A DNA stretch of 64,000 bases from Longimicrobiales bacterium (GTDB lineage Bacteria; Gemmatimonadota; Gemmatimonadetes; Longimicrobiales; Gaopeijiaceae): the NCBI GenBank assembly GCA_951828585.1, contig OX639991.1, positions 3,442,576 to 3,506,575 on the forward strand, in the 5' to 3' direction. Made by a program: the position numbers and the translations under genes. Position 1 is the first letter of the stretch. Each line of letters starts with the position of its first letter. Shown in pieces: positions 1 to 64,000 of the stretch. Below the pieces are notes generated by a model that worked only from the letters and a program-made list of their open reading frames with translations, was not told where the DNA came from and made no database searches.

Positions 1-285
1 CTGGGGGCGGCCGAGTCGCGGCTCTGGTACCTGATCGTCATCCTCGTCCTGAGCACGGTCGTTTCGTACTGGTACTACCTGCGCGTGGCCTGGTACATGT
101 GGATGAAGGAGGCCCCGCCGGGCGCCGATTCCGCCGATCCGGCGATCACCCCCTTCGCCACACGCATCGTGCTGGTGGTGAGCGTCGCGATCATCATCCT
201 GGCGGGGATCTTCCCGGACGCCGTGCTGGAGCTGGCCGCGGGGTCGGCCGAGAGTCTGCGGGGGGTGGCGGGGGGGCGCCAGTAG
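1..285 (+). CDS. nuoN: NADH-quinone oxidoreductase subunit N, C-terminal part
   Basis: The gene enters from the left edge, so only about 94 C-terminal residues are visible, read in the frame that starts at base 1. They contain two hydrophobic segments. The first is followed by a Tyr-rich stretch (SYWYYLRVAWYMW) typical of the last helices of NuoN, a proton-pumping membrane subunit of respiratory complex I. The second helix (IVLVVSVAIIILAGIFP) is followed by a short Gly/Arg tail and TAG. The rest of the nuo cluster presumably lies to the left. Other antiporter-like subunits (NuoM, NuoL) share the fold, but the short tail and the Tyr-rich motif favour NuoN. Confidence 0.75.
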   Translation: MGAAESRLWYLIVILVLSTVVSYWYYLRVAWYMWMKEAPPGADSADPAITPFATRIVLVVSVAIIILAGIFPDAVLELAAGSAESLRGVAGGRQ

Positions 286-295
286 GAATCACGCC

Positions 296-949
296 ATGAG
301 AGCGATGTGTACTCTGCTGTCGGCCTGCCTCGCCCTGACGACGGCAGCGTGTGATCGAGCCGGGTTCGCGGCCGGGGAGCCCGCCGCGGGACAGTCCGAC
401 GGCGCCGTGCGTCCCGATGGCGTGTATCCCGATCTGGTGGCCCTGACGGTTGCCGAACTCGTATCGGCGTTCGAGGCGTATGCCGGACCTCCGGCGTTCA
501 CGCGGCCGTTCTTCATCGTCGAGGACGCCCTGCACGGCTTCCCGCCTCCGCCTCCGCTTCCCCCGCTCCCCCCGGGTAGACACCCCTGGAATCTCACGCT
601 CGAGGAGCTTTCTCTCGCTCCTCCCGCACCACCCCGGAAGACCCATCTGGCCCTGCCCGCCCACCTTGACCAGGGGTTGCGGAATGCGGGAGAATGGACG
701 CGCCGACACGAGTATGAAATCGGACACCCTGGGCGGCGGCGCTGGCCGAAGGACGTTGACCCGGGGCAGTTGTACCTGGTGCTGGCGGATGTCCGGGACT
801 GCGATGATCGGAATTGCGAAATGGTGTGGTACCCGGGGGTTCCCGACCGACTCCGCGCAACGGGGATGACGAGTTGGAGGGTGACGGCCGTCGCCGTGCT
901 GGGCGGGTGGACCTTGACGGAGCCCGTTGTCCTGGGAGCCATATCATGA
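296..949 (+). CDS. Predicted lipoprotein of unknown function
   Basis: This 217-residue protein has a short signal peptide and a lipobox-like LTTAAC with the candidate lipidated Cys at residue 19. No family is recognised in the mature part. It holds a Pro-rich stretch (residues about 81-93) and two Cys near the C-terminus (DCDDRNC), which could form a disulfide. It starts 10 bases after nuoN stops but shows no link to complex I. A 6-bp inverted repeat (GGTGCC/GGCACC) lies just beyond the stop at about 952-980 and has no T-tract. The start is the first in-frame ATG; a second Met at residue 4 is equally possible. Confidence 0.6.
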   Translation: MRAMCTLLSACLALTTAACDRAGFAAGEPAAGQSDGAVRPDGVYPDLVALTVAELVSAFEAYAGPPAFTRPFFIVEDALHGFPPPPPLPPLPPGRHPWNLTLEELSLAPPAPPRKTHLALPAHLDQGLRNAGEWTRRHEYEIGHPGRRRWPKDVDPGQLYLVLADVRDCDDRNCEMVWYPGVPDRLRATGMTSWRVTAVAVLGGWTLTEPVVLGAIS

Positions 950-1071
950 GCCGGTGCCGTCCCGGGGAATCGGGGGCACCATACCCGCGGTGATGGCTGA
1001 GCCGACCCGGCGCCTCGTCACTCGCGCTCCTCGCGCCGACCCGTCCACCGCTTCCTGAAGTCGGAGACCGC

Positions 1072-2442
1072 ATGCCGATACCCGAGCACATCTTTCGCGA
1101 GTACGACATCCGGGGCGTGGTCGACCGGGATCTGGATCGGCGGGTGGCCGAAGCGGTGGGGCGCGCCTACGGGTCGGAGCTGAGCGCGCGGCTGACGGGC
1201 GCGACTCCGCGCGTCGTGGTCGGCGAGGACAATCGCCCGTCGTCGCCGGCGTTGCGGGGCGGGCTCCTGCGCGGCCTGCGAGCGGCCGGGTGCGACGTTG
1301 TTTGGCTGGGAGTGGTCCCAACGCCCGTCACCTACTTCGGCGAATACGAATTCGGCGCCGACGGCGCGCTGCAGATAACGGGGTCCCACAACCCGCCCGA
1401 GTACAACGGCATCAAGATGACGATGGGGAAGGGGTCGGTGTACGGCGACGCCATCCGGGGTCTGCTGCGGCGGATCCGCGCGGGCGACGTGGCGGTGGGG
1501 GACGGGGGACTCGAAGTCATCGATCCGCTGCCCGCGTACGTGGCCGACGTGTCGGCGCGGTTTCGGCTCGCGCGCCCGGTGAGGGCGGTCGTGGACTGCG
1601 GTAACGGGACCGGGTCGGTGGTCGCGGTCGAGCTGCTGGAGGCGGTCGGCTTCGAGGTGATTCCGCTCTACTGCGAATCGGACGGGACCTTCCCCAACCA
1701 TCATCCCGATCCGACCGTGGACGAGTACGTGCGGGACATGATGGCGGAGGTGCGCGGCCGTGGCGCCGAGCTCGGGATCGGTTTCGACGGGGACGCGGAC
1801 CGCATCGGGGTGGTCGACGACCGGGGGCGGATCGTGCGGGGTGACATTCTGCTGCTGCTCTTCGGTCTCGATCTCCTGCGTCGGCGGGGACCGGGGGCGA
1901 CGCTGGTCTTCGACGTGAAGTGCTCGCAGGTGCTGGCCGACGAGTTCGAGCGCGCGGGCGGCGTGCCGCTGATGTGGAAGACGGGCCACTCCCTTATCAA
2001 GGAGAAGATGAAGGAGACGGGGGCGCCGCTGGCGGGGGAGCTCTCGGGGCACGTCTGCTTCGCCGACGACTACTACGGTTTCGACGACGCCCTCTACGCG
2101 GCGTGCCGACTGGGCGAACTGCTCGCGGCCTCCGACCGGCCGCTCTCGGACATGGTGGGGGCGCTCCCGGCGTACGCATCGACCCCGGAGCTGCGGATCG
2201 AGGTGGCCGAGGAGGAGAAGTTCGAGATCGTGGAGAGGGCCGTCGAGCACTTCGCCGCGCGGTACGAGGTGGTCGCGGTGGACGGGGTGCGCGTGCTCTT
2301 CGGCGACGGGTGGGGACTGATCCGCGCGTCGAACACGCAGCCGGTGATAGTGGCGCGCTACGAGGCCGAGACGCCGGCCCGCCTGGCCGAGATCCGGGCG
2401 ATCATGGGGGGCTGGTTGCGGGGGCGGGGGGTCGCGGTCTGA
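1072..2442 (+). CDS. Phosphomannomutase/phosphoglucomutase
   Basis: This is a 456-residue alpha-D-phosphohexomutase interconverting hexose 6-phosphate and hexose 1-phosphate (mannose or glucose) for sugar-nucleotide synthesis. All four family signatures are present: the phosphoserine loop TGSHNP (Ser105), the Mg-binding DGDADR (Asp239, 241, 243), the sugar-binding GELSGH (322-327) and the phosphate-binding RASNTQP (from Arg418). The early REYDIRG motif is typical of the AlgC/ManB group. Length is normal. It stands alone, preceded by about 120 bp of non-coding sequence. Whether mannose or glucose is the main substrate cannot be told from sequence. Confidence 0.93.
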   Translation: MPIPEHIFREYDIRGVVDRDLDRRVAEAVGRAYGSELSARLTGATPRVVVGEDNRPSSPALRGGLLRGLRAAGCDVVWLGVVPTPVTYFGEYEFGADGALQITGSHNPPEYNGIKMTMGKGSVYGDAIRGLLRRIRAGDVAVGDGGLEVIDPLPAYVADVSARFRLARPVRAVVDCGNGTGSVVAVELLEAVGFEVIPLYCESDGTFPNHHPDPTVDEYVRDMMAEVRGRGAELGIGFDGDADRIGVVDDRGRIVRGDILLLLFGLDLLRRRGPGATLVFDVKCSQVLADEFERAGGVPLMWKTGHSLIKEKMKETGAPLAGELSGHVCFADDYYGFDDALYAACRLGELLAASDRPLSDMVGALPAYASTPELRIEVAEEEKFEIVERAVEHFAARYEVVAVDGVRVLFGDGWGLIRASNTQPVIVARYEAETPARLAEIRAIMGGWLRGRGVAV

Positions 2443-2673
2443 AGCGACCGGGCCGGGGGTGACGGCGGCCCGGCCCGCTCCGGTCGCCGGTGGACGGACC
2501 GTGAGGGGAACGCCCGAGGCCGCCTTTGCCGACGGTTTGTCCCATTTCGCTATGTAGGCGTCCCGCCACGGGCCCCATCTTCGTGTGTGCGAGCCGCGGT
2601 CCGCCGCCCCATCCGGGGGCACGGGCGTTCGAGGCTGCGCGCGACCACACGGCTTCACGGAGGCGACCAACGG

Positions 2674-3852
2674 ATGGCGACCCCGGAGATCAGTCGGAAG
2701 CACCAGAGAACAGAAACGAATGGCGGCACCCGTGCGTGGTGCGAAGCCCTTGAGATTCCTGGCCGCGCTTTCGCACTGCTCCTGTCCACCGTGCCAGTCG
2801 CCTGCGACGCCGCGGTCGGAGATCCGCCGGGCGCGACCGCGGCCGCGAATTCCGGCAGGGCCGCGACCGGCGGGGCGGTGGCCGCGGACACCGGCCTCGT
2901 CGACGCGGCGGCCTTCCTCGAAGCCTTCGAGGTGTCGCGCACGCTCGTGCTGCGGGAAACCGAAGAGGTCATGACGGTGCTGCCGATGGTGGCGGTCGGC
3001 GCGTCCGGCGAGTTTCTGCTCGCCGAGCCCCGCGAGGGTCGGGTTCACGTGTACGACACGGCCGGGATGCTCCGGCGCGTGATCGGGCGCGCGGGCGAGG
3101 GCCCGGGCGAGTTCCGCGTGCCGATTTCGGCCCGGAGCACGCGGGACGGCGGCGTCGTGGTCGCCGACGCGATGCTGTCGCGCCTGACGTTCTTCCCGCC
3201 GGACGACCCAGAGCCGGAGGTCGTGAGGTCTCCGCTGGAGCTCGTGCTGGGCGCTCGGGACCTGGGGGGTGGCAGGTATCTCCTGTCGGGGCGGGCCATG
3301 TCCGACGATCCGCCGCGCCTGCTGCACGTCTGGAACCGCGACACCGGCGAGGTCGAACGGAGCTTCATGCCCATGGGAGTCGCCGAGGAATCGCGCGGGT
3401 ACGCGGCGTCCTATGCGTCGGTCGACGCGGTCCCGGAGGGCGATACCATCTGGGCCGTGTGGGCGCTTTCGGACACGCTGTACAAGTTCGACCGGGACGG
3501 CGGGGTGATCGAGAGGTTCCCGCTGGCCACGCCGAGGCCGATGGGCGAGCTGCCGGGGTCCGAAGCCGGCGTGATCACCGATCCGAGGGCCATCCAGGCC
3601 GCGGCGGAGACGCTCACCCAGGTCAACGGCGTGTTCGTGGTCGGCGACGGCACCCTGGCCGTGCAGGCCATGCAGGCGCGCGGGTTCGACGCCGTGTGGG
3701 ATCTGATGATCCTGGACCGTGGCGGCGCTCAGCTCTGGAGCGCGGCCGGGATGCCCCGGCTGTACGCGGTCGTGGGCGACCTCTTCTACTTCGACGATCC
3801 GGCTTCGCCGCTGCCCAATCACTGGGTCGTGGCGCGGCGTCGGGGAGAGTGA
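2674..3852 (+). CDS. 6-bladed beta-propeller lipoprotein
   Basis: The protein has 392 residues. ATG at 2674 is chosen over an upstream GTG (2587) because a GGAGG lies 10 bases before it and the upstream sequence is not protein-like. A long positive N-region and a hydrophobic core end in a lipobox-like VPVAC (Cys44), so it is probably a lipoprotein. The body has repeated blade sequences, including the family hallmark GRAGEGPGEF followed by 'DGGVVVADAM', as in NHL-like 6-bladed propellers. These are usually binding scaffolds, and no catalytic site is seen. Its stop is one base before the thioredoxin-like gene, so the two are almost certainly co-transcribed. Confidence 0.82.
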   Translation: MATPEISRKHQRTETNGGTRAWCEALEIPGRAFALLLSTVPVACDAAVGDPPGATAAANSGRAATGGAVAADTGLVDAAAFLEAFEVSRTLVLRETEEVMTVLPMVAVGASGEFLLAEPREGRVHVYDTAGMLRRVIGRAGEGPGEFRVPISARSTRDGGVVVADAMLSRLTFFPPDDPEPEVVRSPLELVLGARDLGGGRYLLSGRAMSDDPPRLLHVWNRDTGEVERSFMPMGVAEESRGYAASYASVDAVPEGDTIWAVWALSDTLYKFDRDGGVIERFPLATPRPMGELPGSEAGVITDPRAIQAAAETLTQVNGVFVVGDGTLAVQAMQARGFDAVWDLMILDRGGAQLWSAAGMPRLYAVVGDLFYFDDPASPLPNHWVVARRRGE

Positions 3853-3853
3853 G

Positions 3854-4492
3854 ATGCGCCCGAGCGCACGCGTACCGGGAGCGGCAAGGCGCCTCGTCGG
3901 CGACGGGAACGTAACGTTAACGTTATGTTGCGCGATCCGCGTCTTCGCGGCGGCGGCGTGGGCCGGGCTCGCGACCGCTTGCTGGGCCGCCGCCGATGAG
4001 CCGAACGCGCCGGCGAAGACCGGCGTGGGTCGGCCGCTGCCCGATCTCGGGCTGTCCGGAGAGCGGCCGGCGCTGGTCTGGGTGTTCGCCGCCCGGGAGT
4101 GCCTCGGGTGCGAGCTGGGCGAAGCCTCCCGGATGGTCAGGATGCTTCAGCGCCGGCTCGGCGAACGCGTCGAGACCGTGGTCGTGGCGGTGGGGGAGGG
4201 AGGGAAGGAGGAACGCGGGCTCGTGAGCGACTTCCTCGCGTCGCAGCGGATCTCGGCGAGGTTGGAAACGCGAACGCCGAAGCGGTACCTGCGGGATTTC
4301 GGGTCGGCGCCGCTCCCGGTGTTCCATGTCGCGAACCGGGACGGCGTGATCGAGGCGGTCGTGGCGGCCGACTCGGCGGGTGCTTGGCGTTCGGCGGGGG
4401 GAAGGAGGGATCTGGTCGGCTTCGTCGAACAGCTGGCCAACGAAGGACCCCGGTCATCGAGGGACGAAACCGGGGCGCGTAGTGCCTTGTAG
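3854..4492 (+). CDS. Thioredoxin-fold exported protein with CLGC motif
   Basis: The 212-residue product starts at the ATG just after the propeller stop, with a GGGGAG-type ribosome site. Residues about 25-46 are a membrane or signal segment, possibly with a weak lipobox (LATAC, Cys43). The rest resembles TlpA/AhpC-like thioredoxins: a strand (ALVWVFA), the redox motif C83-L-G-C86 at the start of a helix, and a later LPVFHV that would supply the cis-Pro loop before a 'NRDG' turn. It likely acts outside the cytoplasm as a thiol oxidoreductase. Its neighbours suggest the small Cys peptide or the propeller as substrate (inference). A perfect 14-bp palindrome sits in its early codons. Confidence 0.72.
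   Translation: MRPSARVPGAARRLVGDGNVTLTLCCAIRVFAAAAWAGLATACWAAADEPNAPAKTGVGRPLPDLGLSGERPALVWVFAARECLGCELGEASRMVRMLQRRLGERVETVVVAVGEGGKEERGLVSDFLASQRISARLETRTPKRYLRDFGSAPLPVFHVANRDGVIEAVVAADSAGAWRSAGGRRDLVGFVEQLANEGPRSSRDETGARSAL
3912..3925. repeat. 14-bp perfect palindrome in AT-rich patch
   Basis: TAACGTTAACGTTA is self-complementary and stands out as an AT-rich patch in very GC-rich DNA. It lies about 60 bases inside the thioredoxin-like gene, where it encodes Thr/Leu residues just before the hydrophobic segment. It could be an operator-like binding site, or chance. Confidence 0.5.
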
Positions 4493-4542
4493 TCTTTTGC
4501 ACACCACCAGTAATTGTGACACGAAATGAAAGGAACAGGACC

Positions 4543-4773
4543 ATGAAGAATCGTATTCGGTCGATCGGAATTCGTATCGCGGGCGCCGTGAAGGTCGTAA
4601 CGCTCGTGGCGGTGATGGCGCTCGCGGTCCCAGCGTTCACAGGCGAGCCGGTCGCGTCCGCCGAGGCCCGGGATCCAGCCAGGTGGGCGATCCGGTTCGG
4701 GCCGGTCAAGCTCTGCATCCTGGTCTGCTATCTGCCCGGGTATTGCTGCGAAGTGGAAGAGGTTCCGCTGTAG
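4543..4773 (+). CDS. Small exported four-cysteine peptide
   Basis: This 76-residue product has a basic N-region and a hydrophobic core (VVTLVAVMALAVPAF), then a VASAEA segment that looks like a processing site, and a short C-terminal part with Cys58, Cys62, Cys68 and Cys69 (CILVCYLPGYCC). ATG at 4543 is chosen over GTG at 4516 because AAAGGA lies 8 bases before it. It follows the thioredoxin-like gene by 50 bases. The arrangement resembles Bacteroidales 'NVEALA' exported peptides, which I recall occurring beside 6-bladed propellers; the similarity is in layout and Cys-rich tail, not in clear sequence identity. Function is unknown: a disulfide-rich secreted peptide, a maturation substrate or a signalling peptide are all possible. 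Confidence 0.65.
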   Translation: MKNRIRSIGIRIAGAVKVVTLVAVMALAVPAFTGEPVASAEARDPARWAIRFGPVKLCILVCYLPGYCCEVEEVPL

Positions 4774-4903
4774 CCAGCGAGACGGAATGCCCGTGGCTCG
4801 ACTTCCGTCGCGGGGTGACGGTTTTCGGGCCACGGGGTGTGAATCGGTGTCCCGCAGCCCCGATTCCGGCGGGCCCCGTGGTTCAGGGGTCCGCCGGCGA
4901 CGG

Positions 4904-4966
4904 CTTCCGGTGGTGCGGCGCGCGCTTCCGGCGGCGCGGCAGCCACTTCCGGCGGCGCGGGCCGCG
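4904..4966. repeat. Three tandem 21-bp imperfect repeats
   Basis: Three copies of a unit beginning CTTCCGGYGGYGCGG have a period of 21 bases (4904, 4925, 4946). They lie in the non-coding stretch between the Cys-peptide gene and the bshB1 fragment. The period is a multiple of three, and on the minus strand the units read as Pro-Pro-Glu-Ala repeats, but no convincing gene contains them. Three copies without spacers do not make a CRISPR array. Confidence 0.75.
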
Positions 4967-4987
4967 AACCGCGAATCCGGGCCGGGT

Positions 4988-5315
4988 TCAGAAGGTGGCG
5001 ACCGGCAGGCCTCCCAGCGTCTCGGCCATGAAGGTCTCGTCCGTCCAGTACGGCTCGGCGTAGGCCCGGCGGACCAGCGATCCGTAGGTCGCGTGCACGT
5101 GTCGGATCTGCTCCAGCACGGGGCGGTCGCCGCCCGGAAACACTTCCCCGATCCCGCTCTTGCCGCGGAATTGCGTGCCGTAGGCCGCCAGCGCCTCGAT
5201 CTTGCGGTCCATCTGCGCGGTGATGTCCACGACGAAGGTCGGTTTGACCGGCTCCTCGGTGAAGGCGAGCGCGTAGACCACCTTCTCGGGACGATGCGGC
5301 GGCCCGTCCGCGGGA
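4988..5315 (-). pseudogene. 3' fragment of a bshB1-like deacetylase gene
   Basis: The minus strand encodes about 107 residues matching the C-terminal 45% of the intact deacetylase at 8020-8745 (its residues about 135-241), with the same stop position. By eye about 83% of residues agree (VVYALAFTEEPVKPTF and later blocks are shared). The N-terminal half with the metal-binding motifs is missing. Homology stops at about 5315, exactly where transposase homology begins on the other strand, so the gene was cut by that element or by a later deletion. No function is expected. Confidence 0.85.
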
Positions 5316-6036
5316 CCGGATCATCGTGATCTGGCGCGAGAGCCGCGAGACCTACGGGCTTCTGCGGATCCACGCGGCGCTCCTGGCCGAGGGCGAGCGG
5401 GTGGGCCGCAAGCGGGTGGCGCGCCTGATGAGGGAGCTGGACATCGAGGGCGTGACGCGCAGGCGCTTCAAGACGGGCACGACGAAGAGGGAAGCCCGGG
5501 CCCGGCCCGCGCCGGACCTGGTGGACCGGGACTTCTCGGCCGGGGGACCCGACCAGCTGTGGGTGGCCGACATCACCTGCGTGCCCACCCGGGCCGGCTG
5601 GCTGTACCTCGCCGTGGTGCTCGACGCGTGGAGCCGTCGGATCGTCGGCTGGGCGATGGCGACGCACATGCGGGCGGAGCTGGTCGACGACGCGCTCTGG
5701 ATGGCGGTCCGCGGCCGCCGGCCCGAGGCGGGAGTGATCCATCACTCCGTCCAGGGAAGCCAGTACACGTCGCTGGGGTTCGGGCAGCGCTGCCGCGAGG
5801 CGGGGGTCATCCAGTCGATGGGCTCGGTCGGCGACGCCTACGACAACGCGATGTGCGAGAGCTTCTTCGCGACGCTCGAGTGCGAGCTCATCGACCGGCA
5901 GCGGTTCTCCACGGCGGTCGAAGCTCGCCGCGAAGTCTTCAGCTTCATCGAGGGCTTCTACAACACCCGTCGGCTCCACTCCTCGCTCGGCTACGTGTCG
6001 CTGGCCAACTTCGAGAAGCTCAACCATGCGGCCTGA
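5316..6036 (+). mobile_element. IS3-family transposase OrfB remnant, inactivated
   Basis: About 240 residues resemble IS3-family OrfB: an N-terminal HTH_21-like part (SRETYGLLRIHAAL, GRKRVARLM) and an rve integrase core. First catalytic Asp: WVADIT. The second should lie in HHSDxGSQYTS but reads HHSVQGSQYTS; codon GTC at 5749-5751 replaces GAC, so the DDE triad is broken. Third: Glu in NAMCESFFATLE. OrfA and roughly the first 50 residues of OrfB are absent, and the 5' edge coincides with the bshB1 fragment. Terminal inverted repeats could not be recognised, so the right end is given as the stop codon. This is a dead element remnant. Confidence 0.88.
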
Positions 6037-6244
6037 AGCCAACCCGCAGCTTCGGAGCGGCCGCTGCTCCCCGGGCTTCTCCCGCTTGCTCGTCGCGTCA
6101 GCCTCGCTCGTTGCCCCTCTCCACCGTTGGAAAAGCGAGAAAAGAACCCACGTCACACACCATCAACCCCAACAGCTAACCGTCCGTCAAAGCGGGGCAG
6201 GCCCATTGGGACTCCTTCGATGCAGCTTGCGATGGGGCGCCAGG

Positions 6245-7384
6245 GTGCCAAGCCGGCTGGTCCGAGTGGATCGGCCACTTCGGGGGTGGTTTCTACCGGT
6301 CGTTCTGCTCCCGTGTACTCCCGCGATCGCGGCCACACAGAAGGTGGTTCCGATCTCCTCGGAACCGCCGTTGTGCGAGGTCGTACTTGAGGAGGCGCTC
6401 AGCCTCGGAGCATTGGACGACCCAGGCACAATCGGATTTCCTGCGACTATCACCCGCGTTGATTCTGGAGACTTCGTGCTTGCGTCCTTGGAGAACGGGG
6501 CGGAGATGTTGGTATATGATAGCCAGGGCCGTTACCGGGAGAGCTTCGGGCGGAGCGGGGACGGTCCGGGCGAGTTCGTCGAACCCGGCTTCGGCGTGCT
6601 GCGGCCCCTGCCCGGTGGCGGCGTGCTGGTGCTGGATCGGTTCAGTCGGCGGATCACGCGTCTGTCGGCAACTGGGGAGTTCGTGAGCTTGACGGACCTC
6701 GGCGGAGGGTACGTGACCAACTTGATACCGCTGGCTTCCGGCGCGGCATACGTGTTGGCTGGCTGGGGGCACACCGAAGAGTCGGAGCGCGCCGAGATCA
6801 CTCAGGTCATCGATTTGGATGGTAACATGGTCGAGATGATCGCCATCGTACCCACCGACGACGCCATGCGCAGTTTCTTCTTCTCCCCGCTGGCAACGGA
6901 TGAGGAGGGTAGAGTGTGGCGGGCACTCCCTACGGAGTACGCCGTGGAGGCTTGGGATCCTTTGGATCCAAACGTTGTCGTTCGGTTGGAGGGGCGGCCC
7001 GCCTGGTTCACGCCAGGCCCGCCGCCAGAGGGGTACCCGCTCGAAGCTCCGGCGCCGTCGGTCATCAACGGCTTGAGGTACGAGAGCGGACTTCTGTGGA
7101 TTGCGACGATGGTAGCCGACGACCAGTGGAGAGATGCCGTAGCAGATCGCGTGCCACTTGTACCGCTGGATCCGAGGAAGATGGTGGACGGCGTGGTCGA
7201 GGTGATCGACGTCGACACAGGTCGTCTGGTTGCCCGGACCGTGCATGATGAAATGTTGTGGTGGACGGGCGACAAGTCCTTGCTGTACACCATCCGGGAT
7301 GACGGCCTCGTCCCGCGAGCGGTGCTCTTCGCGCCCTCGCTGGCCGGGGATGCGTGTCCCGGGAGGGCCGGTGTGGGCGATTAG
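6245..7384 (+). CDS. Exported 6-bladed beta-propeller protein
   Basis: The product has about 379 residues. GTG at 6245 is chosen because it is followed by an Arg-rich N-region, a hydrophobic core and AIAA, a good Sec signal peptide; an upstream ATG at 6026 would overlap the transposase end. The hallmark GRSGDGPGEF is followed by 'GGGVLVLDRFSRRI', as in the propeller at 2674, and hydrophobic blade strands recur to the end. No lipobox is seen. It sits between an IS remnant and an integrase remnant, and its codon use is somewhat less GC-biased than its neighbours, so horizontal acquisition is plausible. Unlike the first propeller, it has no thioredoxin or Cys-peptide partner. Confidence 0.75.
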   Translation: MPSRLVRVDRPLRGWFLPVVLLPCTPAIAATQKVVPISSEPPLCEVVLEEALSLGALDDPGTIGFPATITRVDSGDFVLASLENGAEMLVYDSQGRYRESFGRSGDGPGEFVEPGFGVLRPLPGGGVLVLDRFSRRITRLSATGEFVSLTDLGGGYVTNLIPLASGAAYVLAGWGHTEESERAEITQVIDLDGNMVEMIAIVPTDDAMRSFFFSPLATDEEGRVWRALPTEYAVEAWDPLDPNVVVRLEGRPAWFTPGPPPEGYPLEAPAPSVINGLRYESGLLWIATMVADDQWRDAVADRVPLVPLDPRKMVDGVVEVIDVDTGRLVARTVHDEMLWWTGDKSLLYTIRDDGLVPRAVLFAPSLAGDACPGRAGVGD

Positions 7385-7531
7385 GGTTATTGGGGGACAC
7401 GCTCGACGCACCCTTGTGACCACTCGTCGAAATCACCTCCAAACGGCGTGGACCGGGATCTGGATTGCATCTTGCGCCGAGCGAAGCTTGAAGCGGCGTT
7501 CCAGATCGCGGGCTGCCGTACAACTGCGGTG

Positions 7532-7786
7532 TCAGGTCCCCGACTCGGTCTCCCCGGTCTGGAGTTGTTCCAGGTGGTTGGCCCACGCCTGCATCATCAC
7601 TCTGCGCTCGGGCAGCAACGACGTCCGGTGGCACGGCTGGGCTGTTGAAGCCTTCGCCGCGTGGGCCAAGTGGGGGTTGATGAAGTCGGGCCGGAAGCCC
7701 AGCACCTCGTCCAGAATCGTCCGTTCCATCGCCCCGAACCCTTGCAGCGTCATCCAGTGCGGCGGAATGTCCAGCGCCCGCGCCAC
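7532..7786 (-). pseudogene. P4-type tyrosine recombinase C-terminal remnant
   Basis: The minus strand encodes 84 residues resembling the end of P4-like prophage integrases: RTILDEVLGFRPDFI, then HLAHA, then LPERRVMMQAWANHLEQL. The catalytic core is decayed. The usual HGFRAM reads QGFGAM (His and Arg lost), and the usual AYNRT reads PCHRT, so the nucleophilic Tyr is Cys. The N-terminal two thirds are missing. It indicates that an integrative element once inserted here. Nothing else recognisable lies in the 230 bp between this and bshB1. Confidence 0.78.
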
Positions 7787-8019
7787 AGGCGCCGTGGCTC
7801 ATCGCCCGCTCGCGGTGTGGGATAGCGGGCGTTCGGGCACACGACCTACAGGTAGGAACTATATTGCCATTACACGGTGAGTCTTTATGTCCGACAGGTC
7901 GATACGAATCGTCCACCACATAGTCTGGGCGGCAACATATTGCTGGCCGCCAGCGGGCTCTTCTTCGATGGTCCTCCGGTGAAGACGCTCGGGTGGAGTG
8001 CGAGCTGGAACGCAGAGGG

Positions 8020-8745
8020 TCAGAAGGTCACGACCGAGAGGCTGCCCAACGTCTCCGCCGCAAGGGTCTCCCCCGTCCAGTACGGCTCGGCGTACGGGCG
8101 ACGGATCAGCGAGCCGTAGCTTGCATGAACATTTCGGATCTGCGCCAGCACGGGACGGTCGCCGGCCGGGAAGACCTCGCCGATCCCGCTCTGCCCGCGA
8201 AACTGCGTGCCATAGGCCGACAGGGCCTCGATCTTGCGGTCCATCTGCGCGGTGATGTCGACTAGGAAGGTCGGCTTGACCGGCTCCTCGGTAAAGGCGA
8301 GCGCATAGACCACCTTGGCGGGACGATGCGGCGCCCCCTCCGCAGGGAAGTTGCGAAGACCGGCCAGAAACGAGGCGTCCCGCGCAAGGGCAGCGGCCGC
8401 GCGATGGTCGGGATGGCGCCCCCCGGTCCAGTGCGTCACAATGACCCTCGGCCGCAGGGCCCGGATCACGCCCGCAACGACGATTCGCGATTGTCGATCA
8501 TTACGCAGATCCGTGTCCTTCAGCCCAGCACACCGACGTTCCGCCAGGCCCAGCACCGCCGCCGCCGCCTCGGCTTCCCGGGCCCGCGACTCGATCGTGC
8601 CCCGCGATCCCGCCTCGCCAGCCGTCAGGTCGAGCACACCCGTGCGCTCGCCGGCCTCCGCCGACTTGATCAGGGCGCCGCCGCAGAAGATCTCGGCGTC
8701 GTCCGGATGGGCCATGGCGGCCAGGACGTCGAGGGGTTCGGTCAT
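8020..8745 (-). CDS. bshB1: Bacillithiol-type deacetylase (LmbE/PIG-L family)
   Basis: This 241-residue zinc-dependent N-deacetylase has AHPDD at residues 12-16 and HPDH at 111-114, the metal-binding motifs. LTAGEAGSRGT, FLAGLRN and KPTFLVDIT fit the BshB1 branch, which removes acetyl from GlcNAc-malate in bacillithiol synthesis. Other LmbE substrates (mycothiol or glycan precursors) cannot be excluded. Its ATG overlaps the stop of the upstream permease gene (ATGA), so it is the last gene of the efflux operon and translationally coupled to it. A diverged 3' copy lies at 4988-5315. Confidence 0.82.
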   Translation of the reverse strand: MTEPLDVLAAMAHPDDAEIFCGGALIKSAEAGERTGVLDLTAGEAGSRGTIESRAREAEAAAAVLGLAERRCAGLKDTDLRNDRQSRIVVAGVIRALRPRVIVTHWTGGRHPDHRAAAALARDASFLAGLRNFPAEGAPHRPAKVVYALAFTEEPVKPTFLVDITAQMDRKIEALSAYGTQFRGQSGIGEVFPAGDRPVLAQIRNVHASYGSLIRRPYAEPYWTGETLAAETLGSLSVVTF

Positions 8746-10058
8746 TCCTGTCTGAGCGCGTCCACCGGTGGGAGTTTTGACGCCCTGACCGCCGGCAGCA
8801 TCCCGAATACGATCCCGGTCAGGGCCGCGATACCGAGCGCGGCGAAGACCGACCAGAGCGGGATGCGAGCAGGCAGCGGCGAAATCGACGCGACTCCCTG
8901 CGAGGCCCCCCAGCCCACCAGCAGCCCCGCCCCCGCCCCCGCCGCCGTGATCAGCGAAGCCTCGAGAAGGAACTGCCACTTGATCTCCCGGCGGGTGGCC
9001 CCCATCGACTTGCGAACCCCGATCTCGCGCGTCCGTTCCGTCACCGAGATCAACATGATCCCGATGACCCCGATCCCTCCCACCAGCATGCCGACCGAGG
9101 AGAGACCGACCATGACGACGAGGAACATCCCGGTGAACGAGTTGAACATCTCCATCAACTGCTCGTTGCGGATGATGCGGAAGGTGTTGTCCTCGCGAGG
9201 TCCCAGTTCGCGCATCGAGCGCAACGCCGCCACGACCTGGTTCTCGGCCTCCTCCGACCCGGTGGAACTCCTCGGATTGATCTGGATGTTCATGAAGGTA
9301 AAGCGGGTGCGGGCCTTGAGGCGCTTGTCCGCCGCGGTGAACGGGATGTGCGCGAAGTTGTCCGCCACCTCGCCCAGCAGGTTGGGCAGCGGCTCGAACA
9401 CGCCTACGACGGTGAAGAGTTCGTTGGACGCTCTCCGCCCCGCGCTGACGCGGACGCGCTTGCCGACGGGGTCGAGTTCGCCGAAGAGATTCTCGGCCAG
9501 CTCCGAGGACACGACCATGACGCTGCGCGCCTGGCCCACCTCGGCGGCGGTGAAGTCCCGGCCGGCCACGAAGTCGCCGCCGTGGAAGGCGGGCCAGCCG
9601 TTCGACAGCCCCCGGAAGGGCACGCCCCACGCCCACTGCGATTCGTAGCGCAACGACGCCTCGAAGTCGTATCCCGCGACCGCGTCGCCCACGGCCGGCA
9701 GCGATTCGACCCGGCGCACTTCCTCGTCGGTGATCGGCGGGCGGTCCCACCAGGGCGGTCTCCCGGCGCTGATGGATGCGCGCGCGTCGGAGAAGTCGAA
9801 GGGCGTCACCACGAAGCTGTGCGGCCCGGAGGACTCGAAGGCCGTCATCACTTCGCCGCGAATCCCCGAAATCAGGGCGGCGATCGTGACGACGACTCCG
9901 ACTCCGATGCCCACGCCGAGTACGGCCAGAACCGTCCTCAGCGGGTTGGCGCGCAAGGCGTCGAAGGCGACCCGCGAGCCCTCCGCCACGATCCGTGCGA
10001 AGGGCGCGTGCCGGAACGGCTCGTGGTGCGATCCTCGGGGAGGAATACCGTTGCTCAT
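8742..10058 (-). CDS. ABC transporter permease (FtsX/MacB type)
   Basis: The 438-residue protein has one N-terminal TM helix (VLAVLGVGIGVGVVVTIAALI), a large extracytoplasmic MacB-PCD-like domain, then three C-terminal TM helices. The last part has the FtsX signature 'ERTREIGVRKSMGATRREIKWQFLLEA'. The ATP-binding domain of true MacB is absent. ATG at 10058 is fixed by a 4-base ATGA overlap with the preceding gene. It probably forms a heteromeric type VII-like exporter with the next permease, the adaptor and the TolC-like protein, moving a substrate from the periplasm. The substrate is unknown. Confidence 0.88.
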   Translation of the reverse strand: MSNGIPPRGSHHEPFRHAPFARIVAEGSRVAFDALRANPLRTVLAVLGVGIGVGVVVTIAALISGIRGEVMTAFESSGPHSFVVTPFDFSDARASISAGRPPWWDRPPITDEEVRRVESLPAVGDAVAGYDFEASLRYESQWAWGVPFRGLSNGWPAFHGGDFVAGRDFTAAEVGQARSVMVVSSELAENLFGELDPVGKRVRVSAGRRASNELFTVVGVFEPLPNLLGEVADNFAHIPFTAADKRLKARTRFTFMNIQINPRSSTGSEEAENQVVAALRSMRELGPREDNTFRIIRNEQLMEMFNSFTGMFLVVMVGLSSVGMLVGGIGVIGIMLISVTERTREIGVRKSMGATRREIKWQFLLEASLITAAGAGAGLLVGWGASQGVASISPLPARIPLWSVFAALGIAALTGIVFGMLPAVRASKLPPVDALRQE

Positions 10059-11296
10059 TCGTACCTCAGGGCGTCGACGGGATCGAGTCGGGCGGCTCGG
10101 GACGCCGGGTAGACTCCCGACAGGACGCCCACGATGAGCCCGAGGGCGATCCCCAGTGCCATCCACTTGGACGCGACGACGGCCGGCAGGGGAGAAATCC
10201 CACCGACCACCAGCGTCAGGCCGGCCCCCACGCCCACGCCGATGATAGCGCCGACACCGGACAGCGTGGCGCTCTCGATGAGCACCTGTACGAGGATGTC
10301 CGATTGCCGCGCCCCGATCGCCTTGCGGACCCCGATCTCGCGTGTCCGCTCCATGACCGACACCAGCATGATGTTCATTATCACGATTCCTCCGACGACC
10401 AGGGAGATCCCGACCAGTCCCGGGAGCGCGATGAAGAGGATGCGGCTGATCGTGTCCCAGAATCCCAGTGAATCCTCGGTCGTCTCGGCGGCGAAGTTGT
10501 CGAGTTCATCGGGTCGCAGGCCCCGACGCAACCGCATGATCTCGACCGTCTGCTCCCAGACGGGAATGACTAGCGCCGGATCACGCGTCTTGAGAATGAT
10601 CTCCTCGATGACACTGCCCCTGCGGATCAGGGTGCGTACCGGAGACTTCGCGGGCGCTATGACCAGGTTGTCCAGCGAGAAGAACAGGAACGACCCCTGC
10701 TCCTCGAGGACTCCGACCACGCGGTAGGGGAAGCCCCGGATCCGGATCGTCTCTCCGATCGGGCTCACCGTGCCGAAGAGAACCTCCGCCGTGGACGTCC
10801 CGAGCACCGCGACGGGAATGCCCTGCTCGGCTTCCTGGCGGCTGAACGCGCGGCCGATCTCCACGTTCCAGTTGCGGATCTCGAAGATCTCCGCCGAGGC
10901 GGCGACTATCTGGACGTTCTCGGCCCTGACGCCCCCCTCCGCCTCCAGCTCGCCGCCCGTGTCGGATTGCGCACCGATGAGCACGGGGTAGGTGACTTCG
11001 CGGCGAAGGTGTTCGAGATCGTCGAACGTCAGGTAGGGAGCCCTGGCCCAGGCGCGCCTCTGCTCGGGCGACGTATTCATGTCTTCCCGGGGCTCCCTGC
11101 CCAGCCTGACGGTGTTGACGCCCATGATCCTGTCGGTGAGCGTGCCGCGGATGTACTGGTCCATCCCCTCGACGATGCTGACCACGACGACGAGGAACAT
11201 GACGCCGACGATCACGCCCAGCAGGGTAAAGAAGCTCTTGAGCCTCTGGGTCCGGATCTGGTCCCAGGCGAGGCGAACCCCTTCGAGCAGTCGCAC
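10055..11296 (-). CDS. ABC transporter permease (FtsX/MacB type)
   Basis: This 413-residue paralogue of the downstream permease shares the arrangement: TM1 (FFTLLGVIVGVMFLVVVVSI), a periplasmic domain, three C-terminal TM helices and 'ERTREIGVRKAIGARQSDILVQVLIE'. It has no ATPase domain. It starts at GTG 11296, four bases after the adaptor gene's stop, and ends in an ATGA overlap with the second permease. Two different permeases in tandem suggest a heterodimer rather than the MacB homodimer. The cognate ATPase is not in this operon. Confidence 0.88.
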   Translation of the reverse strand: MRLLEGVRLAWDQIRTQRLKSFFTLLGVIVGVMFLVVVVSIVEGMDQYIRGTLTDRIMGVNTVRLGREPREDMNTSPEQRRAWARAPYLTFDDLEHLRREVTYPVLIGAQSDTGGELEAEGGVRAENVQIVAASAEIFEIRNWNVEIGRAFSRQEAEQGIPVAVLGTSTAEVLFGTVSPIGETIRIRGFPYRVVGVLEEQGSFLFFSLDNLVIAPAKSPVRTLIRRGSVIEEIILKTRDPALVIPVWEQTVEIMRLRRGLRPDELDNFAAETTEDSLGFWDTISRILFIALPGLVGISLVVGGIVIMNIMLVSVMERTREIGVRKAIGARQSDILVQVLIESATLSGVGAIIGVGVGAGLTLVVGGISPLPAVVASKWMALGIALGLIVGVLSGVYPASRAARLDPVDALRYE

Positions 11297-11300
11297 TCAA

Positions 11301-12518
11301 CTACCCGTCGCGTTCGTCGTCCGAGTCCTCGACCGGGCGCACGTCCGCCCCTTCCTCGAGCGTGCGAACCACCTGATACGGCCCGCTCACCACGCTGTCG
11401 CCCGCCGAGAGCCCCGCAATCACCTCGAAATATTCCTGCCCCGCGATCCCGACCTCGACGGGCGTGAAGTAGGCGCGTCCCTCGGCGATTACGAACACGC
11501 CCTCGATGGGATCGCCGCCGTCGCTCCCCTCCTCCTCCTCTCGGAGCGTAAGCGCGATGATCGGAATGCTGAGCTGGTTCATCCGCGTTTCGGTGACGAC
11601 CTCGGCGGTCGCGGAGAGGTCGGGGCGCAGTTCGGCCTGCGGATTCTCGAGCGTGACCACTACCTCGAAGTCGATGGTGGGGGTCTGTCCGGTGCCGGCC
11701 ACCTGCGAGGGCGGCCGGATGGCGCTGTTGCCGATCTCGGTCACCACCCCCGGAAACTCCAGATCCGGAAAGGCGTCGAGGTCGACCGTGGCCCTGTCGC
11801 CCAGGTTTATCTCGGGCACATCCGTCTCGTCCACCTCGAGCACCACCTCCATCACCGACAGGTCCGAAACCGTCAGGACCAGGCTTCCCGGGTTGTTCAT
11901 CGTCCCCACGACCACCGTCTCCCCCTCTTCCACGTTCAGCCGGGTCACCCTTCCCGCCATCGGCGCCACGATGATCGTCTTGGACAGCTGGTCCCGCGCC
12001 TCGTCGAGTGCCGCGCGGGCCTGGCTCACGCCGAACTCGGAAGATCGGAAAAGCGATTCCTGCACCTCCAGGTCGGTGCGCGCGTTCTCGAGCTCCTGGC
12101 GGCTCACGAGCAGCGAGTCGCGCTCCCACAGCGATTCCTTCCGGTCCGCGTCCCGCTCGGCCCTGAGGAAGTTGGCCTGGGCCTGCGCCACCGCCGCCTG
12201 CGACTGCATCAGGTTGGCGCGGCTGCGGTTGACGGCGGCCTCGTAGCGGCTGCGATCGAGACGCAGGAGCTCCTGCCCCTCCTCGACGTCTTCGCCTTCG
12301 TCGATCAGCAGCTCCGTGACCCTCGCCGAGATGTCCGAGCTGATGTCGACCTTCCGCCGCGCCCGCACGTTGCCGCTGGCCGTGACCGTGGCGGTGAGGT
12401 CGCGCCTCTCGACGACTTCGGCCCGGACTTCGACGCCGTTTGCCCGCCGCTGGGCGATACTGAAGTAGGTGGCGGTGCCCAGGGCCAGAACGCCCAGCAC
12501 CGCGATCAGGATTTTCAT
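11301..12518 (-). CDS. Periplasmic adaptor (HlyD/MacA-type membrane fusion protein)
   Basis: The 405-residue protein has an N-terminal TM anchor (ILIAVLGVLALGTATYF), a split biotinyl-lipoyl domain (GNVRARRKVDISSDI; later APMAGRVTRLNVEEGE), a long alpha-helical hairpin (residues about 95-165, rich in Ala/Gln/Glu/Arg) and beta-barrel and membrane-proximal domains. It would link the inner-membrane permeases to the outer-membrane channel. The gene starts 7 bases after the TolC-like gene ends and ends 4 bases before the first permease, so the four genes form one transcription unit. An acidic C-terminal tail (EDSDDERDG) is present. Confidence 0.9.
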   Translation of the reverse strand: MKILIAVLGVLALGTATYFSIAQRRANGVEVRAEVVERRDLTATVTASGNVRARRKVDISSDISARVTELLIDEGEDVEEGQELLRLDRSRYEAAVNRSRANLMQSQAAVAQAQANFLRAERDADRKESLWERDSLLVSRQELENARTDLEVQESLFRSSEFGVSQARAALDEARDQLSKTIIVAPMAGRVTRLNVEEGETVVVGTMNNPGSLVLTVSDLSVMEVVLEVDETDVPEINLGDRATVDLDAFPDLEFPGVVTEIGNSAIRPPSQVAGTGQTPTIDFEVVVTLENPQAELRPDLSATAEVVTETRMNQLSIPIIALTLREEEEGSDGGDPIEGVFVIAEGRAYFTPVEVGIAGQEYFEVIAGLSAGDSVVSGPYQVVRTLEEGADVRPVEDSDDERDG

Positions 12519-12525
12519 TGCTTGT

Positions 12526-14043
12526 CTATGGATTCCTCAGCGGAGTGCCGACCACCGCCTCGAGGTCGGCGATCGCATCGTGATAGGTGAAGATCGAGAA
12601 GAGCCGCTCCCGGTCCGCCCGCGCCTTGACCGTCTCGGCCTCGACCAGGTCGATGAAGTTGGACAGCCCCTCGCGGTAGCGTTCCTGGGCCAGGCGCAGC
12701 TGCACGTCGGCCAAGTCCTGGTTGCGCTCTTCGATCAGCGCGGTTTCGTAGGCCGTGCGCAGGATCGCCAGGCGCGACTCGATATCGGCCCGCAACGCCA
12801 GTTCCTGCTCGCGAACCTGGTATCTGTTGTCGTGCAGCAGCGCGCGAGCGCTCTCGACTTCACGCTGCCGGCCCAGGCCCTGGAAGATGGGTATGGAGAC
12901 GGAGAGCGAAGCCGAGGGCGGCTGGGTGGTGAAGTTGAAGGGAAATGCCTTGTTCCCTTCGCGGATCGCCTCCAGCGCCGACTCGGGGGTTGCGAGGAGC
13001 GAACAGTTCTGCAGGGGCGGGGGATCCGGCAGGCGGGAGACCAGGTCGTTCAGGAATTCACACTGCGCGATGGCCGCAAGCCCGGCGTTGATGGCCGCCC
13101 GCTCCTGTCCGGCTGTGCTGCTCGCCCTTTGCGTGAAGCCGCTGAACCCGGCGGACATCGACACATTCGGCAGATACGACGACCACGCCATCCTGACCCC
13201 GTAGCGGGCCGATTCCTCGCCCGCGCGCATTGCCTGCAGATCCGGGTTCTGCACGATCGCCGTCCCGTAGAGCGCGTCCACCGTCCAGGTGGGCTCGGTC
13301 ACGGCGAAACGCGTCGCAAGCGTCGGCTCGGCGTTCAGGTCGACCCCCAGGTTCTGCTGGAGCCTCACCCTCGCGTTCCGGACCCCGGTGCCGGACTGGA
13401 GGAGGGTGATCTCGGCCCGTCCCACGCCGACCTCGGCCTGCTGCACATCGATCGCGCTGCCCGACCCGACCTCCAGGCGCCCCCGCGCGAGGCGCAGGTT
13501 GAGCTCGGCCCGGGCCAGCTCCTGTTCGGCCAGCGACAGCCCCTCGATCTGGCGCAGCACCTCCAGGTAGGCCTTCGTCACGTTCAGACGAAGGCTGGCC
13601 TCCGCGGTCCGGACCTGGGCACGTGTTGCATCGCGGTTGCGCCGGGCCTGGCCCGGGGCCATCAGCGAGCGGCCGCTCAGCGAGAAGTTGACGCCGGCGT
13701 TGTACGAACTGAACAGGAACGACGGCTGGTCCCCGAACCCCAGCTGGTCGGCTGTAATGCTGCCGAATCGCTGCTCTCCCGCGCCCTGCCACGAGACGCT
13801 GGAATTGAGCGATGCCGAGGGCAGCAGGGCGCCGTATGCCGAGTTGAGGTTCCAGTCCGCCACCGTAACATCGTTGCGTACCGCCTGCACCCGCGGGTTG
13901 TTCCGGAGTGCGATTCCCAGAGCCTCCTGGAGGGTCAGGGAAAGAGGAACGGTCTCCTGACCCGCGGCGGGTACCGGCGCCAGACTCGGCCACACCAGCC
14001 CCGCAAGCAGTGCCGCGGCGGTGGTCGTCAGCGATTTTTTCAC
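12526..14043 (-). CDS. TolC-like outer-membrane efflux protein
   Basis: Product length is 505 residues. GTG at 14043 is chosen because GGAG lies 6 bases upstream and the product then opens with KKSLTTTAAALLAGLVWP, a Sec signal peptide ending near PAAGQ. Two tandem outer-membrane-efflux repeats follow, each opening with the pattern LTLQEALGIALRNNP, with long coiled-coil stretches (residues about 150-210 and 390-470). It is the first gene of the operon, so it has a full export path to the outer membrane. About 130 bp separate it from the next gene upstream, and the operon promoter should lie there. Confidence 0.88.
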   Translation of the reverse strand: MKKSLTTTAAALLAGLVWPSLAPVPAAGQETVPLSLTLQEALGIALRNNPRVQAVRNDVTVADWNLNSAYGALLPSASLNSSVSWQGAGEQRFGSITADQLGFGDQPSFLFSSYNAGVNFSLSGRSLMAPGQARRNRDATRAQVRTAEASLRLNVTKAYLEVLRQIEGLSLAEQELARAELNLRLARGRLEVGSGSAIDVQQAEVGVGRAEITLLQSGTGVRNARVRLQQNLGVDLNAEPTLATRFAVTEPTWTVDALYGTAIVQNPDLQAMRAGEESARYGVRMAWSSYLPNVSMSAGFSGFTQRASSTAGQERAAINAGLAAIAQCEFLNDLVSRLPDPPPLQNCSLLATPESALEAIREGNKAFPFNFTTQPPSASLSVSIPIFQGLGRQREVESARALLHDNRYQVREQELALRADIESRLAILRTAYETALIEERNQDLADVQLRLAQERYREGLSNFIDLVEAETVKARADRERLFSIFTYHDAIADLEAVVGTPLRNP

Positions 14044-14173
14044 GGGGGTCTCCTTGCTATGTCGGTCTCCCGGGGGGAGCCTCCAGTACGTGTTGCAACT
14101 GCGTTGGCCGCACCGCGCCGCGGTGTTGGTGGCCAATCCACTAATACGCAGACACGCTCGACAGGCTTCACGT

Positions 14174-14899
14174 TCAACGAAGCCGCACGGCCCGGAAGTC
14201 CCGCCGCGTGCTTGCCACCTGCACGAGGCGCCCGCTTCCGTCGAACCATGCCGTCCTCGTATCCCCATCCGACGACAGGCGAATACGCGTGGTTTCGACC
14301 CGCTCGCCGACGACCTCGATGGTCTCCAGGCCGATATCCGGTTGCGCCGGCAGTTCTTCCATTTCGACGAGCGGCGCCACGGCGTGGATCCGGGCCTCCG
14401 CGCCGTAGGCTTCGACCAGGGCAGCGAGCAGAAAATACTGGTGGGCCACCCCATCGTCCAGGATGACGGTCGTGGCGCGCGCCGGATACTCCCGGGCCTC
14501 CTCGCCCCAAGGGGCCACCGTTCGGGTGCGGAGTCGGTTGCCGTCCCGCGCGACCCTCACGTCCAGGGTGTCCGAACCGGATACGGACACCTGGTACACG
14601 TTGAGAACCATCGCCGTGCCGAGAAGCCGCAGGATGGTTTTCACAGTCCGGCCGTCCCGCAGCCGCAGGGTGCCCGTGGCCGCGGTGACCTGTGCTTCTC
14701 CGGTCCCCTGTCGCTGAATTGTGAATTCCTCGATGCCCACTTCTTCGCCAGCGGCATACAGCACGAAGGCGCCGCGGTCCACCAGCTGGCTGGAAGTCCG
14801 GCCCGGTGCCGCCGCGGCCAGCATGGCCACAAGAGCCCAGCCCAACAGGGTCCTGGACGGCCTTGTACCCGGCCGTAACGAAGAGAGGGTGCGATCCAT
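14174..14899 (-). CDS. Exported protein of unknown function
   Basis: The 241-residue product has an Arg-rich N-terminus and a hydrophobic segment (TLLGWALVAMLAAAAPG), probably a signal peptide. The remainder is mostly beta-strand-like with charged turns and ends in a Trp-Phe-Asp-Gly-Ser-Gly-Arg-Leu-Val motif, typical of proteins that evaluate as beta-sandwich or LolA-like folds. I do not recognise a defined family. It shares its strand with the efflux operon and may be its first member, but a 130-bp gap separates them. It is divergent from the large kinase gene, with about 110 bp between the two starts. Confidence 0.55.
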   Translation of the reverse strand: MDRTLSSLRPGTRPSRTLLGWALVAMLAAAAPGRTSSQLVDRGAFVLYAAGEEVGIEEFTIQRQGTGEAQVTAATGTLRLRDGRTVKTILRLLGTAMVLNVYQVSVSGSDTLDVRVARDGNRLRTRTVAPWGEEAREYPARATTVILDDGVAHQYFLLAALVEAYGAEARIHAVAPLVEMEELPAQPDIGLETIEVVGERVETTRIRLSSDGDTRTAWFDGSGRLVQVASTRRDFRAVRLR

Positions 14900-15008
14900 T
14901 ACCTTGAATCATAATGTCGCCAGCAAGTGCGAGGGGATTGGCGAGCCGGCTCGAACCACGTTGGAGGACCATGCCGCTACCAGACGACCGATGCTCGCAC
15001 TGTCCCCC

Positions 15009-18000
15009 ATGACGGACCGGAAACTCTTTCGCGCGCTGCCATCCGGATCCGGATTCCTGATCTGGATGGGGTTCCTTTCCCTGATTCTGTGGGCCCGGCT
15101 GGAGACCCCGTGGGCACTTGCCGCCGCGGCGGTGTTCGCCTGTGCGTCCGCGGTCAAGGCCCGGGGCAGTCGGCGCCACGTCATCTCGGCCCTCCTCCTG
15201 GCGGCCGGCATTGCTGTGGGTCTCTACACGGATGTGGTCGACCGGCGGCTCACGGAAGATTGGCAGTCGTACTGGGACGGTCGGCGCGACGAGGTGGGGG
15301 TGGAACTCGAGCGCGTGATGAGCGAGCTGGTCGCCCGGGGAGACTCCTCGGTGGCGAGGGTCGCCAAGGCTGCCGCAACCGCCGGGGAACGCGCCATTCT
15401 TCAGGACTCGCTGCAGACGGTGGTGGGCGAGTCGGGGATGGCCGGGGCGGCTGTGTACGGGCTCGATGGCCGCCTGGTGGCGTGGGCGGGAGGGCACCGC
15501 GGCCGGGTCCCGGAAGGGGTGCTGGCAGGCGCCAGCCACTACTCCTATTTCGGGACTCCGCTCTTCTCCTACCTGTACTTCACCGCGGAGATCCCCGGTG
15601 AACTCGGCGTGGCGGTGGTGGCGAGCCTCATGCGTTCCGACCTTCCGGAGGCTTTCGCGTCCGGTCTGGGCGACTTCGTTTCGCGATTCAGGGAGGAGAC
15701 GGGCGAAGGAATACGAATTGCACGTTCGGACAGGGTGGTGGGTCCCGGGGTCTTCGATTTCGGCTGGGAGGACGAGCCCCTGCTCAGTTTCACCGTACAG
15801 GAGCCCGACCCGCTGACGCGCCGGTCCGACCGCCGGGGCAAGGGCATCCACATCGTCATTGCCCTCGCCGCCCTGGTGTGGTTGCTCGAGTCCTTCGGCG
15901 GTCCCAAACGAGACCTGCCGTACTCGGTAGCCGCTCTGTTCGCCGCGGTGGCGCTGCTTCCGCTGGAGAGGCTGCTGACGACGCCGGCCCTGGTCGACCC
16001 GGGCTTCTTCCGACTCTTCGGACCCCTACCCCTCCCCCTGGGCCGCGTTCTCCTGCTGTGTGTCGCGGCCGTGCCTCTGGCCGTCCTCGTGGCGCCGCGC
16101 TGGAAACGGATGGGGAGCTGGCTCGCTCCCCCGGTTGTGGCGCTGAGCTTCCCCCTGGTCCTGCATTTCATGGGACAGAGCGCCTCTCCGGAACTCCTGG
16201 GCACCACCGACGCACGCTGGATCGTCTTCCAGGCGGCGATCACGCTGATCCTGACGCTCATCGCCGGGGTGGCACTGGCGTGTCGTGTCCCCGGGAGCAC
16301 CCGAAGTACGCCGAGCCTGGTCTTCCTGGGTATCGCCGTCGCCGCCATCCTGAGCGTCGGCGTGGCCGTGGGCGTCAGGGTCGGTCCGCATGTGTCGCTG
16401 CCGCTTTCGGCCCTGTGGATGCTCCCCGCCGTTCTTATGGTGCGCGGACTCGACGGGTCGCGGCACCTGTCGTACGTGCGCTGGTTCTGCGCCTTCTGGC
16501 TGGCTGGTTCGGCGGCGCTTCCATTCTCGTGGTCCATGCGCACGGAGGCCCGTCTGGAGATCGCGGAGACCCAGATGGCGCGGTTGGGAGTGACTCCCGA
16601 GCCATATCCCGATTCACTGCTGGAACGATTTGCCCTTCAAGCGAACTCCCTGGAGCAGACCGGGGCCGGCGATGTCGAGCTGATGTACCAGGCCTGGGTG
16701 ACCAGCGGCCTTGCGGCGCAGGGATCGCCAATCTTTCTGACCCTCTGGTCCGTGGACAATGTCCCCCTGCAGGAATTGAGGCTGGGCGTCAAGGGGGACC
16801 GGTCACCGGTCGTGCACGCAGCGCTTCCGGATCTCCGGGCAAGTGGCACGCGCGAGTACCGCAGCCCAGGCGAAACAGATGTTCATCATCTCTTCGGGGT
16901 GCCGCTGGGTGGTGGCCGCTTCCTGACCGGGGTCATACCCCCCCGCAGAACCATTGACGTGCCGACGGGGCTGGGACCGCTCTTCGCCTCCGTCGAGGAA
17001 GGAGGTGACGAAGAGTTCCTGACGCTGGTCGGAACCCCCGATGGGGCCGTCCCGGCGGAAGGGAGCCCGGTGGTCTGGGCCCGCAACGACGAAGGATGGA
17101 GGGGCAGGGGACTGGCCCGCTTTCCGGACGGTCCCTACTCGGTCTTCTACACGCTCAGCATCCCCAACATGCAGGTCATGCTGGCCCGGGCCACGCTGGT
17201 TCTGGTTATCGACCTCGCGGCGTTCGCAGTCCTGTGGCTTCTCGGCGTGGGCATCCTGGGACTGCGGTTCCCGGGGCCCGTCGACTGGAGGGGTCTGTAC
17301 TACTCCTTCCGCGCCCGCGTCACCTGGACGCTCTTCGGCTTCTTCATCCTGTCCAGCGCGCTCTTCGGCGCATTGGCCTATCGAACCCTGGCCGGGGCGT
17401 CGGAGCGTACCGCGACGGCGCTCGCGGAGCGGGTGGTCGATCAGATCGGTGCAGCATATCTGGAGGAGGGGGGCTCGATGGAATCGCTCGCGCGCCGCGT
17501 GGATGCCGATCTGCTCGAATACCGCGACGGGGAGCTGGTAGGAGGTTCGGTGGACGAACTCATCGAGCTGGGCCTGTACGAGGGCTGGGTCGACCCGCGC
17601 ATCTACGACGACCTCGAGACGCGGCAGAGCCTCCGGGCGTCGAAGGTGGAAAACCTGGGCGGCTGGCAGTACGTCATGGCCCACCGACGGCTTCCCGATG
17701 GCGACATCGTGGCCTCTCCGGTTCCTTTGCGAGCAGGGGCGGCCGCGCTGCGCAGACGCGATGTCGCGGACCTGCTCGGGTTCGCAATCGTGCTCGGTCC
17801 GGTGCTCTCGCTCGGTCTGGCACTCCTGGTGGGACAGGCCCTGACCCGCCCCATTCAGACGCTGCAGGTGGCCTCGGAACGCGTGGGAAGCGGGAACCTG
17901 GCCGTGCACCTCCCGGAAGACCGCGTGGACGAGTTCGGATCGGTCTTTGCGGCATTCAACCGCATGGTACTCCGACTCGACAATGCCCGGCGCGAACTGC

Positions 18001-19097
18001 TGCGCACCACACGCCGCACGGAGGCGATCGTCGAGGAGGTGGCGACCGGAGTGATCGCCGTGGACACCGGTGGAAGGATTACGGTGGCGAATCCCAGGGC
18101 CGAACTACTCCTGGAGACGTCGCTGGAGGCGGGAAGTGCCATCCCCGGCACGGGTCCGCACGCCGCGGAGCTCGCCGCCTGGGTGGCCGAGTTTTGCGGA
18201 GAAGGAGGAGCCGTGGAGTCGGATGCCGACTTCCAGTGGGGCGAACGGCGGATTCGGGCTCGTGCCAGGCGGATCGCGCATGAAGGGCATCTGGGCGGCG
18301 TTGTGGTAAACCTCGAAGACGTCACCGACGAACTCCGCAGCGAGCGAATTCTTGCGTGGGGCGAGATGGCCAATCAGGTGGCGCACGAGGTCAAGAACCC
18401 GCTGACGCCCATGAAGCTCTCCGTGCAGCACCTGCGCCGCGCCTGGAGCGACCGAAAGAGCGATTTCGGCCGGATTCTCGAACGGAATGTGGGCGCGATC
18501 CTGACGGAGATCGACCGGCTTGCGTCGATTGCGCGCAGCTTCGCGCGGCTGGCTTCGCCCGGTGCCGCCGAGCAGGGGCCGCTCGTGTCCGTGGAACTGG
18601 CCGGCGTGCTGCGGGAAGTCGTGGACCTGTACCGGGGGGGAGGCGAGTCGGCCATACGTATCGAGAGTGACCTGTCGGATGCGCTGCCGCTGGTCCTCTG
18701 CCGCCCGGACGAGTTGAAGGAGGTGCTCCTGAACCTGCTGGAAAACGCACGCGCGGCCATGCCGGGCGGGGGGGTCGTCAGGATCGGCGCAAGGGAGCCG
18801 GACAGCTCGGATTCCATGGTGCTGGTGACGGTGGAGGACGAGGGTACAGGCATTCCGGGGGAGCTGTTGCCGCGCATCTTCGAACCCCGGTTCTCCACGC
18901 GCTCGACGGGGAGCGGGCTCGGACTGCCCATCGCCAAGCGGCTGGTGGACTCGTGGGGGGGTGTGATGGAGGTGGAGAGCGTGGTGGACCAAGGGACCCG
19001 CGTGAGCGTCCGGCTCCGCATCGGAAGGACTCGATTCCGGACGAAGCTGCCGGCGGGTGACGATCTTGGCGACCGGGATGCGGGCAGGGTAGAATGA
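15009..19097 (+). CDS. NtrY-like membrane sensor histidine kinase, unusually large
   Basis: The protein has 1362 residues, nearly twice a usual NtrY. In order: two TM helices (about 15-65), an extracytoplasmic region, a block of about eight TM helices (about 280-520), a second extracytoplasmic region, paired TM helices (about 720-760 and 775-800), another sensor region, a TM helix, HAMP (about 950-1000), a PAS-like region (about 1010-1100), HisKA with phospho-acceptor His1126 (VAHEVKNPLTPMKLS) and HATPase with NLLENA (from Asn1242), DEGTGIP and GSGLGLPIAKRLVDSWGG. ATG 15009 is preferred, but ATG 14991 is possible and neither has a strong ribosome site. A plausible partner is the NtrX-like regulator at 28500. 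Confidence 0.85.
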   Translation: MTDRKLFRALPSGSGFLIWMGFLSLILWARLETPWALAAAAVFACASAVKARGSRRHVISALLLAAGIAVGLYTDVVDRRLTEDWQSYWDGRRDEVGVELERVMSELVARGDSSVARVAKAAATAGERAILQDSLQTVVGESGMAGAAVYGLDGRLVAWAGGHRGRVPEGVLAGASHYSYFGTPLFSYLYFTAEIPGELGVAVVASLMRSDLPEAFASGLGDFVSRFREETGEGIRIARSDRVVGPGVFDFGWEDEPLLSFTVQEPDPLTRRSDRRGKGIHIVIALAALVWLLESFGGPKRDLPYSVAALFAAVALLPLERLLTTPALVDPGFFRLFGPLPLPLGRVLLLCVAAVPLAVLVAPRWKRMGSWLAPPVVALSFPLVLHFMGQSASPELLGTTDARWIVFQAAITLILTLIAGVALACRVPGSTRSTPSLVFLGIAVAAILSVGVAVGVRVGPHVSLPLSALWMLPAVLMVRGLDGSRHLSYVRWFCAFWLAGSAALPFSWSMRTEARLEIAETQMARLGVTPEPYPDSLLERFALQANSLEQTGAGDVELMYQAWVTSGLAAQGSPIFLTLWSVDNVPLQELRLGVKGDRSPVVHAALPDLRASGTREYRSPGETDVHHLFGVPLGGGRFLTGVIPPRRTIDVPTGLGPLFASVEEGGDEEFLTLVGTPDGAVPAEGSPVVWARNDEGWRGRGLARFPDGPYSVFYTLSIPNMQVMLARATLVLVIDLAAFAVLWLLGVGILGLRFPGPVDWRGLYYSFRARVTWTLFGFFILSSALFGALAYRTLAGASERTATALAERVVDQIGAAYLEEGGSMESLARRVDADLLEYRDGELVGGSVDELIELGLYEGWVDPRIYDDLETRQSLRASKVENLGGWQYVMAHRRLPDGDIVASPVPLRAGAAALRRRDVADLLGFAIVLGPVLSLGLALLVGQALTRPIQTLQVASERVGSGNLAVHLPEDRVDEFGSVFAAFNRMVLRLDNARRELLRTTRRTEAIVEEVATGVIAVDTGGRITVANPRAELLLETSLEAGSAIPGTGPHAAELAAWVAEFCGEGGAVESDADFQWGERRIRARARRIAHEGHLGGVVVNLEDVTDELRSERILAWGEMANQVAHEVKNPLTPMKLSVQHLRRAWSDRKSDFGRILERNVGAILTEIDRLASIARSFARLASPGAAEQGPLVSVELAGVLREVVDLYRGGGESAIRIESDLSDALPLVLCRPDELKEVLLNLLENARAAMPGGGVVRIGAREPDSSDSMVLVTVEDEGTGIPGELLPRIFEPRFSTRSTGSGLGLPIAKRLVDSWGGVMEVESVVDQGTRVSVRLRIGRTRFRTKLPAGDDLGDRDAGRVE

Positions 19098-19101
19098 ACC
19101 C

Positions 19102-19725
19102 GTGCAACAAATGAACTTCGGACGGACCGGCGATCCGGGTCCGCGGGCCAAGGGGCGCTCCGTTGCGGACCCGATGAATCTCGCCGAGTGGTTGCAGGAG
19201 CACTCTGCCCTGATCGCGGAGCGATGGGCCGACGGGCTTCTTGCCGCGCGAAACTCGTGGTCGCGGGCCGGCGAGTCCCTGGTGCACCTGTTCTGCCGTG
19301 GACTCGTGTCCTTCCTTCCGGGAATGCTGGGTCCCTATCGCACCCAGATTCTGCCGCTCTGGTCGGAGTGCGCGGAACTCTTCGGTTCGGTGGCCGCGCG
19401 GCGCGGACTGTCGGCGGGCGAGGTGATCGAGGAGTTCCAGATTCTGCGCGAAGTCATGGTGAGGCTGATGTTCGAGCGGCCTCCCCCCACGGTCCGCGGA
19501 CTTGAAATGCGCGATGTGCTGCAGCTCAATCGGGCTGTGGACATCGGGGTGACCCAGGCGAGTGTCGGGCATACCGACCTTCTCTTCTTCGACCTGGTTC
19601 ACGGGTCGGGCGGGCCCGCGCCTCTTGGGCGGGACGACCATGACGAGGTCTGCGAGCAGATCCGGACGCTTCAGGAGGAAGGCAGCCGGACCATGCGGCA
19701 CATGGCCCGGATCGGGCGCGAGTGA
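19102..19725 (+). CDS. RsbRD_N-like cytoplasmic helical protein
   Basis: The 207-residue product carries LAEWLQEHSALIAERWADGLL, then RGLSAGEVIEEFQILREVMVRLMF and a C-terminal helix. This is the pattern of the RsbRD/RsbU-type N-terminal domain that precedes kinase or STAS domains in stress-signalling proteins. Here the domain stands alone, with no kinase or STAS part. It begins 4 bases after the kinase stop (GTG 19102; ATG 19111 also possible), so it may modulate that kinase (inference). Its stop overlaps the decarboxylase GTG (GTGA). No signal peptide is seen. Confidence 0.6.
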   Translation: MQQMNFGRTGDPGPRAKGRSVADPMNLAEWLQEHSALIAERWADGLLAARNSWSRAGESLVHLFCRGLVSFLPGMLGPYRTQILPLWSECAELFGSVAARRGLSAGEVIEEFQILREVMVRLMFERPPPTVRGLEMRDVLQLNRAVDIGVTQASVGHTDLLFFDLVHGSGGPAPLGRDDHDEVCEQIRTLQEEGSRTMRHMARIGRE

Positions 19726-21212
19726 CGCGGCAAGACGGCGGATCCGACCCGGAAGACGAGTTGAGCCGCAACCAACCGGTCATCACACCGGCTCCCGGCG
19801 GGATGGCGCCCGGTGAGTTTCGGCAGTGGGGTCACCGTTTCGTGGATTGGGTGGGCGACTACCTGGAGGGGATCGGCGACTACCCCGTTCTGGCCAGGAC
19901 GAAGCCGGGCGAGGTCCGTGACGCGCTCCCCGTGGAGGCTCCCGCGACGGGCGAGCCGTTCGAGGCACTCTTCGAGGACTTCCGGTCGGTGATCGTTCCG
20001 GGCATGACCCATTGGAACCATCCGGCCTTCTTCGGCTACTTCGCGATCTCGGGATCGGGACCGGGAATCCTGGGCGAGCTTCTGGCCGCGGCGCTCAACG
20101 TGAACGCCATGGTCTGGAAGAGTTCGCCTGCGGCCACCGAGCTGGAAGAGGTGACGCTCGGGTGGTTGCGTGGTTTTGTCGGCCTGCCGTCGACGTTTAC
20201 GGGGACCATCAACGACACGGCTTCGACCTCCACCTTCGTGGCGCTGGCGGCCGCGCGCGAACGTCACCTGCCCGAGGCGCGGGAGGACGGCATGGCGGGA
20301 GCTCCCGCCGGACGCGTCTACACCTCGAGCGAGGCCCACTCGTCGGTGCTGAAGTCGGTCCACGCTCTCGGACTCGGCCACCGGGGCGTGCGCGCCATCG
20401 CCACCGGCCGGGACCGCGCGATGGACCCGGCCGCGCTGGCCGAAGCCATCAACCATGACGTAACGTCAGGGTTTCGCCCCCTTGCGATCGTGGCCACCAT
20501 CGGGACCACCTCCACCACCGCGATCGATCCCGTGGCGCGGATCGCCGAGATCGCGCGGTCACACAACCTGTGGCTCCACATCGATGCTGCCTACGCGGGC
20601 GTCGCGGCCGCGCTTCCCGGCGTGCGCCATCACTTCACGGGCTGGGAGCACGCGGACTCGATCGTCATCAACCCGCACAAGTGGCTGTTCACGCCCGTCG
20701 ACTGCTCGGTCCTGTACGTCCGCGATCCCGCGCAGCTGAGGGCGGCGTTCTCCCTCGTCCCCGCCTATCTCGAGACCCCCGAGACCGATGTCACGCACCT
20801 CATGGACCACGGCCTGGCGCTGGGACGCAGGTTCCGCGCGCTCAAGCTCTGGTTCGTGATGCGGTACTTCGGCCAGGAGGGATTGCGTGCCATCTTGGCG
20901 GACCATATCGCCCTTGCCCGGCAGCTTGCGGATCTCGTCGACGCTGCCGCCGACTGGGAGCGCCGCCGGCCTTCACCGTTCTCGCTGGTGGTTCTCCGAC
21001 GGTCGCCCGCGGGAGTGCGCGGCCGGGAGCGCGACGCGCTGAATCTGGCGATCATGGAGCGCGTCAACGAGAGCGGCGCCGCCTTCCTGTCCCCCACGGA
21101 AATCGACGGAGAGACCTGGCTGCGCTTCGCCATCGGAAACATCCACACGGCCGCCCGCCACGTGGATGCGACGTGGGAGGCTCTGCGAGAGCCGGCGGAC
21201 CAGGTCCGGTAG
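19722..21212 (+). CDS. PLP-dependent aromatic L-amino acid decarboxylase-like enzyme
   Basis: The 496-residue product is a group II decarboxylase. Visible signatures are HWNHPAFFGYF, the cofactor-loop region NDTASTSTFVAL, GTTSTTAIDP, HIDAAYAGVA and the Schiff-base lysine Lys320 in NPHKWLF. Relatives decarboxylate aromatic amino acids (Trp, Tyr, Phe, DOPA) or form aldehydes. The Thr/Ser-rich GTINDTAS loop differs slightly from the usual GVIQGTAS, so the substrate is uncertain. GTG at 19722 overlaps the previous stop, which implies translational coupling with the kinase and RsbRD_N genes, an odd association for a metabolic enzyme. Confidence 0.87.
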   Translation: MTRQDGGSDPEDELSRNQPVITPAPGGMAPGEFRQWGHRFVDWVGDYLEGIGDYPVLARTKPGEVRDALPVEAPATGEPFEALFEDFRSVIVPGMTHWNHPAFFGYFAISGSGPGILGELLAAALNVNAMVWKSSPAATELEEVTLGWLRGFVGLPSTFTGTINDTASTSTFVALAAARERHLPEAREDGMAGAPAGRVYTSSEAHSSVLKSVHALGLGHRGVRAIATGRDRAMDPAALAEAINHDVTSGFRPLAIVATIGTTSTTAIDPVARIAEIARSHNLWLHIDAAYAGVAAALPGVRHHFTGWEHADSIVINPHKWLFTPVDCSVLYVRDPAQLRAAFSLVPAYLETPETDVTHLMDHGLALGRRFRALKLWFVMRYFGQEGLRAILADHIALARQLADLVDAAADWERRRPSPFSLVVLRRSPAGVRGRERDALNLAIMERVNESGAAFLSPTEIDGETWLRFAIGNIHTAARHVDATWEALREPADQVR

Positions 21213-21230
21213 CGCTCCGCTCGTCCTCCC

Positions 21231-22661
21231 CTACGCCTCCCGCACCTCCTTGACCAGCTCCGACATCTGCTCCCTGGCGTCGCCGAAGAACATCAGCGTG
21301 TTCTCCATGTAGAACAGGTCGTTGTCAATGCCGGCGAATCCGGGACTCAGCGAACGCTTCATGACGATCACGGCGCGGGCCTTGTCCACATCCAGGATGG
21401 GCATCCCCGCGATCACCGAGTCCGGATCACGGGCCGCGGGATTCACCACGTCGTTCGCACCCACGATCAGCACCACGTCGGTCGTGTCGAACTCGGCGTT
21501 GATGTCGTCCAGATCGAGCAGCTTGTCGTAGGAGACGTCGGCTTCGGCGAGGAGGACGTTCATGTGTCCCGGCATCCGCCCCGCGACCGGGTGGACCCCG
21601 AAGCGCACGCGGACCCCCCGTTCCTCGAGCAGGTCGCACACCTTCTTGAGTTCATGCTGCGCCTGGGCGACGGCGAGTCCGTACCCGGGCACGACCGCGA
21701 CCGAGCCCGCATAGGCGAGGACCATGGCGGCCTGCTCGGCGTCGACATCGCGCACCGGGCGCTCGCCCGTCTTGGCCTTGGCCGTCGGTCCGTCGGTCCC
21801 GAAGGCCCCGAAGGCCACGTTGCCGAGCGAGCGGTTCATGGCTTTGCACATGAGCTGGGTCAGGATCAGTCCCGCGGCCCCGACCAGCGACCCCGCGATG
21901 ATCAGCATCATGTTGCCCAGCACGAAGCCGGTCGCTGCCGCCGCCAGCCCCGAATAGGAGTTGAGCAGCGACACCACCACCGGCATGTCGGCGCCGCCGA
22001 TGGGAATGACCAGCAGCACGCCCAGAATCAGCGCGCCGGCCACCAGGGCCAGGAAGAAGGGCCCGCCGATCTCGATCGCGCTGGATCCGAAGAGGGAGGC
22101 CACCGCGTCGCCGATACCGACGTCGGCAAGCCCCGCCCCCACCACCAGCACGCCCAGGAACAGAAGTGCGTTGAGGATCTTCTGCAGCGGGAAGGTGACG
22201 GGCCTCCCGGTCACGATCCCCTGCAGCTTGCCGAAGGCGATAAGGCTCCCGGAGAAGGTCACCGCCCCGATGAGGGTACTCAGTACGATGGTGGCCCCGG
22301 TACCCACGGCGAGTCCCGGGCCGTTTCCGCCCAGACGGATGAATTCGGCGGCTGCGACCGCCGCCGAAGCGCCGCCTCCGAATCCGTTGAACGCCGCCAC
22401 CAGTTGCGGCATGGCGGTCATCTCGATCTTGCGGGCCAGCACCCCCCCGATCACCGCGCCCGCGATGACCGCGGCCACCACGGTGGTCCAGTGCAGGATC
22501 TGGTTGTCGAGCAGTGTGACCACGATGGCCAGCAGCATGGCCACCGACGCGCGGATGTTCCCGGATCTGGCCGTCGCCGGCGAGGCGAGCTGCTTGATCC
22601 CGGAGACGAAGAGAATCGCCGATACCAGGTATGCGATTTGAGCGATGATGGAAGTGTCCAC
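21231..22661 (-). CDS. pntB: NAD(P) transhydrogenase subunit beta
   Basis: The 476-residue protein has about nine N-terminal TM helices, including the conserved FNGFGGGASA, and a C-terminal NADP-binding domain III with GYGLAVAQAQ, HPVAGRMPGHMNVLLAEA and IVGANDVVNP. It catalyses proton-coupled hydride transfer between NADH and NADP+ in the inner membrane with the two PntA polypeptides encoded directly upstream. It is the third gene of the pntAA-pntAB-pntB operon, starting 7 bases after pntAB ends. Length and motifs are normal. Confidence 0.95.
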   Translation of the reverse strand: MDTSIIAQIAYLVSAILFVSGIKQLASPATARSGNIRASVAMLLAIVVTLLDNQILHWTTVVAAVIAGAVIGGVLARKIEMTAMPQLVAAFNGFGGGASAAVAAAEFIRLGGNGPGLAVGTGATIVLSTLIGAVTFSGSLIAFGKLQGIVTGRPVTFPLQKILNALLFLGVLVVGAGLADVGIGDAVASLFGSSAIEIGGPFFLALVAGALILGVLLVIPIGGADMPVVVSLLNSYSGLAAAATGFVLGNMMLIIAGSLVGAAGLILTQLMCKAMNRSLGNVAFGAFGTDGPTAKAKTGERPVRDVDAEQAAMVLAYAGSVAVVPGYGLAVAQAQHELKKVCDLLEERGVRVRFGVHPVAGRMPGHMNVLLAEADVSYDKLLDLDDINAEFDTTDVVLIVGANDVVNPAARDPDSVIAGMPILDVDKARAVIVMKRSLSPGFAGIDNDLFYMENTLMFFGDAREQMSELVKEVREA

Positions 22662-22668
22662 GACGGCC

Positions 22669-22947
22669 TCAGCGTTTCTTGAACATCTGCAGCATGCGAT
22701 CGGTCACCATGAAGCCGCCCACGACGTTGATGGTGGCCATGACGATCCCAGCGATGCCGAGGACCCTAACCCAGGTCGAGTCCGCGACCCCCGTGACGAC
22801 CAGCGCGCCGATGATCGCGATACCCGAGATCGCGTTGGCGCCGGACATGAGGGGCGTGTGAAGGGTGGGGGGGACCTTGGAGATCACCTCCCTCCCCGCG
22901 AGGGTGGCCAGCACGAACACGTACAGGCCGATCAGCAGTTCACCCAT
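22669..22947 (-). CDS. pntAB: NAD(P) transhydrogenase alpha subunit, membrane part
   Basis: Residues number 92, with three TM helices: GELLIGLYVFVLATLAG, AISGIAIIGALVV and VLGIAGIVMATINVVGGFMV. This is domain II of PntA as a separate polypeptide, as in the three-subunit transhydrogenases of alphaproteobacteria and others. The 'VPPTLHTPLMSGANAISG' segment is the conserved family signature. It lies 7 bases after pntAA and 7 bases before pntB. Confidence 0.93.
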   Translation of the reverse strand: MGELLIGLYVFVLATLAGREVISKVPPTLHTPLMSGANAISGIAIIGALVVTGVADSTWVRVLGIAGIVMATINVVGGFMVTDRMLQMFKKR

Positions 22948-22954
22948 GGGTTGT

Positions 22955-24091
22955 CTACTCCGTGGCGGTAGCCAGGTTGTCCCTGACGCGCTCGTTGGTG
23001 ATTTCGCCGCCGTGGGTCACGCAGGTGGCGGCCGTGATTTCGTCGTCGTAGTCGATCCCGTCCTCGTCGTCGAAGAGGTGGTCGACCAGGCTGGCCAGGT
23101 TACGGGCGTACATCTGGCTGGCGTGGAAGGGGAGCTCGGCTGGGAGGTTGGTGGGTCCCATGACGGTAACTCCACCGTGGTCGACGCTCTGTCCCGCGGA
23201 GGTCAGTTCGCAGTTTCCACCCGTCTCCGAGGCCAGGTCGACGATCACGCTGCCCGGCCGCATGGACGACACCATCTCTTCCGTGATCAGCACGGGCGCG
23301 GGTCTCCCGGGGATCTGGGCCGTGGTGACCACCAGGTCGTGGTCCCGGATGTGCGTGGCGATCAGCTCCAGCTCCGCCTCGTGCTGCTCCTCCGACAGGG
23401 CCTTGGCGTAGCCCCCCTCGTCCTCGCTGGCCTCGTCCAGGGTGGCCTCAAGGAACTTCGCCCCCAGGCTCTCGACCTGCTCCTTCACCGCGGGCCGGAT
23501 GTCGAAGGCCGACACGACCGCGCCCAGCCGCCTGGCCGTCGCGATCGCTTGCAGTCCCGCCACCCCGGCGCCGAGAATCATCGCCTTGGCGGGGCGGACC
23601 GTTCCGGCCGCGGTGGTGAGCATGGGCAGGAAACGGGTCATGGTCCCGGCACCGTTGAGCACTGCCTTGTACCCCGCGACCGTGGCCTGCGAGGACAGGA
23701 CGTCCATCTTCTGCGCGCGCGTAATCCTCGGAATCATCTCCACCGCGAACGCGCTCACCTCCCGCGCCGCCAGCGCCTTGATGATCCCTGGCGGACCCAA
23801 CGGGTTCAGGTGGCAGACGAGGACACAGCCCCGGGGTAGCGCGGCCACCTCTTCGCGGGTGGGCGGCTGCACCTTCAGCACCACCCCGGCCCCGTCGAGG
23901 AGCGCGTCGCGCCCGGCGACGATGGAGGCTTTCGCGTCCACGTAGTCCCGGTCCGGAAAAGAGGCGGCCACACCCGCGCCGGCCTGGACGCTCAGATCCC
24001 AGCCTCGTTTGCGGTAATGCCGAACAGCGTCCGGAACGAGTGCAACGCGACGTTCGCCCGGCCGGCTCTCGGCCATGATCGCGATGGTCAT
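22955..24091 (-). CDS. pntAA: NAD(P) transhydrogenase alpha subunit, NAD-binding part
   Basis: This 378-residue soluble domain I binds NAD(H). It has the family start IAIMAESRPGERRVAL, an alanine-dehydrogenase-like fold, AGYKAVLNGAG, the Rossmann loop GAGVAGLQAIATARRLGA and the SETGGNCELT segment. ATG at 24091 is preferred over those at 24100 and 24130: GGGAG lies 9 bases upstream of it but directly abuts 24100. It is the first gene of the three-gene operon and is divergent from comM, with about 190 bp between their starts. Confidence 0.93.
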   Translation of the reverse strand: MTIAIMAESRPGERRVALVPDAVRHYRKRGWDLSVQAGAGVAASFPDRDYVDAKASIVAGRDALLDGAGVVLKVQPPTREEVAALPRGCVLVCHLNPLGPPGIIKALAAREVSAFAVEMIPRITRAQKMDVLSSQATVAGYKAVLNGAGTMTRFLPMLTTAAGTVRPAKAMILGAGVAGLQAIATARRLGAVVSAFDIRPAVKEQVESLGAKFLEATLDEASEDEGGYAKALSEEQHEAELELIATHIRDHDLVVTTAQIPGRPAPVLITEEMVSSMRPGSVIVDLASETGGNCELTSAGQSVDHGGVTVMGPTNLPAELPFHASQMYARNLASLVDHLFDDEDGIDYDDEITAATCVTHGGEITNERVRDNLATATE

Positions 24092-24280
24092 CAATGTCAT
24101 CTCCCGGTCAAAAGCGCGTCCAACTTGCATCGGCGCGACCGGTTCCGCCAGCCCCCGGCGCGGACCCCGGGCAGGCCTTGCGCCGCCGCCCCCCCCACCG
24201 ATTGGCCGATTTCGACATTCCAGCGCCCACTGGGCGACGGTAAACTGCGGGCCGGCAACTCAATTCTCGCAAAGGTCGCA

Positions 24281-25879
24281 ATGCTCGCAGTCGTGCATTC
24301 CTACTGGGTCCACGGGGTGGAGGGACAGCCCGTCACGGTCGAGGTCAAGGTCCAGACGGGGCTTCCCATCTTCACCGTGGTCGGACTTCCGGCCGGCGCC
24401 GTGCGCGAAGGCAAGGAGAGGGTCTTCGCCGCGCTGGCGCAGAGCGGAATGGCCCTGCCGCCGCGCCGCATCACCGTCAACCTGGCGCCCGCGGACATGC
24501 CCAAGTCCGGGTCGGGCTTCGATCTACCCATCGCGGTCGCGCTGCTCACGGCCTTCGGCCATTTGCCCGCCGCGTCTCTCGGTGACCGCGCCTTTGTGGG
24601 AGAGCTGGGTCTCGACGCCTCCGTGCGTCCGATCCGGGGGGTGATTGCCCTGGCCATGAGTTGCCGTGCGCAGGGAATGAAGCGCCTGTTTGTTCCACTG
24701 GACAATGCTCGTGAAGCGGCTGCGGTTCCGGGGGTGGAGGTGGTGGGGGTGAAATCGCTGGACCAGATCGTGGGGCTGCTGCGAGGTGACCTGGAGCCCT
24801 TGCCCGTGCCCTCTCGCCCCGCCGGCCGGTCTCCGCGGCCTCATCCGGATCTCGGAGACGTCCGTGGGCAACCCCTCGCGAAGCGCGCACTGGTCATTGC
24901 CGCCGCGGGAGGCCACAGCCTTCTCATGTCGGGCCCGCCCGGCGCCGGCAAGACCATGCTCGCGCGGCGCCTCCCCGGCCTGCTGCCGCCCTTGGCCGAG
25001 GCGGAGTCCCTCGAGGTGACGCGGGTCCACTCGGTCGCCGGCCTCCTCGACGGCGACGACCCCGTCAAGACCGATCGCCCCTTCCGCGCCCCCCACCACA
25101 CGATCTCCGCCGGCGGACTCATCGGAGGAGGCAATCCGCCGCGGCCGGGTGAAATCAGCCTGGCCCACCTGGGGGTGCTCTTCCTGGACGAACTCCCCGA
25201 ATTCAACCGAAGCGTTCTCGAGACCCTCCGCCAACCCATGGAGTCGGGCCACGTGCGCATTGCCCGCGTCCGCCACACGGTCACCTTTCCGGCACGGTTC
25301 CAGTTGATCGCGGCCATGAACCCGTGCCCGTGCGGGCAGGGAGGAGAGGACTGCGTCTGCGCGGACCGCGACATCGCGCGCTACCGGTCGCGGCTCTCCG
25401 GGCCGCTCCTGGACCGGATAGACCTTCAGGTTCACGTCGGACCCGTTACCTGGCACGAGTTGACGGGGGCCGCGCGGGAGTCGGGCGGGGACTCGGCGGC
25501 GGCCAGGGACCGCGTGACCGGGGCAAGGCGGCTGCAGTCGCGGCGCTACTCCCGTGACGGGGCGCTGAACGCGCTGGTCCCCGCGCGCAAGGTCATGAGG
25601 GTTTGCAGCCTTTCCGCCTCCGGAAGCCGGCTTCTCGAGGACGGAATCGCCCGATACGGGTTGTCCGCCCGCTCGGTGCACCGGACCTTGCGGGTCGCGC
25701 GGACCATCTCCGATCTCGCGCGGAGGGAGCATCCGGGCACACGGGAAGTCGCCGAGGCGCTCCGCCTCCGCGTGGGCCTGGGGAGGGGGTCCGGAATGCC
25801 CGCGGGTCGGCTCCGGACGGCGCCCGCCGCCCAAGCCACGGGGGTCGCGCCCTTGTTTCCCGGCGCCTCCACCGATTAG
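24281..25879 (+). CDS. comM: YifB/ComM-type Mg-chelatase-like AAA+ ATPase
   Basis: The 532-residue product has an N-terminal Lon-protease-like domain (VEVKVQTGLPIFTVVGLP), then an AAA+ core with Walker A GPPGAGKT (Gly218-Lys224), RAPHHT, the Walker B region VLFLDELPEF, CPCGQ and C-terminal Mg_chelatase_C. In naturally competent bacteria ComM is a hexameric helicase that aids branch migration in transformation. Other bacteria keep it without known competence. ATG at 24281 is chosen because the YifB family begins at this point, with AAAGG 5 bases before it. An in-frame extension upstream to 24017 is not protein-like. Confidence 0.92.
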   Translation: MLAVVHSYWVHGVEGQPVTVEVKVQTGLPIFTVVGLPAGAVREGKERVFAALAQSGMALPPRRITVNLAPADMPKSGSGFDLPIAVALLTAFGHLPAASLGDRAFVGELGLDASVRPIRGVIALAMSCRAQGMKRLFVPLDNAREAAAVPGVEVVGVKSLDQIVGLLRGDLEPLPVPSRPAGRSPRPHPDLGDVRGQPLAKRALVIAAAGGHSLLMSGPPGAGKTMLARRLPGLLPPLAEAESLEVTRVHSVAGLLDGDDPVKTDRPFRAPHHTISAGGLIGGGNPPRPGEISLAHLGVLFLDELPEFNRSVLETLRQPMESGHVRIARVRHTVTFPARFQLIAAMNPCPCGQGGEDCVCADRDIARYRSRLSGPLLDRIDLQVHVGPVTWHELTGAARESGGDSAAARDRVTGARRLQSRRYSRDGALNALVPARKVMRVCSLSASGSRLLEDGIARYGLSARSVHRTLRVARTISDLARREHPGTREVAEALRLRVGLGRGSGMPAGRLRTAPAAQATGVAPLFPGASTD

Positions 25880-25933
25880 GCTGGCCAATGAGATTCCGTC
25901 CCCCTTACGACCGTTGGCCGGAGGAGCCCCGTC

Positions 25934-27094
25934 ATGGGACACTACATGGACTACGCCGCCACCTCGGCGGTGCGCCCGCCGGAGGTGGCCGAAGCCGTCG
26001 CCAGGTTTCTGCGGGGCGTGGGCTGCTCGCCTGGGCGCGCGGGGCACTCCGGGGCGATGGAGGCGGCGCGCCTCGCCTTCCGTTGTCGCCGCGAACTCAC
26101 CCGGATCATGGGACTGCCGGGCGATCCCGGACGGGTCGCCTTCATGCAGAACGCCACCCACGCCCTCAACACCGCGCTCTGGGGCCTGCTCGCCCCCGGC
26201 GACACCCTGGTCATCTCGCAGTACGACCACAATGCGGTGCTGCGGCCGGCTCACTACCTGTCCGAACACCGTGGGGTGGAACTGCGAATGCTGTCGGGCA
26301 GTCCGGACGGCTCGGTCGACCTGGACGAGGCGGAAAGGCTGCTGGACGGCGCGCGCGTACTCGTCGTGAACATTGCATCGAATGTTCTGGGCACGCTCAT
26401 GCCGTTGCAGCCGCTGGCGCACATGGCGCACGAGGCCGGAGCGGTCGTTGTCGTCGACGCCGCCCAGTCGGCCGGGCACTGGAGCCGCAGTCTGGCCACC
26501 GAAGGGGCCGACGTGGTGGCCTTCACCGGTCACAAGGGGCTTCTGGGGCCCCAGGGTACCGGCGGTCTGTGGGTAAGGGAGGGGCTGGAGGTCGATTCGT
26601 TGCTGGTAGGAGGTACCGGAGGCGACTCCCGCAACAGGCTCATGCCCCCGGCCATGCCGGACCGACTGGAGGCGGGGACGGGGAATCCTCCCGGCATGGC
26701 GGGTCTCCTGGCTGGCTGCCGATTCCTGGAGGGGCAGGGGGTGGACGCCATACATGCGCACGAGATGTCGCTCAAGGCCGAACTCGTCGATGGCCTGTCG
26801 TCGGTGCCGGGACTCGACGTGCTCTCGCCCCCCGCGCCGGACGGCGTCCCCGTCGTGACCGTCAGGGCCCGGGAAATGGATGCCGCGTCCCTCGCCGAGC
26901 ATCTCGACCGGGAACACGGGGTCCAGACGCGCGCCGGGCTCCACTGCGCGCCCGAAGTGCACAGGATCCTGGGCACATCCGAAGAGGGGGCCGTCCGCTT
27001 CTCGCTGGGCTGGGCCTCGTCGCGGTGCGATGTGGAGGCCGCGGTGCAGGGCGTCGACGCCGTCCTCCGTCCGGTGGCGGTTCCGGTGGCTTGA
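25934..27094 (+). CDS. Class V aminotransferase-fold enzyme (cysteine desulfurase-like)
   Basis: The 386-residue product has the fold-type I PLP pattern of the cysteine desulfurase group: MDYAATSAVRPPEV at the start, NATHALNTAL, DAAQSAGH and the PLP-binding Lys201 in FTGHKGLLGPQGTG. Near the C-terminus GVQTRAGLHCAP places a Cys in the loop that carries the active-site Cys of NifS/SufS enzymes. The best fit is the stand-alone 'cysteine desulfurase family' rather than IscS or SufS, since no Fe-S assembly genes adjoin. GGAGGAG lies 7 bases before the ATG. Its stop overlaps the thpR start. Confidence 0.82.
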   Translation: MGHYMDYAATSAVRPPEVAEAVARFLRGVGCSPGRAGHSGAMEAARLAFRCRRELTRIMGLPGDPGRVAFMQNATHALNTALWGLLAPGDTLVISQYDHNAVLRPAHYLSEHRGVELRMLSGSPDGSVDLDEAERLLDGARVLVVNIASNVLGTLMPLQPLAHMAHEAGAVVVVDAAQSAGHWSRSLATEGADVVAFTGHKGLLGPQGTGGLWVREGLEVDSLLVGGTGGDSRNRLMPPAMPDRLEAGTGNPPGMAGLLAGCRFLEGQGVDAIHAHEMSLKAELVDGLSSVPGLDVLSPPAPDGVPVVTVRAREMDAASLAEHLDREHGVQTRAGLHCAPEVHRILGTSEEGAVRFSLGWASSRCDVEAAVQGVDAVLRPVAVPVA

Positions 27095-27732
27095 AACCAC
27101 TGAAACCCCTGCGCCTGTTCTTCGCGATCTGGCCGTCGGACGCGGTTCGGAAGAACCTGTGGCGCTCCCTGGCCCCCATGCGCGATGCCCTGCCTTCCGT
27201 GCGCTGGGTACCACCGGAGCGCCTGCACATCACGCTGCGTTTCATGGGCGACGTTTCGGCGGGGCTTCTGCCTCGCCTCGTCTCCGCGGCGGAGGCGCTG
27301 CACCAGGTGGCTCCGTTTGACATCGAACTGGCCGGGACGGGCACCTTTCCTCGGCGCGGCCCGCCCCGCATATACTGGGTGGGGGCGCGGAGCCGGCCGC
27401 TTCCCGGCCTCCGGGCAAGCCTGGACCGGGCGCTTGCCCGCGAGGGTCTGGATCACGAAGGCCGGATCTTTCGGCCCCACCTGACGGTAGGAAGAGCCAA
27501 CAGAGTTCGCTCTGGAAGGAGTGGTCCCACGCGCGGCGAGGTCGCGTCCATTCCGGATCTGGCATTCACGGTCGCGGCGATTCACCTTGTGCGCAGCGAC
27601 CTGCGTCCCGGTGGACCCCGCTACACGAATGTCCATCGGGCCATTCTGGGAACGGGGGATCCGCGGACGAGCCCCGCGTCGCCTGCCGAGCGCAACGCGG
27701 ATTCTCTTTCACGGGCTGCGACAGGAGAATAG
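27091..27732 (+). CDS. thpR: RNA 2',3'-cyclic phosphodiesterase (2'-5' RNA ligase family)
   Basis: The 213-residue product begins at TTG 27091, overlapping the previous TGA; no other start keeps the first strand (LRLFFAIWP). The two catalytic HxTx motifs of the 2H phosphoesterase fold are present: HITL at His46 and HLTV at His130. The family hydrolyses 2',3'-cyclic phosphate RNA ends and can ligate 2'-5' bonds in vitro. The roughly 25 C-terminal residues after 'YTNVHRAILG' are low complexity. It is co-transcribed with the desulfurase-like gene. Confidence 0.85.
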   Translation: MKPLKPLRLFFAIWPSDAVRKNLWRSLAPMRDALPSVRWVPPERLHITLRFMGDVSAGLLPRLVSAAEALHQVAPFDIELAGTGTFPRRGPPRIYWVGARSRPLPGLRASLDRALAREGLDHEGRIFRPHLTVGRANRVRSGRSGPTRGEVASIPDLAFTVAAIHLVRSDLRPGGPRYTNVHRAILGTGDPRTSPASPAERNADSLSRAATGE

Positions 27733-27740
27733 TCGAGAAA

Positions 27741-28400
27741 ATGGGCAAGGTGCTCAAGAGATTCGTTACCAGGACCGTCGTGTTGCTGGTGGCAGTCCTG
27801 GCGGCATATGTGGGTTGGAAGTGGGGCGGTGCGGTATTCCCGCGGGTGGAGGCCAGGCTGGGTATCGGCCAGGCCGGGGAGAGCGGGGAGCGGGTGTATC
27901 CGGTCACGCGAGAGACCGCGGCCCGGGCCGAGGGCAGGATCGACGCATTCCGCGTTTCCGATGACGCGGAATTGCGCCTCGAGTCTTCCGAGGTTTCGTC
28001 TCTTCTGCGATTTTCGACTCCGGGAATCGTGCCGGCCGGTGTCCTGGACCCGAGCGTCTCCTTCGACGAGGACAGGATGGAGGTTCGGGCCCGAGTGGTC
28101 CCCGCGCTGATCCCCGACCTGCCCCGATTGGGCGGAATTGCGGGCATTCTGCCGGATACGCTCCAGGTCGTCGTAGAGAGTTCACTCGATCTCTTCGGCG
28201 ATCAGGGATCGATGCTCGTGGTCGAGGGCATCGAGGTGCAGGGATGGCCGGTTCCGGCGCAGACGGTCCCGGAGATTCTGGAGGCGTTGGGCCAGAAACG
28301 GCTGCCGGGTACGCCCGCGTCGGCTGTGGTCGTCCCCGCGCTCGGAGGGCTCAGGGGGGCGTACATCGAAGACGGCAAACTGGTTCTGGTTCGAGCTTAG
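27741..28400 (+). CDS. Membrane-anchored protein of unknown function
   Basis: The 219-residue product has one N-terminal TM helix (VVLLVAVLAAYVGWKWG) after a basic cap, so the rest should face the periplasm. The mature part alternates hydrophobic and acidic strands (VSFDEDRMEVRARVVPAL, MLVVEGIEVQGWPV), suggesting a beta-rich lipid-binding-like fold such as DUF2140/DUF2993 proteins; that is only a resemblance. It starts 8 bases after thpR and precedes the NtrX-like gene by about 100 bp. Confidence 0.6.
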   Translation: MGKVLKRFVTRTVVLLVAVLAAYVGWKWGGAVFPRVEARLGIGQAGESGERVYPVTRETAARAEGRIDAFRVSDDAELRLESSEVSSLLRFSTPGIVPAGVLDPSVSFDEDRMEVRARVVPALIPDLPRLGGIAGILPDTLQVVVESSLDLFGDQGSMLVVEGIEVQGWPVPAQTVPEILEALGQKRLPGTPASAVVVPALGGLRGAYIEDGKLVLVRA

Positions 28401-28499
28401 CCCGTGGATGTAATCCCCCCGGCATTCGCCGCCCCTGGTGCCGGACCGGCTTCGCCCACGGACAGTTAGTCACTTGCGGACGGCGGAAGATCCGATCTA

Positions 28500-29858
28500 A
28501 TGGCAAGAATCCTGATCATCGACGACGAAGAGTCGGTCGGCGAGGCCCTTCGGCAGGTCTTCGAGTACGAGGGCCACCGGGTGCACCTGTGCAGCAACGG
28601 TCCCACCGGACTGATCGACTATCCGGATTTCGGGCCCGATGTGACCTTCCTGGATGTGAAGCTCCCGAAGATGGATGGCATCGAGGTCCTGGAGCGCATC
28701 CGGCAGGCCGACGCCGGGGCGGTCGTGGTCATGATTTCGGGGCACGGAACGATTGGGACCGCGGTGAAGGCGACGCGGAACGGGGCTTTCGATTTCCTCG
28801 AAAAGCCGCTCGACACGAACCGGCTGCTGGTCACCCTCAGGAACGCCCTCATGGTGCGTGGCCTGTCGGACAGCGTCGAGCGTCTGACCCACGAAATCGA
28901 GATCCATCACGGAATCGTCGGCGGTTCACGCGCGATCAAGCAGGTTCTCCAGGACATCGAGAAGGTGGGAGGCACCGACGCGCCCGTGCTGATCACCGGC
29001 GAGAACGGAACCGGGAAGGAACTCACCGCCCGGGCGCTGCACCGGCGCTCGACGCGCGCGGAACAGCTGTTCGTCGAGGTGAACTGCGCCGCCATCCCCT
29101 CCGAACTGATCGAATCCGAACTCTTCGGCCACGTGAAGGGCTCCTTTACCGGAGCGGTGGCCGACCGGATGGGAAAGTTCGAGCAGGCGCACAAGGGGAC
29201 GCTCTTCCTGGACGAAGTCGGAGACATGTCACTCGCGGCGCAAGCCAAGGTCCTGCGGGCGCTTCAGGGCGGCGACATCACCCCGGTCGGAGGGGCGCGA
29301 CCGGTATCCGTGGATGTGAGGGTCATCGCCGCGACCAACAAGGAACTCTACGAGCAGATCGACAGGGGCCAGTTCCGCGAAGACCTCCTCCACCGGCTCA
29401 ACATGGTCACCATCCGTGTTCCGGCGCTCCGGGAGCGGACGGAGGACATACCCATGCTGGTCAGGCACTTCGCAGAATTGACGCCCGGGACGTACGGGGT
29501 GCCGCGCAAGCACTTCAGCGACGGGGCCATGGAGGCTCTCGCACAGCCCGATTGGCCAGGCAACGTCCGTCAGCTCAAGAATGCGGTTGCGCGTCTGATG
29601 ATCCTCAGCCCGGGAGACGCGGTGGAGCGGCGCGATGTGACCCAGCTCGCGACCACCGGAGCCGCCGAGACCGGCGTCCCGGAAAGCATGATGGCGCTGG
29701 AGACCCTGAACGAGTTCAAGGAGGCGGCCGAGAAGGCTTTCATCGCGGAGAAACTGCGCGACTACGACTGGAATGTCTCGGAGGCCGCGAGGAGAATGGG
29801 AATGCCGCGCTCGAACCTGTACAAGAAGATCGAACGTCATGGTCTGGAACGGGAGTAG
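28500..29858 (+). CDS. NtrX-like sigma-54-dependent response regulator
   Basis: The 452-residue protein has a receiver domain with phospho-acceptor Asp52 (FLDVKLPKMDG), the NtrX-like MISGHGTIGTAVKATRNGAFDFLEKPL, an AAA+ domain with Walker A GENGTGKE (Gly167), the sigma-54 contact loop as GSFTGA (from Gly214, Ser in place of Ala), Walker B TLFLDEVGDM, and a Fis-type HTH (NVSEAARRMGMPRSNLYKKI). It should activate sigma-54 promoters when phosphorylated. No kinase adjoins it. The NtrY-like kinase at 15009 is the closest candidate partner. Confidence 0.9.
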   Translation: MARILIIDDEESVGEALRQVFEYEGHRVHLCSNGPTGLIDYPDFGPDVTFLDVKLPKMDGIEVLERIRQADAGAVVVMISGHGTIGTAVKATRNGAFDFLEKPLDTNRLLVTLRNALMVRGLSDSVERLTHEIEIHHGIVGGSRAIKQVLQDIEKVGGTDAPVLITGENGTGKELTARALHRRSTRAEQLFVEVNCAAIPSELIESELFGHVKGSFTGAVADRMGKFEQAHKGTLFLDEVGDMSLAAQAKVLRALQGGDITPVGGARPVSVDVRVIAATNKELYEQIDRGQFREDLLHRLNMVTIRVPALRERTEDIPMLVRHFAELTPGTYGVPRKHFSDGAMEALAQPDWPGNVRQLKNAVARLMILSPGDAVERRDVTQLATTGAAETGVPESMMALETLNEFKEAAEKAFIAEKLRDYDWNVSEAARRMGMPRSNLYKKIERHGLERE

Positions 29859-29954
29859 GGACGTGCCGACCTCGCCGATCCCGGTAGACCGTGGGCGTCG
29901 TCCACGTCCTGCAAGCGGGGTGTCACAGTCGACTGCCGGTAGCAGGGTGAGAAC

Positions 29955-30806
29955 ATGAGTCTATCTCCACGTCCCGATCCCTCTGCCGGATCTCTCGACC
30001 AGTACCTCCAGGAGATCAGCCGCTATCCGCTGCTCGACCGGGATGAGGAGGTGCGTCTCGCCCAGGGGATCAAGCGCGGCGAGGAGGAGGCGCTGGACAA
30101 GCTGGTGCGTTCCAACCTTCGCTTCGTCGTCACGGTCTCGAAGAAGTACCAGAACCAGGGCGTGCCCCTCCCCGATCTGATCAACGAGGGGAATCTCGGC
30201 CTGATCAAGGCCGCCCGGAAGTTCGACGAGACGAGGGGGATCAAGTTCATCAGCTACGCCGTCTGGTGGATCAGGCAGGCGATTCTGCAGGCGCTGGCCG
30301 AGCAGAGCAGGATCGTGAGGGTTCCGCTGAACCGGGCGGGGGTGCTTCATCGCATCGTAAAACGCAAGGCCATGCTGGTTCAGGAGCTGGGCCGGGAGCC
30401 CACCGCTACCGAGATTGCGGAGGAGGTGGACCTCACGCGCCAGGAGGTGGAGAAGACGCTCGCCATCGCACGCGCCCATATTTCCCTCGATGCGCCCGTT
30501 GCCCCGGGCGAGGACGGCCGCCTGCTCGACTACCTGCCGGATCGGGTGTCCCCAAGCCCCGACGAACCGATCATTGAGAAGGCGCTCACCGAGGCCCTTG
30601 AAGCCGCCCTCGGGACCCTGCACGCCCGGGAGGCCAAGGTCCTGCGCCTCTACTTCGGTCTCGGTGACGAAGACCCCATCTCCTTGGAAGGCATCGGCTC
30701 CAGGTTGGGCGTGACGCGCGAGCGGGTGCGGCAGATCAAGGAGCAGGCTCTCAAGCGTCTGCGCCACGCGTCGAGGGCCAGAGTGCTGAAACCCTTCACC
30801 GATTGA
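29955..30806 (+). CDS. RNA polymerase sigma factor, RpoD/SigA type (group 1/2)
   Basis: The 283-residue product has region 1.2 (SLDQYLQEISRYPLLDRDEEVRLAQ), region 2 including NLRFVVTVSKKYQNQGVPLPDLINEGNLGLIKA and the -10 reading segment SYAVWWIRQAI, region 3, and region 4.2 (GVTRERVRQIKEQALKRLRH). It lacks the acidic region 1.1 and the non-conserved insert, as in short SigA-like factors of several phyla. It may be the housekeeping factor or a close group 2 relative; the rest of the genome is needed to decide. It precedes rplU by 170 bp. Confidence 0.9.
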   Translation: MSLSPRPDPSAGSLDQYLQEISRYPLLDRDEEVRLAQGIKRGEEEALDKLVRSNLRFVVTVSKKYQNQGVPLPDLINEGNLGLIKAARKFDETRGIKFISYAVWWIRQAILQALAEQSRIVRVPLNRAGVLHRIVKRKAMLVQELGREPTATEIAEEVDLTRQEVEKTLAIARAHISLDAPVAPGEDGRLLDYLPDRVSPSPDEPIIEKALTEALEAALGTLHAREAKVLRLYFGLGDEDPISLEGIGSRLGVTRERVRQIKEQALKRLRHASRARVLKPFTD

Positions 30807-30840
30807 CGGTCCCCACTTTCCTTGCTCCCGACAACTCGCA

Positions 30841-30884
30841 GCTGCGCGAGATTTGCTGCGCGAGATGCTGCGCGAGATTTGCTG
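30841..30884 (+). repeat. Triple direct repeat upstream of rplU
   Basis: GCTGCGCGAGATTT, GCTGCGCGAGAT and GCTGCGCGAGATTT follow each other directly, then a partial fourth GCTG runs straight into a TTGACC -35 element. Position and phasing (14, 12, 14 bp) suggest protein binding sites or slippage repeats at the rplU promoter. Confidence 0.75.
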
Positions 30885-30912
30885 TTGACCACGGAAGCGC
30901 CTTGGCTACCTT
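30885..30912 (+). promoter_or_regulatory. Candidate rplU-rpmA promoter
   Basis: TTGACC (30885-30890) matches the sigma-70 -35 box at five of six positions. Sixteen bases later TACCTT (30907-30912) is a weak -10 box. Transcription would begin near 30919, leaving a leader of about 55 nt before rplU. Its location between the sigma factor gene and rplU supports it. Confidence 0.5.
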
Positions 30913-30918
30913 TATGGG

Positions 30919-30939
30919 CTGTCCGGCCTTGCTGGACAG
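30919..30939 (+). promoter_or_regulatory. Leader hairpin before rplU
   Basis: CTGTCC (30919-30924) and GGACAG (30934-30939) are a perfect 6-bp inverted repeat with a 9-nt loop, in the predicted 5' leader about 37 bases before the rplU ATG. It could be an autoregulatory L21 leader structure, as known for rplU in other bacteria, but no family match can be claimed. Confidence 0.35.
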
Positions 30940-30976
30940 ATCGTTACACGAATACAACCACTCTGGCGGAGCACTC

Positions 30977-31288
30977 ATGTTCGCTGTATTCAGGACCGGC
31001 GGGAAGCAGTTTCGGGCCGAACCCGGGAGAACTCTTCTGATTCCCTCGCTGGATGTCGAAGCGGGGGAGTTGGTGACCTTCGACGATGTTCTGTTGGCGG
31101 GATCGGGGGAGGAGGTCTCGGTGGGGGAGCCCACGTTGGAGGGGGTGAAGGTCACGGCGGAGGTGCTGGCCCACGACCGCACGAAGAAGATCACGGTCTT
31201 CAAGCGCAAGCGTCGTAAGGGCTACCGGCGCAAGCAGGGACATCGCCAGAAATTCACCGTCGTGCGTGTCGCCGACATCACGATCTAG
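30977..31288 (+). CDS. rplU: 50S ribosomal protein L21
   Basis: The 103-residue product shows the L21 pattern: MFAVFRTGGKQFRAEPG at the start, FDDVLL, and the basic C-terminal KRKRRKGYRRKQGHRQKFTVVRV, split here for brevity as KRRKGYRRKQGHRQ. ATG 30977 is chosen because the family begins here and GGAG lies 5 bases upstream; an in-frame extension to 30803 is not L21-like. It binds 23S rRNA near L20 in the large subunit. It is followed by rpmA after 9 bases, the usual pair. Confidence 0.97.
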   Translation: MFAVFRTGGKQFRAEPGRTLLIPSLDVEAGELVTFDDVLLAGSGEEVSVGEPTLEGVKVTAEVLAHDRTKKITVFKRKRRKGYRRKQGHRQKFTVVRVADITI

Positions 31289-31297
31289 GAGGATTCG

Positions 31298-31549
31298 ATG
31301 GCTCACAAGAAAGGCGTAGGGTCGTCTAGGAACGGACGCGACAGCAATCCAAATCGTTTGGGCGTAAAGCGTTACGCAGGTGAGAAGGTGTTGGCGGGGA
31401 ACATTCTGGTGCGTCAGCGGGGTACCCGTTTCCATCCGGGGAACAATGTGGGCCGGGGGCGGGACGATACCCTGTTCGCCAAGGCGAACGGTGTCGTGAA
31501 GTTCGAGAATCTGCGCCGGCGCCGGGTCGTTTCGGTCTACGCGGACTAG
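31298..31549 (+). CDS. rpmA: 50S ribosomal protein L27
   Basis: The 83-residue product has the classic N-terminus [17 protein letters not shown], which reaches the peptidyl-transferase centre, then RLGVKRY and the [13 protein letters not shown] core. It begins directly with MAHKK, so it has no cleavable N-terminal extension of the Firmicutes type. AGGAGG lies upstream of the ATG. A 469-bp gap with an apparent structured RNA follows. Confidence 0.97.
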
Positions 31550-31639
31550 GAATCGCCGCGCCTTCCAGGTCGGTTGAAGGACCGGATCCGACACCTCAGC
31601 CGAAAAAAAAGCTTGCGGTTTCGGAGTTGGTGTATTAAC

Positions 31640-32020
31640 GTAGTTGCCCCGAAGCGGAGGAGGCGGCCCGAAAGGGACGCAGCCGAAACGGAGGGGTCGG
31701 GCCTCGGAGAGGACCACGATGGGGGAAACCCCGGAAGGGCAGCCAGCCGAGGGTCGACGCGCCGAGGGGCGCCGGAGACGGCAAACCGAGGCGGGCGCGG
31801 AACCGGGTTTCGGCCGGAACCGCGACGGCTGCGGGGTCGCTGGAAGCAGCCGAAGTCCCCGGGAACGGGGGACGGCCCGAAAGGTGGAGACACCGGACGG
31901 GAGCAAGAGACGGGAGACCGGTCGCAGCACATGGCGGCGCCGAAACGGAGCCTTCCAACTCGCCAGCGAGACGAAGCCCCCGAGCGGGTGGTGTGCTGCC
32001 CGCCGGGGGCTTTCTCTGTT
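31640..32020 (+). ncRNA. Candidate large structured non-coding RNA, family unknown
   Basis: There is no convincing reading frame here, but the plus strand can fold into many short GC stems closed by GNRA tetraloops: CCC-GAAA-GGG (31667-31676), GGGG-GAAA-CCCC (31721-31732), GCCG-GAGA-CGGC (31771-31782), a 7-bp stem with GGAA (31855-31873), GGTG-GAGA-CACC (31883-31894) and CGG-GAGA-CCG (31911-31920). There is also GGCTGC/GCAGCC (31827-31851) and CTCG-CCAG-CGAG (31959-31970). On the minus strand these loops would not be GNRA, so the sense strand is plus. A TATTAA box (31633-31638) after an A-tract may be its promoter, and a rho-independent terminator closes it. I looked for hallmark sequences of RNase P RNA, tmRNA, 6S RNA and SRP RNA and found none. 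It could also be a long structured 3' UTR of rplU-rpmA. Confidence 0.5.
31976..32020 (+). terminator. Rho-independent terminator
   Basis: GCCCCC-GA-GCGGG (31976-31988) pairs with CCCGC-C-GGGGGC (31999-32010) around a 10-nt loop, followed by TTTCTCTGTT. The T-rich tract is on the plus-strand side only, so it ends rightward transcription, from the candidate RNA or the rpmA operon. It overlaps the end of the convergent chorismate mutase gene by two bases. Confidence 0.8.
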
Positions 32021-32387
32021 AACCCCTCCCGGGACGTGACGGCTTGCCGGACCGTGCGAGCGGCGGGGATTGCTCCTTCCGGGCCGAAGCCATGATCTGC
32101 CAAATCAGGTTCCGCACCAATTCCTCGTCCACGCCGGCACTCCTGGCCAGCGTTGCCGCCTTGCGCACCACGACCGCCTCTCGCTTGGGGTCGGTTACCT
32201 GCCGCCCGAGGCGCGCCTTGAGAGCCCCGACTTCCCGCACCAGGTCCTTCCGCCGGGCCAGGACGCGAACCAACTCCTGATCACAGTCCAGAATTTCCTC
32301 GCGCAGGCGCTCGAGATCGACGGTGCCGGAGGGCGAACCTCTGCCCGGGGGCGAAGTTACCTGTAACCTATGGTCGTTGTCAGACAT
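32019..32387 (-). CDS. Chorismate mutase, AroQ class
   Basis: The 122-residue all-helical protein follows the AroQ pattern: LERLREEILDCDQELVRVLARRKDLVREVGALKARLG, then the DPKREAVVVRKA helix and a last helix ending VRNLIWQIMASA. The Arg, Lys, Asp and Glu positions that hold chorismate are recognisable. It converts chorismate to prephenate for Phe and Tyr synthesis. ATG 32387 is chosen because it overlaps the symporter stop by 8 bases. A Pro/Arg tail follows the fold. It is a free-standing domain without prephenate dehydratase or dehydrogenase. Confidence 0.85.
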   Translation of the reverse strand: MSDNDHRLQVTSPPGRGSPSGTVDLERLREEILDCDQELVRVLARRKDLVREVGALKARLGRQVTDPKREAVVVRKAATLARSAGVDEELVRNLIWQIMASARKEQSPPLARSGKPSRPGRG

Positions 32388-33840
32388 GTAGATAACCCTC
32401 CACGTGCTCGCCATCCTGGGGCGTTCCACGCAGGCTGACGACCAGAAGAACCGGGATGTGGGCGATCAGCCCCAGAATGCCTTCGTGCATGCCCAGCGGT
32501 TTCAGCTCCGGCATCAGGAAGAAGAAGACCGATACGGCCGAACCCACGAGCAACCCGGAGACGACACCGGCGGTCGTGGCCCGTCTCCAGTACAGCGCCG
32601 CGAGCATGGCCGGCATGTACTGGCAGATGATCCCGTAGGACGCCAGCAGCAGGTCCACCAGCGAGAAGCCCTCCACCAGCGCGAAGAGATAGGCCAGGGC
32701 GCCGACCAGGACCACCAGGATTCGCATCAGCAGCCGCTGTCCCTTGTCCGAGAGCTTCCAGAACGGCTGCACGCCGTCTTCCACGACCACCGACGCCGCG
32801 CCGTGGAGCAGTGCGTCGCCCGTGGACATCGACGCGGACAGCGCCCCGGCGCAGAAGAGGCCCACGACCAGCGCGGGCAGTTCCGAACGAAGGACCAGGA
32901 AGGGAAGGATGAAATCGGCCTGGTCGGGCGATTCCGGAAAGAGAACGCCCGCGAAGCCGATCAGGAAAACCGGGATCAGGAAGAGCTGGAAGGTGGGGAA
33001 GAGGATGACGGTCCGGCGGATGATCTTGTCGTTCCTGGCCGTGTACGCCTTCATGAAGAGGTGGGGCCACATGGTGACTCCGATGGCGCTCGCCAGGATC
33101 GCGGTGGAGTACCCTCCCCAGCTCCACGGCTCGCCGCTTCCGGTCAGGCCCGGGAGCGACAGAAGCTCGGGGCGTTCCGCCATGATCTGCTCGAACATCG
33201 GACCCACGCCGCCGTAGAGGTGATAGGGTAGATAGATCCCCAGCGCCCACGCGATGACCAGCATGACGACGCCCTGGAAGGTGTTGGTCCAGCCGACCGC
33301 TGAAACGCCGCTGGAGAGCACGTACACGAGCACGATCGCATACGCCACCGCCGCGCCCGCCGCCAACGGAATCCGCCCGTCGGTCACCGCTTCGATCACG
33401 ATGCCCGCCCCTCGCATCTGGATGGTCACGTAGGGGACGAAGGCGGCCAGGGTCAACACGGCCAGCATGGCGGAGAGCCCCCGCGACGGAAAGCGTCCCA
33501 CCAGCAGCTGCGCCTGGGTCACGAACCCGAAGCGGCGTCCCAGTGCGGCGACCTTGGGGCCCATCGCGTACCACGGAGCCATGCCCAGGACACCGTAGGT
33601 GAGGATGTAGAAGGCGGCTGCCCCGCGAGAGTAGGCCCACCCCGGTCCGCCCAGAAAGGCGAAGGCCGAAAAGACGGTGGCCCCGGTGATGAAGTACATG
33701 ACCAGGAGGCCGAAGTCGCGGTCGCCGGCCACGTACCCCTGGACGCTCCGTGACGCGCGCCGGCCGGCCATGAGCCCGACGCCGAGGGTGACCGCCAGGT
33801 AGGCGAAGATGATGACGGTGATCAGCGATGACTTGTCCAT
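32380..33840 (-). CDS. Sodium:solute symporter family permease
   Basis: The 486-residue product has about 13 hydrophobic helices. SSS-family signatures include ADRDFG-like GDRDFG after TM1, VFSAFAFLGGPGWAY, the long GLFCAGALSASMSTGDALLHGAASVV in the sodium-binding helix region, and YWRRAT near the end. With a DUF3311 partner upstream, the closest functional analogy is the MctP-type monocarboxylate permeases, but the substrate is not decided by sequence. Its ATG shares one base with the stop of the DUF3311 gene, and its end overlaps the chorismate mutase start. Confidence 0.9.
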   Translation of the reverse strand: MDKSSLITVIIFAYLAVTLGVGLMAGRRASRSVQGYVAGDRDFGLLVMYFITGATVFSAFAFLGGPGWAYSRGAAAFYILTYGVLGMAPWYAMGPKVAALGRRFGFVTQAQLLVGRFPSRGLSAMLAVLTLAAFVPYVTIQMRGAGIVIEAVTDGRIPLAAGAAVAYAIVLVYVLSSGVSAVGWTNTFQGVVMLVIAWALGIYLPYHLYGGVGPMFEQIMAERPELLSLPGLTGSGEPWSWGGYSTAILASAIGVTMWPHLFMKAYTARNDKIIRRTVILFPTFQLFLIPVFLIGFAGVLFPESPDQADFILPFLVLRSELPALVVGLFCAGALSASMSTGDALLHGAASVVVEDGVQPFWKLSDKGQRLLMRILVVLVGALAYLFALVEGFSLVDLLLASYGIICQYMPAMLAALYWRRATTAGVVSGLLVGSAVSVFFFLMPELKPLGMHEGILGLIAHIPVLLVVSLRGTPQDGEHVEGYLHV

Positions 33841-34073
33841 TACTCGTCACCCCCGGCAGAAGTGGCGCCGATGTGCCGGGTCCGCGCCGCGTCGAGGCGC
33901 CACAGCACCAGCAGACTTCCCACGATCCATGCGGCGGGCCAGGCCATCTGGAAGGGGAGGCCTAGGACGAACGGTTTCGGGGTGTTGACCAGGCTCTGGA
34001 TCGGCCAGATCACGGCAATGGCGAAGGTCAGGTGGTATGCCCAGGTAATGCGGCGCCAGGTATGGAAGCGCAT
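33840..34073 (-). CDS. DUF3311-type small membrane protein
   Basis: The 77-residue product has two TM helices (WAYHLTFAIAVIWPIQSLVN and MAWPAAWIVGSLLVLWRL) joined by PKPFVLGLPFQ, the DUF3311 signature. These proteins usually occur directly upstream of a sodium:solute symporter, as here, and are thought to be accessory subunits. Stop and next start overlap (TAATG). It is the first gene of the three-gene unit; no obvious promoter was seen in the 75 bp before it. Confidence 0.8.
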   Translation of the reverse strand: MRFHTWRRITWAYHLTFAIAVIWPIQSLVNTPKPFVLGLPFQMAWPAAWIVGSLLVLWRLDAARTRHIGATSAGGDE

Positions 34074-34150
34074 GGGAGGTACTCTTTGGTCAGGTGGAAG
34101 GAAGGGCTGGGATTGTAGGGTGGTGGGGAATCAGTCGCGAGACCAGGTCC

Positions 34151-34930
34151 TCACCGCTCAATAAATCGCGGCCGGCGCTTCTCCACGAACGCCTTCACGC
34201 CCTCCCGCCCGTCCTCGGAGGCGAAGGCCTCCAGAAAGAGCTCCTTCTCCGCGGCGAGACCGTCCGACAGGTGCCGTTCGCAGGCCTCACGCACGGCCTT
34301 CTTCACCAGCTTCAGGGTGACCACGCTCCACCGGGTCATCCGGGCGGCGAGTTCACGGGCCCTGGCCAGGTGGCGGCCCTCTTCGGTGAGGAACTCGACC
34401 AGCCCGATCCGATACGCCTCGGCGGCGTCGACCAGGTCGCCGCAAAGCCCGATCCGGAGCGTCTGCCCCGGGCCGACCAGACGTGCGAGACGCTGCGTGC
34501 CGCCGGCACCCGGGATGAGGCCCAGGCGGACCTCGAACTGGCCGAAGCGGGCGGTGGTGTCGGCGACCCGGATGTCGCACGCCAGCGCCAGCTCGTTGCC
34601 GCCGCCAAGACAGAATCCGTGGATGGCGCAGATCACCGGCTTTGGGAACTCGGCGAGGGCGTCGTATACTCGCCGATGGCGATACACCTCTCGCTGCTCC
34701 TCGGGCGAGCGCGCCGCGAACTCGCTCACGTCAGCCCCCGCGACGAAAGCCTTGTCGCCCGCGCCATGCAGGACAACGACCTTGACGTCGTCCCGGCCGG
34801 CCAGGTCGTCGAAGACTTCGGTGAGTTCACTGCGTACAGCCTCGTTCAGGGCGTTGAGCTTGTCGGGCCGGTTGATGGTGACTTCGGCAATGCGGTCGTT
34901 CACGGAAAGAAGGACGTTCCGGGTCGTCAT
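34151..34930 (-). CDS. Enoyl-CoA hydratase/isomerase family protein
   Basis: The 259-residue crotonase-fold protein has the oxyanion-hole pattern (FVAGADVSEFA; IHGFCLGGGNELALACD) and the first catalytic Glu region (FGQFEVRLGLIPGAGGTQRL). At the position of the second catalytic Glu of typical hydratases (SLAMEMVLTG-like) it reads QTLRIGLCG, with Arg, so a plain hydratase mechanism is doubtful. ATG 34930 is fixed by an ATGA overlap with the dehydrogenase gene; an in-frame start at 34945 is less likely. It is the last gene of the beta-oxidation-like set. Confidence 0.85.
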   Translation of the reverse strand: MTTRNVLLSVNDRIAEVTINRPDKLNALNEAVRSELTEVFDDLAGRDDVKVVVLHGAGDKAFVAGADVSEFAARSPEEQREVYRHRRVYDALAEFPKPVICAIHGFCLGGGNELALACDIRVADTTARFGQFEVRLGLIPGAGGTQRLARLVGPGQTLRIGLCGDLVDAAEAYRIGLVEFLTEEGRHLARARELAARMTRWSVVTLKLVKKAVREACERHLSDGLAAEKELFLEAFASEDGREGVKAFVEKRRPRFIER

Positions 34931-35799
34931 GGTCCATTGTCCCATTCGTAGAATCCCCGGCCCGTCTTCTTCCCGAGCCTTCCCTCTGCCACCATCCGCT
35001 CCAGCAGGGCGGGGGGCCGGAACGCCTCCGAGCCCAGTGACGCGTGGAGGTAGCGCGCAATGCCCAGGCGTACGTCCAGACCCACCAGATCGGTAAGGCG
35101 GAGCGGCCCCATCGGGTGACGGTAGCCGAGCACCATGGCCTTGTCAATGTCCTCCGGCGAGGCGACCCCGGACTCGACCATACGGATGGCTTCGAGGCCC
35201 AGCACGATCCCCAGCCGGGAGGACGCGAACCCGGGGAAGTCGTTCACCAGGATGGGGTCCTTGCCGAGGCCCTCGACGAAGTGGAAACAGCTGTTCAGGG
35301 TTCGGATGGTGGTGTGCTCCCCCCTCACGATCTCCACCAGGGCCATGATGTGGACCGGGTTGAAGAAGTGGAGGCCAAGGAAGTGTCCCGGCGACTCCAG
35401 CCCGGCCGCCATCTCGGTGATCGACAGCGACGAGGTATTCGTGGCCAGGATCTTCCCCGCCCCGGCCACGGCCTCTACCTCGCCAAAGATCCGCCGTTTC
35501 AGCGCCATCACCTCCGGCACGGCCTCGATCACCAGATCCGCGCCTTCCACCGCCTCACCCAGCCTCCTGGTTCCCGCGAGGCGCGCCAGCGCCCCGTCCC
35601 GGGCCGACTCCGCCACCTTGCCCAGGCGCACGCCCTTGTCCAGGGTGGCCTCGATCCCGGCGAGGGCGTGCTCCAACTGCGCGGCGTCCACATCGCACAG
35701 CACGGCTTCGTGCCCCGCCATCGCCGCCACCTGCGCGATCCCGCGACCCATCGTCCCGGCGCCGATCACGGCCACCTTCCCGATTCCGCGGTAGGCCAC
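34927..35799 (-). CDS. 3-hydroxyacyl-CoA (3-hydroxybutyryl-CoA) dehydrogenase
   Basis: The 290-residue product has an N-terminal Rossmann loop GAGTMGRGIAQVAAMAG, the catalytic region ATNTSSLSITEM, HFFNPVHIMALVEIV with the conserved His, and the C-terminal dimer domain ending KKTGRGFYEW. It oxidises L-3-hydroxyacyl-CoA with NAD+. GTG 35799 lies 3 bases after the thiolase stop. With the adjacent thiolase and crotonase it completes a 3-hydroxyacyl-CoA to acetyl-CoA path, as in fatty acid, butyrate or phenylacetate degradation. No gene specific for one route is present. Confidence 0.92.
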   Translation of the reverse strand: MAYRGIGKVAVIGAGTMGRGIAQVAAMAGHEAVLCDVDAAQLEHALAGIEATLDKGVRLGKVAESARDGALARLAGTRRLGEAVEGADLVIEAVPEVMALKRRIFGEVEAVAGAGKILATNTSSLSITEMAAGLESPGHFLGLHFFNPVHIMALVEIVRGEHTTIRTLNSCFHFVEGLGKDPILVNDFPGFASSRLGIVLGLEAIRMVESGVASPEDIDKAMVLGYRHPMGPLRLTDLVGLDVRLGIARYLHASLGSEAFRPPALLERMVAEGRLGKKTGRGFYEWDNGP

Positions 35800-35802
35800 C
35801 GT

Positions 35803-36999
35803 TCAGCCCCTCTCGACCACGGCCGCGATCCCCTGACCGACCCCGATGCACATGGTGGCGAGGCCCAGCCCGGCACCGCGGCACCCCATTTCATGCACCA
35901 GCGTGGCCAGGATGCGCGCCCCGGAACACCCCACCGGGTGGCCCAGCGCGATCGCGCCGCCGTTGACGTTCACGCGGCCCGGGTCCAGACCCAGTTCACG
36001 GATGCAGGGGATCGCCTGCGCGGCGAAGGCCTCGTTGAGCTCGATCAGATCGAGGTCGCGGGCGGCCACCCCGAGCCGTGTCAGGCAGCGCCGCGTCGCC
36101 GGAACGGGGCCGATACCCATGCGGTGCGGCTCCACCCCCGCCGCCGCCGCACCCCGAATCACCGCCATCGGTTCGAGGCCGTGGGCGCGCGCCGTCTCTC
36201 CCTCGACCACGAGCAGGGCGGCGGCCCCGTCGTTGATCCCCGACGAATTGCCGGCCGTGACGGTCCCGTCCCGCTCGAAGACGGGGCGCAGCCGGGCCAA
36301 GGTTTCCGCCGTGGTGCCCGGCCGGGGATGCTCGTCCTGCGTGACCACGACGGGATCGCCGCGCCGCTGCGGAACGGTGACCGGTACGATCTCCGTGTCG
36401 AAGCGTCCCGCCTCGACCGCGGCGGCCGCCTTCGCCTGGCTCTCCGCCGCGAAGACGTCCTGCTCCTCCCGCGTCACGCCGAACTCCCGCGCGACCACCT
36501 CGGCAGTCTGCCCGAGCCCGATCGTCCATTCGTCGGGAAGCCGCGGGTTGGTGAAGCGCCAGCCGAGTACCGTATCGGCCACCTCGGGCACGCCGCGCGT
36601 GTAGCCGCGCTCGGGTTTGAGCATGACGAAAGGGGCGCGGCTCATCGATTCGACGCCACCCGCGATGAACGCGTCGCCTTCGCCCGCGCGGATCGCGTGC
36701 AGGGCGCTGGTCACGGCCTGGAGCCCCGATCCGCAGAGTCGGTTCACCGTCTGGCCGGGGACCTCGACGGGCAAACCCGCTCGCAACAGCGCCATGCGCG
36801 CCACATTGCGGTTGTCCTCGCCGGCTTGGTTGGTGCAGCCCAAGATCACGTCGTCGAAGCGCTCGGCGGGGAAGGGATTGCGGTCGAGGAGCGCGTGGAT
36901 GGTCGCCGCCGCCAGGTCGTCGGGCCGGACCGGTGCCAGCGCCCCCCCGTGCCGCCCGATCGGGGTGCGGACCGCGTCGATGATCCAAGCCTCACGCAT
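35803..36999 (-). CDS. Acetyl-CoA acyltransferase (thiolase)
   Basis: The 398-residue thiolase carries the acyl-accepting Cys89 in NRLCGSGLQA, the NEAFA motif, GGAIALGHPVGCSGARI with the catalytic His, and CIGVGQG with the second Cys. It cleaves 3-ketoacyl-CoA with CoA. ATG 36999 is chosen (MREAWIIDAVRTPIG is the standard opening); a TTG 21 bases upstream is in frame. It resembles the PaaJ/PcaF and degradative branch more than FadA, but this is a soft call. Confidence 0.92.
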   Translation of the reverse strand: MREAWIIDAVRTPIGRHGGALAPVRPDDLAAATIHALLDRNPFPAERFDDVILGCTNQAGEDNRNVARMALLRAGLPVEVPGQTVNRLCGSGLQAVTSALHAIRAGEGDAFIAGGVESMSRAPFVMLKPERGYTRGVPEVADTVLGWRFTNPRLPDEWTIGLGQTAEVVAREFGVTREEQDVFAAESQAKAAAAVEAGRFDTEIVPVTVPQRRGDPVVVTQDEHPRPGTTAETLARLRPVFERDGTVTAGNSSGINDGAAALLVVEGETARAHGLEPMAVIRGAAAAGVEPHRMGIGPVPATRRCLTRLGVAARDLDLIELNEAFAAQAIPCIRELGLDPGRVNVNGGAIALGHPVGCSGARILATLVHEMGCRGAGLGLATMCIGVGQGIAAVVERG

Positions 37000-37070
37000 T
37001 GCGTCCCGTTCCCGCGCCAACCCTTCGAGCGCACCGAGGGCGATCGCGGCGTTGAATCATCGGTTCCCCA

Positions 37071-38543
37071 CTACCGGTCCAGCGCCACCCAGACGCTCTT
37101 GAGCTGGGTGTACTTCTCCAACGCCGACTGGAAACCCAGATCCCGCCCGAAACCGCTCTCCTTGTAGCCACCGAAGGGGGACGCGGGCGAGTACTGGTTG
37201 TAGGTGTTGACCCAGACCGTCCCCGCGTCGATCTCGGCGGCCATTCGGTGGGCTTTGCCGATGTCGCGGGTCCACACGCCGGCCGCGAGCCCGTACAGCG
37301 AATCATTCGCCTTGGCGACCGCGTCGTCCACGTCGCCGAAGGGGATGACCGCCGCCACCGGGCCGAAGATCTCCTCGCGGGCGATCTTCATTGAGGGGTC
37401 GACCTCGCTGAAGACGGTGGCGTTCACGAAGTTGCCACGGCCGTTCACCTTCACCCGGTCGCCCCCGGCCACCAGGTTCGCGCCGTCGCGCCTACCGCTC
37501 TCGATGTACCCCATCACGCGGTCGAGCTGCTCTTCGCTCACGATCGCCCCCAGTCGCGTGGTGGGGGCCATCGGGTCGCCTACCGTCGCCTGCCCGGCGA
37601 GTCCCTTCAACCCGTCCACGAACTCGTCGTGCACCGCGCTCTCGACCAGGATGCGGCTCCCCGCCGCGCACACTTCGCCCTTGCCGTAGAACACCCCTAT
37701 GGACGCTCCCTTCACGGCCACCCCCAGGTCCGCGTCGGCGAAGACGATGTTGGGGGACTTGCCGCCCAGTTCCAGCGAGACCTTCTTGAGCGTCCCCGCC
37801 GCCTCGCGCATGATGATCCGTCCCACCTCGGTCGAGCCGGTAAACGAGATCGCGTCCACCCCCGGGTGCCGTACCAGCGCCGCGCCCGCCGTCTCCCCGA
37901 ACCCCGGCACCACGTTCAGCACGCCCGCCGGGAAGCCCGCCTCCGCGGCCAGCTCCCCCAGGCGAAGCGCGGTCAGCGGCGTCTGCTCGGCGGGCTTGAG
38001 GACCACCGTGTTTCCGCAGGCCAGCGCCGGCGCCACCTTCCACGCCGCCATGGACAGCGGGAAGTTCCACGGGATGATCGCGCCCACCACCCCCAACGGC
38101 TCGCGCAGCGTGTAGTTGAGGAAAGGTCCCGGCACAGGAACGGTGTCGCCCTGCACCTTGTCGGCCAGCCCGGCGTAGTAGCGCAGCGTCTGCGCCACGC
38201 TCGGTACGTCGATCCGGCGGGCCTCGAAGTACGGCTTGCCGTTGTCGCGCGTCTCGAGCAGCCCCAGTTCGTCGGCGTTGGCCTCGACCAGATCGGCCAG
38301 CTTCCACAGCAGGAGCGACCGCTTGTGCGGGTTCATGCGCCGCCATCCGCTGTCGGCGAAGGCCGCGCGCGCCGCCTGCACCGCGCGGTCGACATCGGCC
38401 GCCCGCGCCTCGGCCACCTCGGCGATCACCTCTTCGGTGGCCGGGTTCACGGTCGAAAAGCGGCCGCCGCCCTCCGCGTCGGTCCACTCGTTCCCGATCC
38501 AGAGCCGGGTGCGGATCTCCTCAGTCATCTCTGCCGCCGACAT
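37071..38543 (-). CDS. NAD(P)-dependent aldehyde dehydrogenase
   Basis: The 490-residue ALDH-superfamily enzyme has the NAD-binding IIPWNFPLSMAAWKVAPALACGN region, FTGSTEVG, the catalytic Glu in LELGGKSPN and nucleophile Cys292 in GEVCAAGSR, and ends KEIFGP-like EEIFGPV and SPFGGYKESG. Closest in style to the betaine/phenylacetaldehyde-type ALDHs (ALDH1/2 group). It lies between thiolase and a second crotonase on the same strand, starting 6 bases after the latter, so it may feed an acid to CoA activation or be part of an aromatic or amine degradation route. Confidence 0.92.
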   Translation of the reverse strand: MSAAEMTEEIRTRLWIGNEWTDAEGGGRFSTVNPATEEVIAEVAEARAADVDRAVQAARAAFADSGWRRMNPHKRSLLLWKLADLVEANADELGLLETRDNGKPYFEARRIDVPSVAQTLRYYAGLADKVQGDTVPVPGPFLNYTLREPLGVVGAIIPWNFPLSMAAWKVAPALACGNTVVLKPAEQTPLTALRLGELAAEAGFPAGVLNVVPGFGETAGAALVRHPGVDAISFTGSTEVGRIIMREAAGTLKKVSLELGGKSPNIVFADADLGVAVKGASIGVFYGKGEVCAAGSRILVESAVHDEFVDGLKGLAGQATVGDPMAPTTRLGAIVSEEQLDRVMGYIESGRRDGANLVAGGDRVKVNGRGNFVNATVFSEVDPSMKIAREEIFGPVAAVIPFGDVDDAVAKANDSLYGLAAGVWTRDIGKAHRMAAEIDAGTVWVNTYNQYSPASPFGGYKESGFGRDLGFQSALEKYTQLKSVWVALDR

Positions 38544-38549
38544 CCGGCG

Positions 38550-39353
38550 TCAGCTGCCCGAGAAGTCGGGTCTGCGCTTCTCGACGTAGGCGTTCAGCCC
38601 TTCGCGCGCGTCGTCGCTGGCGAAGAGCTGCTGCTGCAACTCGCGCTCCAGGGCGAGCGCCGTCTCGAAGGGGATCTCGGCGCCGGTCTGCACCGAGCGC
38701 TTGATCAGGCCGACCGCCTTGGAGGCTCGCCCCGGTGGGCAGAAGCCGCGTGCGTAGTCGAGCACCTTGCCCATGAATTCATCGAGGGAGTCCGTCTCCC
38801 ACACGTCGTTGACGATGCCGAGTTCCTGCGCCTGGTCGAACCCGAAGGTCTTGCCGGTTGCCATCAGCTCGATCGCACGCGACTTGCCCACGAGGCGGGT
38901 CATGCGCTGGGTCCCCCCGGTGCCCGGGAGCACGCCCAGGTTGACCTCGGGGAGGCCGCACATGCTGCGACCCGCGCGGGCGATGCGGATGTCGGCCGCC
39001 ATCGCGATCTCGAGCCCCCCGCCCACGGTGTGCCCGTTGAGGGCCGCGATGGTGAGCTTCGGTGTGTGCTCCAGGCGGTTCAGCGTCTCGTTGGCGTGGA
39101 GGCAGAAGCAGTACTTGAAGCCGGTCGTCACCTTGGCGAGCATCCCGATATTTGCGCCGGCGGAGAAGAACTTCTCGCCGTTGCCGGTGAGGACGATCAC
39201 GTGGATGTCGTCGGCAAAGCGTGCCTGCAGGATGGCGTCGTCCAGCTGGCGCATCATCTCGTGGGTGTAGGTGTTCGCGGGCGGGTCGTCGAGCGTGATG
39301 AGGGCGACGCCGCCGCCCGCGTCGGAGTAGCGAACGAGGGTCTTGTCGGACAT
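38550..39353 (-). CDS. Enoyl-CoA hydratase
   Basis: The 267-residue crotonase-fold enzyme keeps both expected catalytic glutamates (GLPEVNLGVLPGTGGTQRM and RAIELMATG), unlike the paralogue at 34151. Oxyanion-hole segments FSAGANIGML and LNGHTVGGGLEIAMAAD are present. It hydrates 2-enoyl-CoA. ATG 39353 gives the standard length. It is the first gene of the leftward unit ending at 34151; a divergent lipoprotein gene starts 175 bp away. Confidence 0.9.
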   Translation of the reverse strand: MSDKTLVRYSDAGGGVALITLDDPPANTYTHEMMRQLDDAILQARFADDIHVIVLTGNGEKFFSAGANIGMLAKVTTGFKYCFCLHANETLNRLEHTPKLTIAALNGHTVGGGLEIAMAADIRIARAGRSMCGLPEVNLGVLPGTGGTQRMTRLVGKSRAIELMATGKTFGFDQAQELGIVNDVWETDSLDEFMGKVLDYARGFCPPGRASKAVGLIKRSVQTGAEIPFETALALERELQQQLFASDDAREGLNAYVEKRRPDFSGS

Positions 39354-39527
39354 GAATGTGTGGATCCTGTGGGTGGTTCGATCCCGCGGGCGAGTGGGCC
39401 CGCGGATGTACGGAGGAGGCGCGCGGCAGAAGGCACCGCCGCGTTCGGGACCGGTGACAAAGATAACATGTGGCGTGCGTGGAGCCGCACGCGGCCGGCG
39501 GGGCGGCCGCCGCGTTACATTACAACG

Positions 39528-40283
39528 ATGCAAATGCTCCAACTCGCGTCGTCGCGAGGGGCCGGCGGATCCGTCCGGCACCGTGTGTGCGCCGCCGCCG
39601 TGATCGCCGTGCCGCTGTTGACCGGGTGCAGGGAAAGTCTCACCCAGGTGGAATCCGGGATTGTCGAGGCCGAGACGTGGCCGGCACTGAAGATCGAACA
39701 GACCCTGCCGGGCCTCCGGGACCTGATCGCGACCGAGCCGCCCGGTGCCGCCGAGATCACGCTGGTGGATCGGTGGGAGGCCACCTGGGACCACGGTACC
39801 GCCGCGGGAGGGGAACTTCGGGACGAGATCTATGGGGGCGCCCGCGCGCTACAGCTGGTTGTCGACCCGGCCGCCGTGCGGGTCGCCACGGAGTCGGTAA
39901 GGGGCGCCCTGGGCGAGGTGTTGCAGTTCGGGGGGTCTTTTCCTCCCCATCTGGCCGGGCGGATTGACGATGCCGAGCGTTTCGTCGCGGAAGCCGGGGC
40001 GGCGAGCGCCGTGGAAGACTGGACGGCGGCCGGATTGCATGCTTTGCGAGCGGCCGACGCGCTGCGGGAGACGTCGCCGCGCACGACGGCTGTCACGCTG
40101 GTGGAAGCGGCCGAAGACGCTCTCGGACCTCTCCCGTCCGAGGTGGATGGTGAACCCGCCGGCCCGGCCCGCGCGCGGCGTCTGGCATTGTGGAGCCGGA
40201 TCGCCATCCAGCAGGAGCGGTATCCGCTGGCCATCCAGCGGGGGTACTACGCCTGTCTTTTGCTTGGCGTGAGGCTGCCTTGA
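39528..40283 (+). CDS. Predicted lipoprotein of unknown function
   Basis: The 251-residue product has a signal peptide with lipobox LLTGC (Cys34). The mature part is helical, rich in Ala/Glu/Arg, with repeated patterns AAGLHALRAADALRE and AEDALG that may form helical-hairpin repeats. ATG 39528 has no ribosome site, and a TTACATTACAAC stretch lies just before it, so a leaderless transcript is possible. No family is recognised. An in-frame extension far upstream overlaps genes on the other strand and is not real. Confidence 0.55.
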   Translation: MQMLQLASSRGAGGSVRHRVCAAAVIAVPLLTGCRESLTQVESGIVEAETWPALKIEQTLPGLRDLIATEPPGAAEITLVDRWEATWDHGTAAGGELRDEIYGGARALQLVVDPAAVRVATESVRGALGEVLQFGGSFPPHLAGRIDDAERFVAEAGAASAVEDWTAAGLHALRAADALRETSPRTTAVTLVEAAEDALGPLPSEVDGEPAGPARARRLALWSRIAIQQERYPLAIQRGYYACLLLGVRLP

Positions 40284-40474
40284 ACCCATCCAGAACCGGT
40301 GCCCGGCCGGTGGGCGGGATGGACTTCGCCACCGTAGATTGTTCAGGTCCTGCAGTACGTACTTCATCGAGAGGCTGCCGCAGTCGCCCTGCGACGAGCA
40401 GCCGGGTTGCGTCCGAGACGGCGCGACACCCTTGCAAGTGGAGTCCCAACGCGGCAGACAGTGGGGGAAACACC

Positions 40475-41845
40475 ATGAACAGCATCCAATCCGCGGTCGC
40501 CACCCGACTTGGCCCGGGTCCCTTCGCGCTTCTGACCTTGTCCATGCTGGCCGCTCCGGTCGCGGGACAGCAGCAGGTCGTTCGCGTACCCGTCACGGGG
40601 ACGGTTGAAATGGGGCTCGCCCCCTTCATCGAACGGGTGATCGAGGAGGCCGAGGCCGGGGGCGCCGCCGCGGTCGTCCTGGACATCGAGACGCAGGGGG
40701 GACGGGTGGACGCGGCGCTGCGCATCACGAGCGCGATCAGCAAGTCCGAGGTGCCGGTCTACGCCTTCGTGAACACATACGCGTTTTCGGCGGGGGCGAT
40801 GATCGCGCTCTCCACCCGGCGCGTGCTAATGCGCGCGGGCGCGGTGATGGGGGCCGCGACGCCGGTCGACGGGAGCGGGACCAAGGCTTCGGAGAAGATG
40901 GTGTCGGCCATGCGGGCCCAGATGCGCGCCATGACCGAGGCCCAGGGTCTCGACCCGGCGGTCGCCGAGGCGATGGTGGATGAAGAGTTGGCCATCGACG
41001 GGGTGGTCGAACGGGGCAAGTTGCTGACGCTCACCACGCAGGAAGCCGTCGAACTGGGCTACGCCACCGCGGTGGCCGACTGGGACGGCGTGCTGGCCGC
41101 GCTGGAGCTGCCGCCGGCGGACGTGACCGAGGCGAGCGTCAACTGGGCAGAGCGCATCGTGCGCTTCTTCACCAATCCGGTGATTGCGCCCTTCCTCCTG
41201 TCGCTCGGTTTTCTGGGACTCCTCGTCGAGGTCAAGACGGCGGGGTTCGGTCTCGCGGGTACGGCAGGGCTGATCTCTCTGGCCCTCTTCTTCGGCGCGC
41301 ACTTGCTCATCGGACTGGCCGGGGCCGAGGACATCATCCTGGTGGGGGTGGGCGTCGTCCTTGTCCTTGTGGAGATTCTGGTGATTCCGGGCTTCGGGGT
41401 CTTCGGGATCGCGGGTATCGCGGCGCTCCTGGGGGGACTCGTGATGGCGCAGGTCGGCAGTCTGCCCAGCAGGGGCGATTTCGTGCAGGCCGGCTCCGTG
41501 CTCCTGGCCACGGTGGCGCTGATCACCATGACCGCGTGGTCGCTGCTGCGTTCGCTTCCGGGCAATTGGCGCCTGCGCCGCAGCGGCGTCATTCTCGGCG
41601 AGTCCACCGACCGCGATGAGGGCTACACCTCGGCGGAGGTGCGTGCGGAGCTGGTGGGCGAGGTCGGGGTCGCGATCACCGACCTGCGGCCGGCCGGCGT
41701 GGGCCTCTTCGAAGACGAGAGAGTGGATGTGGTCTCCGAGAGCGAATGGATCGAGGAAGGCACGCCCATTCGCGTCCTGAGCGCCGAGGGATATCGCCAC
41801 GTCGTGCGTGCCGTGGACTCCGGGCGGGCGGCAGGCTCCGAGTGA
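40475..41845 (+). CDS. nfeD: NfeD family membrane-bound serine protease
   Basis: The 456-residue long-form NfeD has a signal segment, a ClpP-like protease domain with catalytic Ser105 (AFSAGAMIALS) and Lys137 (GSGTKASEK), four or five TM helices (about 225-370), and a C-terminal OB-fold NfeD domain (GEVGVAITDLRPAGVGLFEDERVDVVS split at the conserved LRPAG). Long NfeD proteins cleave stomatin-family partners. The flotillin-like gene follows after 53 bases, the standard pairing. GGGGG lies 8 bases before ATG 40475. Confidence 0.92.
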   Translation: MNSIQSAVATRLGPGPFALLTLSMLAAPVAGQQQVVRVPVTGTVEMGLAPFIERVIEEAEAGGAAAVVLDIETQGGRVDAALRITSAISKSEVPVYAFVNTYAFSAGAMIALSTRRVLMRAGAVMGAATPVDGSGTKASEKMVSAMRAQMRAMTEAQGLDPAVAEAMVDEELAIDGVVERGKLLTLTTQEAVELGYATAVADWDGVLAALELPPADVTEASVNWAERIVRFFTNPVIAPFLLSLGFLGLLVEVKTAGFGLAGTAGLISLALFFGAHLLIGLAGAEDIILVGVGVVLVLVEILVIPGFGVFGIAGIAALLGGLVMAQVGSLPSRGDFVQAGSVLLATVALITMTAWSLLRSLPGNWRLRRSGVILGESTDRDEGYTSAEVRAELVGEVGVAITDLRPAGVGLFEDERVDVVSESEWIEEGTPIRVLSAEGYRHVVRAVDSGRAAGSE

Positions 41846-41898
41846 GCTGCGCCACTCCCGGCAAGATGACAATTCAAGCGTAAAGGACGAAACTCCGC

Positions 41899-42888
41899 AT
41901 GGACCTCACCCTTCTCACGACCTACGGCCTGGTGTTCGCGGCCTTCCTCGCCGTCCTGATTCTCCTGTGGGCGGTTCCGGTTCGCCTGTGGATCGAGGCA
42001 ATCTCATCTCGTGCCAGCGTCGGCCTGGGCAGTCTGATCGGAATGCGTCTGCGCAAGGTCAGCCCGCCAGCGGTGGTGCGGCCGCTGATCGCCTCCACCA
42101 AGGCCGGGCTACCGCTCGACGTGTCCCATCTGGAGGCGCACTACTTGGCCGGAGGAAACGTCGACCGCGTGGTGCGCGCGCTGATCAGCGCGGACAAGGC
42201 TACGATCGAGCTCCCGTTCCAGCAGGCCGCCGCGATCGACCTCGCGGGACGGGACGTTTTCGAGGCGGTGCAGGTGTCGGTGAACCCCAAGGTGGTGCAG
42301 ACGCCGCGGGTGGCCGCGATGGCCAAGGACGGAATCCAGTTGATCGCGATCGCGCGGGTCACGGTGCGGGCGAACATCAACCGCCTCGTGGGCGGCGCCG
42401 GAGAGGAAACCATCCTGGCGCGGGTCGGCGAGGGGATCGTCTCGACGATCGGTTCCGCCGATACCCACAAGAAGGTGCTGGAGAACCCGGACGCGATCTC
42501 CAAGACCGTGTTGCAGAAGGGCCTGGACTCGGGTACCGCCTTCGAGATCCTGTCGATCGACATCGCCGACGTGGATGTGGGCAAGAACATCGGCGCCGAG
42601 CTGCAGACAGACCAGGCGGAGGCCGACAAGCGCATCGCGCAGGCCCGGGCCGAGGAACGCCGCGCCATGGCGATGGCCGCGGAGCAGGAGATGAAGGCGC
42701 GCGTGGAGGAGATGCGCGCCGAGGTGATCGCGGCCGAGGCGCAGATACCGCTCGCGATGGCCGATGCCTTCCGCAGCGGCAACATGGGCATCATGGACTA
42801 CGCCAGGTACCGCAACGTCGAGTCGGACACCCACATGCGGAGGGCCATCGCGGAGGGTGATCCGGACGAGTCGCCCTCGTCCAACTGA
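41899..42888 (+). CDS. floA: Flotillin-like protein FloA
   Basis: The 329-residue product has an N-terminal hydrophobic hairpin ([20 protein letters not shown]), an SPFH/PHB domain, and an Ala/Glu-rich coiled coil (residues about 235-285, [20 protein letters not shown]), matching FloA/YqfA. It forms membrane microdomains with Nfe[12 protein letters not shown] and [22 protein letters not shown] are conserved family segments. It is co-transcribed with nfeD and the next gene. Confidence 0.93.
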
Positions 42889-42897
42889 GGCCGGCCC

Positions 42898-43665
42898 GTG
42901 GATATCCGATTCATCGCGATCATCTTCCTCGTCGCGGCGCTCATGGAGATGATCTCCAAGGCGCTGAAGAAGGCCAGGGACGCCGGGATCGAGGACGGCG
43001 AGGCGCCACGCAGGCCGGCGGACCCGCTGGCCGGGGTGCTCGAGGAGCTGCGACGGCTGCCGGAGGGCGATGAGAGCGGGCGTGAGGTGTTGCGGGAGGC
43101 CGATGACTACGGGATTCGCGACGGGCGGACTCGGGAGCGAGAGGTGGTTCCTCGTGTGCCGGAGTCGCGAGTCGAGCCGGTCGTGCCGGCCAGGTCGGAG
43201 CCGGTATTTGCAAGGCCGGGTGCGGATACAGTGGCGCCGCGCTCTCCTCCCGATCGGGTTGCCGAACCCGTGACCCTGCGCGGCCAGATCGAGCGGATGT
43301 TCGAGCCGATGACGCCGCCGCCCGCCGCGCCGGTTGTCGTGCCGGAGCCGCTTCCGCGAGCGGCCCCGGTGGTTCAGTATAGGGACAGGTCGGCCAGGCC
43401 TGTCGAAGTGCGCTCCCGTGAGGCCCGGCCCCGGGAGGCGCGGGATCTGGTGGAGCGCGCCTGGACCGGAGAGCGGGCCGCGCCCGCCGACGCGCCGAAG
43501 CCGGGAGGCGACGGGGAACGCCGCCGCGCGGAGACGCGGCGGGGAGGGGAGGGGGGAGTCCTGGATCTGGGTTCGGTGCGCGGCCTGCGGCGGCTGGTGG
43601 TGGCGCGTGAGGTGCTCGGTCCGCCACTGGCGCTACGCGACAAGGACGGTTTCGGGGACCGGTAG
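42898..43665 (+). CDS. Single-TM, disordered Pro/Arg-rich protein
   Basis: The 255-residue product begins at GTG 42898, 9 bases after floA. It has one N-terminal membrane helix (FIAIIFLVAALMEMISKAL), then a long low-complexity chain rich in Pro, Arg, Glu and Val without a recognisable domain. The operon position suggests an accessory of the NfeD/FloA microdomain system (inference). A 6-bp inverted repeat (GACAGG/CCTGTC, 43384-43404) sits inside the disordered part. Confidence 0.6.
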   Translation: MDIRFIAIIFLVAALMEMISKALKKARDAGIEDGEAPRRPADPLAGVLEELRRLPEGDESGREVLREADDYGIRDGRTREREVVPRVPESRVEPVVPARSEPVFARPGADTVAPRSPPDRVAEPVTLRGQIERMFEPMTPPPAAPVVVPEPLPRAAPVVQYRDRSARPVEVRSREARPREARDLVERAWTGERAAPADAPKPGGDGERRRAETRRGGEGGVLDLGSVRGLRRLVVAREVLGPPLALRDKDGFGDR

Positions 43666-43676
43666 GGGCGGAGCCC

Positions 43677-43868
43677 TCAAGGCGGCTCCGACCGGACGCG
43701 CCGCGCGATCCGGTCCACCAACCTTTCCAGCTTTGCGTGTCGCTTGCGCCCCATCGATTTCATCACCTGGCGCATCGCGACGTACAGGCCGGGGATCAGT
43801 ATGAGGAGCCGGCCGACCTCCTTGTCGCTGTAGCGGCGGGCCTTGTCGGCGCGGCCGTCGGGTGGCAC
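43677..43868 (-). CDS. Small protein downstream of aconitase
   Basis: The 63-residue product has a charged N-terminus (KARRYSDKEVG), one hydrophobic segment (RLLILIPGLYVAMRQVM) and a basic helical tail (RKRHAKLERLVDRIARRV). GTG 43868 is 22 bases after the acnA stop and gives this compact product. The pattern looks like a small membrane or membrane-associated protein, and codon use in this frame is normal. No family is known to me. It would be translated from the acnA transcript. Confidence 0.42.
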   Translation of the reverse strand: MPPDGRADKARRYSDKEVGRLLILIPGLYVAMRQVMKSMGRKRHAKLERLVDRIARRVRSEPP

Positions 43869-43890
43869 CGCGCCTGCTTCTGGCCGGCGG

Positions 43891-46641
43891 CTACTCCGCG
43901 GCCAGCCTCCGCAGCACCGTGTGCAGGATGCCGCCGTTGCGGTAGTACTCGACCTCGACGTCGGAGTCGAGCCGGACCGTGGCCTTGAAGTCGACCGTCG
44001 AACCGTCGCGCCGCGTGGCGCGCACCGCCACCTCCCCACCCGGCTCCAGTCCCCCCGCGATCCCGGTCACGTCGTAGATCTCGAACCCCGTCAGGCCGAG
44101 CGCCTCCGCGCCCTCCCCCTCCGCGAACTGCAGCGGCAGCACGCCCATCCCCACCAGGTTCGAACGGTGGATCCTCTCGTAGCTCTCGGCGATCACCGCC
44201 TTGACCCCCAGGAGGTACGTGCCCTTCGCCGCCCAGTCCCGGGAACTCCCGGTCCCGTACTCACGCCCCGCGACCACGACCAGAGGCGTTCCGGCGGCGC
44301 GATACCGCTCCGAAGCCTCGAAGATCGTCGTCATCTCGCCGCTGGGGACGTGCACCGTGTAGCCGCCTTCCTTGTCCTCGAGCATGAGGTTCCGGAGGCG
44401 CACGTTGCCGAAGGTGCCGCGCATCATGACCTCGTGGTTGCCGCGCCGGGACCCGAAGGTGTTGAAGCGGATCGGGGGCACGCCCTGGTCCTGCAGGTAG
44501 CGGCCGGCGGGCTCGTCGCGCGGGATGGCGCCCGCGGGTGAGATGTGGTCGGTGGTGGTGGTGTGGCCCACGAGCGCCAGCGCATAAGCGCCGCGCACGT
44601 CGGAGAGCGGTGGCGGCTCGGGGCTCATGTCCTGGAAGAAGGGGGGATTGCGGATGTACGTGGATTCGGGGTCCCACTCGTAGAGATTCCCCTCTTCGGG
44701 GAGCGGCAGGGCCTGCCAGTGCTCGTCTCCGTCAAAGACGCTTGCGTAGCGTTCGCGGAACATCTCCGGCTTGAGCGAGAAGGCGACGGTGTCGCGGATC
44801 TCTTCGGGGGTCGGCCAGATGTCCGCCATGAAGACCGGGCGCCCGTCGGCGGAGCGGCCCAGGGGTTCGTTGTAGAGATCGATGTCGATCCGGCCGGCGA
44901 GCGCGAAGGCCACCACCAGCATCGGCGAGGCCAGGTAGTTGGCGCGCACCAGCATGTGGATGCGGGCCTCGTAGTTCCGGTTCCCGGAGAGGATCGAGGC
45001 CACGACCAGGCCGTGCTCGGAGACCGCCTCGGCCACCGGACCGGGGAGGGGGCCGCTGTTGCCGATGCAGGTCGTGCAGCCGTAACCCACCAGGTTGAAG
45101 CGCAGCTCCTCCAGGTACGTCATGAGCCCCGCGGCCTCGAGGTAGTCGGTGACGACCTGGGAGCCGGGCGCCATGCTCGTCTTCACCCACGGCATGACCT
45201 CCATCCCGAGCGCGCGCGCCCTCTTCGCCATGAGGCCCGCGCCGACCATGACCGACGGGTTCGAGGTGTTGGTGCAGCTGGTGATCGCGGCCACCACGAT
45301 CGTGCCGTCGCCGATCTCCATCGTGCGGCCGTCCATCTCGATCTCGACGGCCCGGCGGCGGGTGGTGGCCACGGCCGTGCCGCCGCCGCTCCCGTTCGCG
45401 CCGTTGCCGCCCAGAGAGAAACCGGAGGGGACCAGGGCCGGGAGGTCGCGCGCGAAGGCGGGGCGAACATCGGTGAGGTCGATGCGGTCCTGGGGGCGCT
45501 TCGGCCCGGCGACGCTGGGTTCGATGGTGGCGAGGTCCAGTTCCAGCGTGGAGGTGTATTCGGGGTCGGGGGTGTCGTCGGTGCGGAAGAGCCCCTGTTC
45601 GCGGCTGATCCGTTCGACCCGCTCGACCATCTCGGCGCTGCGGCCCGTGCCGCGCAGGTACGTCAGTGTCTCGGCATCGACGGGGAAGAAGCCCACCGTC
45701 GCCCCGTATTCGGGGGACATGTTGGCCAGGGTGGCCTTGTCGGGCAGGGTCAGCCCGGAGAGCCCGGCGCCGTAGTACTCGACGAAACGTCCCACCACTC
45801 CGTGCGCGCGCAGCAACTCGGTCACGCGCAGCACCAGGTCGGTCGCGGTCGCCCCCTCGGGCAGAGCACCGGTCAGCTTCACACCCACCACCTCGGGCAG
45901 CAGCATGTAGTACGGCTGCCCCAGCAGCACCGCCTCGGCCTCGATTCCCCCGACCCCCCATCCCACCACGCCCAGTCCGTTGATCATCGTGGTGTGCGAG
46001 TCGGTCCCGACCACCGTGTCCGGGTAGGCCAGGAAAGTCCCGCCGTGCTCGCGCCGATGGATCACCGACGCCAGGTACTCCAGGTTCACCTGATGCACGA
46101 TCCCGGTCCCCGGAGGCACCACGCTGTAGTTCTCGAAGGCCTCCTGGGCCCAGCGCAGCAGGGCGTAGCGCTCGCGGTTGCGCTCATATTCGCGCGCCAC
46201 GTTCTTCTCGAAGGCGTAGCCGGTGCCGAAGAAGTCGACCTGTACAGAGTGGTCGATGACCAGGTCGGCGGGCACCAGCGGGTTGATGCGGGCGGGGTCG
46301 CCCCCCATCTCGCGGATGCCATCGCGCATGGACGCCAGATCCACGATCGCGGGCACGCCGGTAAAGTCCTGAAGCACGACCCGCGTGGGCATGAAGGGGA
46401 AGTCCGCGCCGGCGTTGGACGGGCTCCATGAGGCGATGTCCTTGACGTGCTCGGGCGTCACATGGCCGTCGCCAGCGTGGCGCAGCACGTTCTCGAGGAG
46501 GACGCGGATGGAGAAGGGGAGGCGGTCGAGCGAGACGAGGCCCTCGTCTTCGAGGCGGCTCAGCCGGTAGAAGGAGGTGGGGCCTTCGGTGAGATTGACG
46601 GTGGCGAGGGCACCGTAGGGATCGGTGGGAGGGGAAGGCAT
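43891..46641 (-). CDS. acnA: Aconitate hydratase A
   Basis: The 916-residue aconitase/IRP-type enzyme has the 4Fe-4S cysteines in ITSCTNTSNPS and GYGCTTCIGNSG, the HQVNLEYL and TDSHTTMINGLGVVGWGVGG regions, and the swivel domain with GREYGTGSSRDWAAKG. It isomerises citrate to isocitrate in the TCA cycle. ATG 46641 is chosen; an upstream in-frame ATG at 46692 adds a non-conserved leader. A Gly/Ala/Asn linker (GGNGANGSGGG) replaces the usual short linker. Citrate synthase is encoded 1.2 kb away on the other strand. Confidence 0.95.
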   Translation of the reverse strand: MPSPPTDPYGALATVNLTEGPTSFYRLSRLEDEGLVSLDRLPFSIRVLLENVLRHAGDGHVTPEHVKDIASWSPSNAGADFPFMPTRVVLQDFTGVPAIVDLASMRDGIREMGGDPARINPLVPADLVIDHSVQVDFFGTGYAFEKNVAREYERNRERYALLRWAQEAFENYSVVPPGTGIVHQVNLEYLASVIHRREHGGTFLAYPDTVVGTDSHTTMINGLGVVGWGVGGIEAEAVLLGQPYYMLLPEVVGVKLTGALPEGATATDLVLRVTELLRAHGVVGRFVEYYGAGLSGLTLPDKATLANMSPEYGATVGFFPVDAETLTYLRGTGRSAEMVERVERISREQGLFRTDDTPDPEYTSTLELDLATIEPSVAGPKRPQDRIDLTDVRPAFARDLPALVPSGFSLGGNGANGSGGGTAVATTRRRAVEIEMDGRTMEIGDGTIVVAAITSCTNTSNPSVMVGAGLMAKRARALGMEVMPWVKTSMAPGSQVVTDYLEAAGLMTYLEELRFNLVGYGCTTCIGNSGPLPGPVAEAVSEHGLVVASILSGNRNYEARIHMLVRANYLASPMLVVAFALAGRIDIDLYNEPLGRSADGRPVFMADIWPTPEEIRDTVAFSLKPEMFRERYASVFDGDEHWQALPLPEEGNLYEWDPESTYIRNPPFFQDMSPEPPPLSDVRGAYALALVGHTTTTDHISPAGAIPRDEPAGRYLQDQGVPPIRFNTFGSRRGNHEVMMRGTFGNVRLRNLMLEDKEGGYTVHVPSGEMTTIFEASERYRAAGTPLVVVAGREYGTGSSRDWAAKGTYLLGVKAVIAESYERIHRSNLVGMGVLPLQFAEGEGAEALGLTGFEIYDVTGIAGGLEPGGEVAVRATRRDGSTVDFKATVRLDSDVEVEYYRNGGILHTVLRRLAAE

Positions 46642-46779
46642 GCGGCTACGACTCCGAATTGCGGTCGGAAAGTGGAGGCTGTTGTTCCCCAAGGATAGCG
46701 GAGCCTGAGGTGGGCGGACAGCCGTCCCGCCCCTTCACCCGCCTCGCCAACCAGTCTAGAATGGTTGTCCCGACTCCTG

Positions 46780-46863
46780 GCCGAGGTGGCGGAACCGGTA
46801 GACGCGAAGGTCTCAAAAACCTTTGCCCTTGCGGGCGTGAGGGTTCGAGTCCCTCCCTCGGCA
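46780..46863 (+). tRNA. tRNA-Leu (anticodon CAA)
   Basis: The acceptor stem is GCCGAGG (46780-46786) with CCTCGGC (46856-46862) and discriminator A. The anticodon stem AAGGT/ACCTT encloses the loop CTCAAAA, anticodon CAA, reading UUG. A long variable arm (GCCC-TTGC-GGGC) marks a class II tRNA, and the T-arm is GAGGG-TTCGAGT-CCCTC. The 3' CCA is not encoded. It lies between the divergent acnA start and the DUF411 gene. Confidence 0.95.
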
Positions 46864-47064
46864 TTTGTGGGGCCCAGGCGGACCGCGCGGTCGCGGTCCG
46901 TGGGCGTCCTGTCCACCGGAACCGGACGCAAGGGGCCCCCGGCCGGAGAGCCTTTCTGCGTGGGTCCCGGCCCGGTTATCTTCCATCCTTGGACATGTGG
47001 AGTGCGCCGCGTCGCCGGGGACGCGGGCCACCCTCGTGAAGAACTCTACCGTGGAGGATGAAGG

Positions 47065-47553
47065 ATGAATATCGAGAAACTCGCGGCGGCCGGTCTGCTG
47101 GTCGCGGGAGCGCTGCTGGTGATTTCGTTCCGGCCTTCGGGTGCGGACATCGGCGCCGACCCCGAACTCCACGTCTACAAGACGCCCACCTGCGGATGCT
47201 GCGGCGGGTGGGTGGATCACATGAAGGAGGCCGGCTTCAAGGTGCGTGTGGAAGATGTGGATCCCGAGGAATTGTGGGGAGGTGTGAAGATCCGCCATGG
47301 AGTCCCGCGGGAGCTCTCAACCTGCCACACCACGGTGGTCGGCGACTACGTGATCGAGGGCCACGTGCCCGCCGGCGTGGTTAAGCGATTCCTGGAAGAG
47401 GCCCCCGAGGTGAAGGGCATCAGCGTTCCGGGGATGCCGACCGGTTCTCCCGGGATGGAGGGGCCCAACCCGCGGCCGTACGCGGTCATCGCCTTCGACG
47501 GCAAGGGCAACCGGACGGTCTACGAAGAGGTTGATCCCCGCACGGACCGCTAG
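47065..47553 (+). CDS. DUF411 family exported metal-binding-like protein
   Basis: The 162-residue product has an N-terminal membrane or signal segment (AAAGLLVAGALLVISF), then the DUF411 core: YKTPTCGCCGGWVDHMKEAGF with the CGCC motif, LSTCHTTVVGDYVIEGHVPA, and PGMPTGSPGMEG. Members are periplasmic and often sit near copper genes, so a metal-handling role is suspected. No copper genes are nearby. GTGGAGGATGAAGG precedes the ATG. The C-terminal ~20 residues extend the usual domain. Confidence 0.87.
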   Translation: MNIEKLAAAGLLVAGALLVISFRPSGADIGADPELHVYKTPTCGCCGGWVDHMKEAGFKVRVEDVDPEELWGGVKIRHGVPRELSTCHTTVVGDYVIEGHVPAGVVKRFLEEAPEVKGISVPGMPTGSPGMEGPNPRPYAVIAFDGKGNRTVYEEVDPRTDR

Positions 47554-47875
47554 CGGCCGAAGCGACTCTTCAAAGGGGGGTTGGGAGCCGTCCCCGCCTA
47601 CCCTCCACCCCTTCTCCGGGACCGTCATTCTCCAGAGCCCTTGGAAGAAATCCCCGCGGCATTCGACCGGCGATGCATCCGCGCTGGACGCTCCGCTCCG
47701 TGTTGCTTTTCGGGCGAATAGCCCTGCTATTCCCCCTTCAAAGCGCCTTGCCATCACGGCGCCTCACCGCTCTCGGTGCTCGCGTGGATTTATCCACAGG
47801 CTCCTAGTAGAATAAGGGCTGGACTTCACTTACCAGCCCCCCTTCACCCGGCACTCCACCGGCCCCGGAGACCCA
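47554..47875. promoter_or_regulatory. Intergenic region before gltA with two palindromes
   Basis: This 322-bp gap has no gene. It holds GAATAGC-cct-GCTATTC (47716-47732), a perfect 7-bp inverted repeat that extends by GGG/CCC beyond one mismatch, and GTGGAT-tt-ATCCAC (47784-47797), which includes a consensus DnaA box TTATCCACA (47790-47798). Either could be an operator for gltA, and the first could be a hairpin end for the DUF411 transcript. No clear -35/-10 pair is visible, though TAGTAG-AATAAG near 47806-47817 is AT-rich. Confidence 0.45.
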
Positions 47876-49180
47876 ATGTCCAACGACGACAACAGGAATA
47901 CCCTCAGCATCACCGACAACCGCACCGGACGGCAGTACGAAGTCAACGTTCTGGACGGCGATGTCATCCGTGCCATGGACCTGCGCCAGATCAAGGTCAA
48001 CGACGGCGATTTCGGGATGATGGCCTACGACCCCGGCTTTACCAACACGGCCTTCACAACCAGCCGGATCACCGATGTCAAGGGTAGCAAGGGGATCCTG
48101 GAGTACCGCGGCTATCCGATCGAGCAGCTCGCGGGGCAGTCGACCTTCCTCGAGGTGTGCTACCTGATCCTGAACGGGGAGCTGCCCACGCGGCAGGAAC
48201 TCGACGATTTCATGCACCAGGTCACCTACCACACCTACGTACACGAGAACGTCACGACCATCCTTCAGGGATTCCGCTATAACGCGCACTCCATGGGGAT
48301 GATGATCTCGACGGTAGCGGCGCTGTCCACCTTCTACCCCGAAGCCAAGCAGATCGACGACCCGGCCAACCGGCGCGCGCAGATTGTGCGCCTGCTGGCC
48401 AAGATGCCCACGCTGGCGGCGTACACCTACCGGCACCACAAGGGGCTGCCCTATGTGTACCCGGAGAACGGGCTCTCCTACACGGCCAACTTCCTGAACA
48501 TGCTCTTCCGGATCGGCGGCAGCGAGTACCAGCCGCCCCCGGCTCTGGTGCGCGCGCTGGACATCCTTTTCATCCTGCACGCGGACCACGAGCAGAACTG
48601 TTCCACCACCGCGATGCGGGTGATCGGGAGTTCCCGCCCGGACCCGTATTGCGCAATGGCCGGGGCGATGGCCGCGCTCTACGGGCCGCTGCACGGAGGC
48701 GCCAACGAGGCCGTGCTGCGCATGCTGGTCGAGATCGGCACGACCGACAACATCCCGGCCTTCATGGAGAGCGTCCGGAGCGGCGAGCGGCGCCTGATGG
48801 GGTTCGGCCACCGGGTCTACAAGGCGTACGACCCCAGGGCGACGATCATCAAGAAGGCGGCCGACGATGTCTTCGAGGTGACGGGGCGCAACCCGCTGCT
48901 CGACATCGCCCTGGAGCTCGAGAAGATCGCGCTGCAGGAAGAATACTTCGTGAAGCGCAACCTGTACCCGAACGTCGATTTCTACTCGGGGCTGATCTAC
49001 CAGGCGCTGGGCTTTCCGGTCGAGCTCTTCCCGGTGCTGTTCGCGATCCCGCGCACGGTCGGGTGGCTCGCGCAGTGGGAGGAGATGGTGGTGGACCGGG
49101 AGCAGAAGATCGCCCGGCCGCGCCAGGTCTTCAAAGGCCCTGCGCGGAGGGACTACGTGCCGATGGGGGAGCGTGTCTGA
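47876..49180 (+). CDS. gltA: Citrate synthase
   Basis: The 434-residue type I citrate synthase has GILEYRGYPIEQLA, the catalytic His regions (LHADHEQNCSTTAMR and LYGPLHGGANEAVL), MGFGHRVYKAYDPRA, and the C-terminal FYSGLIYQALGFP with the catalytic Asp just before (NVDFYSG). It condenses acetyl-CoA and oxaloacetate. The N-terminus includes the all-beta domain (NTLSITDNRTGRQYEV), as in hexameric Gram-negative enzymes. ATG 47876 gives the standard start. Confidence 0.96.
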   Translation: MSNDDNRNTLSITDNRTGRQYEVNVLDGDVIRAMDLRQIKVNDGDFGMMAYDPGFTNTAFTTSRITDVKGSKGILEYRGYPIEQLAGQSTFLEVCYLILNGELPTRQELDDFMHQVTYHTYVHENVTTILQGFRYNAHSMGMMISTVAALSTFYPEAKQIDDPANRRAQIVRLLAKMPTLAAYTYRHHKGLPYVYPENGLSYTANFLNMLFRIGGSEYQPPPALVRALDILFILHADHEQNCSTTAMRVIGSSRPDPYCAMAGAMAALYGPLHGGANEAVLRMLVEIGTTDNIPAFMESVRSGERRLMGFGHRVYKAYDPRATIIKKAADDVFEVTGRNPLLDIALELEKIALQEEYFVKRNLYPNVDFYSGLIYQALGFPVELFPVLFAIPRTVGWLAQWEEMVVDREQKIARPRQVFKGPARRDYVPMGERV

Positions 49181-49239
49181 GCGGGGCGCGGTTCGTGGAG
49201 GGGCCGGCGCCAGGGTCGTCGCACCGCCGTGTCCCCGAA

Positions 49240-49264
49240 CGCGAAGGCGAGTGGAGCCTTCGCG
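49240..49264 (+). terminator. Hairpin after gltA
   Basis: CGCGAAGGC (49240-49248) and GCCTTCGCG (49256-49264) form a perfect 9-bp stem with a 7-nt loop, 60 bases beyond the gltA stop. There is no T-tract, so it is either a rho-dependent or hybrid end, or a 3'-end stabilising structure. Confidence 0.45.
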
Positions 49265-49314
49265 CACCTGAGGGGTAACGGAGACAGGGTCACAATCAAA
49301 CAAGGGAGCCCGCC

Positions 49315-49707
49315 ATGTCCGGTCTTCAATCGAATCTTCGGAGCCTTTCGAATCGTCAACTCCTTCTCTTCGCGTCGCTTCTGACGGTCGCCCTGGCCGG
49401 TTGCATGGGGACCGGGAGGCGGGCGGACAACCCCCTGGAGGAGGGACGGGCGGACGCCGAAGAGGTCGAGCTGCTGGTTCGGAACCAGAACTTCAGCCAG
49501 GCGACCATCTACATCTCCCCCGAACACGGCTCGAGGCGGCTGGGCATCGTGAACGGCAAGAGCGACGCCACCTTCAAGTTCCCGTGGCACCTTCCCCACA
49601 TCCAGCTCCGGGTCAAGTTCCTGGCCGGACGCGAATTCCTCACCGAGACGCTGCCGGTAGGTCCGGACGACCTGCTCGAACTGCTCCTTCCCGCCAGCCA
49701 GCAGTAG
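49315..49707 (+). CDS. Predicted small lipoprotein
   Basis: The 130-residue product has a clear lipoprotein signal: LLLFASLLTVALAGC with Cys30. The mature part is about 100 residues with alternating strands (VELLVRNQNFSQATIYI, HIQLRVKFLAGREFL) typical of a small beta-sandwich. No family is recognised. It stands alone between gltA and the S9 peptidase; AAGGGAGCC precedes the ATG. Confidence 0.65.
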   Translation: MSGLQSNLRSLSNRQLLLFASLLTVALAGCMGTGRRADNPLEEGRADAEEVELLVRNQNFSQATIYISPEHGSRRLGIVNGKSDATFKFPWHLPHIQLRVKFLAGREFLTETLPVGPDDLLELLLPASQQ

Positions 49708-49831
49708 CGCCGCCCCGGGGAACCTCCCCCCATGCATCCACGGACTGCTTGAGCGGGGCTGTCGGACAACCTCCCGGGTCCCGATATTCGAGTCTCGGTA
49801 GCGGAAGCACATCTTTTCCGGGAGGATCCTC

Positions 49832-51928
49832 ATGCGTACCCGCGGCCTCCACCGCATTGGTCCCGTAGTCTTCACACCCGTCGCCGCGCTTCTGGCGGCA
49901 ATAGCCGGTGCACCCCTGGCAGGGCAGGAAGACGGTCGTGAAGAGACCGCCAACCGCACCTTTAGCGTCGACGACGCACTCGACATGGTGCGCGTCTCGG
50001 CGCCGAGGCTCTCGCCGGACGGGTCGCGGATCCTCTTCGTGAGGAACGAGCTCGACTGGGAGAAGAACAAGCGGGTCAGCCGCATCTGGGTGGTCGGCGC
50101 CGACGGGCAGAATGCGCGGCCCTTCACGGGCTCGCCCGACGACCGCTCCGCCGAGTGGTCGCCCGATGGCCGCTGGGTGTCGTTCACGCGTCCCGCGGGG
50201 GAGGGGGATAGCAAGTTGCGGCAGCTCTTCCTCCTGCCGGTGGACGGGGGCGAGGCCGCCCAGCTCACGAAACACCCGACGGCGGTGGGCAGCTACCGCT
50301 GGTCCCCGGACGGGGCGTCGATCTTCTTCCTCGCCAGCGATTCACTACCGGACGACCTGGAGAAGGAACGCAAGAAAGGGGATGACGCGATCTTCATCGA
50401 CGAGGGGCCGAACGGCCAAACGCGGGGATCGTGGAACGGTGTGTGGCAGGTGGAAGCGGGGATTGCCGATGCGCCGCGCGAGGCGAAGCGGCTCACGGAG
50501 GAGGGGCGCATCGTGGGCAACTTCGCGCCCGCGCCGAACGGGAATTTCCTGGCCTACACCTACCGCGGCGAGAACCGCCGCAACGCGGGACACCTGGCCG
50601 AGGTGGTGCTTCTGACCATCGCGAGCGGCGAGGAGGTGCGGATCACCGAGAACGACGCCCCGGAGTCGCAGCTCGCGTGGTCGCCCGACGGCCGCGCGAT
50701 CACCTTCGTGGCGCCGGACCAGGAGACGTGGGAGCTGGACCAGGGCAACCTGTACCACTACTACATTCCCACCGGGGAGACCCGCCAGCTGATGCCCGGC
50801 ACGGACATCTACATGCGGAGCTACCGCTGGAACCCGGGCGGCCGCTCCATCGACGTCGTCGCCCTGGACCGCACCGTGGCCAACATCTACCGGGTCAACG
50901 TGCGGTCGGACGGGATCGTGCAGCTCACGCACGAGACGGGCGTGGTCTCCGGATCGTCCTTCGATGCGCTGCACCGGATGGCCGCGTTCCAGTTCGCCGG
51001 CCCCACCGACCCGGGAGACCTGTGGCTGGCCGACCTCGAGGACGGCACGAAGGTGCGGTTGACCGAGGCGAACCCTGGTATGGCCGAGAGGGACCTGGTG
51101 GAGCCGGAGGTTGTGCGGTGGACGAGTTCAGACGGGCTGGAGATTGAAGGGCTCCTCTACCAGCCGGCCGACCGGAGTTCGCCGGGGGCGACGATTCTCG
51201 AAATCCATGGAGGCCCGGCCGGAGTCTTTACCCGGGGCTTCGACGCCGACGCGCAGATCATGGTGGCGCAGGGATACGCGGTCCTGCAGCCGAACGTACG
51301 GGGTTCCTCCGGCTACGGAGACGCACTGCTCAGGGGCAACATGAACGACATCGGGGGCGGGGACTACGAGGACCTCATGACCGGCGTGGACGCGATCATC
51401 GAGCGGGGCGTGGCCCACCCGGACTCGCTGGCCGTGAAGGGGTGGAGCTACGGGGGCATCCTGGGCGGGTGGACGATCACCCGCACCGACCGGTTCAAGG
51501 CGGCGAGCCTGGGGGCCATGGTCGCCGACTGGCGGAGCGAATTCGGCAGCGGCTTCAACTTCGACGTGGTGCGCTGGTATCTGGGCGGCGACCCCTGGTC
51601 GAACCGCGACCACTGGACCGAGCGCTCGGCGTACAGCCACCTGGACCGCGTGAAGACCCCGACCATCCTCTTCCACGGGGCCAACGACCGGACCGACACC
51701 ATGGAGCAGTCGATGAACTTCTTCGCGGGGCTGCGCCACCTGGGCGTCGAAGCGCGCTTCATTCTCTTCCCGCGGGAAGGGCACGGAATCTCCGAGCCGC
51801 GCCACCGCCGCACGCTTATGATGGAGGAGATGCGGTGGCTGCACCGGTACGTGAAGGGCATGACGGACTGGGAGCCGCCGCCGCGGGAGGTGGCGGACGA
51901 AAAGAAAGATATCAAAGTGATATCATAA
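49832..51928 (+). CDS. S9 family prolyl oligopeptidase-like peptidase, exported
   Basis: The 698-residue product has a signal peptide (PVAALLAAIAGAPLAGQ), a beta-propeller with WD40-like PD40 blades (SPDGSRILFVRN; SPDGRWVSFTR; SPDGRAITFVA), and a C-terminal alpha/beta-hydrolase domain. The triad is Ser539 (GWSYGG), Asp619 (GANDRTD) and His651 (EGHGIS). It should cut short peptides in the periplasm, as in the acylaminoacyl-peptidase/DPP-IV branch. GGGAGG lies shortly before ATG 49832. Confidence 0.92.
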   Translation: MRTRGLHRIGPVVFTPVAALLAAIAGAPLAGQEDGREETANRTFSVDDALDMVRVSAPRLSPDGSRILFVRNELDWEKNKRVSRIWVVGADGQNARPFTGSPDDRSAEWSPDGRWVSFTRPAGEGDSKLRQLFLLPVDGGEAAQLTKHPTAVGSYRWSPDGASIFFLASDSLPDDLEKERKKGDDAIFIDEGPNGQTRGSWNGVWQVEAGIADAPREAKRLTEEGRIVGNFAPAPNGNFLAYTYRGENRRNAGHLAEVVLLTIASGEEVRITENDAPESQLAWSPDGRAITFVAPDQETWELDQGNLYHYYIPTGETRQLMPGTDIYMRSYRWNPGGRSIDVVALDRTVANIYRVNVRSDGIVQLTHETGVVSGSSFDALHRMAAFQFAGPTDPGDLWLADLEDGTKVRLTEANPGMAERDLVEPEVVRWTSSDGLEIEGLLYQPADRSSPGATILEIHGGPAGVFTRGFDADAQIMVAQGYAVLQPNVRGSSGYGDALLRGNMNDIGGGDYEDLMTGVDAIIERGVAHPDSLAVKGWSYGGILGGWTITRTDRFKAASLGAMVADWRSEFGSGFNFDVVRWYLGGDPWSNRDHWTERSAYSHLDRVKTPTILFHGANDRTDTMEQSMNFFAGLRHLGVEARFILFPREGHGISEPRHRRTLMMEEMRWLHRYVKGMTDWEPPPREVADEKKDIKVIS

Positions 51929-51973
51929 CGATACTACAGTGAATGAGGCGATCATGCTTTACCCGGTAGCACC

Positions 51974-53764
51974 ATGAAGTTGCCCTCGCTGGACCAGCTG
52001 ATTGCGTCGGCGGCATCTGTCCTGCGCCGGTTTCCCGAAGTCGTCGTTTGCGCGGTGGTGGCGGGTTGCGCAGCAGTATCGGCCGTGGGTTTGGAGACGA
52101 TCGGTTTCTCAGCCAGGCTGGCGTTCACGTCCACGCTGGGACTACCGCTCTTCATCACCCTCACGCTGGTGAGCGAGCGGCGAGGTTGGGCGCCCCGTTT
52201 GCGCTGGGTGGCCGCCGCCCTGGGCGCAGCTCTGCTCGTCTTCCTCTACTATCGCCTGCGCCCCTGGGACAATGAAGCCCTGGGCCAGCGGTTCGGTCAC
52301 CTGCTCCTCACCTTTCACCTGGCGGTAAGCGTAGTGCCTTACCTGGGGTTCACCGCTTCCCACGGGTTCTGGCAGTACAACCGGGTCCTCTTCTTTAGGT
52401 TCCTCCTGGCGACGCTCTATTCGCTGGTGCTCTTCGTGGGGCTCGCGCTGGCCCTGGTCGCCGTCGACAACCTGCTCGGCGTCGAGGTCCCCGACCTGCA
52501 CTATCCGCGCCTCTTCTTCCTGATCGCCTTCTTCTTCCATCCGGTCCACTTCCTGGCCGGCGTTCCGGCCGACTTCGAGGAGCTGGAGCTGAGCCGCTAC
52601 TACCCCGGGGCGCTCAGGGTGCTTTGCCAGTTCGTCATGCTCCCGCTTGTGGCGGTCTACGTCACGATTCTGACGCTCTACCTGGGCAGGATCGTTGTGA
52701 CGGGTACCTGGCCGAGCGGTTGGACAGGTTACCTGGTCTCCTGCCTCGCCGTTGCGGGGATCTTCTCGCTGCTGGTGGCCTACCCGGAGCGCATCGGGGG
52801 GAAGAAGGAGTGGATCGACCGCTATGCGCTGGCCTTCTGGATCGCGATCGTACCGGCGTCCGTGATGGCGCTGCTTGCGCTGTGGCAGCGCATCGAACAA
52901 TACGGAATCACGGAGAGACGGTATCTGCTCGGGGTCCTGGCGGTGTGGCTGGGGGCGATGGCGCTGCACCGCGTGATCACACGCAGCCGCGACATCAAGG
53001 GCATTCCCATGACGCTCACGATCATCGGCGTGGTCACCTTCGTGGGGCCGTGGTCGGCCTACGCGTTGGCGGAGCGGAGCCAGGCGGGGCGGGTGGAGGA
53101 GATTCTGGCCGCGCACGGGGGGCTGGTGGATGGGCGGGTGGGGGCCGAGGCGGTTGAGATTCCGTATGACGAATGGGAGCAGGTCGAGGAGGCGGTGGGC
53201 TACCTGATCGACAGTCACGGGACCGGGGCGGTGGAGGGGTGGATCGGGGATGACGAGCTCGTGCTCTCGGACGAGTCCGGCGCACCGCTCGACCGGGACG
53301 AGCGCATTGAGCGGGCCGTCGAGGCGCTGCGCGTGCTGCCGGAGCCTCGGGAGCGACCCGTGGAGATCGAGGCTCAGGGCCGGGGGGCACCGCTGCCCGT
53401 CGACGGGTTCGATATGGCGATCGTGGCCAACGCAACCGGGTCGGCCAGGGTGGAGGACGAGGACCTCCGCTTCCGGCTCTCGGAAGACGGCACCGAGGTG
53501 GTCATGCGCCTGGGCGGCGGGGAGCAGGGGCGCGCCTCGCTTCTTCCCCTGATCGAAATGGCCGAAGCGCGGTCGCGGTTCCTGGACCGGTCGGAGGAGT
53601 TGGAAGTTCCCCGGGCCTCGATGACCCTCGAAGTGGATGGCAAGCGGCTCTCGGCGCGGCTGGTGCTCGAGAGCCTGCGGCTGCGGCGTCGCGAAGGCCG
53701 CTTGGTGGCCACCGACTTCGACCTCGACGCCGTGCTGTTGCGGTGGGAAGCGGGGGTACCCTGA
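51974..53764 (+). CDS. DUF4153-type multi-pass membrane protein
   Basis: The 596-residue product has about ten TM helices in its first 365 residues, including the DUF4153-like block FLLATLYSLVLFVGLALALVAVDNLLG (shortened: FLLATLYSLVLFVGLALALV), then HPVHFLAGVPADFEELE. Its last 220 residues are soluble, with an alternating charged pattern and no TM. Function is unknown; family members sit in the inner membrane. It starts 45 bases after the peptidase stop, and a roughly 50-bp gap separates it from deoA. Confidence 0.8.
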   Translation: MKLPSLDQLIASAASVLRRFPEVVVCAVVAGCAAVSAVGLETIGFSARLAFTSTLGLPLFITLTLVSERRGWAPRLRWVAAALGAALLVFLYYRLRPWDNEALGQRFGHLLLTFHLAVSVVPYLGFTASHGFWQYNRVLFFRFLLATLYSLVLFVGLALALVAVDNLLGVEVPDLHYPRLFFLIAFFFHPVHFLAGVPADFEELELSRYYPGALRVLCQFVMLPLVAVYVTILTLYLGRIVVTGTWPSGWTGYLVSCLAVAGIFSLLVAYPERIGGKKEWIDRYALAFWIAIVPASVMALLALWQRIEQYGITERRYLLGVLAVWLGAMALHRVITRSRDIKGIPMTLTIIGVVTFVGPWSAYALAERSQAGRVEEILAAHGGLVDGRVGAEAVEIPYDEWEQVEEAVGYLIDSHGTGAVEGWIGDDELVLSDESGAPLDRDERIERAVEALRVLPEPRERPVEIEAQGRGAPLPVDGFDMAIVANATGSARVEDEDLRFRLSEDGTEVVMRLGGGEQGRASLLPLIEMAEARSRFLDRSEELEVPRASMTLEVDGKRLSARLVLESLRLRRREGRLVATDFDLDAVLLRWEAGVP

Positions 53765-53813
53765 GCGGGGGCTGCTGGGGGGTGGGCGCGGTGGGTCGGG
53801 ACGGAGAGGGGCC

Positions 53814-55136
53814 GTGAGGACGCGGGTCATTCCGCAGCAGGTGATCGCCCGCAAGCGCGACGGACACACTCTGTCCGCGCAGGAGCTGGAAGGGCTCCTA
53901 GAGGACTACCTCGACGGGCACGTGGGCGACGATCAGATGGCCGCGTTCCTCATGGCGGTGTACTTCAAGGGGCTCGACGACGAGGAACTGGACGTCCTGG
54001 TCGAGGTCATGCTGCACTCGGGCGAGGTGCTGGATAGGGGTGGGGCGGGGGCGCCGCGCGTGGACAAGCACTCGACGGGCGGGGTGGGGGACAAGGTCTC
54101 GCTGGTGCTCGCGCCGCTCGCGGCCGAGCTGGGGCTGGTGGTTCCGATGATGTCGGGCAGGGGGCTGGGCCACACGGGTGGCACCCTCGACAAGCTCGAG
54201 TCGATCCCCGGATTCGAAACCCGCATTTCGCTGGCCCGCTTCGACCGCATCCTGGGCGACGTCGGGTGCGCCATGATCGGCCAGACAGAGGAGATCGCAC
54301 CACTCGACCGCAAGCTCTATGCACTGCGCGACGTCACCGGCACGGTGCCTTCGCTGCCACTGATCACGGCGTCGATCATGTCGAAGAAGCTGGCCGAGAG
54401 CCTCGACGGACTGGTGCTCGACGTGAAGGTGGGCGAAGGCGCATTCCTGTCACGAATCGAGGATGCGCGCGCCCTGGCTCGCGCGATGGTTGGTGTCGGA
54501 GCCGCGCGGGGACTCGTGGTGACCGCGGTGCTGACCGCGATGGACCGGCCCCTGGGCAAGACAATCGGCAACGCGCTGGAGGTCCGCGAAGCGGTGGATT
54601 GCCTGGCGGGAGGGGGACCTGGGGACCTGCGCGAAGTGGTGACGGAGCTGGCCGCCGAGATGTCACTGGCGGGTGGCCTGGTCCCCGATCTGGGCGAGGG
54701 TCGCGGACGCGCGGCGGAGGTGCTGGCGGGGGGTGGGGCGTTGGCGCGCTTTGAAAGGCTGGTGGCGGCGCAAGGCGGCACGCTGGCGTTGTCCGGAGAC
54801 GGGTATGGCCTGCCGGCGGCTCCCGTGACCAGGGTTGTCGCCGCCAACAGGACCGGGGTGGTCGCGCGCATCGATCCTCATGCGCTGGGGTACGGGGTCA
54901 TTCCCATGGGTGGGGGAAGGACGCGCCAGGATCAGGAGATCGACCCGCGGGTCGGGTTTGAACTGCGGGTCAGGGTCGGCGACCGGGTTTCGCGCGGCGA
55001 TCCGTTGGCCGTCGTCCACGGCGCCTCGAAGGACGACCTGTTCATCGGGGCGCGGGTGATCCACGAGGCGGTCACGGTGGCGGGCGGCTCTGAAACGGCT
55101 CCGCTGCGGCTGGTGTTGGAGCGAGTCACGGCCTGA
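53814..55136 (+). CDS. Thymidine/pyrimidine-nucleoside phosphorylase
   Basis: The 440-residue product matches the DeoA/Pdp family: VIPQQVIARKRDGHTLSAQEL at the start, KHSTGGVGDKVSLVLAPL (phosphate site), MMSGRGLGHTGGTLDKLESI, and the C-terminal swivel domain. It cleaves pyrimidine nucleosides with phosphate to base and pentose 1-phosphate. GTG 53814 is chosen because GGAG lies 7 bases upstream and the family begins here. Whether it is thymidine-specific (deoA) or broad (pdp) cannot be told. Confidence 0.92.
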   Translation: MRTRVIPQQVIARKRDGHTLSAQELEGLLEDYLDGHVGDDQMAAFLMAVYFKGLDDEELDVLVEVMLHSGEVLDRGGAGAPRVDKHSTGGVGDKVSLVLAPLAAELGLVVPMMSGRGLGHTGGTLDKLESIPGFETRISLARFDRILGDVGCAMIGQTEEIAPLDRKLYALRDVTGTVPSLPLITASIMSKKLAESLDGLVLDVKVGEGAFLSRIEDARALARAMVGVGAARGLVVTAVLTAMDRPLGKTIGNALEVREAVDCLAGGGPGDLREVVTELAAEMSLAGGLVPDLGEGRGRAAEVLAGGGALARFERLVAAQGGTLALSGDGYGLPAAPVTRVVAANRTGVVARIDPHALGYGVIPMGGGRTRQDQEIDPRVGFELRVRVGDRVSRGDPLAVVHGASKDDLFIGARVIHEAVTVAGGSETAPLRLVLERVTA

Positions 55137-55197
55137 TCGTGGGACGGGAGCCGGCAATGCTCCCCGGCGGGACCCGTGTCGGGCCCCAAAATGGCTT

Positions 55198-55425
55198 TCA
55201 GGCCTTCAATATCCTGTAGAGAATCCGTTCGTCGTCGAGCGCCTGGGCGAGTTCGTCGGCACGGTGCACCGGCGTCCGCAGGGCGACGCCGCAACGAGCC
55301 CCTCCGTCCGGCGGCGCGGGGACCACCTCGGCGGGAATCGCCTGATCCAGGGCGACATCCTCGGCCCACATGGCGTGGTGCGTAGTCTCGAAGACGAAGG
55401 TGCGGGTGGGAGATTCGTCGGTCAT
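55198..55425 (-). CDS. DUF3343 (putative Se/S-carrier-like) protein
   Basis: The 75-residue product has the DUF3343 pattern: FVFETTHHAMWAEDVALDQAI, then VPAPPDGGARCGVALRTPV with the conserved Cys. Members are small TusA- or SirA-like carrier candidates whose role is unproved. ATG 55425 with GGAA just before it is preferred over GTG 55434. It begins 21 bases after the penicillin-binding protein stop and is probably in its transcript. Confidence 0.75.
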   Translation of the reverse strand: MTDESPTRTFVFETTHHAMWAEDVALDQAIPAEVVPAPPDGGARCGVALRTPVHRADELAQALDDERILYRILKA

Positions 55426-55446
55426 GGCTTCCACGGCTGTTGCGGG

Positions 55447-57615
55447 TTACGGGGTACGGTGGGGCGTGGTGCTTCGGCGCCTGGCGGCGTCGCAGTATTC
55501 CGTGGGTTCGGTTCCCGGCAGAAAGAGCTCGTCGTAGGCGTCCCCGGCCGGACACCACCTGGATGCCAGCAGGCCGGTGATGCCGTCGACTCGGAGGGTG
55601 ATGAGGCCGTCGGGGATCGGCCATGGCTCGGGGATGGGGAGGAGGGGGGCGGACTGTTCGCCGTAGCCGGCACCGTTCGTCCCGTCATCCGCGGCGCCGA
55701 GATGGCCGTAGTACACGCGCTTCATGAATTCGCCCCAGACCGGGGAAGCAAGGCCTCCGCCCGAGGCCCGCGGAACAATCGACTCCGGGAGGTCCATGCC
55801 GAACCAGACCGCGGCGGCCAGGTTGGGTGTAAACCCGAGGAACCACACGTCGCGGAATTCGTCGGTCGTGCCGGTCTTGCCGGCGGCCGGAACTTCTCCG
55901 GGCAGCCCGGCGGTAATCCGGATCCCGTTGTAACCGGTTCCCTGCGACACCACGTCTTCCATGAGCGACACGGTGAGCCGGGCCGTGAGCGAGTCCAGCG
56001 CCCGGGTGCGTTCCGGCTGGGGTTCCCAGAGGAATTCCCCATCGGCGCTCTCCACCCTGAGGATCGGGAAGGGGCGCACCCTCGTTCCCAGCGTGGCAAG
56101 GGCGGAATACGCCTCCAGCATCTGGAGCGGAATCACCTCGGCCGCCCCGATCGCGCTCGACTCATACGGCTCGACCTCCGTCCGGAGACCGAGTTGGCGG
56201 GCGACCTGGGCCACCGATTCCAGGCCGACCGTCATCCCCAGCCTGATCGCAACCGTGTTGATCGACTTGCGAAATGCACGGCGAATGATGATGGGCCCCA
56301 GGAACTCCTCTTCGTAGTTGCTGGGCTTCCACAGCGTGCCGTCGGGCTGCTCCAGGACGATCGGTGCGTCCACGATGATTTCGGTAGCCGGAATCCCGCT
56401 TTCCAGCGCCGTCGCGTACACGAACGGCTTGAAGGATGACCCGGCCGGCCGCAAGGCGTCGGTGGCCCGGTTGAACTTCGAGTGCACGTAGTCGCGCCCT
56501 CCGATCATGGCCCGCACGTGGCCCGTCGCCGGGTCGATCGCGACGAACATCCCCTGCACGTAGGGGATCTCGGTAATGTTGAACGTGTCCTTCTCTTCGG
56601 AGAATTCCTGGTAGGTGGGGTGCTGGAATCCGGGCCGCTCCTCGATTCGCGTCCAGCCCGCCTCCATGGCCGCCTGGGCCGCTGCCTGCATCTCCAGATC
56701 GAGGGTCGTATAGACCTTCAGGCCGGCGGTGTAGAGCTTGCTCCCGAAACGATCGTCCAGGATCTTCCGCACCCACTCCACGAAATAGGGCGCCTGAACG
56801 GTGACATTCCTGGCACGCACGAGTGGCACCGGCTCGGCTTTCCACCGCTCCGCCTCTTCCCCGGTCAGGTATTCCTCCTGTGCCATGAGGTCGAGCACCA
56901 GGTTTCTGCGCCCCGTCGCGGCGTCCGGATCGTTGAGGGGACTGTACCGCTCGGGCCGGTTCGCGATCGCTGCCAGGAGGGCGGCCTCGGCGGGGTTCAT
57001 GTCGATCGCGTTCTTGCCAAAATAGTTGCGAGACGCTGTCTGAAGTCCATACCAGCCATGGGCATACCCGATTTGGTTCATGTATGCCTCGATGATCTGG
57101 TCCTTTGAGTAAGCCTCCTCCAGGGCCAGCGCGACCTGCCACTCCTTGAGCTTGCGGAGCACCCGCTTCTCGAAGCCTATGCGGTCGGTGAACATGTTGC
57201 GCGCGAGTTGCTGCGTGATGGTGCTGCCCCCCGCACCGGACAGGGAACGCGTCTTGAGCACCCCCAGCCCGGCTCGCGTGATGCCCTTCCAGTCCAGTCC
57301 GCCGTGCGAGTAGAAGCGCCGGTCCTCGATGGCGATGAAGGCCTGGGGGACATGGGGCGGAAGGCTGGCGAGCGCGACCGGAGTGCGGCGCTCCAGTCCG
57401 ATCTCGCTGACCAGGGTGGAATCGCGCGCGTAGATCTTGCTGGTCTGCTGCGGCTCGTAGGTATAGATCTGGGCAATGGAGGGGCAGTCCGCGCACAGGT
57501 TCCTCCAGGCACCCACGGCGAGTCCGGTGCCGCCCGCGACCAGGAATACGAGCGCGAACCAGACCCAGCGGGGGATCCGTACCCTTCGCAACTTGCCCAG
57601 CGTTGCCCTCAACAC
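55447..57615 (-). CDS. Penicillin-binding protein 1A type (transglycosylase/transpeptidase)
   Basis: The 722-residue bifunctional class A PBP has a cytoplasmic N-tail and TM helix (VWFALVFLVAGGTGLAVGA), a GT51 glycosyltransferase with AIEDRRFYSHGG and GGSTITQQLARN, and a transpeptidase with SSFK, the SxN motif in RKSINT and KTGTTDEF. It polymerises and crosslinks peptidoglycan. GTG 57615 is the first plausible start. It is divergent from aroB, with 273 bp between them that hold no gene. The C-terminus has three Cys in a short tail (WCPAGD; EYCDAA). Confidence 0.93.
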   Translation of the reverse strand: MLRATLGKLRRVRIPRWVWFALVFLVAGGTGLAVGAWRNLCADCPSIAQIYTYEPQQTSKIYARDSTLVSEIGLERRTPVALASLPPHVPQAFIAIEDRRFYSHGGLDWKGITRAGLGVLKTRSLSGAGGSTITQQLARNMFTDRIGFEKRVLRKLKEWQVALALEEAYSKDQIIEAYMNQIGYAHGWYGLQTASRNYFGKNAIDMNPAEAALLAAIANRPERYSPLNDPDAATGRRNLVLDLMAQEEYLTGEEAERWKAEPVPLVRARNVTVQAPYFVEWVRKILDDRFGSKLYTAGLKVYTTLDLEMQAAAQAAMEAGWTRIEERPGFQHPTYQEFSEEKDTFNITEIPYVQGMFVAIDPATGHVRAMIGGRDYVHSKFNRATDALRPAGSSFKPFVYATALESGIPATEIIVDAPIVLEQPDGTLWKPSNYEEEFLGPIIIRRAFRKSINTVAIRLGMTVGLESVAQVARQLGLRTEVEPYESSAIGAAEVIPLQMLEAYSALATLGTRVRPFPILRVESADGEFLWEPQPERTRALDSLTARLTVSLMEDVVSQGTGYNGIRITAGLPGEVPAAGKTGTTDEFRDVWFLGFTPNLAAAVWFGMDLPESIVPRASGGGLASPVWGEFMKRVYYGHLGAADDGTNGAGYGEQSAPLLPIPEPWPIPDGLITLRVDGITGLLASRWCPAGDAYDELFLPGTEPTEYCDAARRRSTTPHRTP

Positions 57616-57851
57616 CGTCGCGTCGTCTCCCGATTGCGGATTCTCGTCTCGGGGCCGCGTATCTGCAATTGCCAGCGCGCCGCAGCGCGGCCGCGGCCCG
57701 GAGCCAGGCGGTCTCCCGCGCGGACTGCGGCGCCCGTTTCAATTTATCACCATTTGCAGACGGCAGAGTGCGGCCCTCCGCCCGGTCGGCTCAGTTCGTG
57801 CAGCCGGCCCCGGGACAAGAGGGCGCTCCGCCGCGCGCACCTGGCCTCATC

Positions 57852-57857
57852 TTGACA
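57852..57857 (+). promoter_or_regulatory. Perfect -35 box before aroB
   Basis: TTGACA at 57852-57857 lies 31 bases before the aroB GTG. With a 17-bp spacer the -10 would be the poor CCTGCT (57875-57880), and transcription would start at or next to the GTG, giving a leaderless message. No ribosome site precedes the GTG, which fits that reading. Confidence 0.4.
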
Positions 57858-57888
57858 ACGACCCCGCGGCGGTGCCTGCTTCGTTACT

Positions 57889-58998
57889 GTGCGAAATCCA
57901 CGCTACAGCGAAGTGCTCGTCGCTTCCCTCTCCGGCGACTATCCGGTCCGAGTGGGGAGCGGGGTGCGCGCCCTCCTTTCCGAAACCATGGCCGGCGCGG
58001 CACCCTCGGGACGTTGCGCCCTGATCACCGACGACAACGTCGACGCGCTCTGGGGCCGCGAGGTCGCGGGGTCGCTGACCGCCGGGGGCATCGATGTGGT
58101 GGCAGCCTCCTTCCCGGCCGGAGAAGCGCACAAGACGCGCGAGACCTGGACCGCGCTGACCGATGTGCTGATGGAGTCCGGGCTGGGGCGCGACAGCTGC
58201 GTGGTTTCGCTTGGGGGAGGGGTGGTGGGGGACGTGGCCGGTTTCGTTGCGGCGACATTCCTTCGCGGCGTCCCCTTCATCCAGGTGCCCACGACAACCC
58301 TTGCCATGATCGACGCGTCGGTGGGGGGGAAGACGGGGGTCGATCACCCCGCCGGCAAGAATCTGGTGGGGGCCTTTCATGCCCCGGTGGCCGTCTTGGC
58401 GGATCCGGACTTTCTCGGCACCCTGGAGGCTGGCGTCCGTGCCGAGGGGTTCGCCGAGGCGATCAAGCACGGGGTGATCCTGGACACCGGCTACGCGGAT
58501 TGGCTCGCGGCGCACGCGGTGTCACTGCTCGCCGACGACCCGGAAAGGGTGGAACGGGCCGTCCGTCGCTCGGTGGAGATCAAGGCCGCCGTCGTGTCCG
58601 CGGACGAGTTCGAAGCGGGCCGGCGCCAGATCCTGAACCTGGGGCACACCGTGGGCCACGCCGTCGAACTGAGTTCGGGGTACACGCTGCCCCACGGGCA
58701 CGCGGTCGCGGTGGGGCTGGTGGCGGAGGCCCGGATCGGCGAGGCTTTGGGCGTGACGGCCCGGGGCACCGCCGAGGAGGTCCGAAGACTGGTGCGGGCC
58801 TTCGGTCTGCCCGACTTTGATGCGGGGCTCCTGCGGCCCGGGCACCTGACCGGTCTGATGGCGCGGGACAAAAAGACGCGGTCCGGGGTAGTGCATATCG
58901 TGCGCCTGCTTGAAGTTGGGCGCGTAGGTGAAGGGGACGGGACGACCATCCCGGTCCCGGATGAAGATCTTGTCCGTATCATGAAGGGTTGGTCCTGA
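57889..58998 (+). CDS. aroB: 3-dehydroquinate synthase
   Basis: The 369-residue product has the AroB signatures: NAD-binding SLGGGVVGDVAGFVAATFLRGV, PTTTLAMIDASVGGKTGVDHP, KNLVGAFHAP, the metal ligands Glu in GFAEAIKHG and His in LNLGHTVGHA and LPHGHAVAVG. It closes DAHP to 3-dehydroquinate in the shikimate pathway. GTG 57889 is the best start; no upstream ribosome site is seen. The stop shares a base with the next ATG (TGATG), so it is coupled to the acyl-CoA synthetase. Confidence 0.94.
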   Translation: MRNPRYSEVLVASLSGDYPVRVGSGVRALLSETMAGAAPSGRCALITDDNVDALWGREVAGSLTAGGIDVVAASFPAGEAHKTRETWTALTDVLMESGLGRDSCVVSLGGGVVGDVAGFVAATFLRGVPFIQVPTTTLAMIDASVGGKTGVDHPAGKNLVGAFHAPVAVLADPDFLGTLEAGVRAEGFAEAIKHGVILDTGYADWLAAHAVSLLADDPERVERAVRRSVEIKAAVVSADEFEAGRRQILNLGHTVGHAVELSSGYTLPHGHAVAVGLVAEARIGEALGVTARGTAEEVRRLVRAFGLPDFDAGLLRPGHLTGLMARDKKTRSGVVHIVRLLEVGRVGEGDGTTIPVPDEDLVRIMKGWS

Positions 58999-60623
58999 TG
59001 GATCCAGAGGGAGGGGTCACGCCCCGGACGATCAACGCGATCCTGGCCTACCGGGCGGCCGGGGACCCCGCCGCGCCGTACCTGCGCACCAACGACGCCG
59101 TTCTGTCGTTCGGCGAGGTGGACGACCAGGCCGAGGCGCTGGCCGCATCGCTGGCGAATCTCGGGATCGGCCCGGGGGACAGGATCGCCCTGGTGCTTCC
59201 GGCGTGGCCCGAGTTCGCAGTATCCGTCTTCGCCGCCGCCAGGATCGGAGCGCTCGTCGTTCCTGTGGACCCGCGTCTCCGGCTCCCCGAACTCCGGTAC
59301 GCGCTCAGGCACTCGGGAGCGGCGTGCGCGGTCTCGGCCGAGAACGCCTACGGCATCGATTATCTTCAGATCTTCGAGGATTTTCTGGTCGAACTGCCGG
59401 CGCTCCGCCACCTGGTCACGGTGGGCGAAGAGGATCTCTGGTACGACGACCGGATCTTCCAGTGGGAGGATTGTCTGTCGGCCGGGGTGGGCCGCGATTT
59501 CGACGCACCGGCAGCGGCGCCCGAAGACCCCTTCGCCATCCTGTACACCTCGGGCACCTCCGGCAAACCGCGCGGAGTCGAGCTCACGCACTCCAATCTC
59601 CTGCACGCCGCCGCCGAAACCGCCCGCGCCATCGGCCTTGCTCCCGGCGACGTCGTGGCGGGGGTGAGCGCACTGCACCACGTCTTCGGGCTGAGCCCCG
59701 GGTTGCTGGGGACGGCGCTCAGCGGTGCCGCTCTCGTGCTCCGCGACCACGACGATCCCGGCGATACCCTGGCGGCGGCCAGGCGTCACGGCGCCACCGT
59801 CCAGTACGGTGTGCCCACCGACTTCACCACCCTGCTGCGACAGGTTGAAGCGGAGGGCGGAACCCCGCCGATGCTGCGCCTCTGCCTGTCGTCCGGCGCC
59901 CCGATGAGCGACGATCTCGCACGCCGGATCGAGGCGTCGCTGGGGGTGCCGCTCGTGATCGCCTACTCCCTGACCGAGGCGGCGTCCACCTTGTCGATGT
60001 CCCGACCCGACGACCCGGCCCGGAAACGACTCTTCACCGTGGGCCGTCCCGTCGGCGGCACCGAGGTGCGGGTAAGAGAGCGCGACGGCACGACCCTGCC
60101 GCGGGAGAGCGTGGGCGAGATCGCGGTTCGGGGTCCCGGCCTGATGCGCGGCTACTACCGCCAGCCGCTCGAAACGGCCGCCGCGACCGACCCGGACGGG
60201 TATCTGCGCACCGGTGACCTGGGGATGGTGGACGAGGACGGATACCTGCACGTTGTGGGACGGCGCGAGGACGTGGTCAATCGGGGCGGCTTCAAGGTGC
60301 ACCCCAGGGAGGTGGAAGACCGGATCATGGCGCATCCGGCCGTGTACAGGGCCGCGGTGGTGGGCGTTCCCGACGAGATTCTCGGGGAGGCGATCTGCGC
60401 CTGCGTGGTCCGGGTGGAAGGAGGTGTGGTGACCGAACCGGAGATCCAGGGGTGGAGCGCGGCGACGCTTGCCGGATACAAGATCCCCGATCTTGTTAGC
60501 TTCATGGACGAACTTCCCCTTACCGACACTGGCACGGTAAGGCGGCGCGAGTTGGCCCGCCACGTTTCGGCGACGCCCCCGCACGCTCCCGCCGAGCGTA
60601 GCCAGGCGACGATTGAAGACTGA
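58998..60623 (+). CDS. Acyl-CoA synthetase (AMP-dependent)
   Basis: The 541-residue ANL-superfamily ligase shows the P-loop YTSGTSGKPRGVELTH, then HHVFGLSPG, AYSLTEAAST, the DGYLRTGDLG hinge, GRREDVVNRGGFKVHP and a final catalytic Lys region GYKIPDLVSFMDELPLTDTGTVRR. It activates a carboxylic acid via the acyl-AMP. Substrate class is open (medium/long-chain or aromatic acids); the gene sits apart from the CoA genes at 34-39 kb. It overlaps the aroB stop by one base, so co-expression with the shikimate enzyme is implied. Confidence 0.9.
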   Translation: MDPEGGVTPRTINAILAYRAAGDPAAPYLRTNDAVLSFGEVDDQAEALAASLANLGIGPGDRIALVLPAWPEFAVSVFAAARIGALVVPVDPRLRLPELRYALRHSGAACAVSAENAYGIDYLQIFEDFLVELPALRHLVTVGEEDLWYDDRIFQWEDCLSAGVGRDFDAPAAAPEDPFAILYTSGTSGKPRGVELTHSNLLHAAAETARAIGLAPGDVVAGVSALHHVFGLSPGLLGTALSGAALVLRDHDDPGDTLAAARRHGATVQYGVPTDFTTLLRQVEAEGGTPPMLRLCLSSGAPMSDDLARRIEASLGVPLVIAYSLTEAASTLSMSRPDDPARKRLFTVGRPVGGTEVRVRERDGTTLPRESVGEIAVRGPGLMRGYYRQPLETAAATDPDGYLRTGDLGMVDEDGYLHVVGRREDVVNRGGFKVHPREVEDRIMAHPAVYRAAVVGVPDEILGEAICACVVRVEGGVVTEPEIQGWSAATLAGYKIPDLVSFMDELPLTDTGTVRRRELARHVSATPPHAPAERSQATIED

Positions 60624-60629
60624 ACACAC

Positions 60630-62348
60630 ATGCAGAATCCCTACACCAAGGCACTCCACACCGACCCTGGCGTTTCCCAGGCGCCCAACGCGGCCCTGCT
60701 CATCGATTTCGACAATGTCACGATGGGCATGCGCAGCGACCTGGCCAAGGAGCTGAAGCACCTCCTCGAGTCCGACATCATCAAGGGCAAGGTGACGGTG
60801 CAGCGGGCCTACGCCGACTGGCGCCGCTATCCCCAGTATATCGTGCCGCTCTCCGAAGCCTCCATCGACCTCATCTTCGCCCCCGCCTACGGCAGCTCGA
60901 AGAAAAACGCCACCGACATCCGCATGGCGATCGACGGGATGGAGCTGGTCTTCATCCGGCCCGAGATTGGCACCTACATTCTGTTGACCGGCGATTCCGA
61001 CTTCTCGAGCCTGGTGCTCAAGCTCAAGGAGTACGGCAAATACGTCATCGGCATCGGAATCCAGGAATCCAGCTCGGACATCCTCGTCCAGAACTGCGAC
61101 GAATACTACTCCTATACGGCGCTGACGGGGCTCAGCAAGACCTCCGAACTCGAAACCGGCCTGCCCGACGCCTGGCAGTGTGTCGAGGAAGCCGTTTCCC
61201 GCATGGTATCGCGCGGCGACGTCATGCGCTCGGACCGGCTCAAGCAGGTCATCATGGAGCTGTCGCCCGGATTCAATGAGCGCGACCTCGGCTTCAAGAA
61301 GTTCTCGAAGTTTCTCATCGAGGCGGCGAACAAGGGGCTCCTGAATATCGAACGGGCCTCGAACGGACAGTACCTGATCGCGCCGCCCTCGCGGGGGGGC
61401 AGGGCAGCCGGGCCGCGCACGCGCGGTTCGGAGCCCGCCCCAAACGGGGACGACCAGCGCGGGAGGGCCCGCCGCGGCCCACCGGGTCGCCGGTCGCCCG
61501 CGGCCAAGGAGGGCCGAGGTGACGCCGCCGCCCGTCCGGCGCGCGACACGAAGCAAGCGCGGGCACAACCCGCGCGCGACCGCAGACCCGCGCTCGAGCT
61601 CCTCAGGAAGGCCCTTCAGGAGGTGGCTGGTAGGAACCAAGGGCCAGCGCGCGATTCGGACGTCAAACGCAAGATGATGGCGATCGACAGGAGCTTCAGC
61701 GAGAACGCGCTCGGATTTGGCAAGTTCAGCAAGTTCCTCCAGTTCGCGGCGAGCGAGGGAGTCGTCTCCGTGGACCGCGCCCGCGATGGCAGCTTTCGGG
61801 TACGGCTGGAGGAGGCCGCCAGACCGGCCGCGTCACCGGGATTCGACGTCAAGGCTCTGGGGCTGCCCACGACCGCCAGCTCCATCAAGCGATACCTCGC
61901 GCACCGCTACAAGGGCGTCGGCGTCAAGACCGCGGAGCGGCTGGTGGAGCAATTCGCCACCGACGTGTTCCAGGTTCTTCACAACGAACCCGAGCGCATC
62001 CGCAAGGCGCTTCCCAGGTCGCGCGCGGACAGCGTTCTGACGAGTTGGGCCGCCGACTACGAACGCAAGAAGAACGCGTTGGCGAAGGCGGCTCCCACTC
62101 CGGAGGGCCCGCCTTCGCGCCAGAACAGGGGTACGAGGAATCGCCCGGTCGCCAGGGCGACGAGACATCGGGGCCCGGCGCGGGACGACCGCGCGCCCGC
62201 GACGCCGGGCAACGCCACGGCCTCGCGCGATTCCACCGGACCGGGGTCCGCCTCGCCGGCCGGCTCCGACGAGTCCCCTGCCGATACCGGAAAGCCGGCG
62301 CGGTCCGGCCTCTTCGGCCTGTTCCGCCAGGGCCGTCGCTCCCGTTAG
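60630..62348 (+). CDS. NYN-domain protein with two OST-HTH/LOTUS domains and a HhH region
   Basis: The 572-residue product has an N-terminal NYN (LabA/DUF88-like) PIN-fold nuclease-type domain with acidic residues in ALLIDFDNV (Asp26, Asp28), ATDIRMAIDGM and TGDSDFSSL. Then come an OST-HTH/LOTUS domain (about 180-252; ...LGFKKFSKFL), an Arg/Pro/Gly-rich linker, a second LOTUS domain (about 320-397; LGFGKFSKFL), and at about 405-482 a helix-hairpin-helix region (GVGVKTAERLVEQFATDVFQVL) like that of RecD2 and other DNA-binding proteins. A low-complexity tail follows. An RNA-processing role is likely; the HhH part is unusual. Confidence 0.88.
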   Translation: MQNPYTKALHTDPGVSQAPNAALLIDFDNVTMGMRSDLAKELKHLLESDIIKGKVTVQRAYADWRRYPQYIVPLSEASIDLIFAPAYGSSKKNATDIRMAIDGMELVFIRPEIGTYILLTGDSDFSSLVLKLKEYGKYVIGIGIQESSSDILVQNCDEYYSYTALTGLSKTSELETGLPDAWQCVEEAVSRMVSRGDVMRSDRLKQVIMELSPGFNERDLGFKKFSKFLIEAANKGLLNIERASNGQYLIAPPSRGGRAAGPRTRGSEPAPNGDDQRGRARRGPPGRRSPAAKEGRGDAAARPARDTKQARAQPARDRRPALELLRKALQEVAGRNQGPARDSDVKRKMMAIDRSFSENALGFGKFSKFLQFAASEGVVSVDRARDGSFRVRLEEAARPAASPGFDVKALGLPTTASSIKRYLAHRYKGVGVKTAERLVEQFATDVFQVLHNEPERIRKALPRSRADSVLTSWAADYERKKNALAKAAPTPEGPPSRQNRGTRNRPVARATRHRGPARDDRAPATPGNATASRDSTGPGSASPAGSDESPADTGKPARSGLFGLFRQGRRSR

Positions 62349-62411
62349 CAGTCCGTGGATAAGGCCGCTCGAATGCCGTGGGGACTCTGTCCACGGGCTG
62401 TTGGGTAGCCG

Positions 62412-63038
62412 TTGCCGGAGACTGCCGCTGGCACGGGAGCGGCAAGGCTGCGCTGGTGTCCGCCCCCCCGCCTGCACGAGTTGGTAGACGGGGGAACCGT
62501 CGAGGTCGCGCGGCGCCTTCTGGGCTCCCTCGTCGTCTCCACCGTGGATGGCCGCGAAGCGAGCGGTCGCATTGTGGAAACCGAGGCCTACCTGGGGAGT
62601 GACGACCCCGCCTCCCACGCCTTCAACGGACGGACTCCCCGCAATGACGCGATGTTCGGAGCGCGGGGAACCCTCTACGTCTACGTCTCCTACGGCATCC
62701 ACCACTGCATCAACGTGGTAACGGGGAAGCAGGGAGACCCGGGGGCGGTCCTGATCCGGGCCCTCGAGCCCGCGTCGGGACTCGGTATCATGGCCCAGCG
62801 CCGCGGCCGCACCACCGAGCTGTGCAGCGGTCCGGGCCGGCTGGCCCAGGCGCTGGGGATCACGATGCGCCACAACGCCCACCAGCTGTCCGTGCCCCCG
62901 ATCCGCCTCGTTTCGCGGCCGGCTGGCACCGCCGCGGAGGTGGGGACTTCGGGCCGCATCGGCGTGTCCCGCGCCGCGGACCGCCCGCTCCGCTTCTTCC
63001 TGAAGGGGCATCCGGCGGTGAAGCCGCCGAGGTGGTAA
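62412..63038 (+). CDS. 3-methyladenine DNA glycosylase (AAG/MPG type)
   Basis: The 208-residue AAG-fold glycosylase shows LLGSLVVSTVDGREASGRIVETEAYLGSDDPASHAFNGRT (conserved core ETEAY), RNDAMFGARGTLYVYVSYGIHHCINVV, and LCSGPGRLAQALGI. It removes alkylated purines in base excision repair. The start is uncertain: TTG 62412 gives the usual length, and nothing better lies downstream. It follows the NYN gene after about 63 bases that include an inverted repeat CCGTGGA/TCCACGG. Confidence 0.88.
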   Translation: MPETAAGTGAARLRWCPPPRLHELVDGGTVEVARRLLGSLVVSTVDGREASGRIVETEAYLGSDDPASHAFNGRTPRNDAMFGARGTLYVYVSYGIHHCINVVTGKQGDPGAVLIRALEPASGLGIMAQRRGRTTELCSGPGRLAQALGITMRHNAHQLSVPPIRLVSRPAGTAAEVGTSGRIGVSRAADRPLRFFLKGHPAVKPPRW

Positions 63039-63048
63039 GTTGTACGCC

Positions 63049-64000
63049 ATGAACGATCCGACGTGGGTTTCAATACTTCCGCCGCTCCTGGCGATCGGGC
63101 TCGCCATCGCTTCGCGCCAGGTCTACCTGTCCCTCGCCGGAGGCCTCTGGCTCGGCTGGTCCATCCTCAACAACTGGAACTTCGGCGCCGGGCTCATGAG
63201 GACGGTGGAATCCACCGCCGAGGTTTTCGCGAACACCGGCAACGCGATGGTCATCATGTTCACCCTGGTCATGGGGGCGCTCATCGCGACCGTCAGCGCT
63301 TCAGGGGGCGTGTCGGGCTTCGTGGCGGCGCTGGAACGCCGGAAGTGGGTGACCGGCGGGCGCGGCGCACAGCTGCTGGCGTGGGTGCTTGGGGTCGTCA
63401 TCTTCATCGAGTCGAACCTGACGGTGCTGGTCGCCGGTTCGGTATCGCGTCCTCTCTTCGACCGCTACCGGAAGTCGCGCGAGAAACTGGCCTACCTGAT
63501 CGACTCGACGAGCGCGCCGATCTGCATCCTGATCCCGCTCAATGCGTGGGGCGCCTACAATCTGAGCCTGCTCAGCGAGTCGGGCGTGCCTGAGGGGGAC
63601 ACGCTGGGCATCTTCGCGCGCTCGATCCTCTTCAACTTCTACTCCTACGCGGCGGTCCTCCTGGCGCTGGCCGTCATCCTCTTCAAGCTGGACTGGGGAC
63701 CGATGAAGAAGGCCGAGGAGCGGGCCGCCAAGGGCGAGGTGCTCTGGCCCGACGCCACCCCGATGATGGACGAAGGCGTCCTGGAACAGACCGAAGAGCC
63801 GCCGATCCCGGCCCGCGCCGCCAACATGATCGTCCCGATCGTGGTGCTGGTCGCGATGATGCCCGTCATGCTCTGGCTGACGCGTACGGAAGGGAGCCCG
63901 TTCGGAAACGGTTCCATGGCAGTGCTCTGCGCCTCGCTGGCCGGCCTAGTGTCCGCCTGGATCATGATGCTCGTTCAGAAGGCCTACAAGATCGACGAGC
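63049..64000 (+). CDS. NhaC-family Na+/H+ antiporter, truncated by window end
   Basis: The open frame runs off the right edge; 317 residues are visible. They are hydrophobic, with helices (LLAIGLAIASRQVYLSLAGG, AMVIMFTLVMGALIATV, LLAWVLGVVIFIESNLTVLVAG) and the IESNLTVLVAGSVSRPLFDRYRKSREKLAYLIDSTSAPICI block (conserved core VSRPLFDRYRKSREKLAY) of NhaC-type antiporters. It would exchange Na+ for H+ or a related solute. ATG 63049 follows the glycosylase stop by 10 bases. Confidence 0.82.
   Translation, partial: MNDPTWVSILPPLLAIGLAIASRQVYLSLAGGLWLGWSILNNWNFGAGLMRTVESTAEVFANTGNAMVIMFTLVMGALIATVSASGGVSGFVAALERRKWVTGGRGAQLLAWVLGVVIFIESNLTVLVAGSVSRPLFDRYRKSREKLAYLIDSTSAPICILIPLNAWGAYNLSLLSESGVPEGDTLGIFARSILFNFYSYAAVLLALAVILFKLDWGPMKKAEERAAKGEVLWPDATPMMDEGVLEQTEEPPIPARAANMIVPIVVLVAMMPVMLWLTRTEGSPFGNGSMAVLCASLAGLVSAWIMMLVQKAYKIDE

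Follow-up and report, generated by a model that had tools for sequence, protein, structure and literature searches.

A probable stand-alone RNA of about 370 nt from an undescribed family of structured non-coding RNAs in Gemmatimonadota

The stretch of Longimicrobiales DNA analysed here (the window, 64,000 nucleotides) very probably contains, in the gap between rpmA and a chorismate-mutase-like gene convergent with it, an autonomous gene whose product, a stable structural and non-coding RNA of ~370 nt, would belong to an undescribed RNA family of the Gemmatimonadota; on the strength of sequence comparisons, we put the probability of this reading at about 0.8. We regard it as secure that the element belongs to a family of structured RNAs. 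The best reading is that it is a stand-alone RNA, which would be transcribed from its own gene and act in trans.

RESULTS

Gene boundaries

The gap of 469 bp between rpmA and the chorismate-mutase-like gene had been described in a first-pass annotation as gene-free and as rich in plus-strand stems with GNRA loops, and every stem named there exists. The locus contains the following features.

31298-31549, plus strand: rpmA (context), upstream neighbour of the RNA in the window's genus only
31613-31641, plus strand: predicted promoter, with the -35 hexamer TTGCGG at 31613-31618, a 17-nt spacer and the -10 hexamer TAACGT at 31636-31641
31642-32020, plus strand: RNA gene, predicted to start at about 31645-31649 and to end at about 32013-32020; matched over its full length by covariance model R1 (338 bits)
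32019-32429, minus strand: chorismate-mutase-like gene (context), convergent with the RNA

GNRA-capped hairpins were counted by script (loops closed by at least three GC or at least four pairs), and seven of them were found on the plus strand and one on the minus strand of 31642-32020. As 2000 dinucleotide shuffles of this region gave a mean of 0.75 such hairpins and a single shuffle reached seven, the set is indeed hard to get by chance; in a scan of the 64 kb window in 50-nt steps, seven were seen in only four overlapping placements on the plus strand. Among 20 relatives, the hairpins of 31668-31675, 31721-31732 and 31772-31781 again had GNRA-type caps, and those of 31856-31872 and 31882-31895 largely did so; CGG-GAGA-CCG (31911-31920) retains the stem without the GNRA loop. 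The single-sequence fold was only mildly better than those of shuffles (z = -2.0), and the case is therefore carried by comparative evidence.

A DNA search of 59 related genomes gave 20 more genomes of the genus with the element, 19 of which were taken as loci. Its length is nearly constant in 20 genomes (369-379 nt). The DNA upstream of it cannot be aligned within the genus and conservation starts at TTGCG, which, together with TAnnnT at a fixed 17-nt spacing, was present in 20 of 20 genus loci, the spacer and the upstream DNA being variable. The predicted RNA start lies some 5-8 nt after TAnnnT; the first-pass annotation had expected a 5' end near 31645. Each window hexamer matches the E. 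coli consensus in three of six positions and the scanner makes no call, so that the case for a promoter is made by the conservation of these weak hexamers and by the better promoters of other sites: copies lying between a pyruvate-dehydrogenase (pdh) cluster and rnhA-carA are preceded by TTGAC-N17-TATnnT (e.g. TTGACA-N17-TATCAT in L137), and another group of copies by TTGACG-N17-CAnnnT. A sigma-70-like promoter frame is predicted to drive the RNA. In L012-L020, about half of the genus, the spacer between rpmA and the RNA promoter was longer and full of degenerate ACGGGGGTGnnC-type repeats.

At the 3' end, the genus loci have a hairpin with a nearly invariant loop, followed by a T-rich tail. 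The stem of the rho-independent terminator proposed earlier was confirmed; its U-tract in the window is poor, and a consensus scanner makes no call there. Open frames are present in the element because the plus strand is U-poor. A coding gene on either strand was rejected, since the indels in the genus alignment are mostly of 1-2 nt, a strong argument against a conserved protein, and the lengths drift. Conservation within the genus, the element's own promoter and terminator and these short indels together indicated a non-coding RNA gene of ~370 nt, and the locus agrees with a stand-alone gene of this kind also in its conserved structure and in its lack of a conserved ORF.

Helices and long-range pairings

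The fold consists of about ten helices and three long-range pairings (K1-K3).

31664-31679, plus strand: P1a, hairpin CCC-GAAA-GGG of the 5' domain; 97.5% of cells paired in 20 sequences, loop GNRA in nearly all
31699-31704/31710-31715, plus strand: P2, helix of the 5' domain; only 74% paired and less certain
31721-31732, plus strand: P3, hairpin GGGG-GAAA-CCCC of the 5' domain; its GNRA-type cap recurs in the genus
31760-31793, plus strand: P4, helix with a GCCG-GAGA-CGGC tip; compared within the genus
31796-31824, plus strand: P5, helix 31796-31800/31820-31824; its loop carries the K3 strand UUCGGC
31826-31852, plus strand: P6, hairpin 31826-31832/31846-31852 with the most conserved loop, RGGUCGCUGG (72 copies)
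31855-31873, plus strand: P7, hairpin with a GGAA loop in the window and GGAA, GAGA or GGGA loops in relatives
31877-31900, plus strand: P8, helix with a GGTG-GAGA-CACC tip (GNRA); compared within genus and family
31911-31920, plus strand: P9, short stem CGG-GAGA-CCG; 96.7% paired in the genus, not kept in all genera
31921-31938, plus strand: P10, hairpin whose loop AGCACAUG carries the K2 strand; both sides changed in 5 of 5 pairs in the family
31946-31957, plus strand: P11, short stem; 98.3% paired in the genus
31973-32013, plus strand: T, terminator hairpin, whose loop UGUGC belongs to the fold
31837-31843 with 31963-31969, plus strand: K1, pseudoknot of UCGCUGG (P6 loop) with CCAGCGA, by covariation
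31927-31931 with 31992-31996, plus strand: K2, kissing loop of GCACA (P10 loop) with UGUGC (terminator loop), by covariation
31809-31814 with 31939-31944, plus strand: K3, pseudoknot of UUCGGC (P5 loop) with GCCGAA (after P10), by covariation

The core structure, which comprises 62 pairs in 11 helices, was 93.1% paired in 23 diverse sequences, compared with 40-48% when the partners were slid, and both sides had changed in 36 of the 62 pairs against 13.8 in shuffles, none of the 500 shuffles being as high. The structured RNA proposed at first from a single sequence thus withstood comparison with relatives, in which it is conserved and its stems strongly covary. P5 was 100% paired in the genus, with both sides changed in two of its five pairs (four of five in the family), and P6 was 99.4% paired, with both sides changed in six of seven pairs in the family. 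Within the genus, P1a, P3 and P4 with their GNRA tips are well kept and P2 less so; outside it the 5' domain differs and is poorly conserved. The most conserved unpaired positions lie in the P6 loop (RGGU) and in the junction after P8 (GGG..AAG). A local H-type pseudoknot GCGAC/GUCGC around P6 was discarded, because it clashes with P5 (compensatory CACGG/CCGUG) and with the better supported K1, and the RNAalifold consensus, in which P5 was mixed with the 3' strand, was replaced.

The long-range pairings were evaluated in an alignment of 72 copies that was fitted to the nested helices only, K1-K3 being absent from the aligning model. Taken alone, K1-K3 were 92.5% paired (17-61% in slid versions), with both sides changed in 16 of 18 pairs against 7.9 in shuffles, and when each strand's own partner was compared with swapped partners, none of 2000 permutations matched as well for any of the three. 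Among the variants were UCGCCGGC/GCCGGCGA (L119), CGUCGG/CCGACG (L107) and UCGUUGGC/GCCAACGA (L115) for K1; GCAUCU/AGAUGC (L124), UCAAGU/ACUUGA (L130) and UUACGGU/GCCGUAA (L116) for K2; and UUCAGG/CCUGAA (L049), GUCUGAC/GUCAGAC (L044) and CUUGGA/UCCAAG (L045) for K3. Because K2 pairs the P10 loop with the terminator loop, the terminator hairpin belongs structurally to the RNA.

Two copies of the word GCCGAAACGGAG are present in the RNA, at 31682-31693 and 31939-31950 of the window; only the second is conserved, and it takes part in K3. The internal repeat GCCGAAACGG at 31682 was rejected as the K3 partner, as it lacks conservation in the genus; it is the copy at 31939 that covaries.

Proposed architecture and possible roles

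We propose that transcription would run from a sigma-70-type promoter to an intrinsic terminator, both belonging to the RNA gene itself. The 3' two thirds would form a compact core made of P5-P8, P10 and the terminator hairpin, in which K1 would lock the P6 loop to the strand before the terminator, K3 would lock the P5 loop to the strand after P10, and the kissing of P10 with the terminator hairpin through K2 would fold the 3' end into the core. To this core would be attached a 5' domain that is rich in GNRA loops and more variable. The RNA would act in trans and would not be essential everywhere.

Our guess at its role, the likeliest one if a little short of even odds, is that of a folded scaffold binding one or more proteins as an RNP, in which K2 would also protect the 3' end. 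The likeness to OLE, ROOL and GOLLD (PMC12286853) makes a scaffold, or an RNA-only assembly via K2, the most plausible roles, and we would favour the protein-binding scaffold over the assembly.

An RNA-only homo-oligomer, in which covarying loops, at least those of K2, would pair between molecules as in OLE, ROOL and GOLLD, seems rather unlikely. K2 is a loop-loop kissing pair that covaries copy by copy, ornate RNAs of the OLE, ROOL and GOLLD type use conserved intermolecular kissing loops (PMC12286853), and no protein-coding neighbour recurs, all of which would suit such a particle. However, K1 and K3 are well placed as intramolecular pseudoknots; covariation, blind to the distinction, would fit intramolecular as well as intermolecular pairing of K2, and the window RNA is shorter than OLE, ROOL and GOLLD. 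It is improbable that this GNRA-rich, multi-pseudoknot RNA is a ribozyme catalysing, for example, the processing of itself or of other RNAs: the compact pseudoknotted core and the highly conserved unpaired nucleotides of the P6 loop and the P8-P9 junction would be in keeping with one, but it has no similarity to catalytic Rfam families, no intron-like insertion in genes was seen, and the terminator at its end is intact. A GNRA-rich fold, called typical of large ribozyme-like RNAs in the first-pass annotation, does not by itself point to catalysis, and of the six caps one is not conserved.

Gene neighbourhood

The rplU and rpmA genes precede the element in every genus locus with flanks present. 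Beyond the RNA and in the opposite orientation, nearly all genus loci have an SSS permease, usually together with the chorismate-mutase gene; the latter was not found in L005 and L006, and in L005 the permease lies directly after the RNA. Neither rplU, rpmA nor any other neighbour of the window locus was beside the RNA in the other genera examined. The RNA also occupies a second syntenic site, between the pyruvate-dehydrogenase cluster and rnhA (minus strand)-carA (gene names read from translations), in 12 genomes of two families. Apart from conserved housekeeping synteny, no neighbour family recurred across 60 loci. At sites other than rpmA the downstream gene may be on either strand, being on that of the RNA in roughly half, and these genes are unrelated to each other (lipid kinase-like, ABC transporter, SDR, SRAP and others, read from translations).

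This arrangement makes it very unlikely that the RNA is a cis-acting element, whether a long structured 3' UTR of rpmA or a riboswitch or attenuator whose terminator controls the next gene. A position directly after rpmA, a terminator at the end and a co-oriented next gene at about half of the non-rpmA sites are what such an element would have, but the RNA has its own conserved promoter, rpmA is not adjacent in other genera, and, instead of leading co-oriented and related genes, it faces a convergent gene in the genus and mixed, unrelated ones elsewhere. Since no neighbour recurs and the downstream gene may be on either strand, a riboswitch, an attenuator, a 3' UTR and a TnpB-type guide are all unlikely. 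Of the two interpretations first offered, a new RNA class or a long structured 3' UTR, the former is favoured by the absence of an Rfam match, the strong covariation and the conserved promoter immediately upstream.

Known RNA families

The window RNA had no gathering-level match in Rfam 15 (4227 families, including OLE, ROOL, GOLLD, 6S, RNase P and tmRNA), and even at E<=10 there was no match worth noting, the best being P4 sRNA (14.2 bits, E 0.26); in the loci of 14 relatives no Rfam match overlapped the RNA. The RNase P RNA and the tmRNA of the genome are located elsewhere (C1:2084128 and C1:4048564), so that the window RNA is neither of them, and an SRP candidate, below the cut-off, also lies elsewhere (C1:3754221). 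The first-pass annotation had likewise found no core motifs of RNase P, tmRNA, 6S or SRP RNA in the element. At G000:C1:841724-843038, away from the true tmRNA, there is a cluster of short partial matches to the tmRNA model, perhaps a tRNA cluster.

The 6S model (RF00013) matched nothing anywhere in the genome, which would suit an RNA that had taken the place of a housekeeping RNA, for example 6S, in this lineage. This is hardly credible for an RNA that is patchily present, has several paralogues per genome and folds with multiple pseudoknots, unlike the long rod with a central bubble of 6S, in a genome whose RNase P RNA, tmRNA and SRP candidate sit at other positions. No description of the window RNA was found in the literature, searched without the 2017 catalogue of 224 candidate RNAs; on the basis of Rfam 15, which holds many published classes, and of this literature, that catalogue aside, the family has probably not been described before.

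Distribution and copies

R1, the full-length covariance model, found relatives in other genera of the family, and R2, a core model from P5 to the terminator, gave matches in 43 of the order's 61 genera (E<=0.01). Of 395 genomes sampled from the phylum, 122 matched at E<=0.001 and 93 at E<=1e-9, all of them carrying the label of the window's class or a closer one. As chance matches of R2 reach ~26 bits in unrelated genomes, the stricter cut (E<=1e-9) was used and weak matches were set aside. The genome sampling was dominated by MAGs. A degenerate pattern over the P6 hairpin was also scanned against 84,980 species; its hosts were Gemmatimonadota, including MAGs called Longimicrobiales, Gemmatimonadales and Gemmatimonas, and Roseisolibacter sp. 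H3M3-2, not labelled as a MAG, has a divergent copy in which P6 is present, as are strands able to form K1 and K3. Presence outside the phylum (Thioclava, Mycobacterium, Microbispora, Planctomycetota and others) was rejected, these being chance matches to a 27-nt pattern without the rest of the RNA, and no viral contig matched the degenerate P6 pattern.

Across the class the copies usually lie away from rpmA. Several genomes bear 2-4 of them, with core identities mostly of 47-72% and occasionally of 82-93%, indicating an old paralogous family and not a recent repeat. Diverged paralogues within one genome suggest specialised copies, and the patchy presence implies a function that is dispensable or lineage-specific.

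Some copies have particular locations. Two in G037 (L095: 5001-5247 and 6474-6729), in the same orientation and 57% identical, are ~1.2 kb apart. Many are at contig ends or within a few hundred bases of them (L091, L092, L096, L103 and L116, in G055, G043, G116 and G297); GC-rich stable hairpins or further unseen copies could be behind this position, the known paralogues being too diverged to be assembly repeats. Two other copies (G215:C4:222840 and 246618) are 24 kb apart on a contig of 1.04 Mb, which may be a second replicon of this four-contig, 7.5 Mb genome, and a weaker third match is on another contig.

Several copies per genome, some of them at contig ends, would be in line with the guide RNA of a TnpB/IscB-type nuclease (omega-RNA or reRNA) or with part of another mobile element, but this is most improbable, as no nuclease or transposase family recurs beside the copies at the 60 loci, the copies are old (mostly ~50-60% identical), none was found in viral contigs with the pattern used, and two sites (after rpmA; pdh cluster/rnhA-carA) are kept in synteny.

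DISCUSSION

Non-coding RNAs that are both large and structured are rare, and several that have been characterised did something unexpected. The RNA described here represents a new family without an Rfam relative, spread over one bacterial class, in which three long-range contacts are backed by pair-by-pair covariation. It is possible, if not the likeliest outcome, that it forms a functional class of its own among large bacterial RNAs, being either a ribozyme of a new type or a particle that self-assembles from RNA only, with specialised paralogues present in one phylum and with its terminator hairpin in the mature fold. Most of what is known of the host class comes from genomes of sponge, soil and groundwater origin. 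The structural constraints, the copy in Roseisolibacter sp. H3M3-2 and the paralogues within the same genome make both structure and function directly testable.

Terminator-containing riboswitches resemble the window RNA in having a structured domain that ends in an intrinsic terminator and several copies per genome; the window RNA is unlike them in having its own promoter and a downstream gene that is often convergent and of inconsistent type. RNase P RNA and tmRNA are similar to it in size, with multiple pseudoknots and GNRA loops, but show no similarity to it. ROOL and GOLLD are encoded by phages or prophages near tRNA islands, whereas the window RNA has no Rfam match and no viral-contig match to the pattern used; pseudoknots and kissing loops are common to all three. 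ROOL and GOLLD are ornate RNAs with such pseudoknots and kissing loops, and no protein partner of theirs is known (PMC12286853). Compared with OLE RNA, the window RNA differs in having no Rfam match, no associated protein gene and multiple paralogues. OLE is the longer RNA and works with known membrane proteins. Like OLE, the window RNA is a bacterial RNA that is large, structured and stand-alone, with long-range contacts that are conserved and a lineage-restricted distribution.
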